From Sneathiella sp. HT1-7 (GTDB lineage: Bacteria; Pseudomonadota; Alphaproteobacteria; Sneathiellales; Sneathiellaceae): a stretch of 64,000 bases of DNA. Both the position numbers and the translations under genes were made by a program. This document shows, one piece after another, positions 1-64,000 of the stretch; the stretch's first letter is position 1, and each line of letters begins with the position of its first letter. The DNA lies in NCBI RefSeq assembly GCF_020731145.1, contig NZ_JAJFZN010000003.1:620001-684000 (forward strand). The letters are read 5' to 3'. The notes beneath the pieces are model-generated. The model saw only the letters and a list, made by a program, of their open reading frames with translations, was not told the origin of the DNA and ran no database searches.

Positions 1-157
1 TTTGATTGCCGCCCTCGTATCTATCGCTGCTGTTGTGGCCTTTGGTTCAACCGGCGAAACAATCCTTGAAGCCTTCACCGGTATAACCGAGGATTTCTGT
101 GTTGCCATTGGTGGAAATTTTTCTCTTTCCAACGACGGTCTCAACAGCTGTTCTTAA
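1..157 (+). CDS. Flp/Fap-type IVb pilin, C-terminal part (5' end outside window)
   Basis: The frame is open from base 2 and ends at a TAA at 155-157, giving 51 residues. It begins inside a hydrophobic helix (LIAALVSIAAVVAFGS), followed by a short polar tail with two cysteines. This is the layout of the C-terminal half of a Flp major pilin, whose hydrophobic helix forms the core of the Tad pilus fibre; the prepilin peptidase site is outside the window. Its position directly before cpaB is the usual one for the structural pilin. The cysteine pair in the tail could form a disulfide, which is an inference. The assignment rests on helix character and context because too little remains for a strict family match. 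Confidence 0.75.
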   Translation, partial: LIAALVSIAAVVAFGSTGETILEAFTGITEDFCVAIGGNFSLSNDGLNSCS

Positions 158-204
158 TCCCATTCGGATTTTCCCAATCCTTTCAAACACAGTTTAAACA
201 TCTT

Positions 205-226
205 GACGCTTTCGTGGCGTCTTTTA
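205..226 (+). terminator. Weak intrinsic terminator-like hairpin after the pilin gene
   Basis: GACGC and GCGTC (205-209 and 217-221) can pair around a 7-base loop and are followed by TTTT. The stem is only 5 bp, so termination is probably partial. This would fit a very highly expressed pilin with read-through into the assembly genes. The rest of 158-399 is AT-rich non-coding leader with a TATACT word at 245-250 that could be a -10 element for cpaB, without a convincing -35. Confidence 0.35.
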
Positions 227-399
227 TCCAAATACCTCTAATTTTATACTATTTTTGCGGGCATTTTAGGAGCTTTCCGATGTGTCATCTAATCTGGAAA
301 TCTTCGAGATTTTGCCTTTAAAACACCACGAATTTAACCGGAAATTAATGTCTTCAGGTCTAAGCTACCCGATATTTGAAATCTGATGGATTTAATATC

Positions 400-1302
400 A
401 TGGCGCGAAAATTAATACTGATCGTTTTTGCATTACTTATTACCGGATCAACTGTTTGGTTTGTGCGCAATTGGGCTGGCCAGCGAACTACAGCGCCCGA
501 AACTGCTGCGCTTGTTGAGACTCAGCCAGTACAACAGAACATAAGAATTCTTGTTGCGGCAACAGAACTTCCCGCTGGAACACTCGTGCAGGAACAGCAT
601 TTGAAGTGGCAGGCCTGGCCCGAAGACGATGATATCGAGGATCTCTACATTGTAGAAGATTCAGAAGAGCGTTCACTTGAAGATTTTATCGGCACTGTCG
701 TCCGACATGGCGTTGCCGCAGGTGAGCCAGTTACTGATTCACGCATGGTGAAACCGGGCCAGAGCGGCTTCCTCGCCGCAGTCCTAAGCCCAGGCAAGCG
801 CGCTGTTTCCATCCCTGTTGATGTTACATCGGGTATTGCCGGATTCGTTTTTCCGGGTGATCGCGTTGATGTCATCTTGACCCATGCTCTTGTTCAGGAA
901 TCCGAAGTTGAAGGCGAAACAAGTGCCCCGCGCCGGGCCAGTGAGACGATCCTGACGGATGTTCGGGTTGTGGCCATGGATCAGACAACCAACGATCAGG
1001 CGCAGGAGGCCTCCGTTCGTCGCGTCGCCACATTGGAAGTCTCGCCAAAGGGTGCGGAAATTGTCGCGGTTGCCAAGGAATTAGGTGGCTTGTCTCTGTC
1101 TCTGCGTGCACTCGCACGTATAGACGATGAAGCGAAAAGTAAAGACGGAACAGTGGCCTTCAAGGCCGAACGTGGCCGCGGCCATACCTGGGATAGCGAG
1201 GCAAGTCGCCTCATTACCGGCGAAACCCCGCGGACCGGTATTCCGACAACAGTCATCAATGTCGTACGTGCTGGCCAAGCCAAGCAGAAGTTGTTCGACT
1301 AA
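400..1302 (+). CDS. cpaB: Flp pilus assembly protein CpaB (RcpC family, SAF domain)
   Basis: 300 residues. A single N-terminal membrane helix (LILIVFALLITGSTVWFV) is followed by a periplasmic part whose first section (about residues 45-115, ILVAATELPAGTLVQEQHL) is the SAF/CpaB domain, and then by the RcpC-like domain (AVSIPVDVTSGIAGFVFPG). CpaB/RcpC proteins sit with the CpaC secretin in the Tad channel and help pilus assembly. The ATG at 400 is preferred over an in-frame TTG at 376 because it places the hydrophobic helix next to MARK; the ribosome site is weak for both. The gene precedes cpaC by 12 bases and starts the assembly operon. Confidence 0.92.
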   Translation: MARKLILIVFALLITGSTVWFVRNWAGQRTTAPETAALVETQPVQQNIRILVAATELPAGTLVQEQHLKWQAWPEDDDIEDLYIVEDSEERSLEDFIGTVVRHGVAAGEPVTDSRMVKPGQSGFLAAVLSPGKRAVSIPVDVTSGIAGFVFPGDRVDVILTHALVQESEVEGETSAPRRASETILTDVRVVAMDQTTNDQAQEASVRRVATLEVSPKGAEIVAVAKELGGLSLSLRALARIDDEAKSKDGTVAFKAERGRGHTWDSEASRLITGETPRTGIPTTVINVVRAGQAKQKLFD

Positions 1303-1314
1303 GGAGTAATTTCG

Positions 1315-2736
1315 ATGCTGACCAGACTATTACAACCGTTGGCCGTACTTGGGCTGGGATTGATGTTAGCCGTAGGTGCTCCAACACAAATCCAGGCTGC
1401 ACAGGTTATTAATTCCAAGGGTGATATTCTCGCCTTGACCCTGAATTCAGGGAAGCTTGTTCAGTTGGATCAACCGGCCGTCTCCGTTTTTGTCGGAAAT
1501 CCGGAGCTTGCCGACGTGCAGGTTCAGTCACCGACAATTATATACGTATTCGGGAAAGGCACGGGCAGCACAAATTTGTTTGCTCTAGATGCCAAGGGCC
1601 GGGTTCTGCTCAACTCGCCGATTTCCATTACCCATGATGTGACCTCTTTGAATGACGCCCTTCAAGGTATTAGCCCTTATGGTGGCCTAGTGGCGCGCTC
1701 TACCCCCACCGGCATTATGCTGACCGGGCGAGTGAAATCAGCGGCCCAGGCAGAGGATGCCCGTCGGATGGCGGCGCTTTATCTCGGCGGTGGAACAGTC
1801 TTTAACCGGATCGAGGTGGCCGGCGCGATGCAGGTTAACCTGCGCGTTCGGATCGCAGAGGTTTCGCGTTCTGTCACGAAGCAGTTTGGTGTGAACTGGG
1901 AAGTTTTCGGCCGTATTGGTGATGCCTTCCTTGGCATTGCGACACCGACCGATATTGCGGGATCTGCTGCGACCGGCATTACTCGGCTTGGTACCGGTAC
2001 AAACTTCGTTTCAGGCTATAGTGATAACAATGTTGATATATTGAATGTTATCGATGCCCTTGATGAAGAGGGTTTACTTACTATTCTGGCGGAACCCAAC
2101 CTGACAGCTCTTTCCGGAGAGACGGCAAAGTTTCTTGCTGGTGGTGAATTCCCAATCCCTGTTCCACAGGAAGATGGTGCGATTACTGTTCAGTATAAGC
2201 CATTTGGTGTATCTCTTGAATTCAAGCCGACAATTGTTGATGACAATCTGATCAATCTGCAGGTTAAGCCGGAAGTCAGCCAGCTTTCATCGCAATCCGC
2301 CATTAATGTTGGTGGCTCGTTTATCCAGTCACTGTTGACACGCCGTGCGGAGACCACAGTGGAACTGTCAAGCGGACAGAGTTTTGCTATCGGCGGACTG
2401 CTGAGCAGCGACGGCGACAATAATATTTCTAAAACACCATTCCTTGGGGACATTCCGATTTTGGGGGCACTTTTCCGGTCTTCTTCCTTTCAGAGGAACG
2501 AGACGGAGTTGCTGATTATCGTGACCCCATATCTCGTGAAGCCTAGCAATTCCCGGATTGCTGAGCCGACAGATGGCTACATTCCACCAACGGACAATGA
2601 TCTATACGTACAAGGTGAGAATTTCCGTCCTACTTTGGGCGCAAATGCTCCGACGAAGGACGGACGGGATACTGCCGCTGCGGCGCCGCCGTCTGATGTC
2701 AAGCTTGCTGGCCCTGCTGGCTTTATCCTGGAGTAA
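1315..2736 (+). CDS. cpaC: Tad pilus secretin CpaC (RcpA)
   Basis: 473 residues with an N-terminal signal peptide ending near IQAAQ. The pilus-specific N-terminal domain follows (about 30-110: KLVQLDQPAVSVFVGNPELA, then IYVFGKGTGSTNLF), then a BON-like stretch, and a secretin domain over roughly residues 245-410 (LLTILAEPNLTALSGETAKF; FLGDIPILGALFRS; ELLIIVTPYLV). Secretins form the outer-membrane ring through which the Flp fibre leaves. An AAGGAG ribosome site lies 8 bases before the ATG. The length and the closing 'PYLV' motif are normal for the family. The tail after about residue 420 is low-complexity and Ala-rich. Confidence 0.95.
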   Translation: MLTRLLQPLAVLGLGLMLAVGAPTQIQAAQVINSKGDILALTLNSGKLVQLDQPAVSVFVGNPELADVQVQSPTIIYVFGKGTGSTNLFALDAKGRVLLNSPISITHDVTSLNDALQGISPYGGLVARSTPTGIMLTGRVKSAAQAEDARRMAALYLGGGTVFNRIEVAGAMQVNLRVRIAEVSRSVTKQFGVNWEVFGRIGDAFLGIATPTDIAGSAATGITRLGTGTNFVSGYSDNNVDILNVIDALDEEGLLTILAEPNLTALSGETAKFLAGGEFPIPVPQEDGAITVQYKPFGVSLEFKPTIVDDNLINLQVKPEVSQLSSQSAINVGGSFIQSLLTRRAETTVELSSGQSFAIGGLLSSDGDNNISKTPFLGDIPILGALFRSSSFQRNETELLIIVTPYLVKPSNSRIAEPTDGYIPPTDNDLYVQGENFRPTLGANAPTKDGRDTAAAAPPSDVKLAGPAGFILE

Positions 2737-2741
2737 ATTTG

Positions 2742-3419
2742 ATGAAACAGAATTTGTTTAAAAAATCTGCAACGCTGGCCGGCCTAATGGGGATGCTTAT
2801 GTTGACCGCATCTTGCACATCGCCGGAGGGTCTGTTCGGCGGCCATGATAATACGGCCACTCCCGAAAAAGCGAAACTGGAAAAGAAAATCACTGTCAGT
2901 GAGCTTACACCGACAATTATCGTTGATTTCGAATCTGGTCGCGGCAGCCTTGCCGATATGGAAAAAGGCAAGTTACTCGGTTTTATAGAAGCTCAGGATA
3001 TCGAGTTCGGTGAAACGGTAGAGGTTGAATTTCCGAAATCTCAGGGCAGCAGTGGTCTAAGCGAACAACGTTTCGCCGAAGTGGCCACATTTCTGCAGGA
3101 CCAGGGATTTTCTGTTGAGCCACGTGCAACAAAGGAAAATGCAGCTAATTCATTGCGCGTGTATTTCGTGAAATATGTCGCGACGGTTGATCCGAATTGC
3201 CAGAAGGGTTGGTACAAGCCGGAAGGCTTAGCGTACGAAAACCTGCCACTCCCTTATATGGGATGCGCGAATGCGGATGCTTTGGCGGGCATGATCGCCA
3301 ATCCACGTGATTTGGTCGATCCGGCAAATGAAAGCTCCGCAATTGGCGAACGGGCAGCGAAAGCGGTTGAACAATACCGGGCCGGAGCGGCAGGTTCTGC
3401 CGCCGCTTCTAGCGATTAA
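2742..3419 (+). CDS. cpaD: Tad pilus assembly lipoprotein CpaD
   Basis: 225 residues. A hydrophobic signal ends at LTASC, so the protein is probably a lipoprotein, though Thr at the -3 position is not the classic lipobox. The central part carries the CpaD-family pattern of a FESGRGSLAD-type peptide, a helix-strand repeat, and the closing region with conserved Cys residues (DPNCQKGW, YMGCANADALAGMIANPRDL). The NPRDLV sequence close to the C-terminus is typical of the family. CpaD is thought to support the CpaC secretin in the outer membrane. A TTG three bases upstream of the ATG is also in frame, but the ATG is the natural start. The gene is 5 bases from cpaC and 14 bases before cpaE. Confidence 0.9.
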   Translation: MKQNLFKKSATLAGLMGMLMLTASCTSPEGLFGGHDNTATPEKAKLEKKITVSELTPTIIVDFESGRGSLADMEKGKLLGFIEAQDIEFGETVEVEFPKSQGSSGLSEQRFAEVATFLQDQGFSVEPRATKENAANSLRVYFVKYVATVDPNCQKGWYKPEGLAYENLPLPYMGCANADALAGMIANPRDLVDPANESSAIGERAAKAVEQYRAGAAGSAAASSD

Positions 3420-3433
3420 GGGAGTCACAGGAA

Positions 3434-4681
3434 ATGGCTAAATCATCATCATTGAGTACGCTTTTCGGCAATGCTGTTTGCGAAGAGTATATGGGCTTCC
3501 TTGAGGATGAAAAATCCCTGGAAGTCAGCCGAGAAGTTTGCAAGGCGCTTGAATACTCGGCCGATGCAACACTCGACGGGGGTATCACTGCGGCGCTGAA
3601 TCGGATTGAACCTGGAAATTCACCGAAAGTCGTGCTCGCGGATATTACCAAAAGCATGGATCCGGACGGTGACATTACGCGGCTGATCCGGAAAATGGGC
3701 CCGGATAATACCTTGATTGTTTTGGGCGCATCCAACGACGTTGGTGAATTTCGTAAAATGATTGCTCTCGGTGCAAAGGACTATCTGGTCAAGCCATTAA
3801 CGGCGGATGTCCTGAAAGACGCTGTTGAGAACGTAGATCGTCAGTCGCAGGCCCTCCATGCCGCCCAGAGTGGCAAGCTGACCGTTGTAGTTGGTGTACG
3901 CGGTGGTGTTGGAGCGACGACAATTGCAACAAACCTCGCCTGGATTATGGCAAACGAGGAAAAGCTGCCGACCGCGCTGATGGATATGGATCTGCATTTC
4001 GGAACCACGACCTTGTCGCTGGATCTCGAAACAGGTGGTGGGTTTCGGGAAGCTCTCGAAAATCCGCATCGTCTCGACAAACTGTTCCTTGATAGTGCCA
4101 TTGTTAAAGATGGCGATAGGCTTGCGGTACTCGGTACAGAGGAGCCAATTGATGAACTTATTGAAGTAAATGAAGAATCAATCGATGCATTGATCGGCGA
4201 AATCAGCCAGGACTACAATCAGGTCATTGTTGATATGCCGCGACATCTCTTGCCGACGCAAGGGTCACTTCTGGCTTCTGCAGATACGGTAATTCTCGTG
4301 TCCGATCAATCTCTTGCAGGTATTCGGGATATCAATCGAATCACCCAGGCGATGACGACGCTACAGACTAAGGGACGGATACTAAAAGTTGTCAGCCGGG
4401 TTGGTTCGGACCGTGCGGCACAAGTTTCCAAAGCGGACTTTGAACGCGGCCTCAACGAAGAGGTTGATTATGTCGTGCCGGAGGATGCAAAAACCCTGAC
4501 AATCTGTGCCAACGCGGGCAAAGCCATTGGTGAAGTGGCTGTAAAATCGGCGATTGCCAAGGTTCTGCAGGAACTCGCAGCGGATGTTTCCGGATTTGAA
4601 AAACCAAAAAAGAAGGGACTTTTCACAATGGTCCCGGGCGGCAAAGCTAAGAAAAAGAAAGAAGTGGGACCTAAAGAGTGA
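3434..4681 (+). CDS. cpaE: Pilus assembly MinD-like ATPase CpaE (TadZ)
   Basis: 415 residues. The first 135 residues form a receiver-like domain (VLADITKSMD; GAKDYLVKPL). After it comes a ParA/MinD-type ATPase with the deviant Walker A GVRGGVGATTIATNLAW near residues 155-171, ALMDMDLHFG as the switch region, and VIVDMPRH as Walker B. TadZ/CpaE proteins place the Tad apparatus at a cell pole. The C-terminal 25 residues are Lys-rich and may contact nucleic acid or membrane, which is inferred from charge alone. The start has a GGAGTCACAGGAA ribosome site. The stop overlaps the GTG start of cpaF (GTGA), so the two are translationally coupled. Confidence 0.92.
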   Translation: MAKSSSLSTLFGNAVCEEYMGFLEDEKSLEVSREVCKALEYSADATLDGGITAALNRIEPGNSPKVVLADITKSMDPDGDITRLIRKMGPDNTLIVLGASNDVGEFRKMIALGAKDYLVKPLTADVLKDAVENVDRQSQALHAAQSGKLTVVVGVRGGVGATTIATNLAWIMANEEKLPTALMDMDLHFGTTTLSLDLETGGGFREALENPHRLDKLFLDSAIVKDGDRLAVLGTEEPIDELIEVNEESIDALIGEISQDYNQVIVDMPRHLLPTQGSLLASADTVILVSDQSLAGIRDINRITQAMTTLQTKGRILKVVSRVGSDRAAQVSKADFERGLNEEVDYVVPEDAKTLTICANAGKAIGEVAVKSAIAKVLQELAADVSGFEKPKKKGLFTMVPGGKAKKKKEVGPKE

Positions 4682-6579
4682 GTTTATGGCGTTCATCATC
4701 GGGAAGTAAAGGCAAGCCAGCTTCGGTCGCCCCGAGCGCTGACGGCTCGAAATCCGTTGATCTTTTGGCGAAGTTTTCGCCAGAGATCGCGGAAAAACTG
4801 CTGCCCGAAATTGATGTTAACGAGAATAAATCCACTGTTGCACAGATGGTCAAGGCGTATATTCGTGAAGCGATGACGCGTGAAAAGGTCGATCTGAATG
4901 TCCTTGAGCAAAGAAACCTGGTTAATGACCTTACTCAGTCAGTGTGGTTGGAACTCGACAAGAAAAAACAATCTCTGTCGTCCGTACCCGCCCCCGAGAC
5001 ATCCGCGTTGGAAGCCGACGATGGATCCGCAATCGAAGTAAATGGGAGTGGCGAGAGTTCAGCCTATACCCAGATCGTGGAAGAGGGTGTTACTGTTTTC
5101 GGCGCCGACCCGGAAGCACCGGTTGAGGTTAATGCTAAATTTGACCAGCCCCAGAATGTTGGAAAGTTGCTGTCCGACATGGATAGTGATGACGATGAGG
5201 AAATCGAACCCGTCGTACCTCTCGCCAAAACAGAAGAAGACGAAGAAGAGCCGGACGAGAACGATAAATCATCGACGCTCTTAAACATAGATATGACGCC
5301 GGAGACCACGGGCACCAAGATGAACAAACATCTTGAGACCGTAAAGGAAGTGGTGCAGCCGCTGTTGATGGAACGTATCGATATCAGTGCTGCCGTGACC
5401 ATGGATCGTCTGGATCTGGCGCGCGATATTTCCGATATTATCACCGACATCCTGATCGAGGAACGTATTCAGCTTAATCAACGCGAACAGCGTGAATTGG
5501 CTGAAAGCCTGATGCACGACATGCTCGGCCTTGGTCCGTTGGAGCCGCTGCTGGCAGATGAGACAATTACAGATATCATGGTCAATGGACCAAAACAGGT
5601 CTATGTGGAACAGAAAGGCAAGTTGGTACTCTCTGATTGCCAGTTCCGTGACAACGCCCATGTGTTGCAGGTCGCGGGTCGGATCGTCAGTCATGTTGGA
5701 CGACGGATTGATGAATCGAATCCTCTGGTCGATGCACGTTTGGCCGATGGTAGTCGTGTTAATATTATCATTCCGCCGCTCGCTATTGATGGCCCGTCCA
5801 TCTCAATTCGTAAGTTTGCGAAACAGAAAATCACTCTTGACGTGATGGAGAAGACGCAAAACTTGTCGCACGCCATGGCAACGGTTCTTAAAGTTGCTGG
5901 TCGGTCACGGCTGAATATTCTGATCTCTGGCGGTACCGGCTCCGGTAAAACCACTATGCTGAACGCAATTTCGCAGCTGATTGATCCGGGGGAACGTATT
6001 GTTACCATTGAGGACGCGGCCGAGCTACAACTGCAGCAGCCACATGTCGTCCGTCTTGAGACCCGCTCCGCCAACCTGGAAGGGGGCGGTGAAATTGCCA
6101 TGCGGGACCTCTTGAAGAACTCCCTGCGTATGCGCCCAGACCGTATTATTCTAGGTGAAATTCGTGGTAGCGAAGCAATTGACATGTTGCAGGCCATGAA
6201 CACGGGCCATGACGGATCACTCTCCACCATCCATGCTAACCGCCCGCGTGAGGCGCTGACCCGGCTTGAAAACATGGTGGGAATGTCGAGCGTTAATCTG
6301 CCGGCAAAGGCAGTGCGCACCCAGATTGCCTCCGCTATCGACCTGATCGTCCAGATCAGTCGCATGCGCGATGGTGTCCGGCGCGTGACTTATATTTCTG
6401 AAGTTGTGGGCATGGAAGAAGACGTGATCACGATGCAGGATCTCTTCTGGTACGAATTCCAGGGTGAAGATAAGGGCGGCCGTCTGCTTGGCGATTTCAA
6501 GTCAACTGGATTGCGTCCGCATTTTGCACCGCGCGCGGGTTATTTTGGCCTTGAGAAGATGCTTTTGGGAGCCATGTGA
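4678..6579 (+). CDS. cpaF: Tad pilus secretion ATPase CpaF (TadA) with long acidic N-terminal region
   Basis: 633 residues. The C-terminal 420 residues are a type II/IV secretion ATPase: N-terminal domain (LLADETITDIMVNGPKQVYV), Walker A ISGGTGSGKTT near residues 418-428, the Asp box (IVTIEDAAELQL), Walker B (MRPDRIILGEIRG) and the His box (GHDGSLSTIHANRP). It powers Flp pilus polymerisation at the inner membrane. The first 200 or so residues are unusual: a helical stretch of about 80 residues, then an acidic low-complexity linker (DSDDDEEIEPVVPL; KTEEDEEEPDEND), which makes the protein longer than ordinary CpaF. The GTG start overlaps the cpaE stop. No ATG in the first 80 codons is a better alternative. 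Confidence 0.93.
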   Translation: MSLWRSSSGSKGKPASVAPSADGSKSVDLLAKFSPEIAEKLLPEIDVNENKSTVAQMVKAYIREAMTREKVDLNVLEQRNLVNDLTQSVWLELDKKKQSLSSVPAPETSALEADDGSAIEVNGSGESSAYTQIVEEGVTVFGADPEAPVEVNAKFDQPQNVGKLLSDMDSDDDEEIEPVVPLAKTEEDEEEPDENDKSSTLLNIDMTPETTGTKMNKHLETVKEVVQPLLMERIDISAAVTMDRLDLARDISDIITDILIEERIQLNQREQRELAESLMHDMLGLGPLEPLLADETITDIMVNGPKQVYVEQKGKLVLSDCQFRDNAHVLQVAGRIVSHVGRRIDESNPLVDARLADGSRVNIIIPPLAIDGPSISIRKFAKQKITLDVMEKTQNLSHAMATVLKVAGRSRLNILISGGTGSGKTTMLNAISQLIDPGERIVTIEDAAELQLQQPHVVRLETRSANLEGGGEIAMRDLLKNSLRMRPDRIILGEIRGSEAIDMLQAMNTGHDGSLSTIHANRPREALTRLENMVGMSSVNLPAKAVRTQIASAIDLIVQISRMRDGVRRVTYISEVVGMEEDVITMQDLFWYEFQGEDKGGRLLGDFKSTGLRPHFAPRAGYFGLEKMLLGAM

Positions 6580-7586
6580 TGTTTGAAACTGCCGGATCGG
6601 GAGATCTGATAACCATGATGCTGGTCGTTGGTGGCGCGACGCTTCTTATCTCCCTGCTGTTGGTGTTTGCCTTTACCGGTGGGGATAACCATTCACGCGA
6701 ATCCAGTCGGCGTCTCGCTGAAATCGCCCAAGGCCAGAAGCCAATGGGCAAAACGAAAGCGCGCAGCTCTGCACGCCGGACCGAGGATACCAGCGGATTC
6801 AAAATTCTCGATAGCATGATCCGGACACTTGTCCCTAAACCGGATCAGTTGAAAGTCCGGCTTGAGAAAACCGGCCTTAATATTCCGATACCTCGATATG
6901 CGACCTTAACCGGTGTTTTGGTTCTCTCGATCATTCTTGCATCGCATTATCTATATGATATGTCGATGTTTCTGGCGATCCCGGTGGGCCTCGCGTCAGG
7001 CCTGTTTCTACCGCATTTTATCGTCGGTTATCTCGGCAAGCGGCGGATTAACAAGTTTATGAAAACTTTCCCAGAGGCGATTGAGCTTTTATGCCGGGGC
7101 CTACGCGCTGGTCTGCCAATCAGTGAAGCCATCGTCACCGTCGGTAATGACGCGCCTGATCCGGTGGGTAAAGAATTTCGCGGCGTCGCAGATGCCATGC
7201 GGGTGGGGCAAAGCCTTGAAAGTGGCCTGTGGAATGTTGCGCGGCGGATTGATTTGCCGGATTTCAAATTTCTGATCATCGCAATTTCCATTCAACGGGA
7301 GACCGGTGGTAACCTGGCCGAAACGCTGAGCGGGCTTGCTAATACCTTGCGCAAGCGGCGTCAAATTAAGCTCAAAATCAAAGCAATGTCCTCAGAAGCT
7401 CGTGCCAGTGCCTGGATTATCGGCTCCCTACCTTTCATCATGTTCGGTCTGCTTTGGCTCGCGAATGAAGGCTATGTTGGAACGCTGCTCACGGATCCAC
7501 GCGGTATGTATTTGATCGGTGCCGGTCTCGGTATGATCGGTTCGGGCGTTGGTGTGATGGCCAAGATGGTCCGCTTCGAGATTTAG
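6579..7586 (+). CDS. tadB: Tad pilus inner-membrane platform protein TadB
   Basis: 335 residues. One N-terminal membrane helix (ITMMLVVGGATLLISLLLVFAF in part), two central helices near residues 105-150, and a C-terminal pair close to the end flank a type II secretion system F domain (FPEAIELLCRGLRAGLPISE; GQSLESGLWNVARRIDLPDF; QRETGGNLAETL). TadB and TadC form the platform in the inner membrane on which the CpaF ATPase acts. The ATG overlaps the cpaF stop by one base (TGATG); a GTG three bases earlier is in frame but unneeded. The gene is followed after 9 bases by tadC. Confidence 0.93.
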   Translation: MFETAGSGDLITMMLVVGGATLLISLLLVFAFTGGDNHSRESSRRLAEIAQGQKPMGKTKARSSARRTEDTSGFKILDSMIRTLVPKPDQLKVRLEKTGLNIPIPRYATLTGVLVLSIILASHYLYDMSMFLAIPVGLASGLFLPHFIVGYLGKRRINKFMKTFPEAIELLCRGLRAGLPISEAIVTVGNDAPDPVGKEFRGVADAMRVGQSLESGLWNVARRIDLPDFKFLIIAISIQRETGGNLAETLSGLANTLRKRRQIKLKIKAMSSEARASAWIIGSLPFIMFGLLWLANEGYVGTLLTDPRGMYLIGAGLGMIGSGVGVMAKMVRFEI

Positions 7587-7595
7587 GAGAGAGAA

Positions 7596-8579
7596 ATGGT
7601 TGATATCGTCACGCTATTTCCTGATTGGCTACGCTCCGAGAATATGCTGGCCCTGATCGCGGGAGGTGCCTCCTTTGCGGTTGTTCTGATGATGTGGAAC
7701 GCGTTTCTAGTAAAGGACGCGTTGCCGGGCCGGATCAAGAACCTCGAAAAACGCCGAACCAAGTTGAAAACTGATCTGGCCAACGAGACGAAACAGCGCA
7801 GCAAGCTGGTCGTACGCGAGAACATGATGCATCGTGTGGTGAAGAAGCTGCAACTGATGCGGGGTGAACGAGCAAAGGTGATGGCGGCCAAGCTGGCCAA
7901 GGGCGGATGGCGATCGAAAGATGCACTGGTGGCCTATCTTTTTGCCAAGGTTTCCCTGCCGCTTTTATTTACTGTACTGACAGCAGCTTATCTTTTTGGG
8001 ACAAGCGCGGTGGAATGGTCTGTTCCAGTGAAACTGCTTGCCTCGGGCTTTGCCGGTTTCATTGGATATTTAGTGCCTGACACATTGGTGAAAAACAAGA
8101 TAGCGAAACGGTATCAGGCAATCCGTAAGTCGCTTCCCGATGCGCTTGATCTTCTGGTGATTTGTACAGAGGCGGGGCTCAATCTGGATAGTGGACTTGA
8201 TCGGGTTTGCCGGGAGATTGCAAATTCCGCACCTGAGCTGTCTGATGAAATTGGTCTAACTTCAATTGAAATCGGTTTCTTACCGGATCGTAGAATGGCG
8301 CTTGCCAATCTTGCGGCGCGCGTGGACTTCCAGGCGATGACCACGCTGGTTAATACTTTGATCCAGACAGAGAAATATGGCACGCCACTCGCTGTTGCAC
8401 TTCGGGTGCTGGCGGCGGAAATGCGGGATGAACGCCTGATGAAAGCCGAAGAAAAGGCCGCTCGCTTGCCAGCCATTATGACGGTGCCAATGATTGTCTT
8501 TATCCTGCCGGCTTTGTTCATTGTTTTGATCGGCCCTGCGGTTCTGAAAGCAATCGATGCTTTCTCGGGCGGCAGCTGA
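7596..8579 (+). CDS. tadC: Tad pilus inner-membrane platform protein TadC
   Basis: 327 residues. An N-terminal helix is followed by a charged, Arg/Lys-rich cytoplasmic stretch (residues 45-100), two helices near 115-165, and the T2SF domain (SLPDALDLLVICTEAGLNLD; EIGLTSIEIGFLPDRRMALA; TLIQTEKYGTPLAVALRVLA). A last hydrophobic segment (TVPMIVFILPALFIVLIGPA) closes the protein. This is the normal TadC layout. GGAGAGAG lies 4 bases before the ATG. tadC is the last gene of the operon here; the tadD, tadE, tadF and tadG genes often found next are not on this strand in the window. Confidence 0.93.
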   Translation: MVDIVTLFPDWLRSENMLALIAGGASFAVVLMMWNAFLVKDALPGRIKNLEKRRTKLKTDLANETKQRSKLVVRENMMHRVVKKLQLMRGERAKVMAAKLAKGGWRSKDALVAYLFAKVSLPLLFTVLTAAYLFGTSAVEWSVPVKLLASGFAGFIGYLVPDTLVKNKIAKRYQAIRKSLPDALDLLVICTEAGLNLDSGLDRVCREIANSAPELSDEIGLTSIEIGFLPDRRMALANLAARVDFQAMTTLVNTLIQTEKYGTPLAVALRVLAAEMRDERLMKAEEKAARLPAIMTVPMIVFILPALFIVLIGPAVLKAIDAFSGGS

Positions 8580-8723
8580 CCGCGGCTGGCGGGTTACGGT
8601 TGGGCACTCAAACTCCAATAGCTATAGCTTCCTCCTGCGTCTTATAAGAATTCAGGCGCCGTTATAGTTTGTTTCAGTGTGAGGAAGGTTCAGTCGCTTA
8701 CCCTTACATAGAGCAGCCCATCA

Positions 8724-8948
8724 CTTTCCATGGGATATCCATGCTCTATCCAAGTTATTTCCATGGTCCTTCTGTAACTCTCCACTATTCTCCATGTTTG
8801 CCCATTGTTTGGGGCTTTTAGTTGGGTTATCGGGGGCTTTCCATGAATTTCCAGGGCTACCCTGGGCTGCCCTGGGAACTCCAGGGCTCCCCAAGGTTTT
8901 CCGGTGAAAGCCCATGGATGCCCAGAATTTAGATAAATAGGGCATGGA
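8724..8948. repeat. Helically phased array of degenerate CCATGG-like hexamers (period 10-11 bp)
   Basis: Hexamers related to CCATGG start at 8728, 8739, 8750, 8761, 8782, 8792, 8802, 8841, 8851, 8860, 8870, 8881, 8891, 8901, 8912, 8922 and 8942. Nearly all spacings are 10 or 11 bases or twice that. Variants include CCATGC, CCAAGT, CCATTG, CCAGGG, CCCTGG and CCAAGG. The non-core bases are T-rich on the upstream side in the first half. There is a gap with only G-rich blocks at 8811-8840. The words are self-complementary, so many inverted repeats can form, for example CCCTGG-CCAGGG at 8870-8886. Function unknown; see findings. Confidence 0.7.
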
Positions 8949-9062
8949 GCGGGAAAGGAAGGCTTTAACTTGATGGAGGAGAGCGGCCCGTTCAGTAGAA
9001 AGGGACAGTGCTGGGGCAGTTTCAAGCTAAAGGGGCGCAATGTGACAAAGAAGTATCTGCAT

Positions 9063-9094
9063 AAAAAAACGGGCCGATGGTAAGCCGGCCCGTT
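9063..9094 (-). terminator. Rho-independent terminator of the TPR-SPOR gene
   Basis: AACGGGCCG (9068-9076) pairs perfectly with CGGCCCGTT (9086-9094) around a 9-base loop. Read on the minus strand, the 9-bp GC-rich stem is followed at once by a run of seven T. It lies 22 bases after the stop codon of the minus-strand gene. Confidence 0.85.
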
Positions 9095-9115
9095 CGTCGT
9101 TGATCTGACTATCTT

Positions 9116-10972
9116 TTAGAGAGCGCCACTAAAGCCTTCTCCGAATTCGGCTGTCAGGTTCGGCTCCGTTGGCGTCCTCGGTTTGTTTGCATCCTTGCTA
9201 TCCACCATCCGCTGGTTCGGGGCGAGGGAGGGCGTGCTGTCTTTCTTGGCAGGTACTTTGGCTTCTGTGGGCATAAAGCAATCAAACTTGCGATCCCGAA
9301 GACTGCCGCAAAGTTGCATTGTCCGCATCTTGTCAGTAAAGCCGCCAATTTTCAGACGGTAAAACATGCCGCCCTTTTCTTCACCTAGGTCAATCTCTTG
9401 AATAACAGGATCGACGTCACTGAGCAGATCGACATTCTGGGTCTGCACAATCCTCCAGCCTTTTTCTGCGTCGGACTTTTCTTTGTAAGATCCGATCTGC
9501 AGGAAGTAGCTGCCACCATCAGGTTTATAGGCACGAACTTCACTATTTAGGGGCATGTCTCCCGGCACCAGACCTACTTTAGTAACGGCCAGAGCTTTGT
9601 CTTCGGTAGCTTTGGTAAGGACAGCCTCGCTTTTCTTGGGTGAAGCCGGAATTGCTTTTTTGTCCAGCGTCCATTCACGTGCCGGGGCAGGGGTTTCTGC
9701 CTTTGCCATGGTCACGGGTTTTTCAACCGGTGCGATTTCTTTCTTTACAAAAGTGACAGGCTTTTCCTTCGCCTTTTCAGGTTTTTTCATTGCCGTGACA
9801 GTCGGCTTTTCAATCGGCTTCGGAGCCTCTTTCTTGGCTACAACAACCGGAGCAATATCCTTTACCGGAGCCTCTTTTGACATTGGCGGTTCGGATTTTG
9901 CCATCATCATTAGAGCATTTGATTCCGGGACAAGACTTTTCGGTTGCGTCTTGAAAGGAGATGTTTTCTTGCCCTTGGTAGCGTCCGTGCCGAGCGTTTC
10001 TTCATCCAGGCGGGAAACTAATATATCTGGATTTTCCGGCAGGCGTGGCATGTTGCCTTTCGCCCGCTCTTCGGCGGCGACTGTAACATGCGAGGCTTTC
10101 ATCTTTTTGATTTGATCATCAAGAGAGGCAACCTGTTCGTCCGCGTTGCTATTCAGCGCTTCAAAGTAAAGCGCATTGTTGCGGGCATCCTCTTCTGAGA
10201 GATCCATACGTGAATATTTCATCGCCTCACCGGATTTTCCGGCCAAGCCATAGGCAAGCGCTAAAGTCTGACGATGCTTAGCCGTTGCATTCGGGTTTTC
10301 CGTAACAACTTTCAGAATTGCAATTGCCTGCTCAGTCTTGCCAGAGAGGGCGAGAGATAGTGCCAGATTACTCTTGTGATTGAGGTTATTTGGATCTGCC
10401 TTGACGGCGCGCTGATAATAGCTTTGTGCCTGCTCATGATCGCCAGCCTTGTCGAGAGCAACCGCGAGGCCGCCAAGTGATTTGCCATCATTGCTGTCAA
10501 TTTCGAGGGCATTCGTAAAGGACTGAGAGGCGAGATAGGGCTTTTCCATCTGCAGATGGCTGAAGCCGATGCCGTGATGTGCTGCGAGATTGCTTGCATC
10601 GAAGGCAAGAATGCGCTGATAAACGGTAATGGCCTCATGCGGCCGACCCGTTTTACGCAGTATTTCGCTGATTTTGAGATAAGGCGCGGGATCTGTTGGT
10701 CGCTGTTTGGCAGCGGTGGCATAAATTCCGAGTGCCGTGGTAGCGTCATTCTTCTGCCACGCCCGCTCTGCAACCCGCAACATTGCCTCATAAGACATCG
10801 CCTTTGATGTGGTGGCATCGCTGGAGGTGGTTTTTGTAATAGCAGGCGGAGCTCCAGCCGGATCGGCAGAAGCAGATTGATCCGAAATAGTGTTACAACC
10901 CGCGGCAACCAAGCCAGTCGTAGCGAGAAGTACAGTCCGGAAACGAGCGGCAAGACGTATATTTTGCGGCAC
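9116..10972 (-). CDS. TPR-repeat lipoprotein with C-terminal SPOR domain (TadD-like)
   Basis: 618 residues. The signal peptide ends in a lipobox (VAAGC, Cys 26). Residues about 60-260 are tandem TPR repeats (EAITVYQRILAFDASNLAAH; QSYYQRAVKADPNNLNHKSN), the fold found in TadD pilus lipoproteins. A Lys/Pro/Val-rich linker of about 130 residues follows (APKPIEKPTVTAMKKP), then a SPOR domain near residues 480-565 (GGSYFLQIGSYKEKSDAEKG; GMFYRLKIGGFTDK). SPOR domains bind denuded peptidoglycan. The protein is therefore probably anchored in the outer membrane and reaches through the periplasm to septal or otherwise remodelled wall. The start is a GTG with AGAGAGG upstream. It is placed next to the tad operon but transcribed toward it. 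A TadD role is inferred from domain and place; the SPOR addition is unusual. Confidence 0.78.
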   Translation of the reverse strand: MPQNIRLAARFRTVLLATTGLVAAGCNTISDQSASADPAGAPPAITKTTSSDATTSKAMSYEAMLRVAERAWQKNDATTALGIYATAAKQRPTDPAPYLKISEILRKTGRPHEAITVYQRILAFDASNLAAHHGIGFSHLQMEKPYLASQSFTNALEIDSNDGKSLGGLAVALDKAGDHEQAQSYYQRAVKADPNNLNHKSNLALSLALSGKTEQAIAILKVVTENPNATAKHRQTLALAYGLAGKSGEAMKYSRMDLSEEDARNNALYFEALNSNADEQVASLDDQIKKMKASHVTVAAEERAKGNMPRLPENPDILVSRLDEETLGTDATKGKKTSPFKTQPKSLVPESNALMMMAKSEPPMSKEAPVKDIAPVVVAKKEAPKPIEKPTVTAMKKPEKAKEKPVTFVKKEIAPVEKPVTMAKAETPAPAREWTLDKKAIPASPKKSEAVLTKATEDKALAVTKVGLVPGDMPLNSEVRAYKPDGGSYFLQIGSYKEKSDAEKGWRIVQTQNVDLLSDVDPVIQEIDLGEEKGGMFYRLKIGGFTDKMRTMQLCGSLRDRKFDCFMPTEAKVPAKKDSTPSLAPNQRMVDSKDANKPRTPTEPNLTAEFGEGFSGAL

Positions 10973-11128
10973 AGCTAGGCCTCTCTTTTAAAATATAAAC
11001 CAAATCTATGCTACAGCCTACGACCATCTTCCTTAAAAACGGTTAATGGTTAGGGAAAATTGTTGTAAAATTTGTGGGACGGCCTTGAGGGTAATTTTCA
11101 GGATTTTCGCATTTTCTACCGAGTTCGA

Positions 11129-11494
11129 TTATAAGCGCCGCCGCTTAATGGGTGCCGTCTGCGCCGCCGGGGTAGCTGAAGCAACATGTCGACTGACATC
11201 GACAGGTTGCTGCTGGGTTACGCTGACCGGGGCGCGATAGGCGGGGGTGGAATTTGCCGCCCGAGGTTGCGACGGATCGACGAAGCGATCGAACATACCG
11301 GAGCGGATTTGCTCTGGCAGCACGCTAAATAGAGAAACCGTGTTATCGAGGCCAATCCCGTTGACGAAATTGGCGATGGCGATGGTGAGTAATCCGGTGC
11401 GGACCGTACTGGCGTCTATGCCCTGCTGGTTGCAACGGGCCAAAGCGTCTGAAAATTCCTTTGCGACGATATTGTTCATGTTTTCCCTGTTCAT
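11129..11494 (-). CDS. Conserved hypothetical small protein, function unknown
   Basis: 121 residues, not recognised. The first 75 residues look like a compact helical domain (VAKEFSDALARCNQQGIDAS; LLTIAIANFVNGIGLDNTV) ending in LPEQIRSGMFDRF. The remainder is a disordered, Gln/Pro/Ala-rich tail that ends in KRRRL. No signal peptide or membrane segment is seen, so it is probably cytosolic. AGGAG lies 7 bases before the ATG, which supports translation. It is 156 bases upstream of the TPR-SPOR gene on the same strand and could share its transcript. An overlapping plus-strand frame (11247-11507) lacks these signs. Confidence 0.6.
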   Translation of the reverse strand: MNRENMNNIVAKEFSDALARCNQQGIDASTVRTGLLTIAIANFVNGIGLDNTVSLFSVLPEQIRSGMFDRFVDPSQPRAANSTPAYRAPVSVTQQQPVDVSRHVASATPAAQTAPIKRRRL

Positions 11495-11688
11495 GCTGTA
11501 CTCCTGATGACGGGCCGCGCGTAGAAGCGATGCCGTTTGACATGTACAGATGACGTCTCGCGGGGGCCTTTGTGACAGGGGATGAGAAAAAATATCGAAA
11601 TTAGGGTGTTCCGTGCTTTTTCCCTATAATAGGCATAGAAGCAAAGCGCCTGTAATGTGGGAAATGCGGCGCGCGCAAGGAGATTGGA

Positions 11689-12435
11689 ATGCCAGCGGAG
11701 TTTGAAGCATTTGCCGAGTTGATTGAGAACAGCCAATCAATTGTCATTTTTACCGGGGCAGGGATCAGCACTGAATCCGGTATCCCTGATTTCCGGAGTC
11801 CCGGCGGGCTCTGGGAAAAGAACCGGCCGATTGAATTTTCCGAATTCCTTGGATCGGAAGAGGCACGGCGCGAGAGCTGGCGGCGCAAGTTCGCGATGGA
11901 ATCTGTTCTGTCAAAAGCCAAGCCAAATAAAGGACATATGGCAATTTCCTCCCTTTATGATCAAGGAAAAATCGGTGCGGTGATCACGCAGAATATTGAT
12001 GGCTTGCATCAAGCATCCGGCATTCGTGATGAGGATGTGATTGAAGTGCATGGAAATACGACCTATGCGAAATGTCTCGATTGCGGAACGCGGATGGAAC
12101 TTTCAGAGGTGCAGGAAATTTTCTCACTCAATGAAACCCTGCCAATATGTGAAAAATGTGGCGGGATCGTCAAAACCGCGACAATTTCCTTCGGTCAGGC
12201 CATGCCGGTTGAGGAAATGCGCCGGGCCTCTGCTGCGGCTCTGACCTGCGATTTATTGTTGGCCATCGGCTCTTCCCTCGTTGTTTATCCCGCGGCGGAG
12301 ATACCGTTGATGGCAAAGCAGGGCGGGGCGGAACTGGTGATCCTCAACCGCGAGCCGACACCGCTGGACAGTCACGCGGATATAGTGCTCAACCGGGAAA
12401 TCGGGGAAACGCTCGCCGCTGTCACAAAATTGTAA
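11689..12435 (+). CDS. NAD-dependent protein deacylase, Sir2/CobB family
   Basis: 248 residues, full length for a bacterial sirtuin. The NAD-binding start FTGAGISTESGIPDFRSPGG is present, followed by TQNIDGLHQASG, the catalytic His in EVHGNTTYAKC, a zinc site made of two CxxC pairs (CLDCG and CEKCG), and the closing NAD contacts (AIGSSLVVYPAA; LVILNREPTPLD). Sirtuins remove acyl groups from lysine with NAD as co-substrate, for example from acetyl-CoA synthetase; the true substrate is not shown here. An AAGGAG ribosome site sits 8 bases upstream of the ATG. It stands alone between the minus-strand small gene and phoR. Confidence 0.93.
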   Translation: MPAEFEAFAELIENSQSIVIFTGAGISTESGIPDFRSPGGLWEKNRPIEFSEFLGSEEARRESWRRKFAMESVLSKAKPNKGHMAISSLYDQGKIGAVITQNIDGLHQASGIRDEDVIEVHGNTTYAKCLDCGTRMELSEVQEIFSLNETLPICEKCGGIVKTATISFGQAMPVEEMRRASAAALTCDLLLAIGSSLVVYPAAEIPLMAKQGGAELVILNREPTPLDSHADIVLNREIGETLAAVTKL

Positions 12436-12501
12436 AATAACACTCTCATAAGAAACATTGAAATTTCCCCTGATCTGGGTACCGCGTAATGAGAATAGAG
12501 A

Positions 12502-13878
12502 ATGTATAATAGTAGTAGTTACTTATGGAAAATGTTGGTGTTTGTTTTCGCCATGGCTGCGCCCGTTTCCATCGTCACATTCTTTTTATATTCGGGCGAA
12601 GACTTTGTAATAGAAGAATATTTATTGATTCTTGCCGCTGCGGTATTACCCGCCTTGATTCTCTATACCCGGTTGGTTCGCGAAATGCAGGCGGTGGCCT
12701 TCCGCATGGAACGGGCGGCAATTATGTCCCCGTTGGAGGGGGATGACAAGGCGGGCCTGCGAACCGGCTTGCTTCCTCTGGATAATTTGCTGCTGACCAT
12801 GCAGCAATACCGCCGAGTTCTGCAACATATGCTGCAAGAAGCGCAATCGCGCCAGGATGAGGCGTCGCTCTTGTTCGACATGCTGCCCGACCCGGTGTTG
12901 GTGCTCGGCAACCGGCGGAGTATCCGTCGTTCCAATGCGGCGGCGAATAAATTCTTCAACGTCACCGAGATGCAAGGGGATCTCACCCGATTCCTGCGCC
13001 ATCCGGCCCTGCTGAAGGCTGTCGATGCGGCCTATGCGGGTAAGGACCCGGATACACGGATTGAATTTACCATCTCCGATGTCGTACCCCGGTATGTCGC
13101 GGCCTATATTGTCAACCTGAGAGACGAGAGCAGCGAGGGGCTTCGCCTCATTGTCACGCTGTATGACCTGACGGAGTCGCGCCGCATGCAGCAGATGCGC
13201 GTTGATTTTGTCGCCAACGCCAGCCATGAACTCAGAACCCCGCTTGCGATCCTGATCGGGGCGCTTGAAACGCTTATCGGGCCTGCGCGGAACGATCTGG
13301 AGGCGCATCAGAGGTTCTTCTCCATGATGCAGGCGCAGTCTCTCCGCATGTCGCAGCTGATTGACGATCTTTTATCGTTGTCACATATCGAGATCAATGA
13401 GCATAGTCGCCCCTCCGATCGGGTGGATATTGGTAAGGTATTACAAGGTGTTAATAGCCTGCTCAAGGCGAAATCGGTCGAAATGGGTAAATCAATTGCC
13501 GTGCAGATGCCGGAGAATGATGTGTTTGTCACCGGTGATTTTGATCAGTTGACACAGGTTTTCACCAATCTCATCGATAATGCCTTGAAATACAGCTTTG
13601 AGGAAAGCGAAATTCGCATAGAGGTGACAGTAACGGGCCGTGAAGCGCGCATCACCGTCATTGATACAGGGGAGGGTATCCCCGAAGAGCATTTATCCCG
13701 ATTAACCGAGAGATTTTATCGAGTTGACAGTGACCGCAGCCGGAAACTTGGCGGAACGGGATTGGGCCTCGCAATTGTTAAACATATTGTGAGTCGCCAT
13801 CGCGGACATCTCGAGATTGAATCCGTGGTCGGTGAAGGCTCGAAATTCGCCGTAAGAATACCGATTTATACCTCCTGA
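12502..13878 (+). CDS. phoR: Phosphate regulon sensor histidine kinase PhoR
   Basis: 458 residues. Two N-terminal membrane helices (about 10-30 and 39-57) are followed by a HAMP-like linker, a PAS domain (about 112-215, LLFDMLPDPVLVLGNRRS), the dimerisation domain with phospho-acceptor His242 in FVANASHELRTPLA, and a HATPase domain (N box QVFTNLIDNALKYS, G1 DTGEGIP, G2 GGTGLGLAIVKHI). The short periplasmic loop and PAS are typical of PhoR, which senses phosphate through PstSCAB-PhoU rather than by binding ligand outside. Its position just upstream of pstS with phoB at the far end supports the name. It has no Pho box of its own that I could find. Confidence 0.93.
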   Translation: MYNSSSYLWKMLVFVFAMAAPVSIVTFFLYSGEDFVIEEYLLILAAAVLPALILYTRLVREMQAVAFRMERAAIMSPLEGDDKAGLRTGLLPLDNLLLTMQQYRRVLQHMLQEAQSRQDEASLLFDMLPDPVLVLGNRRSIRRSNAAANKFFNVTEMQGDLTRFLRHPALLKAVDAAYAGKDPDTRIEFTISDVVPRYVAAYIVNLRDESSEGLRLIVTLYDLTESRRMQQMRVDFVANASHELRTPLAILIGALETLIGPARNDLEAHQRFFSMMQAQSLRMSQLIDDLLSLSHIEINEHSRPSDRVDIGKVLQGVNSLLKAKSVEMGKSIAVQMPENDVFVTGDFDQLTQVFTNLIDNALKYSFEESEIRIEVTVTGREARITVIDTGEGIPEEHLSRLTERFYRVDSDRSRKLGGTGLGLAIVKHIVSRHRGHLEIESVVGEGSKFAVRIPIYTS

Positions 13879-13903
13879 CCCGCAGAAAACAGGGACTTGT
13901 CGC

Positions 13904-13943
13904 CTGTAACATTACTGTCATGAAACTGTAGTACTTCTGTCGC
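13904..13943 (+). promoter_or_regulatory. Pho-box array: four CTGTNNN repeats at 11-bp spacing upstream of pstS
   Basis: CTGTAAC (13904), CTGTCAT (13915), CTGTAGT (13926) and CTGTCGC (13937) are direct repeats spaced exactly 11 bp. The middle pair reads CTGTCATGAAACTGTAGT, close to the classical PhoB box of two 7-base repeats with a 4-base AT-rich spacer. Four repeats allow binding of two or more PhoB dimers in tandem. The array ends 67 bases before the pstS start, which fits an activator replacing the -35 element. Confidence 0.9.
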
Positions 13944-14010
13944 GAATGAAGAGCATTGTCCCGTCCAACGACAGATAATGCTGTCGTATGCAATTAACGG
14001 AGAATGAAAC

Positions 14011-15051
14011 GTGCTAAACAAAACTCTCGGTCTGGCAATCGCCGCAACGGTCGCTACTGTTGCCCTTTCCGGACAAGCTATGGCTCGCGATCAGATCAGG
14101 ATCGTCGGCTCTTCAACTGTTTTCCCATTTTCAACAGCAGTTGCCGAAGCATTCGGCAGCACTGGCAACTTTAAAACGCCAGTTGTTGAAAGCACCGGTT
14201 CTGGCGGTGGTTTGAAGCTTTTCTGCGCAGGCGCAGATTTGAACACACCTGATATAACGAACGCGTCACGTCGTATCAAAAAGTCAGAAGTTGAAACTTG
14301 TGCGAAAAACGGCGTTACCGATATCACCGAAGTTAAAGTTGGTTATGACGGTATCGTTCTTGCGAATTCCAAAGCGGTTGCGCCGTTTAACCTGACGAAA
14401 AAACAGATTTTTTCAGCTCTCGCTAAACAGGTTCCGATCGACGGAAAGCTGGTTGATAACCCATACAAGACCTGGAAAGACGTTGATCCGTCTCTTCCGG
14501 ATACAAAAATCGAAGTTCTCGGCCCACCACCGACCAGCGGAACACGCGATGCGTTTGTTGAGTTGGCCATGGAAGGCGGCGCAAAAGGTTTTGACATGCT
14601 GAAAGACCTGAGAAAATCAGACAAGAAAGCATTCAAGGCGGTTGCCCATTCAGTTCGTGAAGACGGTGCCTATATCGAAGCTGGCGAGAACGACAACCTG
14701 ATTGTTCAAAAACTCGAAGCAAACAAAGACGCTGTCGGCATCTTCGGTTTCAGTTTCCTTGACCAGAACTCTGACAAGCTTCAGGGCGCGACAGTTGGCG
14801 GTGTTGAACCGACTTTTGAAAATATTGCTGATGGTCAGTATGGTATTTCTCGCTCACTCTTCTTCTATGTGAAGGATGCGCATGTTGGTGAAGTGACCGG
14901 CATCAAGGAATTCATTGCAGAATTCACCAGCGAAAAAGCATTCGGTGAATATGGTTACCTGACAGAGAAGGGCCTGATCCCACTTTCCGAAGCTGAACGT
15001 GCAGAAGTACGTAAAGAAGCTCTCGCTCTGGCTCCTTTGAAACTTATGTAA
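14011..15051 (+). CDS. pstS: Phosphate ABC transporter periplasmic binding protein PstS
   Basis: 346 residues starting at GTG with GGAG 10 bases upstream. A cleavable signal peptide (ALSGQAMA before RDQ) is followed by the PstS fold: IVGSSTVFPFSTAVAEAF, the phosphate-contact region STGSGGGLKLFCAG and TSGTRDAFVELA. It captures inorganic phosphate in the periplasm for PstCA. The sequence belongs to the PstS branch with a long central Lys-rich part rather than to the short E. coli type. It is the first gene after the Pho-box array, so its transcription should rise on phosphate starvation. It is followed by a hairpin that probably makes it more abundant than the rest of the operon. Confidence 0.95.
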   Translation: MLNKTLGLAIAATVATVALSGQAMARDQIRIVGSSTVFPFSTAVAEAFGSTGNFKTPVVESTGSGGGLKLFCAGADLNTPDITNASRRIKKSEVETCAKNGVTDITEVKVGYDGIVLANSKAVAPFNLTKKQIFSALAKQVPIDGKLVDNPYKTWKDVDPSLPDTKIEVLGPPPTSGTRDAFVELAMEGGAKGFDMLKDLRKSDKKAFKAVAHSVREDGAYIEAGENDNLIVQKLEANKDAVGIFGFSFLDQNSDKLQGATVGGVEPTFENIADGQYGISRSLFFYVKDAHVGEVTGIKEFIAEFTSEKAFGEYGYLTEKGLIPLSEAERAEVRKEALALAPLKLM

Positions 15052-15062
15052 TCCTGATTGAA

Positions 15063-15097
15063 AGGGGCGGGTGACATATGTCGCTCGCCTCTTTTTT
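15063..15097 (+). terminator. Hairpin with T-run between pstS and pstC (partial terminator)
   Basis: GGGGCGGGTGAC (from 15064) can pair with GTCGCTCGCCTC (to 15091) around a small ATAT loop, using some G-U pairs, and is followed by TTTTTT at 15092-15097. Since pstC follows on the same strand 40 bases later with no clear promoter of its own, this probably attenuates read-through so that the binding protein exceeds the permease. Confidence 0.75.
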
Positions 15098-15135
15098 CCA
15101 TTTTTGTGCCTTTTTACTAACAAAAAGAAACCGAT

Positions 15136-16377
15136 ATGAGCTTTTATCCTCTTTTAATCGTTCTTTTGCTGATGTCTGCGGTTGGATATTGGTTTGGTTC
15201 AAAAAAGGCGCTCAACACCGTCCGTAAATCCTCTAATTTTTTAACGCCGCGTCCGCATCAGTTCGGACTGTATGTTGTCATTTGGGCTCTTGTGCCGCCA
15301 GTTATTCTGGGAGGTATCTGGGCCATACTTCAGGTGACGCCAATCCAGATGGACACAGGCGCTATGCGACAGATAGACCGGGTTGTTTTTCCGGTCATTC
15401 TTCTGCTGGCAGCCGGGGCAGGGCTTTATTTCTCAATTTTAAGAATTAATCCGGATCTTCGGGTCCGCAAGACGATTGAGGGTCTGATCTATGTGATCCT
15501 GATCTTAGCCTCGATTATTTCCATTCTGACGACACTTGGTATTGTTCTTTCGCTCCTGTTCGAAACGATCCAGTTTTTCGGCAAGGTGCCGATGAGTGAG
15601 TTCTTCTTCGGCCTCACCTGGAGCCCGCAGACAGCCCTTCGCACCGATCAGGTGGGATCAAGCGGGGCATTTGGATCAATTCCATTGTTCACGGGTACGC
15701 TGCTCATTACCTTTATCGCTATGTGTGTTGCGGTTCCGCTTGGGTTATTGAGCGCGGTTTATATGACGGAATATGCGTCCAGCCGGTTCCGTTCGGTGGT
15801 TAAGCCGATGCTGGAAATTCTGGCGGGTATCCCGACGGTGGTTTATGGATTCTTTGCCGCCTTGACGGTTGGCGTCTTCTTCCGCGACCTTGGGGATTCT
15901 CTCGGGATTGATGTTGTTTCTGAAAGCGCGCTTGCCGCCGGTGTGGTTATGGGGATGATGATTATCCCGTTCGTCTCGTCTTTGAGTGACGACATCATTA
16001 TGGCCGTGCCTCAGTCTTTACGCGATGGGTCCTACGGTCTTGGCGCGACAAAATCAGAGACTGTTCGCAAAGTGATCCTGCCTGCGGCCCTGCCGGGCAT
16101 AGTCGGCGCGGTTCTACTGGCTGTCAGTCGCGCAATTGGTGAAACCATGATTGTGGTTATGGCTGCTGGCTTTGCCGCCAACCTGACAGCCAATCCGCTG
16201 GAAGCCGTGACAACGGTTACCGTGCAGATTGTTGGCTTGCTCGTTGGAGACCAGGAATTTGACAGCGCCAAAACTCTGGCCGCCTTTGCTCTGGCCCTGG
16301 TGCTCTTCATTGTTACCTTATGCCTGAACGTGATCGCCTTGATCGTGGTTCGCAAATATCGGGAAAAATATGACTGA
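15136..16377 (+). CDS. pstC: Phosphate ABC transporter permease PstC
   Basis: 413 residues, longer than E. coli PstC because of an N-terminal membrane region (first 140 residues with about three helices) ahead of the canonical permease. The core has the binding-protein-dependent transport domain with the coupling helix at SLRDGSYGLGATKSETVRKV and ILPAALPGIVGAVLLAVSRA, followed by IGETMIVVMAAG. It forms the inner-membrane channel with PstA. The stop codon lies inside pstA: the genes overlap by 8 bases, so they are translationally coupled. Confidence 0.94.
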   Translation: MSFYPLLIVLLLMSAVGYWFGSKKALNTVRKSSNFLTPRPHQFGLYVVIWALVPPVILGGIWAILQVTPIQMDTGAMRQIDRVVFPVILLLAAGAGLYFSILRINPDLRVRKTIEGLIYVILILASIISILTTLGIVLSLLFETIQFFGKVPMSEFFFGLTWSPQTALRTDQVGSSGAFGSIPLFTGTLLITFIAMCVAVPLGLLSAVYMTEYASSRFRSVVKPMLEILAGIPTVVYGFFAALTVGVFFRDLGDSLGIDVVSESALAAGVVMGMMIIPFVSSLSDDIIMAVPQSLRDGSYGLGATKSETVRKVILPAALPGIVGAVLLAVSRAIGETMIVVMAAGFAANLTANPLEAVTTVTVQIVGLLVGDQEFDSAKTLAAFALALVLFIVTLCLNVIALIVVRKYREKYD

Positions 16378-17677
16378 TCAAGCTCAAAAAGAGGGCGGCA
16401 ACGCCTGGCAATCAGAGGCGTTTCTCAAGAACCTGAAGAAGCGTAAACGGTCAGAGCGCCGGTTCCGTCTGACCGGGCTGCTGGCGATCCTCACGGCGCT
16501 TACATTGCTGGCGATCCTGTTGTTCAGCATTGTCAGCAAGGGGTATACCGCCTTCGTACAGACTTTTGTCACGTTGGACATTACCTTCGCTGAGGAGGTG
16601 ATCGATCCGAATGGAACGCTGGACCCGGCGGAGCTTCGCTCGGCTAATTATAACAAACTGGTGCAGAATGCCCTGCGCGAAAAATTCCCTGATGTGAAAG
16701 GTCGACGCGACTTGAGACGGTTGTTTGGTCTCGTCAGCGGAGATGCGAATACGAAGCTACGTAAAATGGTCGAGAATGACCCGGAACTGATCGGTAAGAC
16801 GATCCCTGTCTCTCTCCTTGCCGGGGATGATGTCGATATGGTCAAAAAGGGCTATATCGATCGTAATCTGGTGGAGGATGACCGCCGCGTAAAAGACAAG
16901 GAGCTTGCCTGGCTGGATGTGCTGGAAGCAGACGGTGACATTAAACTTCATTTCAATACGGGATTCTTCACCAATGGCGACAGTCGGGAGCCGGAAAAGG
17001 CGGGTATTGCGGGCGCCATGGTTGGCTCATTCTATACGCTCGTGATTACTATGGTAATTGCCTTTCCTATCGGTGTGATGACGGCGATCTATCTCGAAGA
17101 ATTCGCGGCCAAGAACAAGCTCACCGACCTGATTGAGGTGAATATCAACAATCTTGCGGCGGTTCCCTCGATCGTCTTTGGTCTTCTCGGGCTCGCGATC
17201 TTCCTGAATGTGGCACATATGCCCAGATCAGCGCCGGTCGTTGGTGGTTTGACGCTCGCGTTGATGACGTTGCCGACCATTATCATTGCTGCCCGTGCGG
17301 CTATCCGTGCCGTGCCCGACAGTATTCGTCAGGCGGCGCTTGGCCTCGGGGCCTCAAAACAACAAGCGGCGTTTCATCATATATTGCCACTTTCCATGCC
17401 GGGCATTCTGACGGGCACGATTATTGGCCTGTCACAGGCTCTCGGTGAAACGGCACCGCTCCTGATGATCGGAATGGTCGCCTTTATCGCCGATATTCCG
17501 GGCGGCTTTAACGATCCGGCAACGGTTATGCCGGTGCAGATTTTCCTCTGGGCAGACAGTCCGGAGCGGGCCTTTGTTGAAAAAACATCCGGCGCGATCA
17601 TGGTATTGCTCGGGTTCCTTATCTTAATGAACGCTTTTGCGATTTTCCTTCGCAAGAAGTTCGAACGTCGTTGGTAG
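16370..17677 (+). CDS. pstA: Phosphate ABC transporter permease PstA with N-terminal soluble insertion
   Basis: 435 residues. A short cytoplasmic start and one membrane helix (about 36-58) precede a periplasmic segment of roughly 150 residues (NYNKLVQNALREKFPDVKGR onward) that is absent from short PstA proteins and is common in alphaproteobacteria. The canonical permease follows, with MVGSFYTLVITMVIAFPIGV, the coupling helix (SIRQAALGLGASKQQAAFHH) and LSQALGETAPLLMIG. It pairs with PstC. The start overlaps pstC; pstB begins 6 bases after its stop. Confidence 0.94.
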   Translation: MTDQAQKEGGNAWQSEAFLKNLKKRKRSERRFRLTGLLAILTALTLLAILLFSIVSKGYTAFVQTFVTLDITFAEEVIDPNGTLDPAELRSANYNKLVQNALREKFPDVKGRRDLRRLFGLVSGDANTKLRKMVENDPELIGKTIPVSLLAGDDVDMVKKGYIDRNLVEDDRRVKDKELAWLDVLEADGDIKLHFNTGFFTNGDSREPEKAGIAGAMVGSFYTLVITMVIAFPIGVMTAIYLEEFAAKNKLTDLIEVNINNLAAVPSIVFGLLGLAIFLNVAHMPRSAPVVGGLTLALMTLPTIIIAARAAIRAVPDSIRQAALGLGASKQQAAFHHILPLSMPGILTGTIIGLSQALGETAPLLMIGMVAFIADIPGGFNDPATVMPVQIFLWADSPERAFVEKTSGAIMVLLGFLILMNAFAIFLRKKFERRW

Positions 17678-17683
17678 AAGGAA

Positions 17684-18496
17684 ATGAACGTGCAAATCCA
17701 AGCAGAAGAAAACGTCGAAAGCCATCCCAATACGGACCATGGGGTTATTATCTCGACGCGGGATGTCAATGTGTACTATGGCGACAATCATGCTCTTCAG
17801 GGCGTATCGCTGAATATTAACAAGCATCAGGTGACCTCCCTGATCGGTCCTTCCGGTTGCGGTAAGTCAACTTACTTGCGCTGTATTAACCGGATGAATG
17901 ACACGGTGGACGGATGCCGCGTCACAGGAGAAATCTTGCTCGACGGCGTTGATATTTACGGCCCTGATGTGGACGAGGTTCTTCTTCGTGCGCGCGTTGG
18001 TATGGTGTTTCAGAAACCGAACCCGTTTCCCAAATCGATTTACGATAATGTTGCCTATGGTCCCCGAATTCATGGCCTTGCCCAGAATAAGGACGATCTC
18101 GATGAAATTGTGCTCACCAGCCTTGAAAAGGCAGGCCTGATCAAGGAAGTGCAGGATCGTCTGCATTCATCGGGTACCGGCCTTTCCGGCGGGCAGCAGC
18201 AGCGGCTCTGTATTGCTCGGGCACTCGCTGTGCGGCCGGACATTATCCTGATGGATGAGCCCTGTTCTGCGCTCGACCCGATTGCCACGGCAAAGGTCGA
18301 GGAACTGATTGATGAGCTTAAGGAAAACTATACCATCATTATCGTGACCCATTCGATGCAGCAGGCAGCGCGTATTTCCCAGCAGACAGCCTTCTTCCAT
18401 CTTGGGGAAATTGTTGAGACAGGAAATACCGAAAAACTATTTACCAGCCCATCCGATGAACGGACGCAGGGCTACATCACCGGTCGGTTCGGTTGA
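17684..18496 (+). CDS. pstB: Phosphate ABC transporter ATPase PstB
   Basis: 270 residues. Walker [21 protein letters not shown]-loop ([20 protein letters not shown]), the signature [16 protein letters not shown], Walker [13 protein letters not shown] and the switch His in [13 protein letters not shown] are all present. The CINRMND and FPKSIYDNV sequences are characteristic of PstB. It energises phosphate uptake by PstCA and, with PhoU, transmits the phosphate state to PhoR. The gene begins with an ATG preceded by GAAGGAAA, which overlaps the end of pstA. Confidence 0.96.
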
Positions 18497-18526
18497 TAAC
18501 ACAGTCAGGAACAGGAGAATTCCAAA

Positions 18527-19243
18527 ATGAGTAGCGGTCATATCGTTAAGTCTTTTGACGAAGAGCTTGAAGATGTTCGCAATACCATTGTCGAGATGGG
18601 CGGACTTGCCGAATCCCAGCTTGAAGCAGCCGTACGTTCCTTGACCGAGCGGAATACCGAACTCGCGCTCAAGACGATCGAGGCGGACAAGGCTGTCGAT
18701 AGTCTGGAGCAAGAGGTCGATAACAAGGCGATCCGCGTGCTGGCGCTCAGAAATCCGGTTGCAGATGACTTGCGGCTGGTGATCTCGGCACTCAAGATAG
18801 CGTCCGTCCTGGAGCGGGTTGCCGACTATGCGGCAAATATATCCAAACGTGTGATCGCGCTGAATACATCGCCGTCGCTCGCGCCGATTTCCTCCATCCC
18901 TCGGATGGGCGATATGGTTCGCCGGATGATTGATGACACATTAAAGGCCTATGCCATTGGCGATCCTGATCTCGCGTATGATGTCTGGAGACGGGATCAG
19001 GAGGTGGACCAGCTTTATAACAGTATGTTCCGGGAACTCCTGACCTTCATGATGGAGGATCCGCGCAGCATTACAAGCTGTACGCATCTGATCTTCATGG
19101 CAAAAAATATTGAACGGATCGGCGATCATATGACAAATATAGCCGAAATTATCATCTATCAGGTCACCGGCGAGATGCCGACGGAACCGCGCCCGAAGGG
19201 CGACAAGACCAGTGTCACCATGATAGAGAATGAAAATCCTTAA
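18527..19243 (+). CDS. phoU: Phosphate signalling protein PhoU
   Basis: 238 residues, almost wholly helical, with the two PhoU repeats: residues about 15-105 (VRSLTERNTELALKTIEADK; DDLRLVISALKIASVLERVA) and 115-210 (DDTLKAYAIGDPDLAYDVWR; FMAKNIERIGDHMTNIAEII). The metal-binding motifs ERVADYAANISK and ERIGDHMTNIAE are intact. PhoU links PstB to PhoR and restrains the Pho response when phosphate is plentiful. AGGAG precedes the ATG. It stands between pstB and phoB, as usual in this lineage. Confidence 0.95.
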   Translation: MSSGHIVKSFDEELEDVRNTIVEMGGLAESQLEAAVRSLTERNTELALKTIEADKAVDSLEQEVDNKAIRVLALRNPVADDLRLVISALKIASVLERVADYAANISKRVIALNTSPSLAPISSIPRMGDMVRRMIDDTLKAYAIGDPDLAYDVWRRDQEVDQLYNSMFRELLTFMMEDPRSITSCTHLIFMAKNIERIGDHMTNIAEIIIYQVTGEMPTEPRPKGDKTSVTMIENENP

Positions 19244-19260
19244 GGTGTTAGTATAACCAG

Positions 19261-19941
19261 ATGAAGATACTTGTAGTAGAAGATGAGCCGGCCATGGTCG
19301 AGCTCCTGCGATACAATCTTGAAAGCGAAGGATTCGACGTTGCTTCCGCTCATGACGGGGATGAAGCAATGCTTGCTATCGAAGAAGAACATCCCGATAT
19401 GCTCCTGCTCGACTGGATGCTGCCAAAGGTGTCCGGTATCGAGATCTGTCGCCGTCTTCGCCGCGACCAGAAGCATAGCAACCTGCCGGTTATCATGATC
19501 ACTGCGCGCGGGGAAGAAGCCGACCGGGTGAGGGGCCTAGATGTTGGGGCGGATGACTATGTGTCTAAACCCTTTTCACCAGCTGAACTGATGGCTCGCA
19601 TTCGCGCTGTTCTCCGCCGCCGTAATCCGGAAGCGGGCAACGAGCAGCTGAGCGTCGCCGATGTCGTCGTCGATCTGGTTGCCTATAAGGTCAAGCGGGG
19701 CGAACGAGAACTGCGCTTGGGTCCTACGGAATTCAAGCTGCTCCGTTACTTTATGGAGCGGGCAGGGCGAGTCCTTACCCGTGAGCAACTGCTCGATGGT
19801 GTCTGGGGCCAAAATGTTTATGTCGAGGATAGGACGGTTGATGTCCATATCCGCCGCCTGCGCAAGGCGCTGAACGAAAAAGGTGACGTCGACCTGATCA
19901 GGACTGTCCGCGCGGTGGGTTACTGCTTCGAGAAGGCATAA
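19261..19941 (+). CDS. phoB: Phosphate regulon response regulator PhoB
   Basis: 226 residues. The receiver domain has the acidic pair (VEDEP), phospho-acceptor Asp51 (LLLDWMLP), the Thr/Lys pair (ITARGEEA; YVSKPFSPAEL), and a C-terminal winged-helix DNA-binding domain (LGPTEFKLLRYFMERAGRVL; VDVHIRRLRKALN; IRTVRAVGYCFEKA). It binds the Pho-box array found upstream of pstS, which would autoactivate the operon it closes. The gene starts 17 bases after phoU and is followed by a two-way terminator. Confidence 0.96.
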   Translation: MKILVVEDEPAMVELLRYNLESEGFDVASAHDGDEAMLAIEEEHPDMLLLDWMLPKVSGIEICRRLRRDQKHSNLPVIMITARGEEADRVRGLDVGADDYVSKPFSPAELMARIRAVLRRRNPEAGNEQLSVADVVVDLVAYKVKRGERELRLGPTEFKLLRYFMERAGRVLTREQLLDGVWGQNVYVEDRTVDVHIRRLRKALNEKGDVDLIRTVRAVGYCFEKA

Positions 19942-19978
19942 AAAATGCCGCCCAGCTGGTTGCAGGGCGGCATTTAAT
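19942..19978. terminator. Bidirectional intrinsic terminator between phoB and mlaC
   Basis: AATGCCGCCC (19944-19953) pairs perfectly with GGGCGGCATT (19965-19974) around an 11-base loop. An A-run on the left and TTTAATTT on the right give U-tracts for transcripts from either side. It serves the converging phoB and mlaC transcripts. Confidence 0.9.
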
Positions 19979-19995
19979 TTATTCAGATAACGCCG

Positions 19996-20622
19996 TTAGT
20001 TTGACGCGGTCTTGATCTGTTCTTTCAGCTTGTTGATTAAACCTTCAACGCCAACACCGGGCTGGCTGACCACAGAGGCAAATTCGGAGCGATGCGTCTG
20101 TGCCATGCTGATACCCTCAATAATGACATCGACGATCTTCTCGCCGTCATTGGTTTTGCGAACCCGCCAGTCAAGCTTGATAGGCGGGCCGTTGGGCCGA
20201 ACAATCACGGAATGAACCAGCGATTCCTTGTCATTGAGTGATGTTGCATCCTTGATTTCCAGATTTTCCCCGGAATAGGAGCCGATTTTCTCGGCGTAAC
20301 TTGTCACCATGTAATCGCGAAAAACATTTAGAAACTCGGTTTGTTCTGCGCCGGTTGCGCCGCGCCAGTACTGACCAAGAACAAAGCGTCCGATGCGTTT
20401 CATATCAAAGCTGGAATCAAGAAACTTCTCGAAGCGTTCCTGCTTTTGCTCTTCGCTTAAAGACTTATCCGCAAGCGTAGCTACAGCCTCATCTCCGATA
20501 GCCTTGACCATCGCCAGGGCAGCTTGTTCTTTGGTTTCAGCCGCAAAGGCCGATGGTTGAAACAGGACAGTCATTGCCGCAGCGATGAGCGTTCCCTGGA
20601 AAAATTTTCGTCTCGTGAACAT
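19996..20622 (-). CDS. mlaC: Phospholipid-binding ABC substrate protein MlaC
   Basis: 208 residues. The N-terminus (TRRKFFQGTLIAAAMTVLF) has a twin-arginine-like pattern followed by a signal peptide ending near AFAAE, so export by Tat is possible. The mature part is the MlaC/Ttg2D family fold (SLSEEQKQERFEKFLDSSFD; GRFVLGQYWRGATGAEQTEF; SYAEKIGSYSGENLEI; VDVIIEGISMAQTHRSEFAS). MlaC ferries phospholipids between the outer-membrane MlaA complex and the inner-membrane MlaFEDB transporter, which is not in this window. It lies 70 bases downstream of mlaA on the same strand and probably shares a transcript. Confidence 0.9.
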   Translation of the reverse strand: MFTRRKFFQGTLIAAAMTVLFQPSAFAAETKEQAALAMVKAIGDEAVATLADKSLSEEQKQERFEKFLDSSFDMKRIGRFVLGQYWRGATGAEQTEFLNVFRDYMVTSYAEKIGSYSGENLEIKDATSLNDKESLVHSVIVRPNGPPIKLDWRVRKTNDGEKIVDVIIEGISMAQTHRSEFASVVSQPGVGVEGLINKLKEQIKTASN

Positions 20623-20692
20623 TAAAACACACCCCCGACGGAATTCGTTTCCAATTGGAAAATAAAATTTCGAATAAAAAAATTAAATCTAA

Positions 20693-21490
20693 CTAATTTT
20701 TCTTAACGGGCTCGTCATCATCATCGAATGACATATCCGGCAATTGTGTCGAATTGCTGGCACCATTAAGAATCATATTGTTCCGATTTTGTCGATACAG
20801 GCTTCTGATTGCCGCATAGAAGTCGATCGAGTTCTTTTCGATTTCATCAAGAGCCTCGATTGAACGAGACCTTTGGTCCAGCCCATGGGCCGCTGTGCGA
20901 ATGACGCCGAAATGTTCGATATCATTTTCTTTGGCGGCGTAATTGATCGGGTCGAGATAATAATCGGCAATACCACCAACGGCGGCACGTGTTGTTCTTG
21001 GACCGAGGATTGGAACAACGAGATACGGCCCTTCCTGAATGCCCCATTTCGCAAAAGTCTGGCCCATATCTTCAGATGGAGTATTCAATTTGGCCACATC
21101 AAACAGGCCGCCAACCCCCAGGAAAGTATTGGTAAAGAAAGCGCCCATGTTGTCGCCGGCGCCATTGAGGTCGCCCTGCAGGACATTATTGATCAGGTAG
21201 ATCGGCTGCGACAGGTTGGTCAGGAAGTTCGTGACACTATCGCGTACAGGCTCTGGAACGACGCCACGATATATTTCTGCCACCGGTTTGAAGAACAGCG
21301 CATCAAGCGCGTAGTTCACGTCAAAGAAGTATCGGTTCATCGGCTCAAGCGGATCGTAAACCTCGTTATACATCACCGCGACGGCTTTGCCGTCTTTTTG
21401 CTGCGGTGTCGCACAGCCACTGACGGCAACGAGAAGCGCAAGGGCCGTTAGACCGGCTTTTAGGGAGGATGATTTTGAACGCAAACCCAT
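20693..21490 (-). CDS. mlaA: Outer-membrane lipid asymmetry lipoprotein MlaA (VacJ)
   Basis: 265 residues from the ATG at 21490; a TTG at 21505 would add five residues and cannot be excluded. The signal peptide ends at a lipobox (VSGC). The mature part carries the VacJ/MlaA hallmarks: YDPLEPMNRYFFDVNYALDA, VTNFLTNLSQPIYLINNVLQ, FFTNTFLGVGGLFDVAKL, EDMGQTFAKWGIQEGPYLVV and DYYLDPINYA. MlaA removes misplaced phospholipids from the outer leaflet of the outer membrane and passes them to MlaC. The tail is acidic and disordered. The upstream region is shared, divergently, with the metF regulator gene. Confidence 0.93.
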   Translation of the reverse strand: MGLRSKSSSLKAGLTALALLVAVSGCATPQQKDGKAVAVMYNEVYDPLEPMNRYFFDVNYALDALFFKPVAEIYRGVVPEPVRDSVTNFLTNLSQPIYLINNVLQGDLNGAGDNMGAFFTNTFLGVGGLFDVAKLNTPSEDMGQTFAKWGIQEGPYLVVPILGPRTTRAAVGGIADYYLDPINYAAKENDIEHFGVIRTAAHGLDQRSRSIEALDEIEKNSIDFYAAIRSLYRQNRNNMILNGASNSTQLPDMSFDDDDEPVKKN

Positions 21491-21805
21491 TTTTATCTTT
21501 TCCAACTCAATACCTGTGGTCCGGAAGTGAGGCCTAACCTATCCGGTAAGAGTTACCAAAGTCTTTAACCTTATTACTTAACCCTGTTTAATCGATTTTC
21601 ACAAAAAAACAACGTTCTTAGACACGGCAATCTCAGAAGTTGTAATTATCACATGGCCATATTCAAGGCGAGTCGCTGTTTTTTCAGGTCAACAGATTAC
21701 TACTATGGTGTGGCGAAAAAGTCGCGAGTTAGGCAATATTTTTCCTGTACTAAGATATAAAGATATGTTTATATCGTTCAAATTGATGATTTTATTGAGG
21801 TTGAT
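21491..21805. other. Divergent intergenic region between mlaA and the ArsR-type regulator
   Basis: About 315 AT-rich bases with no supportable gene. It must hold the mlaA promoter (leftward) and that of the regulator-metF-metH operon (rightward). A perfect 22-bp palindromic operator near its right end is listed separately. Confidence 0.6.
21754..21775. promoter_or_regulatory. Perfect palindromic operator upstream of the ArsR-methyltransferase gene
   Basis: GATATAAA (21754-21761) and TTTATATC (21768-21775) are exact inverted repeats around a 6-base centre (GATATG). It lies 30 bases before the start codon of the ArsR-type regulator, where it would overlap a promoter. Size and symmetry suit a dimeric winged-helix ArsR protein, so autoregulation and joint control of metF and metH are likely (inference). 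The motif resembles sites described for S-adenosylhomocysteine-responsive SahR proteins. Confidence 0.75.
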
Positions 21806-22765
21806 GTGGAAAATCTGCTCCAGGGATTGCGCGCTGCCGGGGAGGAAACCCGGCTGAGATTGCTGGTACTTTGCGGCCATTCGGAATTGACGGTCAGTGA
21901 ACTGACACAGATTCTCGGGCAAAGCCAGCCACGTGTTTCCCGTCATCTTAAACTTCTGTGCGATGCAGGCCTGCTGGACCGGTATCAGGAGGGGAGCTGG
22001 GTTTTTTACCGATTGTCGGCGAAACATAACGCGTCACTGTTAGCCCGTACGCTCGTTGATCTGGTGCCGGAGGAAGACCCCATTGTTTCACGGGACTTAG
22101 ATCGTCTTGAGGTTGTTAAAAAGGCGCGGATCATGGCGGCGGAGGAATATTTCCGTGAGAATGCCGTCCGCTGGAACGAGATTCGCTCCCTTCATGTCTC
22201 CGAAGAAGCGGTGGAAGAGGCTCTTGTCACACTTACCAAAGGTCACAAGATCATCGATTTCCTTGATATAGGCACGGGGACCGGCCGTATGCTGGAGTTG
22301 TTCGGCCCCAAGGTTACCCACGCGATCGGCGTTGATTCCAGCCGGGAGATGTTGTCCTTCGCGCGTTCTGCGATTGAGGATGCGGGCCTTAGGAATTGTC
22401 AGGTGCGCCTCGCGGATATGTATAACCTGCCTTTTATTGCTCAGTCACAGGACGCTATCGTCATCCATCAGGTGCTCCATTACGCGGAAGATCCGGCGGT
22501 TGCCATCAGGGAAGCTGCGCGCCTTCTTCGCGGTGATGGCATTTTGGCGATTGTCGATTTTGCCCCCCATACACTCGATAGCCTGCGAACCGAACATGCC
22601 CATCGGCATATGGGCTTCGATGAAGACAGTATTCGGGCCTACTGCACCGACGCGGGGCTTGAGCCGGAGGATTTCAGAGTCCTGAAAGGCGATCCCCTTA
22701 CTGTTAATATATGGACGGCCGTTCCGGCCGCCGTCACCCAATCCAAAGGAGCCGTTGCGTCATGA
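21806..22765 (+). CDS. ArsR-family regulator fused to a SAM-dependent methyltransferase domain (SahR-like)
   Basis: 319 residues, GTG start with TGAGG upstream. Residues 1-90 form a winged helix of ArsR type (ETRLRLLVLCGHSELTVSEL; LGQSQPRVSRHLKLLCDAGL; GSWVFYRLS) without the usual metal-binding cysteine box. Residues about 140-285 are a class I methyltransferase domain (DFLDIGTGTGRMLELFG; HAIGVDSSREMLSFARSA; AIVIHQVLHYAEDP; GILAIVDFAP). In proteobacteria such proteins placed beside metF/metH act as repressors that sense S-adenosylhomocysteine; here the methyltransferase fold would be the ligand sensor. Whether it retains catalysis is unknown. The stop overlaps the metF start (ATGA). Confidence 0.85.
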   Translation: MENLLQGLRAAGEETRLRLLVLCGHSELTVSELTQILGQSQPRVSRHLKLLCDAGLLDRYQEGSWVFYRLSAKHNASLLARTLVDLVPEEDPIVSRDLDRLEVVKKARIMAAEEYFRENAVRWNEIRSLHVSEEAVEEALVTLTKGHKIIDFLDIGTGTGRMLELFGPKVTHAIGVDSSREMLSFARSAIEDAGLRNCQVRLADMYNLPFIAQSQDAIVIHQVLHYAEDPAVAIREAARLLRGDGILAIVDFAPHTLDSLRTEHAHRHMGFDEDSIRAYCTDAGLEPEDFRVLKGDPLTVNIWTAVPAAVTQSKGAVAS

Positions 22766-23691
22766 TTATGTCAGGAATACCGGAGCGGAACGATGTTTCC
22801 AGCGGGTTGAGGGAGGCCGGTGCGCGCAACCGTGTTGACGTATCGTTCGAATTTTTCCCGCCGACGTCTGACGCGCTTGCGGAAAAACATTGGCAGGCCC
22901 TGATGCGCCTTGCACCGCTCAATCCGAAATTTGTCTCGGTTACATACGGGGCCGGGGGCTCAACACGGGAGCGGACCCATTCGCTGGTTAGCCGTATCCG
23001 GCAGGAAACGACGCTGGAACCTGCTGCTCATCTTACCTGCGTAGGGGCGGAGAAGGGCGAGATTGAAGAAATTGCTGAACGCTACTGGGAGAGCGGTATC
23101 CGCCATCTTGTCGCGTTGCGTGGTGATCCACCGGAAGGGTTCGAGAGGTTCAAGCCGCACCCCGGCGGATTTGCAGGCTCGGTTGAGTTGATCGAATTTC
23201 TCAAGAAAAAGCACGATTTCGAAATCTCCGTCGGGTGTTATCCGGAAATTCATCCCGACGCGAAGTCCAGCCTTGCCGATATAGACTATCTTAAACGCAA
23301 GATGGATGCCGGTGCGACTCGGGCGATTACTCAGTTTTTCTTCGATCCAGAAGTTTATCTTCGCTTTATCGACAGAGCGCGGGCCCATGGTATTACCATT
23401 CCGATTGTGCCGGGTATATTGCCGGTCACCAGCTATTCCAAAATCCGACAGTTCAGCAAGCAATGCGGCACGCAGGTGCCCGCGTGGCTGACACATCTGT
23501 TTGAAGATCTGGATGAGGACCCGGCGACGCGTAATCTTGTCGCCGCGATGGTCGCGTCCGAACAGTGTCTGCAATTGCAGCGCGCCGGGGTCACGGATTT
23601 CCATTTCTACACATTGAACCGGGCGGATCTGGTTTATTCCGTCTGCCATACGCTTGGGCTGCGGCCTGAGTTAAAGACTGTAACTTCTTAA
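22762..23691 (+). CDS. metF: Methylenetetrahydrofolate reductase MetF
   Basis: 309 residues from the ATG at 22762, with AAAGGA upstream and a 4-base overlap with the regulator gene. It is a TIM-barrel flavoprotein: [20 protein letters not shown] holds the catalytic Glu, followed by [66 protein letters not shown] and [20 protein letters not shown]. It reduces methylene-THF to methyl-THF, the methyl donor for MetH encoded next. This is the biosynthetic MetF, distinct from the second, divergent MTHFR at 60271. Confidence 0.95.
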
Positions 23692-23723
23692 ATAATTTAA
23701 CTTTTTTGATAAAAGGTCACCCC

Positions 23724-26700
23724 ATGCAGAAGTCACCGGCATTTGCTGAACTTGAGGCTATTCTTGATAAGAGGATCATGGTTCTCGATGGCGCCATGGG
23801 CACCATGATACAGGGGTTTAAGCTGACGGAGGAAGATTACCGGGGTACAGCCTATGCCAATGTCAGCAATGACCTGAAGGGCAATAATGACCTTTTGACC
23901 CTCACCAAGCCAGAGGTGATTGAAAGCATACATGATGATTTTCTGGCGGCGGGCTCCGACATACTGGAGACTAACACCTTTAACTCCACCTCGATCGCGC
24001 AAGCGGACTACAAGCTGGAAAAGGCGGTCTATGAGCTCAACAAGCAGGGCGCGGCGCTTGCCCGCAAGGCGGCTGACCTCTGGACGGGAAAAACTCCCGA
24101 AAAGCCACGCTTCGTGGCGGGTGTCCTGGGGCCGACCAACCGCACGGCATCGATCTCACCAGATGTGAATGATCCGGGCTATCGCAATGTTTCCTTTGAT
24201 GAATTGGTCGAGGCATATGATGAGGCACTGCGGGGCCTGATTGATGGCGGGGCGCAGATTATCCTGATCGAAACCGTGTTTGACAGCCTCAACTGCAAGG
24301 CTGCTATCTATGCGGTTCTGCGCTACTTCGACGAAACAGGTGTTCGCCATCCTGTGATGGTCTCTGGCACGATTACCGATGCTTCCGGCCGGACACTATC
24401 GGGTCAGACAGCAGAGGCCTTCTGGGCCTCCATGGCGCATGTGCAACCAATCAGTATCGGATTTAATTGTGCGTTGGGTGCCAAGGACTTACGGCCGCAT
24501 GTTCAGTCTGTCTCGAACGTTGCGACGGCGCGGGTTAGCGTGCATCCCAATGCCGGCCTTCCCAACGAACTTGGGGACTATGACGACACCCCGGCCTATA
24601 TGGCTGAACAGCTTGGCGAGTTTGCGAAAAGTGGCCTTGTCAATATTGTCGGCGGGTGCTGCGGTACGCGCCCGGAACATATCGCCGCCATTGCCGAGGC
24701 CGTTGCCAATCTTCCACCGCGCAAAATACCCGATCTCGAACCAGTTTGTCGCTTGAGCGGGCTGGAGCCGCTTTATCTGGACGATGTGGCGGGTTTTATC
24801 AATGTCGGGGAGCGGACGAATGTTGCCGGTTCTGCCAAGTTCAAGAAACTGGTGATGGAAGGGGATTATGATACAGCCCTCGATATCGCGCGGGAGCAGG
24901 TGATTAACGGTGCGCAAATCGTTGATGTAAATATGGATGACGCCATGCTGGATGCGAAATCCGCCATGACTACATTCCTCAACCTCATCGCCTCGGAGCC
25001 GGATATCAGCCGGGTGCCGATCATGGTCGACAGTTCCAAATGGGAAGTCTTGCAAGCAGGCCTTAAAACCATTCAGGGCAAGGGCGTCGTCAATTCGATT
25101 TCTTTAAAGGAAGGTGAAGAGGAATTTATTGAGCATGCGCGGGAAGTGCGCCGCTTTGGCGCGGCGGCTGTGGTCATGGCATTCGATGAAGATGGGCAGG
25201 CGGATAGCAAAGAGCGGATGATTGAGATCTGCACGCGCTGTTATAAGATTTTGACGGAAGTCGTTGATTTTCCTCCAGAAGATATCATTTTTGATCCGAA
25301 TATTTTCCCCATTGCCACGGGCATTGACGAGCATCGTAACTTTTCTCGCGATTATATTGAGGCAACGCGCGAGCTAAAAGCGACCCTCCCGCATATTCAG
25401 ATCAGCGGCGGTGTCAGCAACATGTCCTTCTCGCTCCGGGGCAACAACCCCATGCGCGAGGCGATGCATTCCGTTTTCCTCTATCACGCGATCCAGGCGG
25501 GCATGGATATGGGCATCGTGAACGCGGGCCAACTTGCCGTCTATTCAGATATCCCCGAAGACCTGCGCGACCGCATTGAGGATGTGGTCTTCAACAAGCG
25601 CGAGGACGGGACGGAACGCTTGCTCGAAGTGGCGGAGCAGGCCATCGGCCAGAAGCGGAGCAATGTCATTGATCTTTCCTGGCGCGAAGGAACGGTCGGT
25701 GAGCGGCTGACCCACGCGTTGGTGAAAGGCATTTCCGATTATATCATCGACGATACGGAAGAGGCCCGGCTTCAGTTCCCACGGCCCATTCAGGTAATCG
25801 AGGGGCCGTTGATGGACGGCATGAATGTGGTTGGTGACCTCTTTGGGTCGGGCAAGATGTTCCTGCCGCAGGTGGTGAAAAGCGCACGCGTCATGAAGCA
25901 GGCGGTGGCCCATCTTCTACCCTTTATCGAGGCGGAGAAAGACAAGAGCGGTGAGTCACAGACCAAGGGAAAGGTGCTGATGGCGACGGTCAAGGGTGAT
26001 GTGCATGATATTGGCAAGAACATCGTCGGCGTCGTCCTGCAATGTAATAATTTCGAGGTGATCGACCTTGGCGTGATGGTGCCGTACTCGAAAATCCTTG
26101 AAACAGCGATCTCGGAGAAGGTTGATATTATCGGACTTTCCGGGCTGATCACGCCGTCCCTTGAAGAAATGGCGACAGTTGCCGCAGAAATGCAGCGACA
26201 GGGATTTGAACTGCCACTGTTGATCGGCGGGGCGACCACCTCGAAGGTGCATACGGCGCTCAAGATCGCGCCGCAATATGACGGGACGACGATCTATGTG
26301 ACGGACGCGTCCCGCGCCGTCGGCATCGCCACCAAGCTGACCAGCAACGAGAATAATCAGGAGCTGCGCGACAGCATCAAGGTGGAATATGAACAGGTAC
26401 GGGAAAATTATCTCAAAAAATCCCGCCCCGATCAGCAATTCACACTGGCAGAAGCGCGCGCAAATGCCGTGCCGATCGACTGGTCAGGGTATCAGCCTCC
26501 GGTACCGCCTTTTCCTGGCCTGAATGAGTTCCAGAACATAAACCTGGCGAGTTTGCGCGAGTATATTGACTGGTCACCCTTCTTCCGGACGTGGGAGCTT
26601 GCGGGACATTTCCCGAAAATCCTGAAAGATAAGGTTGTCGGGGAAACCGCGACCGAACTTTATAACGATGCGACCGCCATGCTGGATAAGATCATTGATG

Positions 26701-27431
26701 AAAAATGGCTGACCGCGAAGGCGGTTGTCGGGCTGTTCCCGGCGGCACGGGACGGGGATGACGTGATCGTCTATACGGATGACAGCCGGACTGAGGAAAA
26801 ACATCGCTTCCACTTCCTGCGGCAACAGATGATGCGGAAAAACGGGCGCGCCAACCACAGCCTTGCGGATTATATCGCACCGGTGGAAAGCGGCCTGAAG
26901 GACTATATCGGCGCCTTTGCCGTGACGGCGGGTCTCGGAATTGAGTCAAAGCTTGAAGAATTCAAAAGAACCCATGATGATTACAGCAGTATTATGTTAA
27001 AAGCCTTGGCCGATAGACTGGCGGAGGCCATGGCTGAATATATACATCAGCAAACGCGAAAAGAGCTTTGGGCCTATGCCCGCAATGAACAACTCGGCAA
27101 CGAAGATCTGATCCGCGAAAGCTATCAGGGTATCCGCCCGGCGCCCGGCTATCCGGCCTGCCCGGAGCATTCGGAAAAACGCGGATTGTTCGATCTGTTG
27201 GAAGCGGAAAAGCGGGTCGGTATTGAGCTTACCGAAAGTTTTGCCATGATGCCGGCCTCGTCGGTGTCGGGGCTTTATTTCTCCCATCCGGAGGCACGCT
27301 ATTTCGGGATTGGCAATGTCGGCCGCGATCAGGTGGAGGATTACGCTAAACGCAAGGGAATTTCGCCCGACGCAGCAGAAAGACTGCTGGCCTCAAACCT
27401 TGCCTATGAGCGGGTTCGGCGTGCCGGGTAA
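23724..27431 (+). CDS. metH: Cobalamin-dependent methionine synthase MetH
   Basis: 1235 residues, full length, with AAAAGG 9 bases before the chosen ATG (an in-frame TTG at 23706 is less likely). The order of modules is complete: homocysteine domain (1-330) with zinc ligands including Cys312-Cys313 in [10 protein letters not shown]; folate domain (about 360-630, [19 protein letters not shown]); cobalamin domain (about 660-890) with the Co ligand His761 in [16 protein letters not shown]; and the AdoMet reactivation domain (to the end, [16 protein letters not shown]). It makes methionine from homocysteine and methyl-THF. It lies 32 bases after metF, in the same operon. No cobalamin riboswitch is visible ahead of it. 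Confidence 0.97.
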
Positions 27432-27479
27432 GTCGCTCTGTTTAATGACGCAAAGTTGATTTTCGTCGGAATGGCGTTG

Positions 27480-27503
27480 CGGTAATAATACAGTCTATTA
27501 CCG
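27480..27503. promoter_or_regulatory. 24-bp inverted repeat in the leader of the YHS gene
   Basis: CGGTAATA (27480-27487) and TATTACCG (27496-27503) are exact inverted repeats separated by ATACAGTC. The repeat ends 2 bases before the GGAGG ribosome site, so it may be an operator or a leader hairpin that affects translation. No regulator gene is adjacent. Confidence 0.4.
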
Positions 27504-27516
27504 TCGGAGGATATAC

Positions 27517-27972
27517 ATGTACCGTCGTATCGGCCTAGTCGTCATAATCTTGCTCTTTATCGGAGCGGCGAAGGCTTTTGCCTTCGAGGGTGTCAACAAG
27601 AGCTTCATTGGCGGGCTTGCCGTTGATGGCTATGACAGCACAGCCTATTTCACGAAGGCCAAACCGGAAGAAGGGGGCGCGGATTTTAGTGTCGAATATA
27701 AGGGCGCGACCTGGCGCTTTGCTGACGCGAAAAGTCGTGATCTGTTTGCGGCCAGTCCTTCGGCATACGCCCCTCAATATGGCGGCTATTGCTCCAACCA
27801 GATGAGCCTCGGCAATCTCGCCGATACGGACCCGGGCGTTTGGCTGATCTTTGAGGGCAAGCTCTATCTCTTCGGCCATGACGCAGGCCGTATCCGTTGG
27901 CGGCAAACGGGCATTGCCGAACGGATCAAGGACGCTGATAAAAACTGGCAAAAATTCCTCGCTAAAGATTAA
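27517..27972 (+). CDS. Exported YHS-domain protein
   Basis: 151 residues. An N-terminal signal peptide (VVIILLFIGAAKAFAF) is followed by a YHS-like domain: LAVDGYDSTAYFTKAKPEEG, YKGATWRFADAKSRDLFAAS and YAPQYGGYCSNQMSLGN. The YHS fold is often linked to copper or other heavy metals, though this exported family is poorly characterised; a single Cys (in GGYC) and several aromatic residues could contribute to a metal site, which is an inference. GGAGG lies 6 bases before the ATG. A multicopper oxidase follows 95 bases downstream on the same strand, which supports a periplasmic metal-related role. Confidence 0.8.
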   Translation: MYRRIGLVVIILLFIGAAKAFAFEGVNKSFIGGLAVDGYDSTAYFTKAKPEEGGADFSVEYKGATWRFADAKSRDLFAASPSAYAPQYGGYCSNQMSLGNLADTDPGVWLIFEGKLYLFGHDAGRIRWRQTGIAERIKDADKNWQKFLAKD

Positions 27973-28067
27973 TAAATAATAAATAATACAATCGTATTTT
28001 GGCGAAAGAGATAGCGCTGACAGTTTCTCTGTCGGCGGCATACTGATGAAATGAAGAGGCAGGAAAT

Positions 28068-29471
28068 ATGAATATTTCACGCAGAGGATTTTTGGCGGCC
28101 GCGGGCGTTGCGGCGAGTGCATCTGTTGCGCGAATACCAATAGCCGAAGCTAGTCAGAGAAAAATTTTATATGTCCGCACGCGACAGATCGAAGTCGATG
28201 GCAAGGCCGTGACTCGCTATGGCGTCGAACAGGAAAATGGTACATTCGGTCTTTTCCTCGACCCCGGTGATCATTTCGATGTTCAACTCGTGAACGAGCT
28301 TTCAGACAGCACCCTCGTTCACTGGCATGGGATGGAAGAGCCCTGGCAGCAGGATGGCGTACCTTATCTCTCCGCCCTTCCAATCGCGCCGGGAAGCAGT
28401 GCGAACTACAATTTCGCGGCGAAACCTACCGGCACACGTTGGATGCATTCGCATTTCGGATTGCAGGAGCAGAACCTGCTCGCGTCACCACTGATCATCC
28501 GGGATAAAGCAGCGATGCAAGAAAATGCTCAGGAGGTTGTCTTGTTCCTCGAGGATTTTTCATGGACAAGCCCTGAGGAAATTTTCGCAAATTTGCGCAA
28601 ACCCAAGCCGTTGATGAAAATGGGATCGAAGAGCGATAAGGATACCGGTCCCGATCTGAATGACGTTAAATTCGATGCGTTTCTCGCGAACGACCGCACG
28701 CTTGACGATCCGGATGTGATTGCGGTGGAAAAGGGTGGAAGAGTGCGTCTTCGCATTATCAATGCGTCGGCCTCCTCTAACTACACAATCGATCTTGGGT
28801 CTCTGGACGGAACATTAGTCGCCGTCGACGGCAATCCGGTAGAACCTTTGATCGGCAAGACCTTCCCGCTCGCCATTGCGCAGCGCGCAGACATCATGCT
28901 TGAATTACCATCAGATGGTTCGGCCGCGGCGGTGCTCGCTCATTGCGAAGGGCGGAAAATGCGCTCAGGCATCGTGCTTGCGCCGAAAGGCGCCAGAGTC
29001 GAGAAAATTTCGACAGTGACCGATAGCGAGGGGCCGCGTGTCGGGCTTGATCAGGAATTGCTGCTTCGCGCCGCTACTCCGCTTATTCCGCATAAGGTCC
29101 AGCGCCGTATTCCGGTGAAATTAACAGGCTCGATGTCGAGTTATATCTGGAGTATGCCAATTGAGGGGCAAGGCGGTATGCCTGCCGTCGTTTCAGAGAA
29201 GCAGCGTGTCGAGATCATCATGACCAATGAGACGCCTATGTCCCATCCGATGCATCTGCACGGTCACAGCTTCCAGGTTGTAGAGATCAACGGAAAACGG
29301 ATCGCGGGCGCCCTTCGTGACACGATCATGGTGCCGCCGAAGACGCAGGTGACGGTCGTTCTCGATACCCTAAACCCCGGACTCTGGGCATTTCATTGTC
29401 ATAATCTCTATCATCTTGCGGCCGGAATGTTCTCGACCATGGCCTATCGGCATGTTCCGCAAACCACTTAA
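28068..29471 (+). CDS. Tat-exported multicopper oxidase
   Basis: 467 residues. The Tat signal (NISRRGFLAAAGVAASASV) indicates export with cofactors already bound. All four copper-site motifs are visible: LVHWHGMEE, RWMHSHFGLQ, HPMHLHGHSFQVVE and the type 1/trinuclear motif FHCHNLYHLAAGM. The protein has three cupredoxin domains. The last motif ends in Met, the usual axial ligand of a type 1 copper. Family members oxidise Cu(I), Fe(II), Mn(II) or phenolics; no Met-rich insertion like that of CueO is evident, so the substrate stays open. It ends 12 bases from the converging 5-oxoprolinase-type gene, with no terminator between them. Confidence 0.92.
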   Translation: MNISRRGFLAAAGVAASASVARIPIAEASQRKILYVRTRQIEVDGKAVTRYGVEQENGTFGLFLDPGDHFDVQLVNELSDSTLVHWHGMEEPWQQDGVPYLSALPIAPGSSANYNFAAKPTGTRWMHSHFGLQEQNLLASPLIIRDKAAMQENAQEVVLFLEDFSWTSPEEIFANLRKPKPLMKMGSKSDKDTGPDLNDVKFDAFLANDRTLDDPDVIAVEKGGRVRLRIINASASSNYTIDLGSLDGTLVAVDGNPVEPLIGKTFPLAIAQRADIMLELPSDGSAAAVLAHCEGRKMRSGIVLAPKGARVEKISTVTDSEGPRVGLDQELLLRAATPLIPHKVQRRIPVKLTGSMSSYIWSMPIEGQGGMPAVVSEKQRVEIIMTNETPMSHPMHLHGHSFQVVEINGKRIAGALRDTIMVPPKTQVTVVLDTLNPGLWAFHCHNLYHLAAGMFSTMAYRHVPQTT

Positions 29472-29483
29472 AATCGTCCACTT

Positions 29484-32400
29484 CTATTTGCCGTAGCCGC
29501 CGCCAGACGGTGTTTGGATAACGAAAATATCGTCTGCTTCCATCTCGGTCTTGTCGCGGCCTTCCAAGGTGTCGATCTCGCCATTCTTGCGGATGACCCA
29601 TTGCTTGCCGACCTCTCCATCTTCACCACCGTTCAGGCCGAAAGGCGGCACAACACGGTGGCTGGAAAGAAGCGCGGCTGACATCGGTTCATGAAAGCGA
29701 AACTTGCGAAGCGTTCCGTCGCCACCTTTATGTGCGCCTTTACCGCCGGAGCCGCGTCTGATCTCGAAGCTTTCCAGCGTCACCGGGAAGCGCCATTCGA
29801 CTACCTCCGGATCGGTCAGGCGGGAATTAGTCATATGCGTATGCACCGCACTGGTCCCGTCGAAATCAGGGCCCGCGCCGGAACCACCACAGATCGTTTC
29901 GTAGTATTGATAGGTTTCGTTGCCGAAGGTAAAATTATTCATTGTCCCTTGCGCGGCAGCCATCACGCCAAGCGCGCCGAACAGACAATCGGTGATGCAT
30001 TGTGATGTTTCGACGTTGCCCGCAACCACGGCTGCCGGATATTCGGGCGACAGCATGGAGCGGTCGGGTATGATAATCTTCAACGGTTTGAGACAGCCTG
30101 CATTCAGCGGAATATCGCTTTCCACCAGGCAACGGAACACATACAACACCGCCGCTGTGGTGACGGCACGCGGTGCGTTATAGTTGGTCGGGTGCTGCCC
30201 GCTGGTGCCAGTGAAATCGATGGTGGCCGAACGGGCCGCCTTGTCGATGGAGATATTGACCTTAATCTCATACCCATCATCCATGGGATAAGTGAAGGAC
30301 CCATCCTTTAGCACATCCAGCACTCGGCGCACGGATTCCTCGGCGTTATCCTGTACGTGGTCCATATAGGCATGGACGACCTCAAGGGAGAAATGATCGA
30401 CCATCTTGCGCAGTTCCTGAATGCCCTTCTCGCAGGCCGCGATCTGAGCCTTCAGGTCGGCCATATTCTGATCGGTGTTGCGGGACGGATACTTGCCGGA
30501 TTTAAGGATCTCGACAATCTCGTCTTCAAGCAGCCGTCCGCCATCGACCAGCAACACGTTATCGAGGATGACGCCTTCCTCTTCTACCGTTCGACTGTCG
30601 GGCGGCATGGAGCCGGGCGTGGTGCCTCCGATATCCGCATGGTGCCCACGGCTTGCCACGTAAAAGAGGACGTCCTTGCCTGCAAGATCAAAAACGGGCG
30701 TGATTACCGTGACATCGGGCAGATGCGTCCCGCCGTTATAAGGCGCATTAAGGACGAAAACATCGCCTGCTTTCATCGTCGATTTATGTTTATTGATCAC
30801 CGCCTTGATACTCTCTGACATGGAGCCCAGATGCACGGGCATATGGGGCGCATTGGCGATCAGGTCTCCGTTCAACTCAAAGACCGCGCAAGAGAAATCG
30901 AGCCGTTCCTTGATATTCACCGAATAGGCCGTTTTTTCCAGCACCGTACCCATCTGTTCGGCGACATTCATGAAGAGATTGTTGAAAATCTCCAGCATGA
31001 CCGGATCGACTTCCGTGCCGATGGCGAGTTCGCGCTTGAGTTCCTCGACGCGGGTAAGGACGAGATAGCCTCGATCTGTCATTTCCGCCTGCCAACCCGG
31101 TTCAATTACATTTGTGCCGGTTTTCTCGACAATGACTGCGGGGCCGTTGATCTTCGAGCCCGAGGGCAAGGCGTCGCGATCATAGAAGGGGCAATCCTGC
31201 CAGCTATCCCCGACAAAGATTGCCTCTTGGGCGAGGGGGCCGACGTCCATGTTACCACTCCTTCGGATCGGATCCTCAATCTTGTCGCCGATACCGACTA
31301 CTTCAACGGCGGCGGCCTCAACGATCATCGCTTTTTCCGGCGTTGTAAAGCCGAAGCGCTGACGATGTGCGGCCTCGAACGCTTTGGTGATCTCATCCAA
31401 CGGGCCATCATCGACAACCATCGCGGTATCGGAGCCCTGATATTTGATATGGAGCTTGCGTTCGACATCGATGCGGGCCTCTGCCACTCCTTGCGCACGC
31501 ATTTCCGCCAACCCCTCTGTGGCGAGAGTTTCCAGGGTTATGGCAATGTCGGGAAGGGCCGAGTCTTCCAGCGTCACCTCCATCGCTTTTTCTTTCAACA
31601 CGCGAAGGTCGGCCAGACCCATCCCGAAGGCGGAAAGAACGCCCGCATAAGGGTGCAACATGATCTTCTTCATACCGAGGCTGTCGGCAACGAGGCAGGC
31701 ATGCTGGCCACCAGCACCCCCGAAGGAGGTCAGAACATATTCGGAGACGTCATAGCCGCGCTGAACAGAGATTTTCTTGATCGCATTGGCCATATTTTCC
31801 ACCGCGATAAAGAGAAAGCCGCGCGCGACTTCTTCCGGGCTGCGGTTATCGCCCGTGGCAGCGTTGATTTTCGTGGCCAAGGCTGCGAATTTCTCACGCA
31901 CTGTCTCCACAGATAACGCCTCATCGGCGTTGGGGCCGAAGACTTTGGGAAAGAATGCCGGGGAAAGCTTGCCGAGCATCACATTGCAATCAGTGACGGT
32001 TAGCGGGCCACCCTTGCGATAGCAGGCAGGGCCGGGATTGGCCCCCGCGCTGTCCGGGCCGACCTTATATCTTGCACCATCGAAATGCAGGATTGAACCA
32101 CCGCCTGCTGCCACCGTATGGATCAGCATCATTGGCGCACGCATGCGCACTCCTGCAACCTCCGTCTCGAAAGTGCGTTCATACTCGCCACCATAATGGG
32201 AAACGTCGGTCGACGTGCCGCCCATATCGAAACCGATGACTTTTTCAAACCCGGCCATGGCGCTGGTCTGTACCATGCCAACCACACCGCCCGCTGGACC
32301 AGAGAGAATGGCGTCTTTCCCATGGAAAAACCGCGCATCCGTCAGCCCACCATTCGATTGCATGAACATCAGGCGGGTTTCGCCTAGTTCGGATGCAACT

Positions 32401-33098
32401 CGGTCAACATAGCGGCGTAAGATGGGGGAGAGATAGGCATCTACCACGGTGGTGTCACCACGGCTGACCAATTTCATCAGCGGGCTGGTTTCATGACTGG
32501 TTGAGATTTGGGTGAAGCCAATGCCCCTAGCGATTTCGGCGACAGCTTTCTCATGATCCGGATAACGGTACCCGTGCATGAAGACAATGGCACAGGTACG
32601 CAGACCCGCATCATATGCTTCTTGCAGCTTGGCGCGCGCGTCGACTGTGTCGAGAGGTCGGATCATCTCGCCGGTTGCGCCGACGCGCTCCTTCACCTCA
32701 ATAACGCGGCTATAGAGCATTTCCGGTAGCTCGATATGCAGTGCAAAGAGCTTGGGGCGCGTCTGATAGCCGATCCGGAGGGCATCTCGGAACCCCTCCG
32801 TTGTGATTAGTGCCAGCGGTTCGCCCTTGCGCTCCAGCAATGCGTTGGTGGCGACGGTTGTTCCCATCTTGACCGCTTCGATCTGTGATGCAGGTATATC
32901 TTCGGTTTTGCCGAGGCCGAGCAGGTCACGGATACCCTGCAGCGCGGCATCTTCATACTGCTCCGGGTTTTCGCTCAGTAACTTGTGGGTAACGATGCTG
33001 CCATCGGGTCGGCGCGCAACCAAATCGGTAAAGGTGCCGCCGCGATCGACCCAGAACTGCCATTCTTTCGTTGCCGCATCATTCATGTTTTTAGCCAT
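29484..33098 (-). CDS. Hydantoinase/5-oxoprolinase family enzyme (fused HyuA-HyuB)
   Basis: 1204 residues from the ATG at 33098, which has GAGAGAA upstream; the frame is open further but the family start FWVDRGGTFTDLVAR fits this ATG. The first 680 or so residues are the ATP-binding HyuA half (GFDMGGTSTDVSHY; VAAGGGSILHFDGARYKVGP; YVLTSFGGAGGQHACLVADS), the rest the HyuB half (DPVMLEIFNNLFMNVAEQMG; HMPVHLGSMSESIKAV; NAPYNGGTHLPDVTVITPVF). The single-chain layout and length match ATP-dependent 5-oxoprolinase, which opens pyroglutamate to glutamate. N-methylhydantoinase or another cyclic amide hydrolase cannot be excluded. Confidence 0.88.
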   Translation of the reverse strand: MAKNMNDAATKEWQFWVDRGGTFTDLVARRPDGSIVTHKLLSENPEQYEDAALQGIRDLLGLGKTEDIPASQIEAVKMGTTVATNALLERKGEPLALITTEGFRDALRIGYQTRPKLFALHIELPEMLYSRVIEVKERVGATGEMIRPLDTVDARAKLQEAYDAGLRTCAIVFMHGYRYPDHEKAVAEIARGIGFTQISTSHETSPLMKLVSRGDTTVVDAYLSPILRRYVDRVASELGETRLMFMQSNGGLTDARFFHGKDAILSGPAGGVVGMVQTSAMAGFEKVIGFDMGGTSTDVSHYGGEYERTFETEVAGVRMRAPMMLIHTVAAGGGSILHFDGARYKVGPDSAGANPGPACYRKGGPLTVTDCNVMLGKLSPAFFPKVFGPNADEALSVETVREKFAALATKINAATGDNRSPEEVARGFLFIAVENMANAIKKISVQRGYDVSEYVLTSFGGAGGQHACLVADSLGMKKIMLHPYAGVLSAFGMGLADLRVLKEKAMEVTLEDSALPDIAITLETLATEGLAEMRAQGVAEARIDVERKLHIKYQGSDTAMVVDDGPLDEITKAFEAAHRQRFGFTTPEKAMIVEAAAVEVVGIGDKIEDPIRRSGNMDVGPLAQEAIFVGDSWQDCPFYDRDALPSGSKINGPAVIVEKTGTNVIEPGWQAEMTDRGYLVLTRVEELKRELAIGTEVDPVMLEIFNNLFMNVAEQMGTVLEKTAYSVNIKERLDFSCAVFELNGDLIANAPHMPVHLGSMSESIKAVINKHKSTMKAGDVFVLNAPYNGGTHLPDVTVITPVFDLAGKDVLFYVASRGHHADIGGTTPGSMPPDSRTVEEEGVILDNVLLVDGGRLLEDEIVEILKSGKYPSRNTDQNMADLKAQIAACEKGIQELRKMVDHFSLEVVHAYMDHVQDNAEESVRRVLDVLKDGSFTYPMDDGYEIKVNISIDKAARSATIDFTGTSGQHPTNYNAPRAVTTAAVLYVFRCLVESDIPLNAGCLKPLKIIIPDRSMLSPEYPAAVVAGNVETSQCITDCLFGALGVMAAAQGTMNNFTFGNETYQYYETICGGSGAGPDFDGTSAVHTHMTNSRLTDPEVVEWRFPVTLESFEIRRGSGGKGAHKGGDGTLRKFRFHEPMSAALLSSHRVVPPFGLNGGEDGEVGKQWVIRKNGEIDTLEGRDKTEMEADDIFVIQTPSGGGYGK

Positions 33099-33272
33099 AA
33101 TTTCTCTCAAGTTTAGCAGAAAAGACCCTCTGTCGCGCCGCCGGGTTACAAGAATCCTTATCATCAGGCACGGGCGCAGGTAAAGCCATATTGCCAAATG
33201 TTCTTTCTGCTTTCACGAATTCGCACCGCCACGCGTTTGTGAGACATGTAGACAACAGGAAAGTAGTAGAAG

Positions 33273-34880
33273 ATGACGGCGGATGACCCTCTCGAAAATT
33301 ATGTTCCCTTATCCAGGTCGCCGATCTGGGATCTGGTGCGAAGTTATTATGGTACCTTGGGCACAGAGGCATGGGAGCCGGGAAGGGTGCCCAACTACGT
33401 GACGACAAACCCGTTTATCGGACGCGCCTACGCTAAAGTCATTCGCGGTTTTCTTGATGATTTCGGGCAAAGCGGGACGACCCGTGCACGCCGGGAGCCG
33501 CATTACATCCTGGAACTTGGTGCAGGTACGGGACGCTTCGCGTATGGTTTCTTGCTGCATTTCTTTTCAGCAGAGGAATTGGCCGTCGCAAAAAAACGGA
33601 ATGTCGTCTATGTGATGACAGAAGTAAGTAAGGCCGCCATTGATTTTTGGCGGCGGCACCCGCAGCTTAAACCCTTTATCGATCAGGGGATTCTCGATTT
33701 TGCCTATCTAGATGTCCTGAAAGACGATCCGATCCGGCTTCTAATCTCGGGTCAGGAACTAACACCGGGCAGTCTTTCCAATCCTCTCTCTGTAATCGCA
33801 AATTATGTGCTCGATAGCTTGCCGCATGATTTTTACTGTGTGAAGGACAAAAAATTATTTGAAAGACGTGTCTGCCATCGGATTGAAACGGACAGCGATG
33901 AAATAGAGGACATTATCCGTCATACGGAATTCAATTATCAGGAAGAGCCCGCGCCAGTAAAGATATATGAGAATGAGGACTGGAACCGTACACTTGGGAA
34001 ATATCGGAGGATGCAGGGAGAATTGAATTTCTCTCTTCCCGTCGGAGGCTTTCGTATGATTGATCGGCTGGCGGCACTTACAACAGGCGCGACGTTTATG
34101 CTCACCGGTGATTTCGGAGTAACGGCGCTCTCCGATTTGTGGGATTTACCGCCGCGCCGAGTTGCCCGCAATGGCGTGTTCAGTATGCATGTCAATTATC
34201 ATGCGCTTCGTGAATATGTCGGGATGCGCAAAGGTCGGTTTCTCTCTCCCGATCACTCGAAATCTTCATTGGAAATGGCGGGCGTGCTGATGAATCCTGG
34301 GCGGCGAAAGGCCCGGCATCTAACGCATCAATTCAATACCCATATTCGCGACACCGGGCCCGATGAATTCTTCATGCTGAAAAAAATTGCGGAGAAAAAC
34401 TTCGCAGATTACAGCTTGCCGCAAATACTTGCACTAATGCGCATAAGCTGCGGCGATATAAAGATTTTCCGTGGTTGTGTTGGTGCGCTGAGAAAGACAT
34501 TGCCCACGGCAAGTGCACATCAGAAAAAGTCAGTTGTCGACGCTCTGAAAAGAGTTGATAAGGCACATTTTAGATGTGATTCAAACCCCGATCCCGCGAT
34601 TACTATTATCCATCTGATGGAAGAAGCCGGGGCGCCGGACGAGGCAATGGAAATTCTTGAGCGAAATCGGCTGTTTCTGAACGCAACATCTGAGGGAGTA
34701 TTTCTGGTTGTAAATTTGTTGATGAAGGCAGGACGCCATAAGGAGGCACTTGAGCCATTGAAAAGTTTGCTTGTGAGGGAGCCAGATAATCGCAAGGCAC
34801 ATCATTTATTCGGCCGTGTCGTAGAAGAAATAGAGGCAAAGAGTATGCCGTGTCGCAAGACGATTTTTGCGGTGAAATGA
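33273..34880 (+). CDS. MidA-like SAM-dependent methyltransferase with C-terminal helical (TPR-like) repeats
   Basis: 535 residues. Residues about 15-330 resemble the MidA/NDUFAF7-type methyltransferase family: NPFIGRAYAKVIRGFLDDFG, the SAM motif ILELGAGTGRFAYGFLLHF, MTEVSKAAIDFWRRHP, and VIANYVLDSLPHDFYCV, equivalent to the family 'NE-DA-P' site. The C-terminal 130 residues are helical pairs of TPR type (AGAPDEAMEILERNRLFL; AGRHKEALEPLKSLLVREPD). MidA proteins are linked to complex I assembly, but this protein is a distant relative with an added repeat domain, so that function should not be assumed. It is divergent from the 5-oxoprolinase gene and 85 bases upstream of rfbA. Confidence 0.65.
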   Translation: MTADDPLENYVPLSRSPIWDLVRSYYGTLGTEAWEPGRVPNYVTTNPFIGRAYAKVIRGFLDDFGQSGTTRARREPHYILELGAGTGRFAYGFLLHFFSAEELAVAKKRNVVYVMTEVSKAAIDFWRRHPQLKPFIDQGILDFAYLDVLKDDPIRLLISGQELTPGSLSNPLSVIANYVLDSLPHDFYCVKDKKLFERRVCHRIETDSDEIEDIIRHTEFNYQEEPAPVKIYENEDWNRTLGKYRRMQGELNFSLPVGGFRMIDRLAALTTGATFMLTGDFGVTALSDLWDLPPRRVARNGVFSMHVNYHALREYVGMRKGRFLSPDHSKSSLEMAGVLMNPGRRKARHLTHQFNTHIRDTGPDEFFMLKKIAEKNFADYSLPQILALMRISCGDIKIFRGCVGALRKTLPTASAHQKKSVVDALKRVDKAHFRCDSNPDPAITIIHLMEEAGAPDEAMEILERNRLFLNATSEGVFLVVNLLMKAGRHKEALEPLKSLLVREPDNRKAHHLFGRVVEEIEAKSMPCRKTIFAVK

Positions 34881-34965
34881 GCGAGAGTAAGAAAATTTAA
34901 ACTCTATGTCGTTAATGATATGCTATTCCTAGTATATATTTTTAAACGACATTGAGACAGGACCC

Positions 34966-35835
34966 ATGGCGCATAAAGGCATTATTCTCGCGGGCGGTAC
35001 AGGCAGCCGGCTTCATCCCTTGACGTTGGGTGTCAGTAAACAGCTGATGCCGATTTACGACAAGCCGATGATCTATTATCCGTTGACGACGCTGATGCTG
35101 GCGGATATTCGGGATATCCTCATTATCACCACGCCGGAAGAGCAGGATGTGTTTATTCGCGTGTTGGGCGATGGTGCACGCTGGGGCTTGAATATTTCGT
35201 ATGCGGCGCAGCCATCGCCGGATGGTCTGGCTCAGGCATTTATTATTGGTGCTGATCATATCGGCGACGATCATTCCGCTCTGATTCTCGGCGATAATAT
35301 TTTTTACGCCAACCGTTTCAGCCAACTCCTGCAGAGTGCAAAAGGTCGGGAAGTTGGCGCGACCATTTTCGGCTATCATGTCTCGGACCCGACAGCTTAT
35401 GGCGTCGCCGAATTTGATCAGACTGGTAAGGTCATCGGGGTTGAGGAAAAGCCGAAAAATCCGAAATCGAACTTCGCCATTACCGGGCTCTATTTCTATG
35501 ATAATCAGGTGATCGATTTTGCCAAGCATCTGAAACCGAGTGCGCGGGGTGAGCTGGAAATCACCGATCTCAACCGTCTCTATCTCGATCAGGGGGAGCT
35601 CAGCATGGAATTGCTGGGCCGGGGTAGTGCCTGGCTCGATACCGGCACACATGACAATCTGCTGGAAGCGTCTCACTTCGTACAGACGATTGAAAAGCGG
35701 CAGGGCCTCAAAATTGCCTGTCCGGAGGAAATCGCCTATCAGAAGAAATTCATCACGGCGGACGAACTCGCCGCCCTCGCCGAACCGCTCAGGAAGAGCG
35801 GCTATGGCGAGTATTTGCTCGATCTTATCAAATAA
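34966..35835 (+). CDS. rfbA: Glucose-1-phosphate thymidylyltransferase
   Basis: 289 residues, full length. The nucleotidyltransferase start [20 protein letters not shown] with [16 protein letters not shown], the middle [10 protein letters not shown] and [20 protein letters not shown], and [20 protein letters not shown] identify the RfbA/RmlA group. It makes dTDP-glucose, the first step to dTDP-rhamnose and other deoxysugars for surface polysaccharides. The partner genes rfbB, rfbC and rfbD are not adjacent: upstream is the MidA-like gene and downstream, 3 bases away, the convergent cysNC gene. Confidence 0.94.
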
Positions 35836-35838
35836 ATT

Positions 35839-37737
35839 CTAGATAACGCCGCGCTCTACAAGCGTGGCAACGATCTGGTCGGCGGAGTCTTCAGGGCTCT
35901 GCCTACTGCCATCGATGACAATTTCCGCATTCTCCGGCCGTTCATAATCCGAAGAGATACCGGTGAAATTCTTGATTTCGCCTGCTCGCGCCTTCTTATA
36001 CAGGCCTTTTATGTCGCGCGCCTCGCAGATTTCCAGCGGCGTATCAACGAAGACTTCAAGAAACTCTCCATCCTCCAACAGGCCGCGCGCCATCTGTCGT
36101 TCGCTTCTAAAGGGAGAGATGAAGGAAACGAGGGTAATCAACCCCGCATCGACCATGAGCTTCGCCGTTTCGCCAACACGGCGGATATTCTCAACCCTGT
36201 CCGCATCAGTGAAGCCGAGATCCTTGTTCAGCCCGTGACGCACGTTATCGCCGTCCAGCAAATAGGTGTGCTTATCCATGGCATGAAGCTTTTTCTCGAC
36301 GAGATTGGCGATCGTTGATTTGCCTGATCCGGAAAGTCCCGTAAACCAGAGAACAGAGGCTTTCTGTCTCTTCTGTTCAGCGCGGGCCTCTTTATGAATA
36401 TCCACTGATTGCCAATGGATATTTTCTGCCCGGCGGAGCGCAAATTCGATCATCCCGGCGGCGACCGTCGCGTTGGTGAAGCGATCAATGAGGATAAAAG
36501 AGCCGGTTCCCGGATTTTCTGCATATGGATCGAAGGAAATGGCTTTATCCAGTGACAGATTACACACGCCAATTTCGTTGAGTTCAAGTTTTTTGGACGC
36601 CATCTGCTCCATGGTGTTGACGTTGACTGTGTATTTAAGATTGCTGACCCGCGCGGCGGTCGTTCCGGTGCCGAGTTTCAGAAGATAGGTCCGGCTTGGC
36701 AGCATCGAATCGCTGCTCATCCAGACGATCTTGGCCTCGAATTGGTCGGCGGTTGCTGGGCGGTCTTTCGTGGCACAAAGGATATCGCCGCGACTGATGT
36801 CGATCTCGTCTTCAAGGGTGAGGGTGACAGCCTGTCCAGCAATGGCCTCCTCAAGGTCACCGTCGAAGGTGACGATACGAGAAATCCGGCTGCTCCGTCC
36901 TGACGCGGGCTCGACGATTTCATCCCCGACATGGATCGTTCCGCTGGCGATAGTGCCGGAGAAGCCCCGGAAATCAAGGTTCGGCCGATTGACCCACTGC
37001 ACGGGCATCCGGAACGGGCGGGAGAGGTCCTCTGCACCGATCTCAACGCCTTCCAGGTGCGCTAACACGCTAGGCCCGCTGTACCAAGCCATGGCCTCGC
37101 TTGCGCCGATCATGTTGTCGCCTTTCAGCGCCGAGACGGGAATCGGGGTAATTTGTTCGAAATTGAGTTGCTCCGCGAATTTGAGGTAATCACTGCGGAT
37201 TTGTTCGAATACCTCTTCACTATAGTCAACCAGGTCCATCTTGTTGATCGCCAGCACGACTTTCTTGATGCCGAGCAGGTTAACCAGATAGCTGTGCCGC
37301 ATTGTTTGGATCAGCACGCCTTTGCGGGCATCGATCAGGATAACGGCGAGGTCGGCGGTTGACGCGCCGGTTACCATATTTCGGGTGTATTGCTCATGTC
37401 CGGGGGTGTCGGCGACGATGAATTTGCGCTTGTCGGTCGCAAAAAAACGATAGGCAACGTCAATGGTGATGCCCTGTTCGCGCTCCGCCTGTAACCCATC
37501 TAGGAGGAGGGCGTAGTCAATCTCGCCATTCTGCGTGCCGACGCGTTTGCTCTCGGCGGTGAGGGTCGCGAGTTGATCCTCGAACAACAGCTTCGAATCC
37601 CACAGAAGGCGACCGATAAAGGTACTCTTGCCGTCATCAACGCTGCCGCAAGTAATAAAGCGGAGGAGGTTTTTCTGTTCCTGCGTCTTGAGATAGGCGT
37701 CGATTTCCGCTGTTGCGGTGTCGGTTTTCTGATCCAT
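35839..37737 (-). CDS. cysNC: Bifunctional sulfate adenylyltransferase large subunit / APS kinase CysNC
   Basis: 632 residues. The first 440 or so are the CysN GTPase: P-loop [20 protein letters not shown] (from residue 31), [18 protein letters not shown] and AINKMDLVD. The last 180 or so are APS kinase CysC with its own P-loop [19 protein letters not shown] near residues 465-480, then [20 protein letters not shown]. With CysD it turns sulfate into APS and then PAPS. Whether PAPS feeds cysteine synthesis or sulfation cannot be seen, since no reductase is nearby. The ATG overlaps the cysD stop by one base (TGATG). Confidence 0.96.
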
Positions 37738-38645
37738 CAGAAATACCCCTCTTGCTTTTTCTTCTCCATCGACCCGGCCTGATCCTTGTCGATCTGCCGT
37801 CCCTGTCGCTCCGATGTGCGGGCGACGAGCATTTCCTGAATAATCTCGGGCAGGGTGGCGGCGGTCGATTCAATCGCACCGGTGAGCGGATAGCAACCTA
37901 GCGTGCGGAAGCGGACTGATTTCATCATCGGTGTTTCGCCCTCATTCAAAGGCATCCGGTCGTCATCGACCATAATCAGCATCCCCTCGCGCTCTACCAC
38001 CGGGCGTTCGGCGGCGAAATAGAGCGGCACAATGGGAATATCCTCCATATAGATATATTGCCAGATATCGAGTTCGGTCCAGTTGGAGAGGGGGAAGGCT
38101 CTGATGCTCTCCCCTTTGCGGACCCGACCGTTATAAATATTCCAAAGCTCGGGGCGCTGGTTTTTCGGATCCCAGCGATGCGCCTCATTGCGAAAAGAGA
38201 AGACCCGCTCTTTCGCGCGGCTTGCCTCCTCATCCCGGCGGGCGCCGCCAAAAGCTGCATCGAACTTGTACTGATCGAGTGCTTGTTTCAGAGCCTCCGT
38301 CTTCATGATGTCGGTATGAAGCGCCGAGCCATGGGTAAAGGGACCGACCCCCTGCTTGACGCCTTCAGGGTTGATATGCACCAACAATTCGAGACCGTAA
38401 TCCTTCACGATGGTATCGCGGAAATGGATCATCTCGCGGAATTTCCAGGTAGTGTCCACATGCAGGAGTGGAAAAGGAATGGGTGATGGAAAAAAGGCCT
38501 TCCGCGCAAGATGCAGCAGCACCGCAGAATCCTTGCCGATGGAATACAGCATGACTGGCCGTTCAAACTCCGCGGCGACTTCCCGGAAGATATGAATGCT
38601 TTCTGCTTCCAGCTGGCGTAAATGGGTCAACCGCGATGTACTCAT
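37737..38645 (-). CDS. cysD: Sulfate adenylyltransferase small subunit CysD
   Basis: 302 residues from the ATG at 38645; the frame is open 27 codons further upstream but homologous CysD starts match [20 protein letters not shown]. The PP-loop [60 protein letters not shown] and [20 protein letters not shown] are all present. CysD catalyses ATP sulfurylation and works as a complex with CysN, encoded immediately after it. The upstream region of about 310 bases is shared with the divergent pqi operon. Confidence 0.95.
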
Positions 38646-38956
38646 AATGTCGTCTCTTGTTCCAGTATCCGGGCGCTCCTGCGCCGTTATGCACAAGGGC
38701 TTATATAATATCGAGAGTTGCCACAAGAAGAAACAACCCTATTTAACTATAAAATTATGTAAAATATATCATTTTGCATAAATTTACCGTGTAAATATGA
38801 ACATAGGATCTCTTATACCCTGTTGCAATATGGGAAAATGCGGTTGTCGGCGCGTCACCATGGCCGGGATGATGGAAAATACGCGAAGGAAATCAATTGA
38901 ATGCGGTGGCTTTGCGCATTATTGTCTGGGACAGAATTGACTGACGAAAGTTCCGT
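38646..38956. other. Divergent AT-rich promoter region between cysD and the pqi operon
   Basis: 311 bases with no gene. Its centre (38740-38800) is very AT-rich and carries two possible operators: an imperfect 21-bp palindrome at 38758-38778 (TGTAAAAT and ATTTTGCA) and an exact ATTTAC-CGT-GTAAAT at 38782-38796. They could control cysD-cysNC, pqi, or both. No known regulator motif is recognised with confidence. Confidence 0.45.
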
Positions 38957-39589
38957 ATGGAGATTAATAAGGATTTCAGCTACACCGAGGCCTTTATTGC
39001 CTGCCCGGAATGCGACCTCATTCATTCTACTCCAAAGATCAGGGAGGGGGAGCAGGGACGTTGCATCCGGTGCGGCGCATTACTTTTCGTCCGCCATAAA
39101 AACAGTCTCAACCGCTCGTTGGCCTTTGCACTCACCGGGTTAATGTTCTTTATTCTAGCGAACCTGTTTCCGCTGCTCACTTTTCAGATGGAAGGGCAGT
39201 CAGAATCGAACCGGTTGATTGATGGCGCGATTGCTTTTTGGAACGCAGGGTATTGGGAGCTAGGTATTGTCGTCTTTATTTCCAGTGTTGTGGCGCCGCT
39301 CGCGGTCCTGCTTGTTCTGATCACATTGCTGCTGCCGATGCAGCTGGGCCGCTCCCCGTTCAGTCCACAATTTCAGGTTCGGCTGCTAAGTCATCTGAAA
39401 CCCTGGGCAATGTCGGAAATTTTCATTCTTGGTATTATAGTCGCCTTTGTGAAGTTGCAGGATTTTGCGGATGTGAGTGTCGGGTTATCGCTTGTTGCCT
39501 TCGTCCTGATGGTGGCGGCGACGGTCATGGCCTATCTCACCCTTGATGAAGGGGCGCTCTGGAGCCGATTGAAGGAGATCCGTGCATGA
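38957..39589 (+). CDS. pqiA: PqiA-family membrane protein, first half-type subunit
   Basis: 210 residues. It starts with a zinc-ribbon-like part (CPECDLIHST and CIRCGALLF), followed by four membrane helices (about 56-76, 98-125, 143-165 and 170-192) with the PqiA motif LMFFILANLFPLLTF and AMSEIFILGIIVAFVKLQD. E. coli PqiA is a single protein of two such halves; here each half is a separate protein, and this is the first. The pqi system moves lipids between the membranes. The stop overlaps the next pqiA gene (ATGA). Confidence 0.88.
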   Translation: MEINKDFSYTEAFIACPECDLIHSTPKIREGEQGRCIRCGALLFVRHKNSLNRSLAFALTGLMFFILANLFPLLTFQMEGQSESNRLIDGAIAFWNAGYWELGIVVFISSVVAPLAVLLVLITLLLPMQLGRSPFSPQFQVRLLSHLKPWAMSEIFILGIIVAFVKLQDFADVSVGLSLVAFVLMVAATVMAYLTLDEGALWSRLKEIRA

Positions 39590-40221
39590 CCGCGCCGGTA
39601 ACTGCACAATCGATCGGCGCTATTTCCTGCCATGTTTGCGGGTTGCTGGTATCGAAGCGGTTTATTGCGGAGCATAGGGCCGATTGCCCGCGCTGCGACG
39701 CGGCGCTGCATAGTCGTAAAATCAATAGCCTGAACCGCACCTGGGCGTTGTTGATTGCGGCGGCGATCCTTTATATCCCGGCCAATGTCTATCCGGTCCT
39801 GACACTTATTTCATTCGGTCGGTCGACAACGAATACAATTATGGGTGGGGTGATTGAACTGGCGCAGTCCGGACAAGCGGTTATTGCTGTGATCGTTTTT
39901 GTTGCCAGTGTCTTCGTCCCCATCTTTAAAATTGCCGCTTTACTTTTTCTGGTAGTTTCGGTGCAATTAGGGTTAAAAGTACAACGACGCAAGCGGGCGC
40001 TTCTCTATCGCTTTACTGAGTTTATCGGTCGGTGGTCTATGATTGACATCTTCATGATCTCAATTCTGATAGGGCTGGTGAAGTTGCAGGCGCTGGCGAC
40101 GGTAACGGCGGGACCCGGTGCCATTGCTTTTGCCGCCGTGGTGATTATTACGATGTTCGCGGCCATGTCCTTTGATCCGCGTTTGATTTGGGATGACGAG
40201 GGGAATGACAATGACGGATGA
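39586..40221 (+). CDS. pqiA: PqiA-family membrane protein, second half-type subunit
   Basis: 211 residues with the same plan as its neighbour: two CxxC pairs (CHVCGLLVSK and CPRCDAALHS), then four membrane helices with AAAILYIPANVYPVLTLI and GRWSMIDIFMISILIGLVKL. It is homologous to the preceding protein in fold and motif order and probably forms a heterodimer with it, in place of the single long PqiA. Start and stop both overlap neighbours: the ATG overlaps the first pqiA stop, and its end overlaps the leader or start of pqiB. Confidence 0.88.
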   Translation: MTAPVTAQSIGAISCHVCGLLVSKRFIAEHRADCPRCDAALHSRKINSLNRTWALLIAAAILYIPANVYPVLTLISFGRSTTNTIMGGVIELAQSGQAVIAVIVFVASVFVPIFKIAALLFLVVSVQLGLKVQRRKRALLYRFTEFIGRWSMIDIFMISILIGLVKLQALATVTAGPGAIAFAAVVIITMFAAMSFDPRLIWDDEGNDNDG

Positions 40222-41920
40222 TAGCGAGCAGAAACTGCCCGACGCAAAGGTCCGCCGAGGCTATGGGAGCCTGATGAGCATCTGGATTGTTCCAGCAATA
40301 GCCCTTGCCGTGGCTGCCTATCTGATTTTTCAGGCGCTGTCGGAGCGGGGAACGGAAATATCCATCACCTTCGATAATGCCGAGGGTATGGTGCCGGGCA
40401 AAACGCAGCTGAAATACAAGGACGTTAACATCGGGACACTGAAACGGGTTGATATTCTCGACGATGACGAGGGCGTGTCGATGGTCATTGATACGACCCG
40501 GGTGGCGGACAAATACCTGACCGATACGGCACGTTTCTGGATTGTGGCCCCGGCCATCGGCTTTCAAGGAATTACCGGTCTTCAGACCCTTCTCTCTGGT
40601 TCCTTCATCGAGATAGATCCGGGCAAAGGCGGAGACCGGGAAACCAAGTTCAAGGGACTTAGTACACCGCCGGTTATCACGTCGAACGACAAGGGAACAG
40701 AATATCTTCTTTCCACGGAGAAGCTGAGCAATATCAACCGTGGGACGCCGATTATCTATAAGGGACTGCAGGTTGGCAGTGTCCTGGGGTACCGTTTGGC
40801 AGAAGATAAAAGTGCCATCGATGTCTATGCTTTTGTGAAGGCACCCTATGACGATCTGGTGCTTGAGGGGACAAATTTCTGGAATGCGGGCGGCATCAAC
40901 GTCTCTGTTTCCACGTCCGGAATTGAACTTGGCGCGAACTCATTGCAAGCCCTCGTTGCAGGGGCAATCGAGTTTGCCACACCGGAAATCTACCAGAGTA
41001 CCTTTAAGGCGGAATCCCGCTACCAGTTCAAGCTCTACGACAATCAACAGGCGAAGGACGATGCCCGCTTTACCGAGAAAGTCGTTTATGTGCTTTATTT
41101 TGATGGATCCGTCAGCGGCCTCTCCGTTGGCGCAAATGTTGAGTTCAAGGGAATCAAGGTTGGCAGTGTCCGCGATATCAGTCTGGAAATCGACGAGGCG
41201 AACCAGAAATACTATATTCCGGTGCAGATCGATATAGAGCCTCAGCGAATAAAACTGACTGATGACGGTAAGAAAATCCGGTCGGTTTTGGAAACACGTG
41301 AGCTGCGCCAGAAAATCATCAAGGATTTGATCCAGCGCGGATTGAAAGCGAAGCTAAAAAATTCCAACTTCCTGACGGGTGCGCTTATCGTTGATCTCGA
41401 CCTAATTCCGGATAAACCGGCGGTGTATGTGTCTTCCAGTGGCCGCGTTCCCGAAATCCCGACGGTACCGGCGGATTTGGAAGAAATCACGTCTTCTGTT
41501 GCTCAACTGATGGCGAAGCTCGACAAGCTACCCATTGAGCGGCTCGGTAAAAGCTTGACCGGTACAGTGGAGGGGTTGGATAAATTCATTAATTCTGGAG
41601 AATTGCAAAAAACCATCGAGGAATATCGCAAGCTCGCGGTTTCTGTTCGGGTGGTGGCACAGAATATTGACACCAAGACGCTGCCCAATATTGGAAAGAC
41701 AATCGATGATGTGCGCGTGGCGATCAACAAGATTGACGAGACGCTGGCCTCGGCGGAAACAATGTTCAGCTCCGTCAACGGGCTGATTGCCGATGGCTCC
41801 CCGTTTAAATATGATCTGATGAATATGCTGCAGGAGCTGTCAGCGGCAAGCCGAGCTGTCCGCAGTCTTGCCGACTTCCTGGAACGAAACCCGAGTTCCC
41901 TGATCAGTGGAAAGAGATAA
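40211..41920 (+). CDS. pqiB: PqiB-type MCE/MlaD-domain lipid transport protein
   Basis: 569 residues from the ATG at 40211, chosen because GAGGGG sits 7 bases before it; ATGs at 40193 and 40205 are in frame. An N-terminal membrane anchor (LMSIWIVPAIALAVAAYLIF) is followed by three MCE domains, each with the family pattern: MVPGKTQLKYKDVNIGTLKR, INRGTPIIYKGLQVGSVLGY and LSVGANVEFKGIKVGSVRDI. The C-terminal 130 residues form a long helical region (PIERLGKSLTGTVEGLDKFI), the needle seen in PqiB. Such proteins build a tube across the periplasm for lipid movement. Confidence 0.93.
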   Translation: MTDDSEQKLPDAKVRRGYGSLMSIWIVPAIALAVAAYLIFQALSERGTEISITFDNAEGMVPGKTQLKYKDVNIGTLKRVDILDDDEGVSMVIDTTRVADKYLTDTARFWIVAPAIGFQGITGLQTLLSGSFIEIDPGKGGDRETKFKGLSTPPVITSNDKGTEYLLSTEKLSNINRGTPIIYKGLQVGSVLGYRLAEDKSAIDVYAFVKAPYDDLVLEGTNFWNAGGINVSVSTSGIELGANSLQALVAGAIEFATPEIYQSTFKAESRYQFKLYDNQQAKDDARFTEKVVYVLYFDGSVSGLSVGANVEFKGIKVGSVRDISLEIDEANQKYYIPVQIDIEPQRIKLTDDGKKIRSVLETRELRQKIIKDLIQRGLKAKLKNSNFLTGALIVDLDLIPDKPAVYVSSSGRVPEIPTVPADLEEITSSVAQLMAKLDKLPIERLGKSLTGTVEGLDKFINSGELQKTIEEYRKLAVSVRVVAQNIDTKTLPNIGKTIDDVRVAINKIDETLASAETMFSSVNGLIADGSPFKYDLMNMLQELSAASRAVRSLADFLERNPSSLISGKR

Positions 41921-41923
41921 GAT

Positions 41924-42559
41924 ATGACCTTGCCTAGTCTGCGCCCGTTTGGGCAAAACTTCGTTTTCCTCCTGCTGGTTGCACTACCGCTTAGCGCGTG
42001 CAGTGGGCTGCCGGGATCGGACCCGACCAATTTCTATATTCTGCAAACTGCTACCCAGTTGGATACGAAAGGAACAACCGTTACGCTGGCGGAAGGAACT
42101 ACAGTTGGTATTGGGCCAGTGCAGATTCCGGGTTATGCGGATCGGCCGCAGATTGTCACCTTCGGCAGCGGAGCCGCGATCAATGTGTCCGACTTCGATC
42201 ACTGGGCGGAACCTTTGGGTGATGCGATCAAACGGGTGTTGACCAGTAATGTCGCGACCTTGATCGGGGAAGAAAAAGTCTTTTCCTACCCGGCGGATTT
42301 TCGCCCGGACAAGCAATCCCTTCAGGTTGCGGTTAATGTCATTGATATCACCGAGACAGGGGCAGGGATGGCGCGCCTGTCCGTGCGTTGGCATATCAAG
42401 GCGCTTTATGACAACAAAGTTCTTTCGCGGCAGGCGAAAATTTACGAGACTGCTGCCACGGTCGGTGATTACAACAGCTATGCCAAGGCGGTGAGCCAGC
42501 TTTTGGTAGAATTCTCACAAGATATTGCAACATCCCTTAACGGATTTAAATTGTCCTGA
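41924..42559 (+). CDS. pqiC: PqiC-family lipoprotein (ABC-type transport auxiliary)
   Basis: 211 residues. The signal peptide ends at a lipobox (PLSACSGLPG). The mature part has the family pattern TNFYILQ, VGIGPVQIPGYADRPQIVTF, DFDHWAEPLGDAIKRVLTSN and YPADFRPDKQSLQVAVNVID. PqiC is an outer-membrane lipoprotein that docks the PqiB tube. Three bases separate it from pqiB, and its stop overlaps the next start (TGATG), so the downstream hydrolase is translated with the pqi genes. Confidence 0.9.
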   Translation: MTLPSLRPFGQNFVFLLLVALPLSACSGLPGSDPTNFYILQTATQLDTKGTTVTLAEGTTVGIGPVQIPGYADRPQIVTFGSGAAINVSDFDHWAEPLGDAIKRVLTSNVATLIGEEKVFSYPADFRPDKQSLQVAVNVIDITETGAGMARLSVRWHIKALYDNKVLSRQAKIYETAATVGDYNSYAKAVSQLLVEFSQDIATSLNGFKLS

Positions 42560-44103
42560 TGACAAAAACGAATGTTCTTTTCGTCACTCTCGATCAGTGG
42601 CGCGCAGATCATCTCGCGGCAACCGGGAACGCGACCGTGAAGACACCCAATCTAGACGCGCTGGTGGGTGATGGCGTTACCTTCCTCAACCACTATACCT
42701 GCATCGCGCCCTGCGGCCCGTCGCGGACGACCTTTCTGACGGGCATGTACCCGAGTAATCACCGCTCCATCCGCAATGGCACGCCGCTCAATCACAGCCT
42801 GACCAATATCGCATTGGAAGTTCGAAATGGGGGATATGATCCAACTCTTTGGGGTTATACGGATACAACGCCGGATCCACGGCTGCTGGGGGAGGATCAC
42901 GAGGCTTTCCTGACCTATGAAGGGGTGATGCCGGGCTTCACGGTGGGGCAGCAACTTCCTGCAAACAATATCCCTTGGCTCGAATATCTAGCAACGAAGG
43001 GCTATGATATTCCGGGACCGGGCTATGCGATCTATCATCCCGACCCGGACTATAAACTCCCACCCGGCCGTCATCCTCTCTCCGCGCCGAGCCGGTTCAA
43101 GGCCGAGGATAGCGAGACGCATTGGCTTGCGGACAGGTTAATCGATGGCCTGAAAAGTGATCCCGATACGCCATTCTTTCACCATCTTTCCTTTTTGCGG
43201 CCGCATCCGCCCTTTATCTCCCCACCGGAATATCATGACATGTATGATCCGGTAGATATGGTGAAGCCAGTAAAGGCCGCGACGCGTGATGAAATGCGAA
43301 GCCTGCATCCCGCCATTGCCCTGATGTATGAAGCAATCCCGCAGGATGCCTTTTTCATGGAAGGTGAGGGGCGTGCCGTGGATCTCGATGATGCCGCCGT
43401 GGCGCAGATCCGCGCGACCTATCAGGCGCTGATCACTGAGGCGGATCATAATCTCGGCCGCATTATCACGACGCTGAAAGAGCAGGGTCGCTATGATGAG
43501 ACAATGATAGTCGTGACATCCGATCATGGGGAACAGCTGGGGGATCATTATCTATGGGGAAAAATCGGCTTTTATGATGAGAGCTTCCACATCCCGCTGA
43601 TTATTAAACCACCGAAAAGCTGGGACGTTGCCACCGGGCGGCAGGTGAGCGAATTCACTGAATCCGTCGATCTGATGCCGACAATACTGGACGGGCTCGA
43701 TCTCCCGATTCCGCGCCAATGCGACGGCCATTCGCTCATGCCCTTTATGCGTGGTGAAATGCCCGAGAACTGGCGTAAAGCGGTGCATTGGCTTTATGAT
43801 TTTCGTGATCCGGTGACCGGAATGCCAGAAAAACTGCTCAATATCTCATCGGCGGAGTGCAACCTGCTTGTCCATCGGGATGCGGAGTTTAAGTATGTGC
43901 ATTTTGCGGCCTTGCCGCCGCTATTGTTCGACATGAAAAACGATCCGGACGAAACGCGCAATCTGGCAGAAGATCCGGACTATCAAGGCATTGTGCTCAA
44001 TTGCGTACAGGAGCTTCTCTCCTGGCGGATGCGATATGAGTATGGGGAACTGGTGAATTTGAGCGCATCGGACGACGGTCTCGTCGGCCATAGGCTATAT
44101 TGA
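42559..44103 (+). CDS. Phosphonate monoester hydrolase / phosphodiesterase (sulfatase superfamily)
   Basis: 514 residues. The alkaline-phosphatase-like fold starts with NVLFVTLDQWRADHL (metal Asp), then the formylglycine site CGPSRTTFLTG with Cys52 as the residue to be oxidised. GYDPTLWGYTDTTPDPR, FFHHLSFLRPHPPF, VVTSDHGEQLGDHYLWGKIG and YVHFAALPPLLFDMKNDPDE match, from memory, the PehA/PMH enzymes of Burkholderia and Rhizobium, which are also about 514 residues long. Those hydrolyse phosphonate monoesters and phosphodiesters promiscuously. No signal peptide is seen, so it is cytosolic. The formylglycine-generating enzyme is not in the window. Coupling to pqiC is unusual. Confidence 0.85.
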   Translation: MTKTNVLFVTLDQWRADHLAATGNATVKTPNLDALVGDGVTFLNHYTCIAPCGPSRTTFLTGMYPSNHRSIRNGTPLNHSLTNIALEVRNGGYDPTLWGYTDTTPDPRLLGEDHEAFLTYEGVMPGFTVGQQLPANNIPWLEYLATKGYDIPGPGYAIYHPDPDYKLPPGRHPLSAPSRFKAEDSETHWLADRLIDGLKSDPDTPFFHHLSFLRPHPPFISPPEYHDMYDPVDMVKPVKAATRDEMRSLHPAIALMYEAIPQDAFFMEGEGRAVDLDDAAVAQIRATYQALITEADHNLGRIITTLKEQGRYDETMIVVTSDHGEQLGDHYLWGKIGFYDESFHIPLIIKPPKSWDVATGRQVSEFTESVDLMPTILDGLDLPIPRQCDGHSLMPFMRGEMPENWRKAVHWLYDFRDPVTGMPEKLLNISSAECNLLVHRDAEFKYVHFAALPPLLFDMKNDPDETRNLAEDPDYQGIVLNCVQELLSWRMRYEYGELVNLSASDDGLVGHRLY

Positions 44104-44117
44104 TTGGCGGGGACAAT

Positions 44118-44768
44118 ATGAGAAATCTCGCGGAACGAAAAGAACTGATAGCCACGGTGCGAGAGATGAACGGGCTTGGCATCAATCAAGGCACGTCCGG
44201 CAATGCCAGTGTTCGTGTTGAGGGCGGCTATCTGGTTACTCCGTCAGGCATGGCTTATGAAGATCTGGAGCCCGACGATATCGTCGAGATGTCTTTTGAA
44301 GGTGAGGCGAAGGGAAAACGCAAACCCTCCAGCGAGTGGCGCTTTCATCAGGATCTTCTCAATTCCCGGTCGGACTTCGGTGCAATTGTCCATACCCACG
44401 GCAAAGCCGCCATGACGCTCGCCTGTCAGCGCATGGATCTGCCGCCTTTTCATTATATGATCGCGGTTGCAGGTGGGAACACAATCCGCTGCGCTGACTA
44501 CGCGACATTCGGCACTCAGGAACTTTCCGATAATGCGTTGAAGGCGATTGAAGGTCGTAAGGCCTGCTTGCTTGCCAATCATGGGCTGCTCGCGGGAGGA
44601 GAAAGCCTCGCACGGGCGCTCTCACTCGCGGTCGAGGTAGAGACTTTATGCGACACATTTTGGCGCATTCTCCAGATCGGCGATCCCATCCTTCTGAGTG
44701 ATGCGGAGATGGATGCCGTAAAAGAACAATTCAAAAAAGGCTATGGCATGCCAAAGGGAAATGAGTGA
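44118..44768 (+). CDS. Class II aldolase/adducin family protein
   Basis: 216 residues from the ATG at 44118 (GGCGGGG upstream); a TTG at 44100 is in frame but overlaps the previous gene. The family motifs are intact: INQGTSGNASVRV, PSSEWRFHQDLLNSR, the zinc ligands HTHGKAAMTLA, and ANHGLLAGGESLARALSLAV. Members cleave or epimerise phosphorylated sugars such as fuculose-1-phosphate or methylthioribulose-1-phosphate (as a dehydratase). Nothing nearby fixes the substrate. It lies 14 bases after the hydrolase and probably belongs to the same transcript. Confidence 0.88.
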   Translation: MRNLAERKELIATVREMNGLGINQGTSGNASVRVEGGYLVTPSGMAYEDLEPDDIVEMSFEGEAKGKRKPSSEWRFHQDLLNSRSDFGAIVHTHGKAAMTLACQRMDLPPFHYMIAVAGGNTIRCADYATFGTQELSDNALKAIEGRKACLLANHGLLAGGESLARALSLAVEVETLCDTFWRILQIGDPILLSDAEMDAVKEQFKKGYGMPKGNE

Positions 44769-44873
44769 GCGGAAATCCCCACAGTAAATAAAGCCATCGG
44801 ACGATAGGGGCTATCGCGGCGGCAGAAAATTGGCTAAAAAATTCATCTAAAACTGATTTGGAGGAAAACAATA

Positions 44874-45341
44874 ATGACAATGACACTATCCAAAACCGAT
44901 TTTCTGAATTCTGTCGGCACTGTGTATGGACCGGGGGAGTGGTTCAAGGTCGATCAGGACCGGATCAACAAATTCGCCGAGGCAACCGATGATTTCCAGT
45001 TCATTCATGTGGATCCGGAGCGCGCCGTCAAGGAGACACCGTTCGGCTCAACTATCGCCCATGGATTTCTGACCCTGTCACTGCTGGCGGGTCTTGTGCC
45101 GAAAATCCAGCCTAAGATCGAGAATGTCCAGATGGGCATCAACTATGGCATTGATAAATTGCGTTTCTTGCAGCCGGTCAAAGTGGATAGCGAAATTCGT
45201 GTCACTGCCAAGGTTCTCAGCATCGACGAGAAACGCCCGGGACAATATCTCACCAAAACTGAGATAACCGTGGAAATCAAGGGTTCGGGTAAGCCGGCCC
45301 TGATTGTTGAATGGTTGGGAATGACTTTCGTCGGCGAATAA
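44874..45341 (+). CDS. MaoC-family enoyl-CoA hydratase
   Basis: 155 residues, a single hot-dog domain. The hydratase-2 motif is visible: FAEATDDFQFIHVDPERA followed by FGSTIAHGFLTLSLL, containing the catalytic Asp and His. Small MaoC proteins of this group are (R)-specific enoyl-CoA hydratases in fatty-acid or related acyl-CoA pathways. GGAGGAAA lies 9 bases before the first ATG; a second ATG two codons later is possible. An SDR gene follows 36 bases downstream, a pairing that suggests consecutive hydration and oxidation of the same acyl chain (inference). Confidence 0.88.
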   Translation: MTMTLSKTDFLNSVGTVYGPGEWFKVDQDRINKFAEATDDFQFIHVDPERAVKETPFGSTIAHGFLTLSLLAGLVPKIQPKIENVQMGINYGIDKLRFLQPVKVDSEIRVTAKVLSIDEKRPGQYLTKTEITVEIKGSGKPALIVEWLGMTFVGE

Positions 45342-45377
45342 GAACTATCCGTAAAATCAGAACGTTAAGGAGAGAAG

Positions 45378-46295
45378 ATGAGCATTCGGTTTGATGACAG
45401 GGTGGCTATTGTTACTGGCGCCGGAAACGGACTGGGCAAGAGCCATGCGTTGCAGCTTGCGGCGCGCGGTGCGAAAGTGGTCGTCAATGATCTGGGCGGT
45501 GCCGTCGACGGTAGTGGCGGCTCATCCGATGCGGCGAAGGCTGTTGTGGCCGAGATTGAGGCGGCGGGTGGCGAGGCGATTGCCAACGGCGCGAACGTTA
45601 CCGATATGGCCCAGGTCGAGGCGTTGGTGGCGGAGGCCATGGATAAATGGGGCCGTGTGGATATTCTGGTGAATAATGCGGGCGTTCTGCGCGATAAATC
45701 CTTCTCCAACGTCGAACTGGATGACTTCTCCTTTGTTCTGGATGTCCATCTGATGGGTTCAGTCAACTGCTCGAAGGCGGTCTGGGGCATCATGCGGGAG
45801 CAGAATTATGGCCGCATTGCCATGACCACTTCATCGAGTGGGCTTTACGGCAACTTTGGCCAGACCAACTATGGCGCGGCGAAGATGGGCGTTATCGGCC
45901 TGATGAATACGCTGGTGATCGAGGGCGCGAAATACGGCATCAAGGTAAATGCGCTCTCGCCCTGCGCCGCGACCCGTATGACCGAGGATATCATTCCTGA
46001 AAATCTTCTGGAACTGTTGACGCCGGAATCCGTGACTCCGGCACTCCTCTACATCGTTTCCGACGACAGCCCCAACCGCACGATCATCACGGCGGGCGCG
46101 GGCACCTATGCGCGCACCATCGTCTATGAGACAGGCGGCAAATGGCTTCCCGAGGAAGACCGCACGCCCGAGAAAATTGCTGAAAACTGGGCGGAAATTG
46201 CCGATGCGGCAACGCAGGCCGAATATACCAGCGGCAATGACCAGACGACCAACATGCTGACCAAGGCCGCGAACGGCCTCGGTATCAAGATCTAG
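45378..46295 (+). CDS. Short-chain dehydrogenase (multifunctional-enzyme type 2-like 3-hydroxyacyl-CoA dehydrogenase)
   Basis: 305 residues. Classical SDR features are present: cofactor loop [48 protein letters not shown], catalytic Ser region [13 protein letters not shown] and YGAAK. The GGAVDGSG insertion and the C-terminal extension of about 60 residues resemble the dehydrogenase domain of peroxisomal multifunctional enzyme type 2, which oxidises (R)-3-hydroxyacyl-CoA with NAD. The preceding MaoC hydratase would supply that substrate. GGAGAG precedes the ATG. Its end overlaps the converging hutU gene by 4 bases. Confidence 0.9.
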
Positions 46296-47965
46296 GTCCG
46301 GTTCAAAAACGGGAGATTGAGGTTATTCTCCCTCGCGCATTCTATGGCCTCCTCATAACCGGCGTCGGCGTGGCGCATCACGCCCGTCGCCGGATCATTG
46401 AAGAGAACGCGGGCGATCCGTTCGTCCGCCTCTTTTGTGCCATCACAGACGATCACCATCCCGGCATGCTGGGAAAATCCCATCCCGACCCCGCCGCCGT
46501 GATGCAGGCTGACCCATGTCGCGCCGCTTGCTGTATTAAGCAATGCATTCAGGAGGGGCCAGTCAGAAACCGCATCCGATCCGTCCTTCATCCCCTCCGT
46601 CTCCCGATTGGGGCTGGCAACTGATCCTGAATCCAGATGATCGCGGCCAATCACGATGGGGGCGGAAAGCTCCCCCGTTCGCACCATTTCGTTAAAGGCG
46701 AGGCCGAGGCGATGGCGCTGTCCCAGCCCAACCCAGCAGATGCGGGAGGGAAGCCCCTGAAACTTGATCCGTTCCTTCGCCATGTCGAGCCAGTTATGCA
46801 GATGGGCATCATCGGGGATCAGCTCCTTCACCTTGGTGTCGGTCTTGAAGATATCCTCAGGGTCACCGGAAAGCGCGGCCCAGCGGAACGGCCCGATACC
46901 CCGGCAGAAGAGAGGGCGGATATAGGCGGGAACAAAACCCGGGAAATTGAAGGCGCTGTCGACCCCTTCCTCCAGCGCGACCTGACGGATGTTATTGCCG
47001 TAATCAACAGTCGGGATTCCGCGCTCCTGGAATTCCAGCATCGCCCGCACCTGCACCGCCATGGATTTGCGCGCCGCAATCTCGACGGACTTGGGATCAT
47101 TTTCCCGCATCTGCTCCCACTGAGCGAGGGTCCAGCCCTGCGGCAGGTAGCCATTGACCGGATCATGGGCAGAGGTCTGGTCGGTCACGAGATCAGGCAG
47201 CATCTCGCCTTCGAGAATCTCCGGGAAGATATCTGCGGCGTTGCCAAGCAACCCGACGGAGACAGGCTTTCCGCGTTCATTGGCATCGCGGATGATGGCA
47301 AGAGCCTCGGGCAGGCTCACGGCTTTTTCATCGAGATAACCTGAACGCAGGCGGAAATCGATACTGCTCGGACGGCATTCAACGGCGAGCATAGAGGCAC
47401 CGGCCATGGTCGCGGCCAGAGGCTGCGCGCCACCCATGCCGCCAAGGCCACCGGTCAGGATCCATTTACCCGACATGTCGCCGCCAAAATGCTGTCGCCC
47501 GGCTTCGGCAAAGGTCTCATAGGTGCCCTGCACAATGCCCTGACTGCCGATATAGATCCAGGACCCTGCTGTCATCTGGCCATACATCATCAGGCCCTTT
47601 TTATCGAGCTCGTTGAAATGGTCCCAGTTGGCCCAATGCGGCACGAGGTTGGAGTTGGCAATCAGGACACGGGGTGCATTCTCATGGGTCTTGAAGATGC
47701 CGACGGCCTTGCCCGACTGGACCAGCAGAGTTTCGTCCGTGTTGAGATCGCGTAAGGATCGCTGTATCTGGTCAAAGCAGTCCCAGTTGCGCGCCGCACG
47801 GCCAATCCCGCCGTAAACCACCAGCTCCGCCGGGTTCTCCGCGACATCAGGGTCGAGATTGTTCATCAGCATGCGAAGTGGTGCCTCGGTTAGCCAGCTC
47901 TTGCAGGAAAGTTTCGGGCCCGTCGGGGCCTTAATCACACGGCTGTTGTCTCGTCGGTTCGTCAT
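46292..47965 (-). CDS. hutU: Urocanate hydratase HutU
   Basis: 557 residues, the family length. [78 protein letters not shown] and [20 protein letters not shown], with the catalytic Cys region, are typical. It converts urocanate to imidazolonepropionate using tightly bound NAD. It is the last gene of the leftward hutI-hutH-hutG-hutU operon, 12 bases after hutG. Confidence 0.97.
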
Positions 47966-47977
47966 GATGCCATTCCT

Positions 47978-48787
47978 TTATGTAACGACGCGGTTCCGCC
48001 CGAAGTCGAGCATGGTCTCCAGTATCAGTTTGAGAGTGGGTTGAAGTGCCGCTGCCTTCTCCGGCAGATAAGAAAAGGGCGTCTCTTCCTGCATGTAATC
48101 TTCCTGCGCGAGCTCCATTTGCAGTGCATGGATGTTGGTTGTCGGGTCACCGTAATGGCGCGTGATATAGCCGCCCTTGAACCGTCCGTTGAGCGCGTGG
48201 CTATAGGGGGACGCAGCAGCAATATTCTCAACGGATTCCGTGAGATCCGCATCTGCGGATATCCCGTCCCCCGTGCCGATATTCAGGGACGGCAGACGAC
48301 CGTCAAAAAAGCGCGGGATGACAGAGCGGATGGAATGGCAGTCATAGAGCAGCACATAGCCATGGATAGCCTTGATCCGCTCGATTTCCTCCGTCAGGAC
48401 GTCATGATAGGGCTGCCAGAAGACTCCGCGCCGTGTCTCGATTTCCTCGATGTCCGGCTCCAGCCCGTCCTGATATAACTTGCTGTTATCAAACAGGGTT
48501 GTCGGGCAAAGTTCCGTGACGCTCTGTCCTGGATAGAGTGGCGCCCCGTCGGGATCACGGTTCAGGTCGATGACGTAACGGGAGAAACGAGCCGTTAAAA
48601 CCGTGGCGTCGAGTTCTTTCGCCATCGGTTGATAGAGGCGGTGGATATGCCAGTCTGTATCGGGCAGGGCCTTTGCCGCCTCCGTCAGGCGTCGCTCGAT
48701 CGATGCGGGAACGTCGAGCCCTGCATGCGGCTGACTTAGGAGAAGAGGGGATGATCCCCGCGTTAATGTAAATACGTCGCCTTGCAT
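47978..48787 (-). CDS. hutG: N-formylglutamate deformylase HutG
   Basis: 269 residues of the N-formylglutamate amidohydrolase family: SPLLLSQPHAGLDVPASIER, VIDLNRDPDGAPLYPGQSVT, YVLLYDCHSIRSVIPRFFDG and GGYITRHYGDPTTNIHALQM. The metal-binding His/Asp/Glu set is present. It hydrolyses N-formylglutamate, the HutF product, to glutamate and formate, the last step of the five-step histidine route. Only one base separates it from hutH, so the two are coupled. Confidence 0.95.
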   Translation of the reverse strand: MQGDVFTLTRGSSPLLLSQPHAGLDVPASIERRLTEAAKALPDTDWHIHRLYQPMAKELDATVLTARFSRYVIDLNRDPDGAPLYPGQSVTELCPTTLFDNSKLYQDGLEPDIEEIETRRGVFWQPYHDVLTEEIERIKAIHGYVLLYDCHSIRSVIPRFFDGRLPSLNIGTGDGISADADLTESVENIAAASPYSHALNGRFKGGYITRHYGDPTTNIHALQMELAQEDYMQEETPFSYLPEKAAALQPTLKLILETMLDFGRNRVVT

Positions 48788-48788
48788 A

Positions 48789-50336
48789 TTAACTCTCCAG
48801 TGTATCGGGAAGGAAGTCGGCGAACTGCTTTCTAAGAGTGCCGCTCATCACCAGTTTTTTTGCGGCTTCGATGTCCGGGGAAAAGAACCGGTCTTCCTCG
48901 TAAGGATCAACGATTTTACGAATTTCCGCATGAAGCTTTTCAAGCGGGGCCGAGGTTTTTAGCGGGCTGCGTAGCTCAATCCCCTGTGTTGCCGCCAGAA
49001 GCTCAATCCCGACGATCGCCGCCGTATTCTCCGCCATACGTAGCGTTCGCCGCGCGCCATGCGTCGCCATGCTGACATGATCTTCCTGATTGGCGGAGGT
49101 CGGAATGCTGTCGACTGAGGCGGGAAAAGCCTGCTGCTTGTTCTCGCTGGCGAGTGCGGCGGCTGTCACATGGGCAATCATGAAGCCGGAATTAATCCCG
49201 GCGCTGGTCACCAGAAAAGCTGGCAAGCCGCTGATCGAGGTATCGACCAGCATGGCGATGCGTCGTTCCGACATGGAACCAATTTCGGCAATGGCGAGCG
49301 CGAGATTGTCGGCGGCAAAGGCCACTGGTTCGGCATGGAAATTACCACCCGAAATGACTTCGCCGGTTTCAACAAAGACAAGTGGATTATCAGATACGGC
49401 ATTTGCCTCTATAATCAGGACGCTCGCAGCATGGCGCATCTGATCAAGGCAAGCGCCCATCACTTGAGGCTGGCAGCGCAGGCAATAAGGGTCCTGCACC
49501 TTTTCGCATTCTTCGTGGGACTTGCGAATTTCGCTTCCCTCGATCAGGGCGCGGTAACTCGCTGCCATTTCCATCTGCCCAATCTGCCCGCGCGCCGCGT
49601 GAATGCGGGTATCGAAGGGCGCATCAGTGCCTTGCGCTGCGTCCAACGACAGACTGCCCGCAAGTGTAGCGGCTGCGAGGAGCTTTTCGCCTTCGAACAG
49701 ACCCGCAAGCGCAAGCGCGGCGGAGACCTGAGTCCCGTTCAGGAGCGCGAGGCCTTCCTTTGGACCGAGGGTGAGCGGCGGAATCATCAAGGCCTTCAAG
49801 GTGGCATCGGCGGGTACGATTTCTCCATTAAACCGGACATCGCCGATGCCCATCAGAGCTGCTGTCATATGGGCCAGGGGGGCAAGGTCACCGGACGCAC
49901 CAACAGAGCCTTTTGACGGGATGCAGGGATAGATTCGATGCTCCAAAAAAGTCATCAAGGCTTCAATCACCGTCATGCGCACACCCGAAAATCCGCGCGC
50001 GAGACTCGCGGCTTTCATCGCCAAGACAAGTCGGACGATATTGTCATTCAGGAGAGGGCCAACGCCAGTGGAATGGGAAAGGACGAGATTTTTCTGTAAC
50101 GCCTCCAGCTTGTCTTTCGGGATTATCTCCTGCGCGAGGCGGCCGAAGCCGGTATTGATGCCATACACAGTGCGGTTTTCATCGACGATATTCTTAACCG
50201 TTGCCGCGCTCGCCTCCACGGCATCCCGGCAAGCGGGATCAAGAGAGAGAGTGCGCTCCCCTTCATAAATCAAACGAAGTTCATCCAAGGTGAGATGACC
50301 TGGCGAGAGGACCATGTGTGTCGGATCGGTGTTCAT
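48789..50336 (-). CDS. hutH: Histidine ammonia-lyase HutH
   Basis: 515 residues. The MIO cofactor triad Ala147-Ser148-Gly149 lies in [59 protein letters not shown] and [20 protein letters not shown] are also typical. It deaminates histidine to urocanate, the entry step. The ATG overlaps the hutI stop (ATGA), and hutG follows by one base, so the leftward operon is tightly coupled. Confidence 0.97.
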
Positions 50337-51556
50337 AGATGACCTCCAAAATACCGCGAATGGAGCGGGTTAGAGCCAATGGATTGTGTGAGTTCTGATG
50401 GATGCTCGATATCCCAGACGGCAAGGTCGGCCAGCTTTCCGACTTCGAGCGTACCGATCTCCTTGCTTAAGCCGAGCGCCTTCGCGGCGTTGCGCGTAAA
50501 ACCGGCAAGGGCCTCCTCCGGTGTCAGGCGGAAAAGTACGGCGGCCATATTCATCATCAACTGCGGGTTCGTCGTCGGGGAAGAACCGGGATTGCAGTCG
50601 GTGGCGAGCGCCATTGGTACGTCGTATTCGCGGAACAGTTCAATCGGTGGCTTTTGTGTCTCACGAAGGTAATAAAAGGCGCCGGGAAGGATCACCGCAA
50701 CGGTGCCTGCCTTCGCCATTTCCACCACCCCCTTTTCGTCAATATATTCCAGATGATCGGCGGAGAGCGCCTTGAAATGCGCGGCGAGTTCCGCCCCGCG
50801 CTGATTGCTGAGCTGCTCCGCATGGATCTTGACCGGAATGTTCATCCTGTCGGCAGCCTTGAAAAGCTGGCGCACCTGGTCCTCGGAAAAGGCGATTTTC
50901 TCGCAGAAGGCGTCGATAGCGTCGACAAGGCCGAGCGCGTGAATGGTCGGCAGCATTTCGTGAATAACCTTCGCCATATAGCCGTCGCTGTCGCCCGCGA
51001 ATTCCGGTGGCAGCGCATGGGCGCCGAGAAATGTCTTGAGAACCCGGACCGGATTGATCTCACCGAGTTGCTTGGCGACCTCCAGCATCTTGACTTCGTC
51101 TTCCAGATCGAGGCCGTAGCCTGATTTGATTTCCACTGTCGTCACGCCGGCATCGATCATGGCTTGCAGACGTGGCTGGCTTTCAGCGGCGAGATCGCTC
51201 TCGCTGGCCTCTCGTGTCGCCTTGACGGTGGAGAGAATACCGCCGCCCTGCGCGGCGATTTCCTCATAGGTCGCGCCATTCAGCGACATCTCGAATTCCT
51301 GGGCGCGATTGCCAGCATAGACAAGATGGGTGTGGCAATCGATCAGGCCCGGGGTGATCCAGCGGCCCTCGAGATCGATTACCTCGGGGGCGTCGGGCAG
51401 GCCGTCTTCCGCAAGGCCGAGCCAGCTGATCCTGTCACCCGTCACGGCGAGGGCATCGGCGTCAATCGCGCCATAGGGCTCGCCACCGGGTGTCATGGCG
51501 GCAAGATGTGCATTGATGAAAAGTCTGTCGCAAGTCGCTATCGCCATTTCTCCCAT
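50333..51556 (-). CDS. hutI: Imidazolonepropionase HutI
   Basis: 407 residues of the amidohydrolase superfamily: [20 protein letters not shown] holds the metal His pair, followed by [60 protein letters not shown] and [20 protein letters not shown]. It opens imidazolonepropionate to formiminoglutamate. The ATG at 51556 is used; a second ATG three codons on is possible, and neither has an ideal ribosome site. It starts 12 bases from the shared palindromic operator and is the first gene of the leftward hut operon. Confidence 0.96.
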
Positions 51557-51567
51557 GCCCCATTTTA

Positions 51568-51585
51568 AATTTGTATATACAAATT
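51568..51585. promoter_or_regulatory. HutC operator: perfect 18-bp palindrome between hutI and hutF
   Basis: AATTTGTAT (51568-51576) and ATACAAATT (51577-51585) form an exact 18-bp palindrome with the TTGTATATACAA core known for HutC repressors of the GntR family. It lies 12 bases before the hutI start and 21 bases before the hutF start, so one bound repressor could shut both divergent promoters. The repressor gene lies downstream of hutF, so the loop is autoregulatory. In known systems urocanate is the inducer. Confidence 0.92.
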
Positions 51586-51605
51586 ATTATGATAAGATTT
51601 CTCTT

Positions 51606-52976
51606 ATGATCAAGCATTTTTTTGACGAAATACTGTTATCTAACGGTTGGCAGCGAAATCAGTTCCTTGATATCTCCGAAAGCGGGGAAATTCTCGCTAT
51701 AGGAGACGGAACCGCGAAGGAAGCGGAAGTAATCCATCGGGGATATGCGGTGCCGGGCATCGCCAATGTACATTCCCATGCGTTTCAGCGCGCGATGGCG
51801 GGCCTTGCGGAAGCAGCGGGACCGGCGGCGGATAGCTTCTGGAGCTGGCGTCAGGTCATGTATGGTTTCCTGCGCACGATCACGCCGGAGCAGCTGGAGA
51901 TAATTGCCGCGCAGCTATATCTTGAAATGCTGAAGGCGGGGTTCACCTCGGTCGGGGAGTTTCACTACCTGCATCATGACAGGGATGGCACGGCGTACGC
52001 TGATCCCACGGAGATGAGTGGTAGAATTCTTGCGGCGGCGGAGCGGACGGGGATTGGTCTTACTTTGCTCCCCGTGTTGTATCGATACGGTGGTTTCGGG
52101 GGAGAGGCACCGCAGGATCATCAGCGCCGCTTTATTATGGAGGGAGATGAATTTCTCGTTCTCGTGCAACGCTTGCAGGACCGGTCGCAGGGAAGTGATT
52201 CCACTCTGGTTGGTGTTGCGCCGCACTCGCTGCGCGCGGTGGATCCGGCCTTGCTGCAAACCCTCCTCGCCGGAATCCCAAAGAACATGCCTTGTCATAT
52301 ACATATCGCCGAACAGCAGAAAGAGGTCGCGGATTGCCTTGACTGGTCAGGTGCACGGCCCGTCGAATGGCTGGCCGAAAATATGCATCTTGATGATCGC
52401 TGGTGCCTCATTCATGCCACCCATATCACGGAAACGGAGCGACGGGGCATCGTGCAGTCCGGGGTGGTTGCGGGGCTATGCCCGATCACGGAGGCAAATC
52501 TCGGTGACGGCATTTTCCCGGCAGGAGAGTTTCTGGAAGATGGCGGGCGGATCGCGCTCGGGTCGGACAGCAATATCTATATTTCCCTCGCGGAGGAGGT
52601 CCGGCTGCTGGAATATGGGCAGCGCCTTTTGAAAGAGCAGCGCAATGTCCTTGGCGATGAATTACACTCGACCGGTGCGCGGATTTTTTCAGCGGCGCTC
52701 TCCGGCGGGCATCAGGCGCTTGGCCGTCCGGGGAAGGAAGGTCTGCAGGTCGGTGGTTACGCCAATTTCGTTCTTCTCGACGGGGATCACCCGGCGCTTC
52801 TTGGCAAGCCGGCGCGGAAAATTCTCGATAGCTGGCTGTTCGCCGGCGATAACTCTGTGGTAAAGGATGTCGCGGTCAACGGCAAGCTGGTGATCAAGGA
52901 TCGCCACCATGCGGAGGAGGAGGCAATCACCCATCGCTTCCGACGTGTGATAACGGAGCTGGCGGCCGGACACTAG
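51606..52976 (+). CDS. hutF: Formimidoylglutamate deiminase HutF
   Basis: 456 residues from the ATG at 51606; the frame is open further upstream but crosses the operator and hutI, so longer starts are rejected. GYAVPGIANVHSHAFQRAMA holds the metal His pair, with the family signatures FWSWRQVMYGFLRTITPEQL, FTSVGEFHYLHHDRDG, CHIHIAEQQKEVADCLDWSG, LIHATHITETERRGIV and IALGSDSNIYISLAEEVRLL. It deaminates formiminoglutamate to formylglutamate, which HutG then splits. There is no strong ribosome site, so expression may depend on a short leader. Confidence 0.95.
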   Translation: MIKHFFDEILLSNGWQRNQFLDISESGEILAIGDGTAKEAEVIHRGYAVPGIANVHSHAFQRAMAGLAEAAGPAADSFWSWRQVMYGFLRTITPEQLEIIAAQLYLEMLKAGFTSVGEFHYLHHDRDGTAYADPTEMSGRILAAAERTGIGLTLLPVLYRYGGFGGEAPQDHQRRFIMEGDEFLVLVQRLQDRSQGSDSTLVGVAPHSLRAVDPALLQTLLAGIPKNMPCHIHIAEQQKEVADCLDWSGARPVEWLAENMHLDDRWCLIHATHITETERRGIVQSGVVAGLCPITEANLGDGIFPAGEFLEDGGRIALGSDSNIYISLAEEVRLLEYGQRLLKEQRNVLGDELHSTGARIFSAALSGGHQALGRPGKEGLQVGGYANFVLLDGDHPALLGKPARKILDSWLFAGDNSVVKDVAVNGKLVIKDRHHAEEEAITHRFRRVITELAAGH

Positions 52977-52978
52977 AT

Positions 52979-53725
52979 TTGGACAGCGTAGTGAATAACA
53001 TTAATGACCTCAGAATAAATACTTCCGGCCCGCTCTATCAGCAGATCAAGGACCTGATTCTTCACAAGATTGGGACGGGAGAGTGGCGCGAGGGCGACAG
53101 GATCCCAACGGAACATGCCCTGGTTGAGGAGTTGAAAGCCTCCCGCATGACCATTAACCGGGCGCTTCGGGAATTGACGCAGGAGGGGGTTCTGGCGCGG
53201 CGGCAGGGCTCCGGCACCTTTGTCGCGCCGAGCAAGCTGGAATCCGGCCTTCTGGAAATCCGCAATATTGCGGCGGAAATTGCCAACCGTGGTGGGAAGC
53301 ATAGCGCGGAACTCCTAAGCCTGAAAGAAATTACCGTGTCGATCGAGTTAAGGGAACTGATGGCCGGGCAGGGGGAGCGCCTTTTTCACTGCCTGATGTT
53401 GCATTCGGAGAATGGCGTACCTGTGGAACTGGAGGAACGCTATGTCAATCCGTCCCTTGTTCCGGCCTTTATCGAGCAGGATTTTTCAGACGAGACACCA
53501 AGCGGCTTCCTGATCCGCACCATGCCCTACAGCCATGCCGACCACCGCATCAGTGCCGATATCCCGACGGACGAGCAAAAACGCCTGCTGCAGCTGGAGG
53601 AGAACGAACCAGTTCTTACGTTGGAGCGGCATACCTACGCCGGGGAGCAGATGATCACCACGGTCCGGCTCTATCATCCGGGCAGCCGCTTTGCCTTTGG
53701 CGGGGCCTTTACGGCCGATCGCTAG
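52979..53725 (+). CDS. hutC: Histidine utilization repressor HutC (GntR/UTRA family)
   Basis: 248 residues if the TTG at 52979 is used; a GTG at 52991 is an equally reasonable start, and no ATG is available. The N-terminal winged helix (PLYQQIKDLILHKIGTGEWR; ASRMTINRALRELTQEGVLA; RRQGSGTFVAPSK) is followed by a UTRA ligand domain (FHCLMLHSENGVPVELEERY; LLQLEENEPVLTLERHTYAG) that would bind urocanate. It lies 2 bases after hutF. Its stop overlaps the converging MttB-family gene by 4 bases. The palindrome at 51568 is its expected operator. Confidence 0.93.
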   Translation: MDSVVNNINDLRINTSGPLYQQIKDLILHKIGTGEWREGDRIPTEHALVEELKASRMTINRALRELTQEGVLARRQGSGTFVAPSKLESGLLEIRNIAAEIANRGGKHSAELLSLKEITVSIELRELMAGQGERLFHCLMLHSENGVPVELEERYVNPSLVPAFIEQDFSDETPSGFLIRTMPYSHADHRISADIPTDEQKRLLQLEENEPVLTLERHTYAGEQMITTVRLYHPGSRFAFGGAFTADR

Positions 53726-55260
53726 ACATTCGAATCCGCGAAGGAGGCCTTTCGCTTCGCCATGAACTCCTGCAACGCCTCATCAATGCCCTGATCGAGG
53801 GCGGGCGCCTGATAGTCGGCGAGCATCTGCTTCCAGATAGCGTTGGCGCGCGTGGCCGTGTCCTTGGAGCCGTCCGCCTGCCATTGTTCGACCGAGTTGT
53901 TGTCGGCGGTGCGGGACCGGTAGAAGGCATCCTCGAAATTCGCCTGCGTATGGGCGCAGCCGAGGAAATGGCCACCCGGCCCAACCTCACGCACCGCATC
54001 CATAGCCTGACCATTTTCAGAGACATCAATGCCGCGCGCCAACACTTCCATCATTGCGCACTGGTCAATATCCATGACGAATTTCTCGTAGGATGAACAG
54101 AGCCCGCCTTCCAGCCAGCCCGCCGCATGGAGCGAGAAGTTTACCCCGGAAAGAAGCGTCATCAGCAGCGTTTGCGCACTCTCATAGGCGGCCTGCGCGT
54201 CCGGCAGCTTGGAGGCTGTGAAGGATCCGCCGGAGCGGAACGGCAGGTTCAACCGCCGCGAAAGTTCCGCCGCCCCGTTCAACACGAGACTGCTTTCCGG
54301 GGTGCCGAAGGTTGGCGCGCCCGACTGCATGGAGATGGAACTGACGAATGTGCCGAAAATGACCGGGGTGCCCGGCTTGATGATTTGCGTGAGGGCGCAG
54401 CCAGCCAAAGCCTCCGCGAGTAGCTGGGACAGGGTGCCGGCACCCGAAACCGGGCTCATGGCGCCCGAGAGGATAAAGGGAGAGACGACGCAGGCCTGAT
54501 TGTTCGCGGCGTAGGTCTTGAGGGCGCCAAGCATGGTTGCGTCAAAAGTCATGGGCGAGTTAGCGTTGATCAGGTTCAGCATCACGCAGTTGTTCTGCAC
54601 GAACTCCTCCCCGAAGACGAGGGACGCCATATCGATGCTATCCTGCGCCCGTTCCGGCGCGGTGACCGATCCCATGAAGGGTTTGTCGGAATATTTGATA
54701 TGGCTGTAGACCATGTCGAAATGCCGCTTGTTGACGGGCAGGTCGACCGGCTCGCAAACCGTGCCGCCGGAATGATGCATGGCGGGTGCCATATAGGCGA
54801 GCTTTACGAAATTCTCGAAATCCTTGATCGTGCCATAGCGGCGACCCTTGTCGAGATCATGCACAAAGGGCGGGCCGTAGACCGGCGCCAGCACCGTATT
54901 GTTCCCGCCGATCTGGACATTGTTTGCGGGGTTGCGGGCATATTGGGTAAACTCGGCCGGTGCGGTTTTGAGAAGCTGCTGGCAGAGGCCTTTCGGGAAA
55001 TGCACGCGTGCACCCTGCACATCCGCCCCGACGGATTTCCAGAGCGCCAGCGATTCCGGGTCATCGCGGAATTCAAGGCCGATTTCTTCCAGGATCGTGT
55101 CGGCATTCGCCTCGATAATCTCAAGTGCCTCATTGCTGGTGAGGTTGGTAACGGGGATATTCCGCTTGATATAGGGGATATGACGGGCGTTGTTGCTCGC
55201 CCGTGCCTCACGGCGGGCATCGCGCCCTCTCCGATTGCTGCGACCTTCTCTTGCACTCAT
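53722..55260 (-). CDS. MttB-family (non-pyrrolysine) trimethylamine/quaternary amine methyltransferase
   Basis: 512 residues, ATG start with GGAGG upstream. After a basic, disordered start (RSNRRGRDARREARASNN) it has the MttB-family barrel: ADTILEEIGLEFRDDPESLA, VYGPPFVHDLDKGRRYGTIK, SDKPFMGSVTAPERAQDSID, INANSPMTFDATMLGALKTY, PVIFGTFVSSISMQSGAPTF and DAVREVGPGGHFLGCAHTQA. The frame has no internal amber codon, so it belongs to the non-pyrrolysine branch, whose studied members demethylate glycine betaine, proline betaine, carnitine or similar compounds and methylate a corrinoid protein. It lies divergent from a corrinoid/C1 gene set. The exact substrate is unknown. Confidence 0.9.
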   Translation of the reverse strand: MSAREGRSNRRGRDARREARASNNARHIPYIKRNIPVTNLTSNEALEIIEANADTILEEIGLEFRDDPESLALWKSVGADVQGARVHFPKGLCQQLLKTAPAEFTQYARNPANNVQIGGNNTVLAPVYGPPFVHDLDKGRRYGTIKDFENFVKLAYMAPAMHHSGGTVCEPVDLPVNKRHFDMVYSHIKYSDKPFMGSVTAPERAQDSIDMASLVFGEEFVQNNCVMLNLINANSPMTFDATMLGALKTYAANNQACVVSPFILSGAMSPVSGAGTLSQLLAEALAGCALTQIIKPGTPVIFGTFVSSISMQSGAPTFGTPESSLVLNGAAELSRRLNLPFRSGGSFTASKLPDAQAAYESAQTLLMTLLSGVNFSLHAAGWLEGGLCSSYEKFVMDIDQCAMMEVLARGIDVSENGQAMDAVREVGPGGHFLGCAHTQANFEDAFYRSRTADNNSVEQWQADGSKDTATRANAIWKQMLADYQAPALDQGIDEALQEFMAKRKASFADSNV

Positions 55261-55537
55261 GATTTCCTCCAGCTTGTCTCACCAGACAGAAGCGCGTCTT
55301 TCATGAAATTAAATCGGATATCCAAGGGCGGACTAGCCAGTGGGCGTCTTTTTCCTGATTTCTCTGGCGAATATAGAACAGTCGCCGAAGGGGACGTCGA
55401 GGCGGGTGACAGGCATGACGGCTAAGGAACAGGGAGCGTCGGAGACCCGTTAGCGATTTAAAAGCGCAATCGCCACGGTGGACGGAGGGAAAATCTATGC
55501 CTCTCGGGCATGCTGCAGGGCAAAGGGGACGGACAAA
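55261..55537. promoter_or_regulatory. Divergent promoter region of the methyltransferase / flavoprotein pair
   Basis: 277 bases between the start codons of the MttB-family gene (leftward) and the flavoprotein gene (rightward). It should hold both promoters and any shared regulator site. Plus-strand reading frames across it are continuations of a shadow frame and lack ribosome sites. No clear palindrome or -35/-10 pair could be picked out by eye. Confidence 0.4.
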
Positions 55538-57976
55538 ATGAAATCACATGCGCGGGTAGTTGTCATTGGCGGCGGCGTTGTCGGGGTCAGTACACTTTAT
55601 CATCTGACCAAGAAGGGGTGGTCCGATGTGGTCCTGCTGGAACGGACGGAACTCACCGCCGGATCGACCTGGCATGCGGCGGGGCTCCTCCCGCTTTTCA
55701 ACATGAGCTATGCCGTCGGGCAGATCCATAAATACAGTGTTGACCTCTATAAAAGGCTGGAGGCCGAGACCGGACAGAATGTCAGCTTCCATGTCACCGG
55801 CAATCTCCGCCTTGCGACAAACAAGGAACGCATGGATGAATATCTCAAATACTGCGGAACCGCGAACACCATTGGCGTGCCTTATGAGATCATCACGCCG
55901 AAACAGGTGAAGGAACTCTGGCCGCTTTCCGATGTCGATGGGCTGGTCGGGGCGCTCTATCATCCCGATGACGGCCATATCGCGCCGGTGGATGTGACCA
56001 ACGCCATGGCGATCGGCGCACGCAATGGCGGCGCCGAGATCAACCGCCATACAGAAGTCCTCTCCATTGAGCAGCAGAAGAACGGCGAATGGCTGGTTCG
56101 CACCAACAAGGGCGATATCACCGCCGAGCATGTGGTCAGCTGCACCGGCAACTACGCCCGCCAGACGCTCTCCATGGTCGGGCTTGATATTCCGGTCATC
56201 CCCGTGGAGCATCAGTATATTGTCACCGACGAAGTGCCGGAGCTGATCGAGCGCAAGAAGGCCGGCTTGCCGGAAATGGCCGTCCTGCGAGAGAGTGACG
56301 CGTCTTATTACCTGCGGGAGGAACGGCAGGGCTATATCCTCGGTCCATATGAGAAGGGCGCACCCGCCTGTTTCGTTGATGGCGTCCCGGATACCTTCGG
56401 GCAGGATCTGTTCCCCGGCGATCTCGAACGGCTCATGCCGCATGTGGAGGCGGCGATCAAGCGCGTGCCGACCTTTGCCGATGCGGGGATCAAGGATATC
56501 GTCAACGGCCCCATCGCCTATACCCCCGACGGCAGCCCGATGATCGGCCCGGCCTGGGGCCTTAAAAATTTCTGGATCAACGAAGGCCATAGCTTCGGCG
56601 TGACGGCGGCGGGCGGTTCCGGCTGGCAGCTCGCCGAATGGATCACCGAGGGCGAGCCCGGCATCGACATGATGGATGTCGACCCGCGCCGCTTCGGTGC
56701 CTATGCCACCAAGCCCTATACCAAGATCAAGAATGAGGAATGCTATGAGCATGTCTTCGTTATTCATTATCCCGATGAGGAGCGTGGAGCCGGTCGGCCA
56801 CTCAAGATGAGCCCCTGTCATGACCGGATGGCGGCGCGCGGGGCAGTGTTCGGCCAACGTTATGGCTGGGAACGGCCCAACTGGTTTGCGCCGGAAGGGG
56901 TGGAGCCGAAGGATCAATGGAGCTTCCGGCGTTCCAACTATTTCGAGCATGTGGGTAATGAAGTGAAGAACATGCGAACAAACGCCGGACTAATCGATAT
57001 CACCAGCTTCTCGAAATTCGAGGTGACAGGACCGGGAGCGGAGGCCTATCTCGACCGGCTTGTCTGTCGCAAGCTGCCGAAAGGCGTCGGGCGTATTAAC
57101 CTCTCTCATGCGCTGAACAAGCGGGGCGGTATTCGCTCCGAATTCACCATCATGCGAGACGGGCCGGAAGCGTTCTATCTGGTCAGTTCCGGAGCGGCGG
57201 AACGATTTGATCATGATTATCTGCTGAAGCATTTACCGGATGACGGCTCGGTCCGCCTCGATAACGTCACAACGGCACATGGGGTGCTGGTGCTGGCGGG
57301 GCCGAAATCCCGCGATATCCTTCGCAAAATCACCGATGCCGACCTTTCCAACAATGGCTTTAAATGGCTGACCGGACAGCATATCACCGTCGGTCTGGCG
57401 CCTTGCCGGGCCCTTCGCGTTAATTTTGTCGGCGACCTCGGCTGGGAGCTGCATCACCCGATTGAGTATCAGAACCATATCTATGATGCGATTGTCGCGG
57501 CGGGGGAGGAATTCGGTCTCGGCATGTGCGGCATGCGCGCCATGGACAGCCTGCGGATGGAGAAAAACTACCGCATGTGGGGGCAGGACCTGACCCGTGA
57601 ATATTCCGTGTTTGAGGCCGGGCTGGAGCGCTTCGTCCATCTCGACAAGGGCGATTTCATCGGCCGGGACGCGTTGATCAGGCAGAAGGAAGAGGGCGTG
57701 CCCCAATCCTTTGTCTGCCTTGAGGTGGACGGAATCACGGATGCCGATCCGCTGGGCAATGAGCCCCTCTACGATACAAGCGGAAATATTGTTGGCCGGG
57801 CGACAGCAGGAGCCTATGGCCACTGGGTTAAGAAGAGCCTGGCGCAAGGGTATATCAAGGCCGGGATGGAGGCTATTGGCACCAAGTTGGAGATTGAAAT
57901 CCTCGGGGAGCGTTATCCCGCGACCGTCATTGATGAATCGATCTTTGACCCTGAAAATGAACGGTTGAGGGCCTGA
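55538..57976 (+). CDS. Dimethylglycine/sarcosine dehydrogenase-like FAD oxidoreductase with GcvT domain
   Basis: 812 residues from the ATG at 55538 (GGGACGG upstream); the longer open frame adds 20 unlikely residues. The first 430 or so form the FAD domain: VVVIGGGVVGVSTLYHLTKK, then GSTWHAAGLLP with the His that carries covalent FAD in dimethylglycine dehydrogenases, and INEGHSFGVTAAGGSGWQLA. The rest is a GcvT-like folate domain (SFSKFEVTGPGAEAYLDRL; MCGMRAMDSLRMEKNYRMWG; FIGRDALIRQKEEGVPQSFV). Such enzymes oxidise an N-methyl group and hand the formaldehyde unit to tetrahydrofolate. Next to an MttB-family enzyme, it would remove the following methyl group from the demethylated amine (inference). 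Confidence 0.9.
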   Translation: MKSHARVVVIGGGVVGVSTLYHLTKKGWSDVVLLERTELTAGSTWHAAGLLPLFNMSYAVGQIHKYSVDLYKRLEAETGQNVSFHVTGNLRLATNKERMDEYLKYCGTANTIGVPYEIITPKQVKELWPLSDVDGLVGALYHPDDGHIAPVDVTNAMAIGARNGGAEINRHTEVLSIEQQKNGEWLVRTNKGDITAEHVVSCTGNYARQTLSMVGLDIPVIPVEHQYIVTDEVPELIERKKAGLPEMAVLRESDASYYLREERQGYILGPYEKGAPACFVDGVPDTFGQDLFPGDLERLMPHVEAAIKRVPTFADAGIKDIVNGPIAYTPDGSPMIGPAWGLKNFWINEGHSFGVTAAGGSGWQLAEWITEGEPGIDMMDVDPRRFGAYATKPYTKIKNEECYEHVFVIHYPDEERGAGRPLKMSPCHDRMAARGAVFGQRYGWERPNWFAPEGVEPKDQWSFRRSNYFEHVGNEVKNMRTNAGLIDITSFSKFEVTGPGAEAYLDRLVCRKLPKGVGRINLSHALNKRGGIRSEFTIMRDGPEAFYLVSSGAAERFDHDYLLKHLPDDGSVRLDNVTTAHGVLVLAGPKSRDILRKITDADLSNNGFKWLTGQHITVGLAPCRALRVNFVGDLGWELHHPIEYQNHIYDAIVAAGEEFGLGMCGMRAMDSLRMEKNYRMWGQDLTREYSVFEAGLERFVHLDKGDFIGRDALIRQKEEGVPQSFVCLEVDGITDADPLGNEPLYDTSGNIVGRATAGAYGHWVKKSLAQGYIKAGMEAIGTKLEIEILGERYPATVIDESIFDPENERLRA

Positions 57977-58000
57977 AAATCGGAGGCTTTGTTCCGATTT
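57977..58000 (+). terminator. Short hairpin after the flavoprotein gene, possible weak terminator
   Basis: AAATCGGA and TCCGATTT pair exactly (8 bp) around an 8-base loop, starting at the stop codon of the flavoprotein gene. There is no T-run after it, so it may stabilise the 3' end or attenuate rather than terminate. The next gene starts 120 bases further on. Confidence 0.35.
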
Positions 58001-58119
58001 CGACAAAAGTGTCGCAGGAAAATTATTCCATGTCTGCGCGGGAATAGTTTTGCGCGGCCGCTTATATGACACTTTTTCGATAGAGCAGAGCGCGTTTTTA
58101 TTAGTCTGTGGAGATTTCG

Positions 58120-58806
58120 ATGGAAGATGATGATATTGACCTCTCGGCCCTGGATGACGGGGAACTCGTCGAACAGATGCATGATGATCTGTATGACGGA
58201 CTGGCGGATGAGATTTGCGAGGGGGTGAACATCCTTCTGGGGCGCGGCTGGGAGCCTTACAGGGTTCTGACTGAGGCTCTCGTTGAAGGGATGCGAATTG
58301 TCGGCATTGATTTCCGGGACGGCATCCTGTTCGTGCCGGAAGTGCTGCTGGCCGCCAACTCGATGAAGGCGGGCATGGCGATCCTGAAACCGCTGCTCGC
58401 TGAAACCGGTGCGCCAAAGGCCGGAAAGATGGTCATCGGCACGGTCAAGGGCGATATCCACGACATTGGCAAGAACCTTGTCATCATGATGATGGAAGGT
58501 GCGGGCTTCGAGGTGGTGGATCTCGGCATCAATAATCCGGTCGAGAAATATCTTGAGGCGCTGGAGGAACATAAACCCGACATCATCGGCATGTCGGCGC
58601 TGCTGACCACCACCATGCCCTATATGAAGGTCGTCATCGACACGATGAAGGAAAAGGGCATCCGCGACGATTATATTGTCATGGTCGGCGGCGCGCCGCT
58701 GAATGAGGAGTTTGCCGAAAGCGTCGGGGCCGATGCCTATGGCCGGGATGCAGCCATGACTGTGGAAATTGCCCAGAAAATGGTCGCCGAACGCCGCGCG
58801 GCCTGA
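58120..58806 (+). CDS. Methyltransferase cognate corrinoid protein
   Basis: 228 residues from the ATG at 58120, which has GTGGAG 8 bases upstream; a GTG at 58108 is in frame. After an acidic N-terminus (EDDDIDLSALDDGE), a helical cap domain (about 20-95, FVPEVLLAANSMKAGMAILK) precedes a B12-binding Rossmann domain with GTVKGDIHDIGKNLVIMMME (Co ligand His114) and IIGMSALLTTTMPYMKVVID, GGAPLNEEFAESVGADAY. It is of the MtbC/MttC/MtgC type and would carry the methyl group from the MttB-family enzyme to the folate methyltransferase encoded at 61454. It is the first gene of a likely operon running to the window end. Confidence 0.94.
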   Translation: MEDDDIDLSALDDGELVEQMHDDLYDGLADEICEGVNILLGRGWEPYRVLTEALVEGMRIVGIDFRDGILFVPEVLLAANSMKAGMAILKPLLAETGAPKAGKMVIGTVKGDIHDIGKNLVIMMMEGAGFEVVDLGINNPVEKYLEALEEHKPDIIGMSALLTTTMPYMKVVIDTMKEKGIRDDYIVMVGGAPLNEEFAESVGADAYGRDAAMTVEIAQKMVAERRAA

Positions 58807-58829
58807 CGTCATGACCGGAGGAGCGTGAT

Positions 58830-59429
58830 ATGACAGCTGCGCCGGGGAAAACGCTTTTAATCGCCTGCGGCGCGCTGGCAGAGGAATGTTTCGCCGTGAT
58901 CCGGGCAAATGGCTGGGATCATATGGAGGTGACCTGCCTGCCGGCCAAGCTGCATAACCGGCCGGCCCTGATCCCCGAGGCAATGCGGAAAAAGATCCAT
59001 GAAAATCGCGACCGGTTCGACCAGATTCTCGCCCTCTATGGCGATTGCGGGACGGGCGGCGGGCTCGATAAGGTGCTGAAAGAGGAGGGCGTTGAGCGGA
59101 TTGCCGGCGCTCATTGCTATGAATTCTATACCGGTGCGACGGCGTTTGCGGCAATTGCCGATGCGGAACCCGCCACCTTTTATCTAACGGACTTTCTCGC
59201 CCGGCATTTCGACCGGCTGATCATCGAGGGGCTCGGCATTGACAAGCACCCGGAGCTGTTACCGCTTTATTTTGGTAACTATGAAAAGCTGCTCTACCTC
59301 TCTCAAATTGAAAATAAAGACCTTCAGGAAAAGGCGCGCGCGGCGGCGGATCGTCTCTCCCTGCGTTACGAGTATCGGTTCACCGGATTATCCGGCATTG
59401 GCGATTTTCTGAACCAGAAGGCGGGGTAA
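58830..59429 (+). CDS. DUF1638 family protein, role unknown
   Basis: 199 residues with GGAGGAGCG before the ATG. It has the DUF1638 pattern: KTLLIACGALAEECFAVIRA, LPAKLHNRPALIPEAMRKKI, ILALYGDCGTGGGLDKVLKE, GAHCYEFYTGATAFAAIADA and TFYLTDFLARHFDRLIIEGL. Conserved Cys and His residues (ACGAL, YGDCGTGG, GAHCYEFY) suggest a metal or thiol site. The biochemical role is not established. Being inside a corrinoid/folate operon, it may help make, load or use the corrinoid or amine substrate (inference). No signal peptide or membrane segment. Confidence 0.85.
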   Translation: MTAAPGKTLLIACGALAEECFAVIRANGWDHMEVTCLPAKLHNRPALIPEAMRKKIHENRDRFDQILALYGDCGTGGGLDKVLKEEGVERIAGAHCYEFYTGATAFAAIADAEPATFYLTDFLARHFDRLIIEGLGIDKHPELLPLYFGNYEKLLYLSQIENKDLQEKARAAADRLSLRYEYRFTGLSGIGDFLNQKAG

Positions 59430-59433
59430 GGCG

Positions 59434-59736
59434 ATGGCGCAACTTTCCATTCTGTATTGGCGCGATATTCCGTCCCAGGTCGTAGTCAAGCAGGGGCGAC
59501 AGAACGCCAAGATCCTGCTTTCCGACCGGTTTCAGGAGGCGATTGATATGGCCGCCATGCGCGACAAATCCCATGACAGCGATGCCTATCTCGAGGGTTG
59601 GCGCAAGGGCGACCCCGAAAGCGTTGAGGGTGATCTTCAGGCCGCGGCGGAAGCATGCGCAAACTCGCTGGAGACGACGTATGATGACGCCGCGCTCCGG
59701 GCGCTGGTTGTCTCCGGCGGCCGGAAGGAGGGTTGA
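59434..59736 (+). CDS. Small 'virulence factor' family protein, role unknown
   Basis: 100 residues. The start AQLSILYWRDIPSQVVVKQG and the middle SDRFQEAIDMAAMRDKSHDS match a small family named 'virulence factor' from a plant-associated bacterium; that label says nothing of its function here. It is soluble and acidic, with a single Cys. It lies 4 bases after the DUF1638 gene and its TGA overlaps the next start (TGATG), so it is translated as part of the C1 operon. A role as an accessory subunit of the neighbouring reductase or methyltransferase is only a guess. Confidence 0.8.
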   Translation: MAQLSILYWRDIPSQVVVKQGRQNAKILLSDRFQEAIDMAAMRDKSHDSDAYLEGWRKGDPESVEGDLQAAAEACANSLETTYDDAALRALVVSGGRKEG

Positions 59737-60269
59737 TGCCGAAACCCGCTTATCAACCCGCAAGCCGCAGTCCCGTTCCCCGCTCACGCGCCTTTTACTC
59801 GGTGCGGCTATGGTCCGTGCGCCATTCCCGTGGGCTGGAGCGAATCTACAAGCTTCTGGCGGGTGTTTTTCTGAAACTGCACCCGTTCTGGAAGTTCGTT
59901 GGCTACAAGCGTGCGGAAAAGCCGGTGGTGCTGATTGAGAAGACAGTGAAGAGCTTTCTTTTCGACTGCCGGATGTGCGGGCAATGCGTGCTCAGCGATA
60001 CCGGCATGTCCTGCCCGATGAATTGCCCGAAATCCCTGCGCAACGGTCCGTGCGGCGGGGTGAGGGCGAACGGCAATTGCGAGGTGGAGCCGGACATGCC
60101 CTGCGTCTGGGTTCAGGCCTGGAAGGGCAGCCGGAATATGCGGGCGGGAGATAACATCCTGCATGTCCAGCCGCCGGTCGATCATTCCTACCGCGGTTCC
60201 TCCGCCTGGCTGCGGGCAACTGCCCAATCTGCGGAGGAGAAAGATGCGCAGAAGGCAGAGGCTGTTTGA
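59736..60269 (+). CDS. MTHFR C-terminal-type (MetV-like) cysteine-rich protein
   Basis: 177 residues. After a basic start and a hydrophobic stretch (LLAGVFLKLHPFWKFVGY) comes a cysteine cluster of the methylene-THF reductase C-terminal family: FDCRMCGQCVLSDTGMSCPM, NCPKSLRNGPCGGVRANGNC, EPDMPCVWVQAWKG. About nine cysteines could hold iron-sulfur or zinc. In acetogens the MetV protein of this family partners MetF and passes electrons. Placed immediately before an MTHFR gene, it is probably a subunit of a MetVF-like reductase that here would run toward methylene-THF (inference). Confidence 0.85.
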   Translation: MPKPAYQPASRSPVPRSRAFYSVRLWSVRHSRGLERIYKLLAGVFLKLHPFWKFVGYKRAEKPVVLIEKTVKSFLFDCRMCGQCVLSDTGMSCPMNCPKSLRNGPCGGVRANGNCEVEPDMPCVWVQAWKGSRNMRAGDNILHVQPPVDHSYRGSSAWLRATAQSAEEKDAQKAEAV

Positions 60270-60270
60270 C

Positions 60271-61362
60271 ATGAGTACGCCTGCGCCCCACGACATAAGC
60301 TCACCTCTGCCGCCGCTGCCGGGTCATACTTCCCGCGGGCGGCTGGAACGGGTGCTGCGCGCCGGTGAATTTGCGGTCACGGCCGAGCTTAACCCGCCTG
60401 ACAGCGCGGATCCTAACGAGGTTTTTGATCGCGGCGCAGTTTTTGATGGCTGGGTGGACGGGATCAATGCGACGGATGGATCTGGCGCCAATTGCCATAT
60501 GTCCTCCGTCGGAATCTGCGCGCTTCTGACCCGTGTCGGCTATTCCCCGATCATGCAGATTTCCTGCCGCGATCATAACCGCATTGCCATTCAGGGAAAT
60601 GTGCTCGGTGCGGCGGCGATGGGGGTGAACAATATCCTGTGTCTTACCGGCGACGGGGTGCAGGCGGGGGACCAGCCCGGCGCCAAGCCGGTCTTTGATC
60701 TGGATTGCATGTCGCTGCTCCGGACCATTCGCCTGATGCGTGATGAGGGGCGGTTCTTGTCCGGGCGCAAGATCACCTCTCCGCCGCAGGTATTTTTGGG
60801 CGCGGCGATTAATCCATTCGCGCCACCTTACGACTTCCGGCCCTTGCGCCTTGCAAAAAAATTTGAGGCCGGGGCGCAGTTCGTGCAGTCGCAATACTGT
60901 TTCGATGCACCCATGCTGGAACGTTATATGGATCAGGTGCGTGATTTAGGGCTGGATGAGCAATGCTATATCCTGATCGGGGTTGGGCCTTTGGCCTCCG
61001 CGCGGGCCGCCAAATGGATCCGGAGCAATGTGCCGGGCATCCATATTCCGGATTCAATTATCGACCGGCTGGAAGGCGCGGCAGATCAAAAGCTGGAAGG
61101 CAAGAAAATCTGTATCGAGATGCTCCAGCAGGTGCGGGAGATGACGGGGGTCTCTGGCGCACATGTCATGGCCTATCGGCAGGAAGAACTGGTCGCGGAA
61201 ATTGTCCATGAATCCGGTATATTGAAGGGCCGCCGGCCTTGGACGCGCGAAAGTAATCCGGATTTCGAGGCAGTCACCGAGGCCTTTGAAACCGCCAAGG
61301 ATCAGTTTGAACATCCCATTGATCCAGAGGAGGCGGTCGCTGCCGCTTTTGAGGAACACTAA
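60271..61362 (+). CDS. Methylenetetrahydrofolate reductase, second divergent copy (MetF-like)
   Basis: 363 residues from the ATG at 60271, one base after the MetV-like stop, with AGAGG upstream. The MTHFR barrel is present in divergent form: GEFAVTAELNPPDSADPNEV, INATDGSGANCHMSSVGICA, PIMQISCRDHNRIAIQGNVL, NILCLTGDGVQAGDQPGAKP and AQFVQSQYCFDAPMLERYMD. It is longer than, and clearly different from, the biosynthetic MetF at 22762. With the MetV-like subunit it would interconvert methyl-THF and methylene-THF, the step needed to oxidise methyl groups that enter from the corrinoid protein. Confidence 0.9.
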   Translation: MSTPAPHDISSPLPPLPGHTSRGRLERVLRAGEFAVTAELNPPDSADPNEVFDRGAVFDGWVDGINATDGSGANCHMSSVGICALLTRVGYSPIMQISCRDHNRIAIQGNVLGAAAMGVNNILCLTGDGVQAGDQPGAKPVFDLDCMSLLRTIRLMRDEGRFLSGRKITSPPQVFLGAAINPFAPPYDFRPLRLAKKFEAGAQFVQSQYCFDAPMLERYMDQVRDLGLDEQCYILIGVGPLASARAAKWIRSNVPGIHIPDSIIDRLEGAADQKLEGKKICIEMLQQVREMTGVSGAHVMAYRQEELVAEIVHESGILKGRRPWTRESNPDFEAVTEAFETAKDQFEHPIDPEEAVAAAFEEH

Positions 61363-61453
61363 GTCGTTCCTGAACAAGAGAATTAGCGGTTCTGCCGTTT
61401 AATGAATGTGAGTGACAATTGGCGAAAGCCCCGTTTATTGAAGGTATGGCAGC

Positions 61454-62356
61454 ATGACGGATACCCTTATTTCCTCAGCGACTCGGGAAGTTATCATCGG
61501 GTTTGAACGCCCTTTCGTGATTATCGGGGAGCGTATCAACCCGACCGGTCGCAAGCTCCTTGCCGAGGAAATGAAGAATGGGGACTACAGCCGCGTGGAA
61601 TCGGATGCGCTGGCGCAGGTTGCCGCCGGAGCCCAAATGCTGGATGTAAATGCGGGAATTCCACTCGCTGATGAGCCACGCATTCTGGCGGAGGCGATCC
61701 AGTTGGTGCAGAGCCTGACCGACGTACCGCTCTCCATTGACAGTTCCATCGTTGCCGCGCTGGAGGCAGGCCTTGCCGTGTATCAGGGCAAGCCGCTCGT
61801 AAACTCCGTTACCGGCGAGGAAGATCGGCTGGAAACGGTTCTTCCGCTGGTCAAGAAATATGGCGCGGCGGTCGTTGCCATCTCCAATGATGAAACCGGT
61901 ATTTCAGAAGACCCGAACGTCCGTTTTGCGGTTGCCAAGAAGATTGTCGAGCGGGCGCAGGATTACGGCATTCCGGCCTCCGATGTCGTGGTTGACCCGC
62001 TGGTGATGCCGGTGGGGGCACTCAATGATGCAGGGCGGCAGGTGATGTCGCTGGTCCGTCGCCTGCGCGAGGAGCTGAAAGTCAATACGACCTGCGGCGC
62101 GTCCAACTTCAGTTTCGGCCTGCCCAACCGCCACGGCATGAACGCGGCATTCCTTTCCATGGCGATCGGCGCGGGCATGACGTCCGCCATTACCAATCCG
62201 CTGCACGAACCGGAGATGGCGGCCATCAAGGGGGCGAATGTGGTCATGGGGCATGATCCGAACTGCGTGAAATGGATCAAGACATTCCGTGAACCCGCCG
62301 CCGAAGGCAGCGAGGAGGCCCGTCGTGCCAGTCGTCGACGGAGACGCAATGCCTGA
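61454..62356 (+). CDS. Methyltetrahydrofolate:corrinoid methyltransferase (pterin-binding family)
   Basis: 300 residues. The pterin-binding barrel of AcsE/MtgA/MtvA type: FVIIGERINPTGRKLLAEEM, AAGAQMLDVNAGIPLADEPR, PLSIDSSIVAALEAGL, VNSVTGEEDRLETVLPLVKK and TCGASNFSFGLPNRHGMNAA. The residues that bind the folate and corrinoid in this family (the GERINPTGR start and the GASNFSFGLPNR loop) are intact. It would move the methyl from the corrinoid protein to tetrahydrofolate. A basic tail (RRASRRRRRNA) is unusual. The gene overlaps the next one by 8 bases. Confidence 0.92.
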   Translation: MTDTLISSATREVIIGFERPFVIIGERINPTGRKLLAEEMKNGDYSRVESDALAQVAAGAQMLDVNAGIPLADEPRILAEAIQLVQSLTDVPLSIDSSIVAALEAGLAVYQGKPLVNSVTGEEDRLETVLPLVKKYGAAVVAISNDETGISEDPNVRFAVAKKIVERAQDYGIPASDVVVDPLVMPVGALNDAGRQVMSLVRRLREELKVNTTCGASNFSFGLPNRHGMNAAFLSMAIGAGMTSAITNPLHEPEMAAIKGANVVMGHDPNCVKWIKTFREPAAEGSEEARRASRRRRRNA

Positions 62357-64000
62357 TCGGTCGCTGGGAAAAGAGGAAACCCATCTGATCGCTTTCATGC
62401 CGTCGGGCAAGCGAGGGCGCTTTCCCCATGGAACGCCGGTGTTGGAGGCTGCGCGTCTTCTCGGGGTAGATATCGACAGTGTGTGCGGTGGACGCGGGAT
62501 TTGCGGCCGTTGTCAGGTAGATTTGACCGTAGGCCGCTTTTCCAAGCATGGGGTGACCAGCCGGGAAGATTCGCTCTCTCCTTTCAACGAGGTTGAAGAA
62601 AATTACAAGGGGCGCCGCAAGCTGAAGGAGGGGCGTCGCCTCAGTTGTCAGGCGCAGCTTCTGGGTGACGCAGTCATCGATGTGCCTGCCACCAGCCAGG
62701 TGCATAAGCAGGTCGTTGTCAAACAGGTGGATGATCGCAAGATCGAGATGGACCCGGCGATCCGGCTGCATTTTGTGCAGGTGCTGGAACCGGATATGCA
62801 TAATCCCACCGGCGATTTTGAGAGGCTTTGCGCTGCATTGAAGCAGCAATGGGATCTTGATGATCTGGAATGTGATATCCGGACCTTGCAGACCCTGCAA
62901 AAGACATTGCGGGCGGGGAACTGGAACGTTACGGTTGCCGTGCATCGCGGCACGCGGATCACAAAAATCTGGCCCGGTTTCAACAGTCATGCTTATGGTA
63001 TCGCCGTCGATGTTGGCTCCACCACCATCGCCATGCATCTTTGTGATCTCTCCACCGGGGCAGTGATTGCCTCGGCAGGAATGATGAACCCGCAGATCCG
63101 TTATGGCGAAGACCTGATGAGTCGGGTCTCGTATGTAATGATGAACCCGGGCGGGGAACTCCTGCTGACGGAAGCGGTGCGCGGCGGCATCAATGACCTG
63201 ATCGCGGAGGTAACAAACGAGGCGAAGGTTGATCCGGACGATATCCTGAACGCGGTTTTTGTCGGCAACCCGATCATGCACCATCTACTGCTCGGGATTG
63301 ATCCGACAGAACTCGGCGGTGCGCCATTTGCACTGGCCACCAATTCGGGCATGATCGTCTGGGCGAGCGAGGTCGGCATGATTTCCAACCCCGATTGTCG
63401 TGCCTATTTCCTGCCCTGTATCGCGGGACATGTAGGGGCTGATACGGCGGCGGTCATTCTGTCGGAGGCTCCGTATTTGCAGGAGCAGATGACCCTTATT
63501 ATTGATGTCGGTACCAATGCGGAGATTGTGTTGGGCAATAACGAGCGATTGCTGGCCGCCTCATCGCCAACCGGTCCGGCGTTTGAGGGCGCGCAGATTT
63601 CCTGTGGCCAGCGGGCGGCGGCAGGCGCAATTGAACGCGTTCGCATCGATCCTGAAACATTGGAGCCGCGCTTCAAGGTGATCGGTTCCGATCTCTGGTC
63701 GAATGAGCCGGGGTTTGAGGAAGCGACGAAGAAAATCGGGATTACCGGCATTTGCGGTTCCGGCATCATTGAGGTGATGGCGGAGATGTATCTCGCGGGC
63801 ATTTTAAGCAGCGATGGCGTGATTGACGGATCCATGTCAGCGAAAAGCCCGCGTGTGGTCGCTGATGGTCGGACTTTTTCCTATGTCATCCGCGACGGTG
63901 AGAGCGAGATCAAAATATACCAGACGGACGTTCGAGCGATCCAGCTGGCGAAGGCGGCTCTCTATGCAGGGGCGAAGCTGCTGATGGACCGTCTTGATCT
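62349..64000 (+). CDS. Corrinoid-activating 2Fe-2S/ASKHA ATPase (RamA/RACE-like), 3' end outside window
   Basis: 550 codons are visible, open to the window end. The N-terminus (AFMPSGKRGRFPHGTPVLEA) leads into a plant-type ferredoxin domain with Cys46, Cys52, Cys55 (SVCGGRGICGRCQ) and Cys100 (RRLSCQAQ). A linker follows, then a large ASKHA domain of the DUF4445 group: AVDVGSTTIAMHLCDLSTG, FVGNPIMHHLLLGIDP, PCIAGHVGADTAAVILSE, IDVGTNAEIVLGNN and SPTGPAFEGAQISCGQRAAA. Such proteins reduce inactive Co(II) corrinoid back to Co(I) using ATP. The gene overlaps the folate methyltransferase gene by 8 bases and completes the set needed for corrinoid methyl transfer. Confidence 0.93.
   Translation, partial: MPDRSLGKEETHLIAFMPSGKRGRFPHGTPVLEAARLLGVDIDSVCGGRGICGRCQVDLTVGRFSKHGVTSREDSLSPFNEVEENYKGRRKLKEGRRLSCQAQLLGDAVIDVPATSQVHKQVVVKQVDDRKIEMDPAIRLHFVQVLEPDMHNPTGDFERLCAALKQQWDLDDLECDIRTLQTLQKTLRAGNWNVTVAVHRGTRITKIWPGFNSHAYGIAVDVGSTTIAMHLCDLSTGAVIASAGMMNPQIRYGEDLMSRVSYVMMNPGGELLLTEAVRGGINDLIAEVTNEAKVDPDDILNAVFVGNPIMHHLLLGIDPTELGGAPFALATNSGMIVWASEVGMISNPDCRAYFLPCIAGHVGADTAAVILSEAPYLQEQMTLIIDVGTNAEIVLGNNERLLAASSPTGPAFEGAQISCGQRAAAGAIERVRIDPETLEPRFKVIGSDLWSNEPGFEEATKKIGITGICGSGIIEVMAEMYLAGILSSDGVIDGSMSAKSPRVVADGRTFSYVIRDGESEIKIYQTDVRAIQLAKAALYAGAKLLMDRLD

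Follow-up and report, generated by a model that had tools for sequence, protein, structure and literature searches.

What reads, or once produced, a long run of degenerate words repeated every 10-11 bp between two converging genes is the question raised by a noncoding spacer in the genome of Sneathiella sp. HT1-7. The window analysed here is the whole stretch of 64,000 nucleotides of contig NZ_JAJFZN010000003.1 (positions 620,001 to 684,000), and this genome (G000) was compared with those of two sister species (G007 and G019). A preliminary description had reported about 17 CCATGG-like words at 8724-8948, and had proposed as possible explanations a binding platform for a protein, a bent segment or a decayed 10-mer minisatellite. 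The array is real, rare and partly constrained, and each of these explanations, together with a further one involving the transcript of the upstream gene, can be weighed against its periodicity, its distribution and its conservation.

Organization and genomic setting of the array

The spacer (8580-9115) separates tadC, on the plus strand, from a convergent gene, and is organized as follows.

7596 to 8579, plus strand: tadC-like gene with a T2SSF domain, the last of a tad pilus cluster, ending 137 bp before the array
8637 to 8672, plus strand: terminator-like hairpin after tadC, GCGTCTTATAAGAATTCAGGCGC (from sequence and alignment)
8716 to 8809, plus strand: 5' half of the array, 9 units starting at 8716, 8726, 8737, 8748, 8759, 8770, 8780, 8790 and 8800 (unit model)
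8810 to 8828, no strand assigned: irregular stretch with no CC cores and weak traces of unit 3' ends, GGGGCT and TTGGGTT (from the sequence and a 29-bp step)
8829 to 8929, plus strand: 3' half of the array, 10 units starting at 8829, 8839, 8849, 8859, 8869, 8879, 8889, 8899, 8910 and 8920 (unit model)
9067 to 9095, minus strand: intrinsic terminator of the TPR-SPOR gene (terminator scan)
9116 to 10972, minus strand: convergent gene with TPR repeats and a SPOR domain

The unit model, trained on the G000 spacer and the two sister spacers, resolves 19 units of consensus YTCCATGGNT, all in the same direction, over 8716-8929. The words first noticed are indeed present in the noncoding spacer, essentially where they had been placed, but their number and limits give way to those of the model, and the word at 8940-8948, formerly counted as a member, is out of phase and falls outside the chain. 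Steps in the 5' half measure 10 or 11 bp (11 bp in four of eight), and this half is C-rich and G-poor on the plus strand (C 29, G 12); those of the 3' half, nine units of which have orthologues in G007, are of 10 bp with a single exception of 11 bp. When the three species are pooled, 39 of 40 unit steps are of 10 or 11 bp.

The autocorrelation of 8724-8948 reaches 0.437 at 10 bp and 0.435 at 11 bp, compared with 0.254 in dinucleotide shuffles (z = 5.95 at both periods), with echoes at 20-22, 30-31 and 40-41. None of 2000 shuffles attains these values, and the check set beforehand, namely whether shuffled sequences would reproduce the 10-11-bp periodicity, thus came out in favour of a non-random array. 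Against a genomic background made of 400 kb of stretches, and using 150-bp windows, the array window ranks top of 464 kb for the composition-corrected 10+11-bp signal (0.404, the runner-up being at 0.236; z = 7.9), and the unit model gives the array a score of 71, compared with at most 15 for the rest of the 464 kb. Since Tandem Repeats Finder retrieves just a 2.3-copy fragment (8854-8876), the array is too degenerate for a current minisatellite; instead of near-identical head-to-tail copies, it contains units which are orthologous between species and have not been homogenised.

The gene coordinates agree with the location first proposed, between convergent 3' ends and not in a promoter, and no promoter was found inside the spacer. 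A coding repeat, already disfavoured in the preliminary description, is ruled out by the 10/11-bp step together with the lack of any long open frame common to the three species, which makes the array a feature of the DNA or of the RNA. The hairpin following tadC displays a poor T tract in G000, is not called by a simple terminator scan, and is retained in close relatives. Beyond the array, the region 8930-9066 is strongly purine-rich on the plus strand (G 47, C 19), which results in a 29% C>G window on the transcript strand of the convergent gene, the second among 80 gene 3' regions. Across the genus, both flanking genes stay in place around a spacer of 33 to about 483 bp.

Two candidates at the RNA level were set aside. 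A structured RNA is not favoured by the folding scores of the plus strand (z -1.45 in G000 and -1.54 in G007) or of the minus strand (-2.80 in G000 but just -0.57 in G007), and the Rfam search gave no match above gathering scores. A CsrA sponge, which would expose ANGGA motifs on the minus strand, fits only about 5 of the 19 units.

Distribution and constraint among related species

The nearest named relatives according to TadC are Sneathiella sedimenti, S. litorea and S. chungangensis (92%). The array occurs in three of the 20 scorable tadC spacers of the genus (z = 6.9, 8.3 and 4.7) and is absent from the other 17. Because the three carriers form a single supported clade in the tadC tree (97/99), sequence comparison points to a single gain as the most likely origin, and, because its presence is clade-limited, the array is dispensable in the genus. 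Pattern and profile searches, used as a first-look filter, find it once per genome in the three species, always in the same tadC/TPR-SPOR spacer. The genome search for further arrays of the same word that had been advocated earlier was also run and, at the sensitivity of the pattern and profile searches (the latter scoring 150 candidates per genome), returned nothing beyond chance elsewhere in the genome or the genus. A profile search of 289 genomes of the class (22 candidates scored per genome) yielded one weak match that looks like chance, and plasmid and phage records gave no DNA match. With respect to G000, an 11-bp unit and a 49-bp block are missing in G007; the assembly of G019 contains a run of N inside the array, which obscures its copy number.

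Both sister species keep the array with a constrained CC core, so that the check on related strains suggested in the preliminary description came out against refutation. Orthologous units are identical at 107 of 150 positions, compared with 81 under random pairing (0/5000); the units remain recognisable as orthologues and are older than the species split, so that no homogenisation has occurred since. Depending on the position in the unit, conservation is very unequal, CC reaching 0.91-1.0 and the others 0.32-0.77. Orthologous pairs retain the CC dinucleotide in 28/30, 15/16 and 14/16 cases, compared with 0.59-0.67 identity among the three species at the 4-fold sites of tadC (p = 1.4e-4, 0.024 and 0.032), a test based on three species with units registered by hand and eye, in which some ascertainment bias remains. 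The seven outer positions, with 0.52-0.65 identity, evolve like 4-fold sites, at neutral speed. Taken as a whole, the array is 0.72 identical, compared with 0.70 and 0.67 for the flanking spacer, and the core alone stands out.

These figures bear directly on the idea of a decayed tandem repeat, according to which slippage in the common ancestor of the three species once created a 10/11-bp minisatellite in a spacer free of constraint between two terminators, and this functionless repeat has accumulated mutations ever since. Such a history accords with the restriction to one locus and one clade, the free length of the spacer in relatives (33-483 bp), the whole-unit differences between species noted above, an overall identity equal to that of the flanks, and the frequency of near-perfect 10-11-bp tandem arrays of any word in viral contigs. 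It accounts poorly for the gap between CC and the other positions and for the retention of CC above the level of 4-fold sites: in simulations of the neutral decay of a perfect array, analysed with the same detection, the two best positions reach 0.77-0.88 compared with 0.955 for the observed CC, none of 150 runs attains the observed value at four divergence levels, and the spread among positions is far smaller. The decayed minisatellite of the preliminary description survives as a live reading, next in rank after a binding platform, although we regard it as rather unlikely, its purely neutral version being disfavoured by the simulations.

Helical phase, DNA shape and the tadC transcript

The words had been supposed to occupy one face of the helix. 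At 10.5 bp, phase coherence is as low as R = 0.07 for the entire G000 array, whereas the 5' and 3' halves taken singly give 0.94 and 0.76, respectively; the corresponding values for G007 and G019 are 0.64 and 0.92. A single period fits best at 10.1 bp for G000, 10.2 for G007 and 10.5 for G019. The phasing is near-helical, and a single face is true of each half but not of the whole, barring over-twisting or wrapping of the DNA.

A related proposal would make the array a bent or wrap-prone DNA, whose shape would be read by gyrase, HU or a similar nucleoid protein and which would absorb positive supercoils between the converging genes. In this respect, the sequence switches between T-rich and CC/GG segments with a period of 10.1-10.5 bp, the location between convergent genes is suitable, and the bend predicted over 120 bp exceeds that of shuffles in G007 with both models used (p < 0.004 and 0.007) and in G000 with one model (p = 0.017). 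However, the second model gives an unremarkable p = 0.27 in G000, and a predicted bend is expected of any sequence with a 10-bp period. Moreover, shape by itself needs no invariant CC accompanied by a far freer GG half, and other convergent spacers are devoid of a similar element. The bend put forward in the preliminary description is thus predicted, but as the explanation of the array it appears very improbable.

Another reading, absent from the preliminary description, is a possible Rho-utilisation (rut) site on the tadC transcript. The RNA running past the weak tadC terminator would present a YC every 10-11 nt, fitting the six primary RNA sites of Rho, which would stop transcription before its antisense entry into the TPR-SPOR gene. 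Rho is encoded in the genome, and the invariant YCC always lies on the sense strand of tadC, from about 45 nt past the terminator hairpin. The best 78-nt window has a C-G excess of 23% (C/G 3.25) in G000 and G019, and among the 80 gene 3' regions the array takes 6th place for C>G and 2nd place for YC dinucleotides chained at 10-11 nt; in the same set, the opposite strand comes 2nd and 1st, respectively. Published descriptors of rut sites consist of (YC)N9-13 repeats in C>G bubbles (PMC9160355) or of a C every 11-13 nt within 78 nt (PMC6407284), and the start-to-start distance of 10-11 in the array corresponds to a linker of N8-9, at the short edge of the published N9-13. The array resembles such sites in its spaced YC dinucleotides and, in G000 and G019, in a C>G stretch downstream of a gene, but differs from them by a strict 10/11 spacing maintained over 210 nt, where a single Rho hexamer needs <80 nt, by a G-rich 3' half containing as many G as C, and by an RNA that shows no deficit of structure relative to shuffles (z -1.45 and -1.54, as above), whereas rut sites should be poorly structured. 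In addition, the C-G excess of the best window falls to just 12.8% in G007, the linker between Rho sites is variable in length (PMC12350095), which leaves the strict spacing unexplained, and a bipolar C>G pattern is not a significant general property of convergent spacers (p = 0.10, n = 11 pairs). On balance, a rut element seems improbable, although it counts, with the decayed repeat, as a serious rival of a binding platform.

A proposed binding platform and its known counterparts

A DNA-level platform for a sequence-specific protein, as listed among the first proposals, remains one live reading among several and is the best-supported one, although we hold it only tentatively. The combination of a kept CC core with a drifted remainder suggests a landing strip for a DNA-binding protein, and the regular 10/11-bp spacing (39 of 40 steps), the single direction of the units and the failure of neutral decay to match the retention of CC argue in the same sense. 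We infer that every 10-11-bp unit would be occupied by one subunit of such a protein, with recognition chiefly of the (Y)CC(A) core, and that subunits would cooperate head-to-tail in one direction at about one per helical turn. The resulting filament or wrapped nucleoprotein complex would extend over some 150-210 bp in the spacer where tadC and the TPR-SPOR gene converge. Its effect would likely be local: it might insulate the two transcription units or act as a roadblock between them, or else serve as a single anchoring site on the chromosome. Against such a platform stand the winding of the G000 words around the helix, the overall conservation of the array DNA, no better than that of the flanking spacer, the dispensability of the array in the genus, and the failure of the searches to yield a candidate protein, with no partition gene beside the array, the nearest integrase-domain match on the contig about 145 kb away, and no second array in the genome. 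No tRNA was found in the window.

Three known proteins offer a structural precedent for placing one subunit per turn along loose direct repeats: BldC forms head-to-tail filaments in which each subunit takes one turn (PMC5859096), RdfS occupies about 10 bp per subunit (PMC11963761), and ParR binds 10-bp repeats (PMC5016525). The sites of the winged-helix filaments of BldC (smeA-ssfA) and RdfS (attP) consist of asymmetric direct repeats at about one turn per subunit, of variable site length, with a loose consensus in which an AT-rich part is followed by C, AATTXXXX(C) for BldC (PMC5859096, PMC11963761). The Sneathiella array similarly comprises direct repeats of one orientation about one helical turn apart; however, BldC and RdfS sites are promoters or att sites accommodating about 2-4 subunits, whereas the array contains 15-19 units between convergent 3' ends.

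With parC/ParR and other plasmid centromere iterons, the array has in common many direct repeats of about 10-11 bp, splittable into two blocks by an interruption. It differs by its chromosomal location, by units that are far more degenerate, and by its neighbours, tadC and the TPR-SPOR gene instead of a parM-parR partition operon. The StbA_N profile (ParM-type motor) has no match in 24 genomes, control genomes being likewise without a match. Arm-type (attP arm) sites of tyrosine integrases differ in that no integrase gene occurs close to the array, the nearest PF00589 match on the contig lying at C5:482803, about 145 kb away. A more daring version of the platform would be a single-copy centromere- or insulator-like filament nucleation site on the chromosome, where a clade-specific protein would coat about 200 bp between two convergent operons at one subunit per turn, a class of platform without a described example at chromosomal 3'-3' junctions; we consider it quite unlikely. 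To our knowledge, such nucleoprotein filaments have not been described between convergent genes.

Comparable arrays were sought in viral contigs by scanning for five TCCA words set at a constant interval, with the word ACCT at 10 bp as a control. Degenerate arrays turned up at steps of 10 and of 11 bp; a 13-bp step gave none, its matches all being near-perfect minisatellites or close to it. Since ACCT is as common overall as the TCCA words, the word itself is not special. Integrase arm-type sites, origin iterons and packaging sites are established places of multi-site protein binding, and the degenerate phage arrays with nameable neighbours occur beside tyrosine integrases (L298 and relatives, L383, L405), inside an O-like replication initiator gene (L354 and relatives) and beside a terminase small subunit (L329). 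Their location suggests that they bind proteins, and, since they stand at the places expected for such sites, the 10-11-bp geometry would be a recognisable sign of multi-subunit DNA binding. Like the Sneathiella array, those of L298, L304, L345, L383, L405, L354 and L329 associate a fixed 4-5-base core including TCCA with a degenerate rest at 10- or 11-bp steps; unlike it, they have 5-9 units as a rule and lie within or adjacent to the gene whose product presumably binds them.

Among individual contigs, the phage family of L298, L304, L160, L345 and L209 carries 5-7 TTCCAAATCR units at 10 bp, about 90-165 bp from a gene for a 382-aa tyrosine integrase and close to its start, which are probably arm-type sites. 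Five 11-bp YTCCANNNGNA units, probably origin iterons, occur inside the O-like initiator gene of L354, L356, L359, L361, L364, L368, L377, L400, L433 and L467, and similar AATCCATGGGG units inside an unnamed gene of 255-258 aa in L384 and L465. The nine GTCCA units at 10 bp beside the Terminase_2 gene of L329 are possibly a packaging (pac) site. An array of 14 TTCCANNNNN units that includes a 70-bp internal duplication (L139:2498-2637) begins about 15 bp past the stop of a phage gene encoding 826 aa and is followed by a small excisionase-like HTH gene. About nine (A/G)TCCAGGNNC units, close to the Sneathiella word, are found in a short metagenomic viral contig (L245:1320-1406) between an amidoligase-like gene and another gene.

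Degenerate 10-11-bp word arrays could serve to find protein-binding platforms, such as integrase, initiator and terminase sites, in uncharacterised phages. As for the Sneathiella array, its meaning depends on its reader: if neither a protein nor Rho reads it, it would offer a well-dated example of tandem-repeat decay; if Rho does, the RNA geometry of the Rho hexamer would be printed in a natural sequence; and if a protein does, the array would represent a long natural platform with one subunit per turn, whose DNA is a ready bait for that protein.
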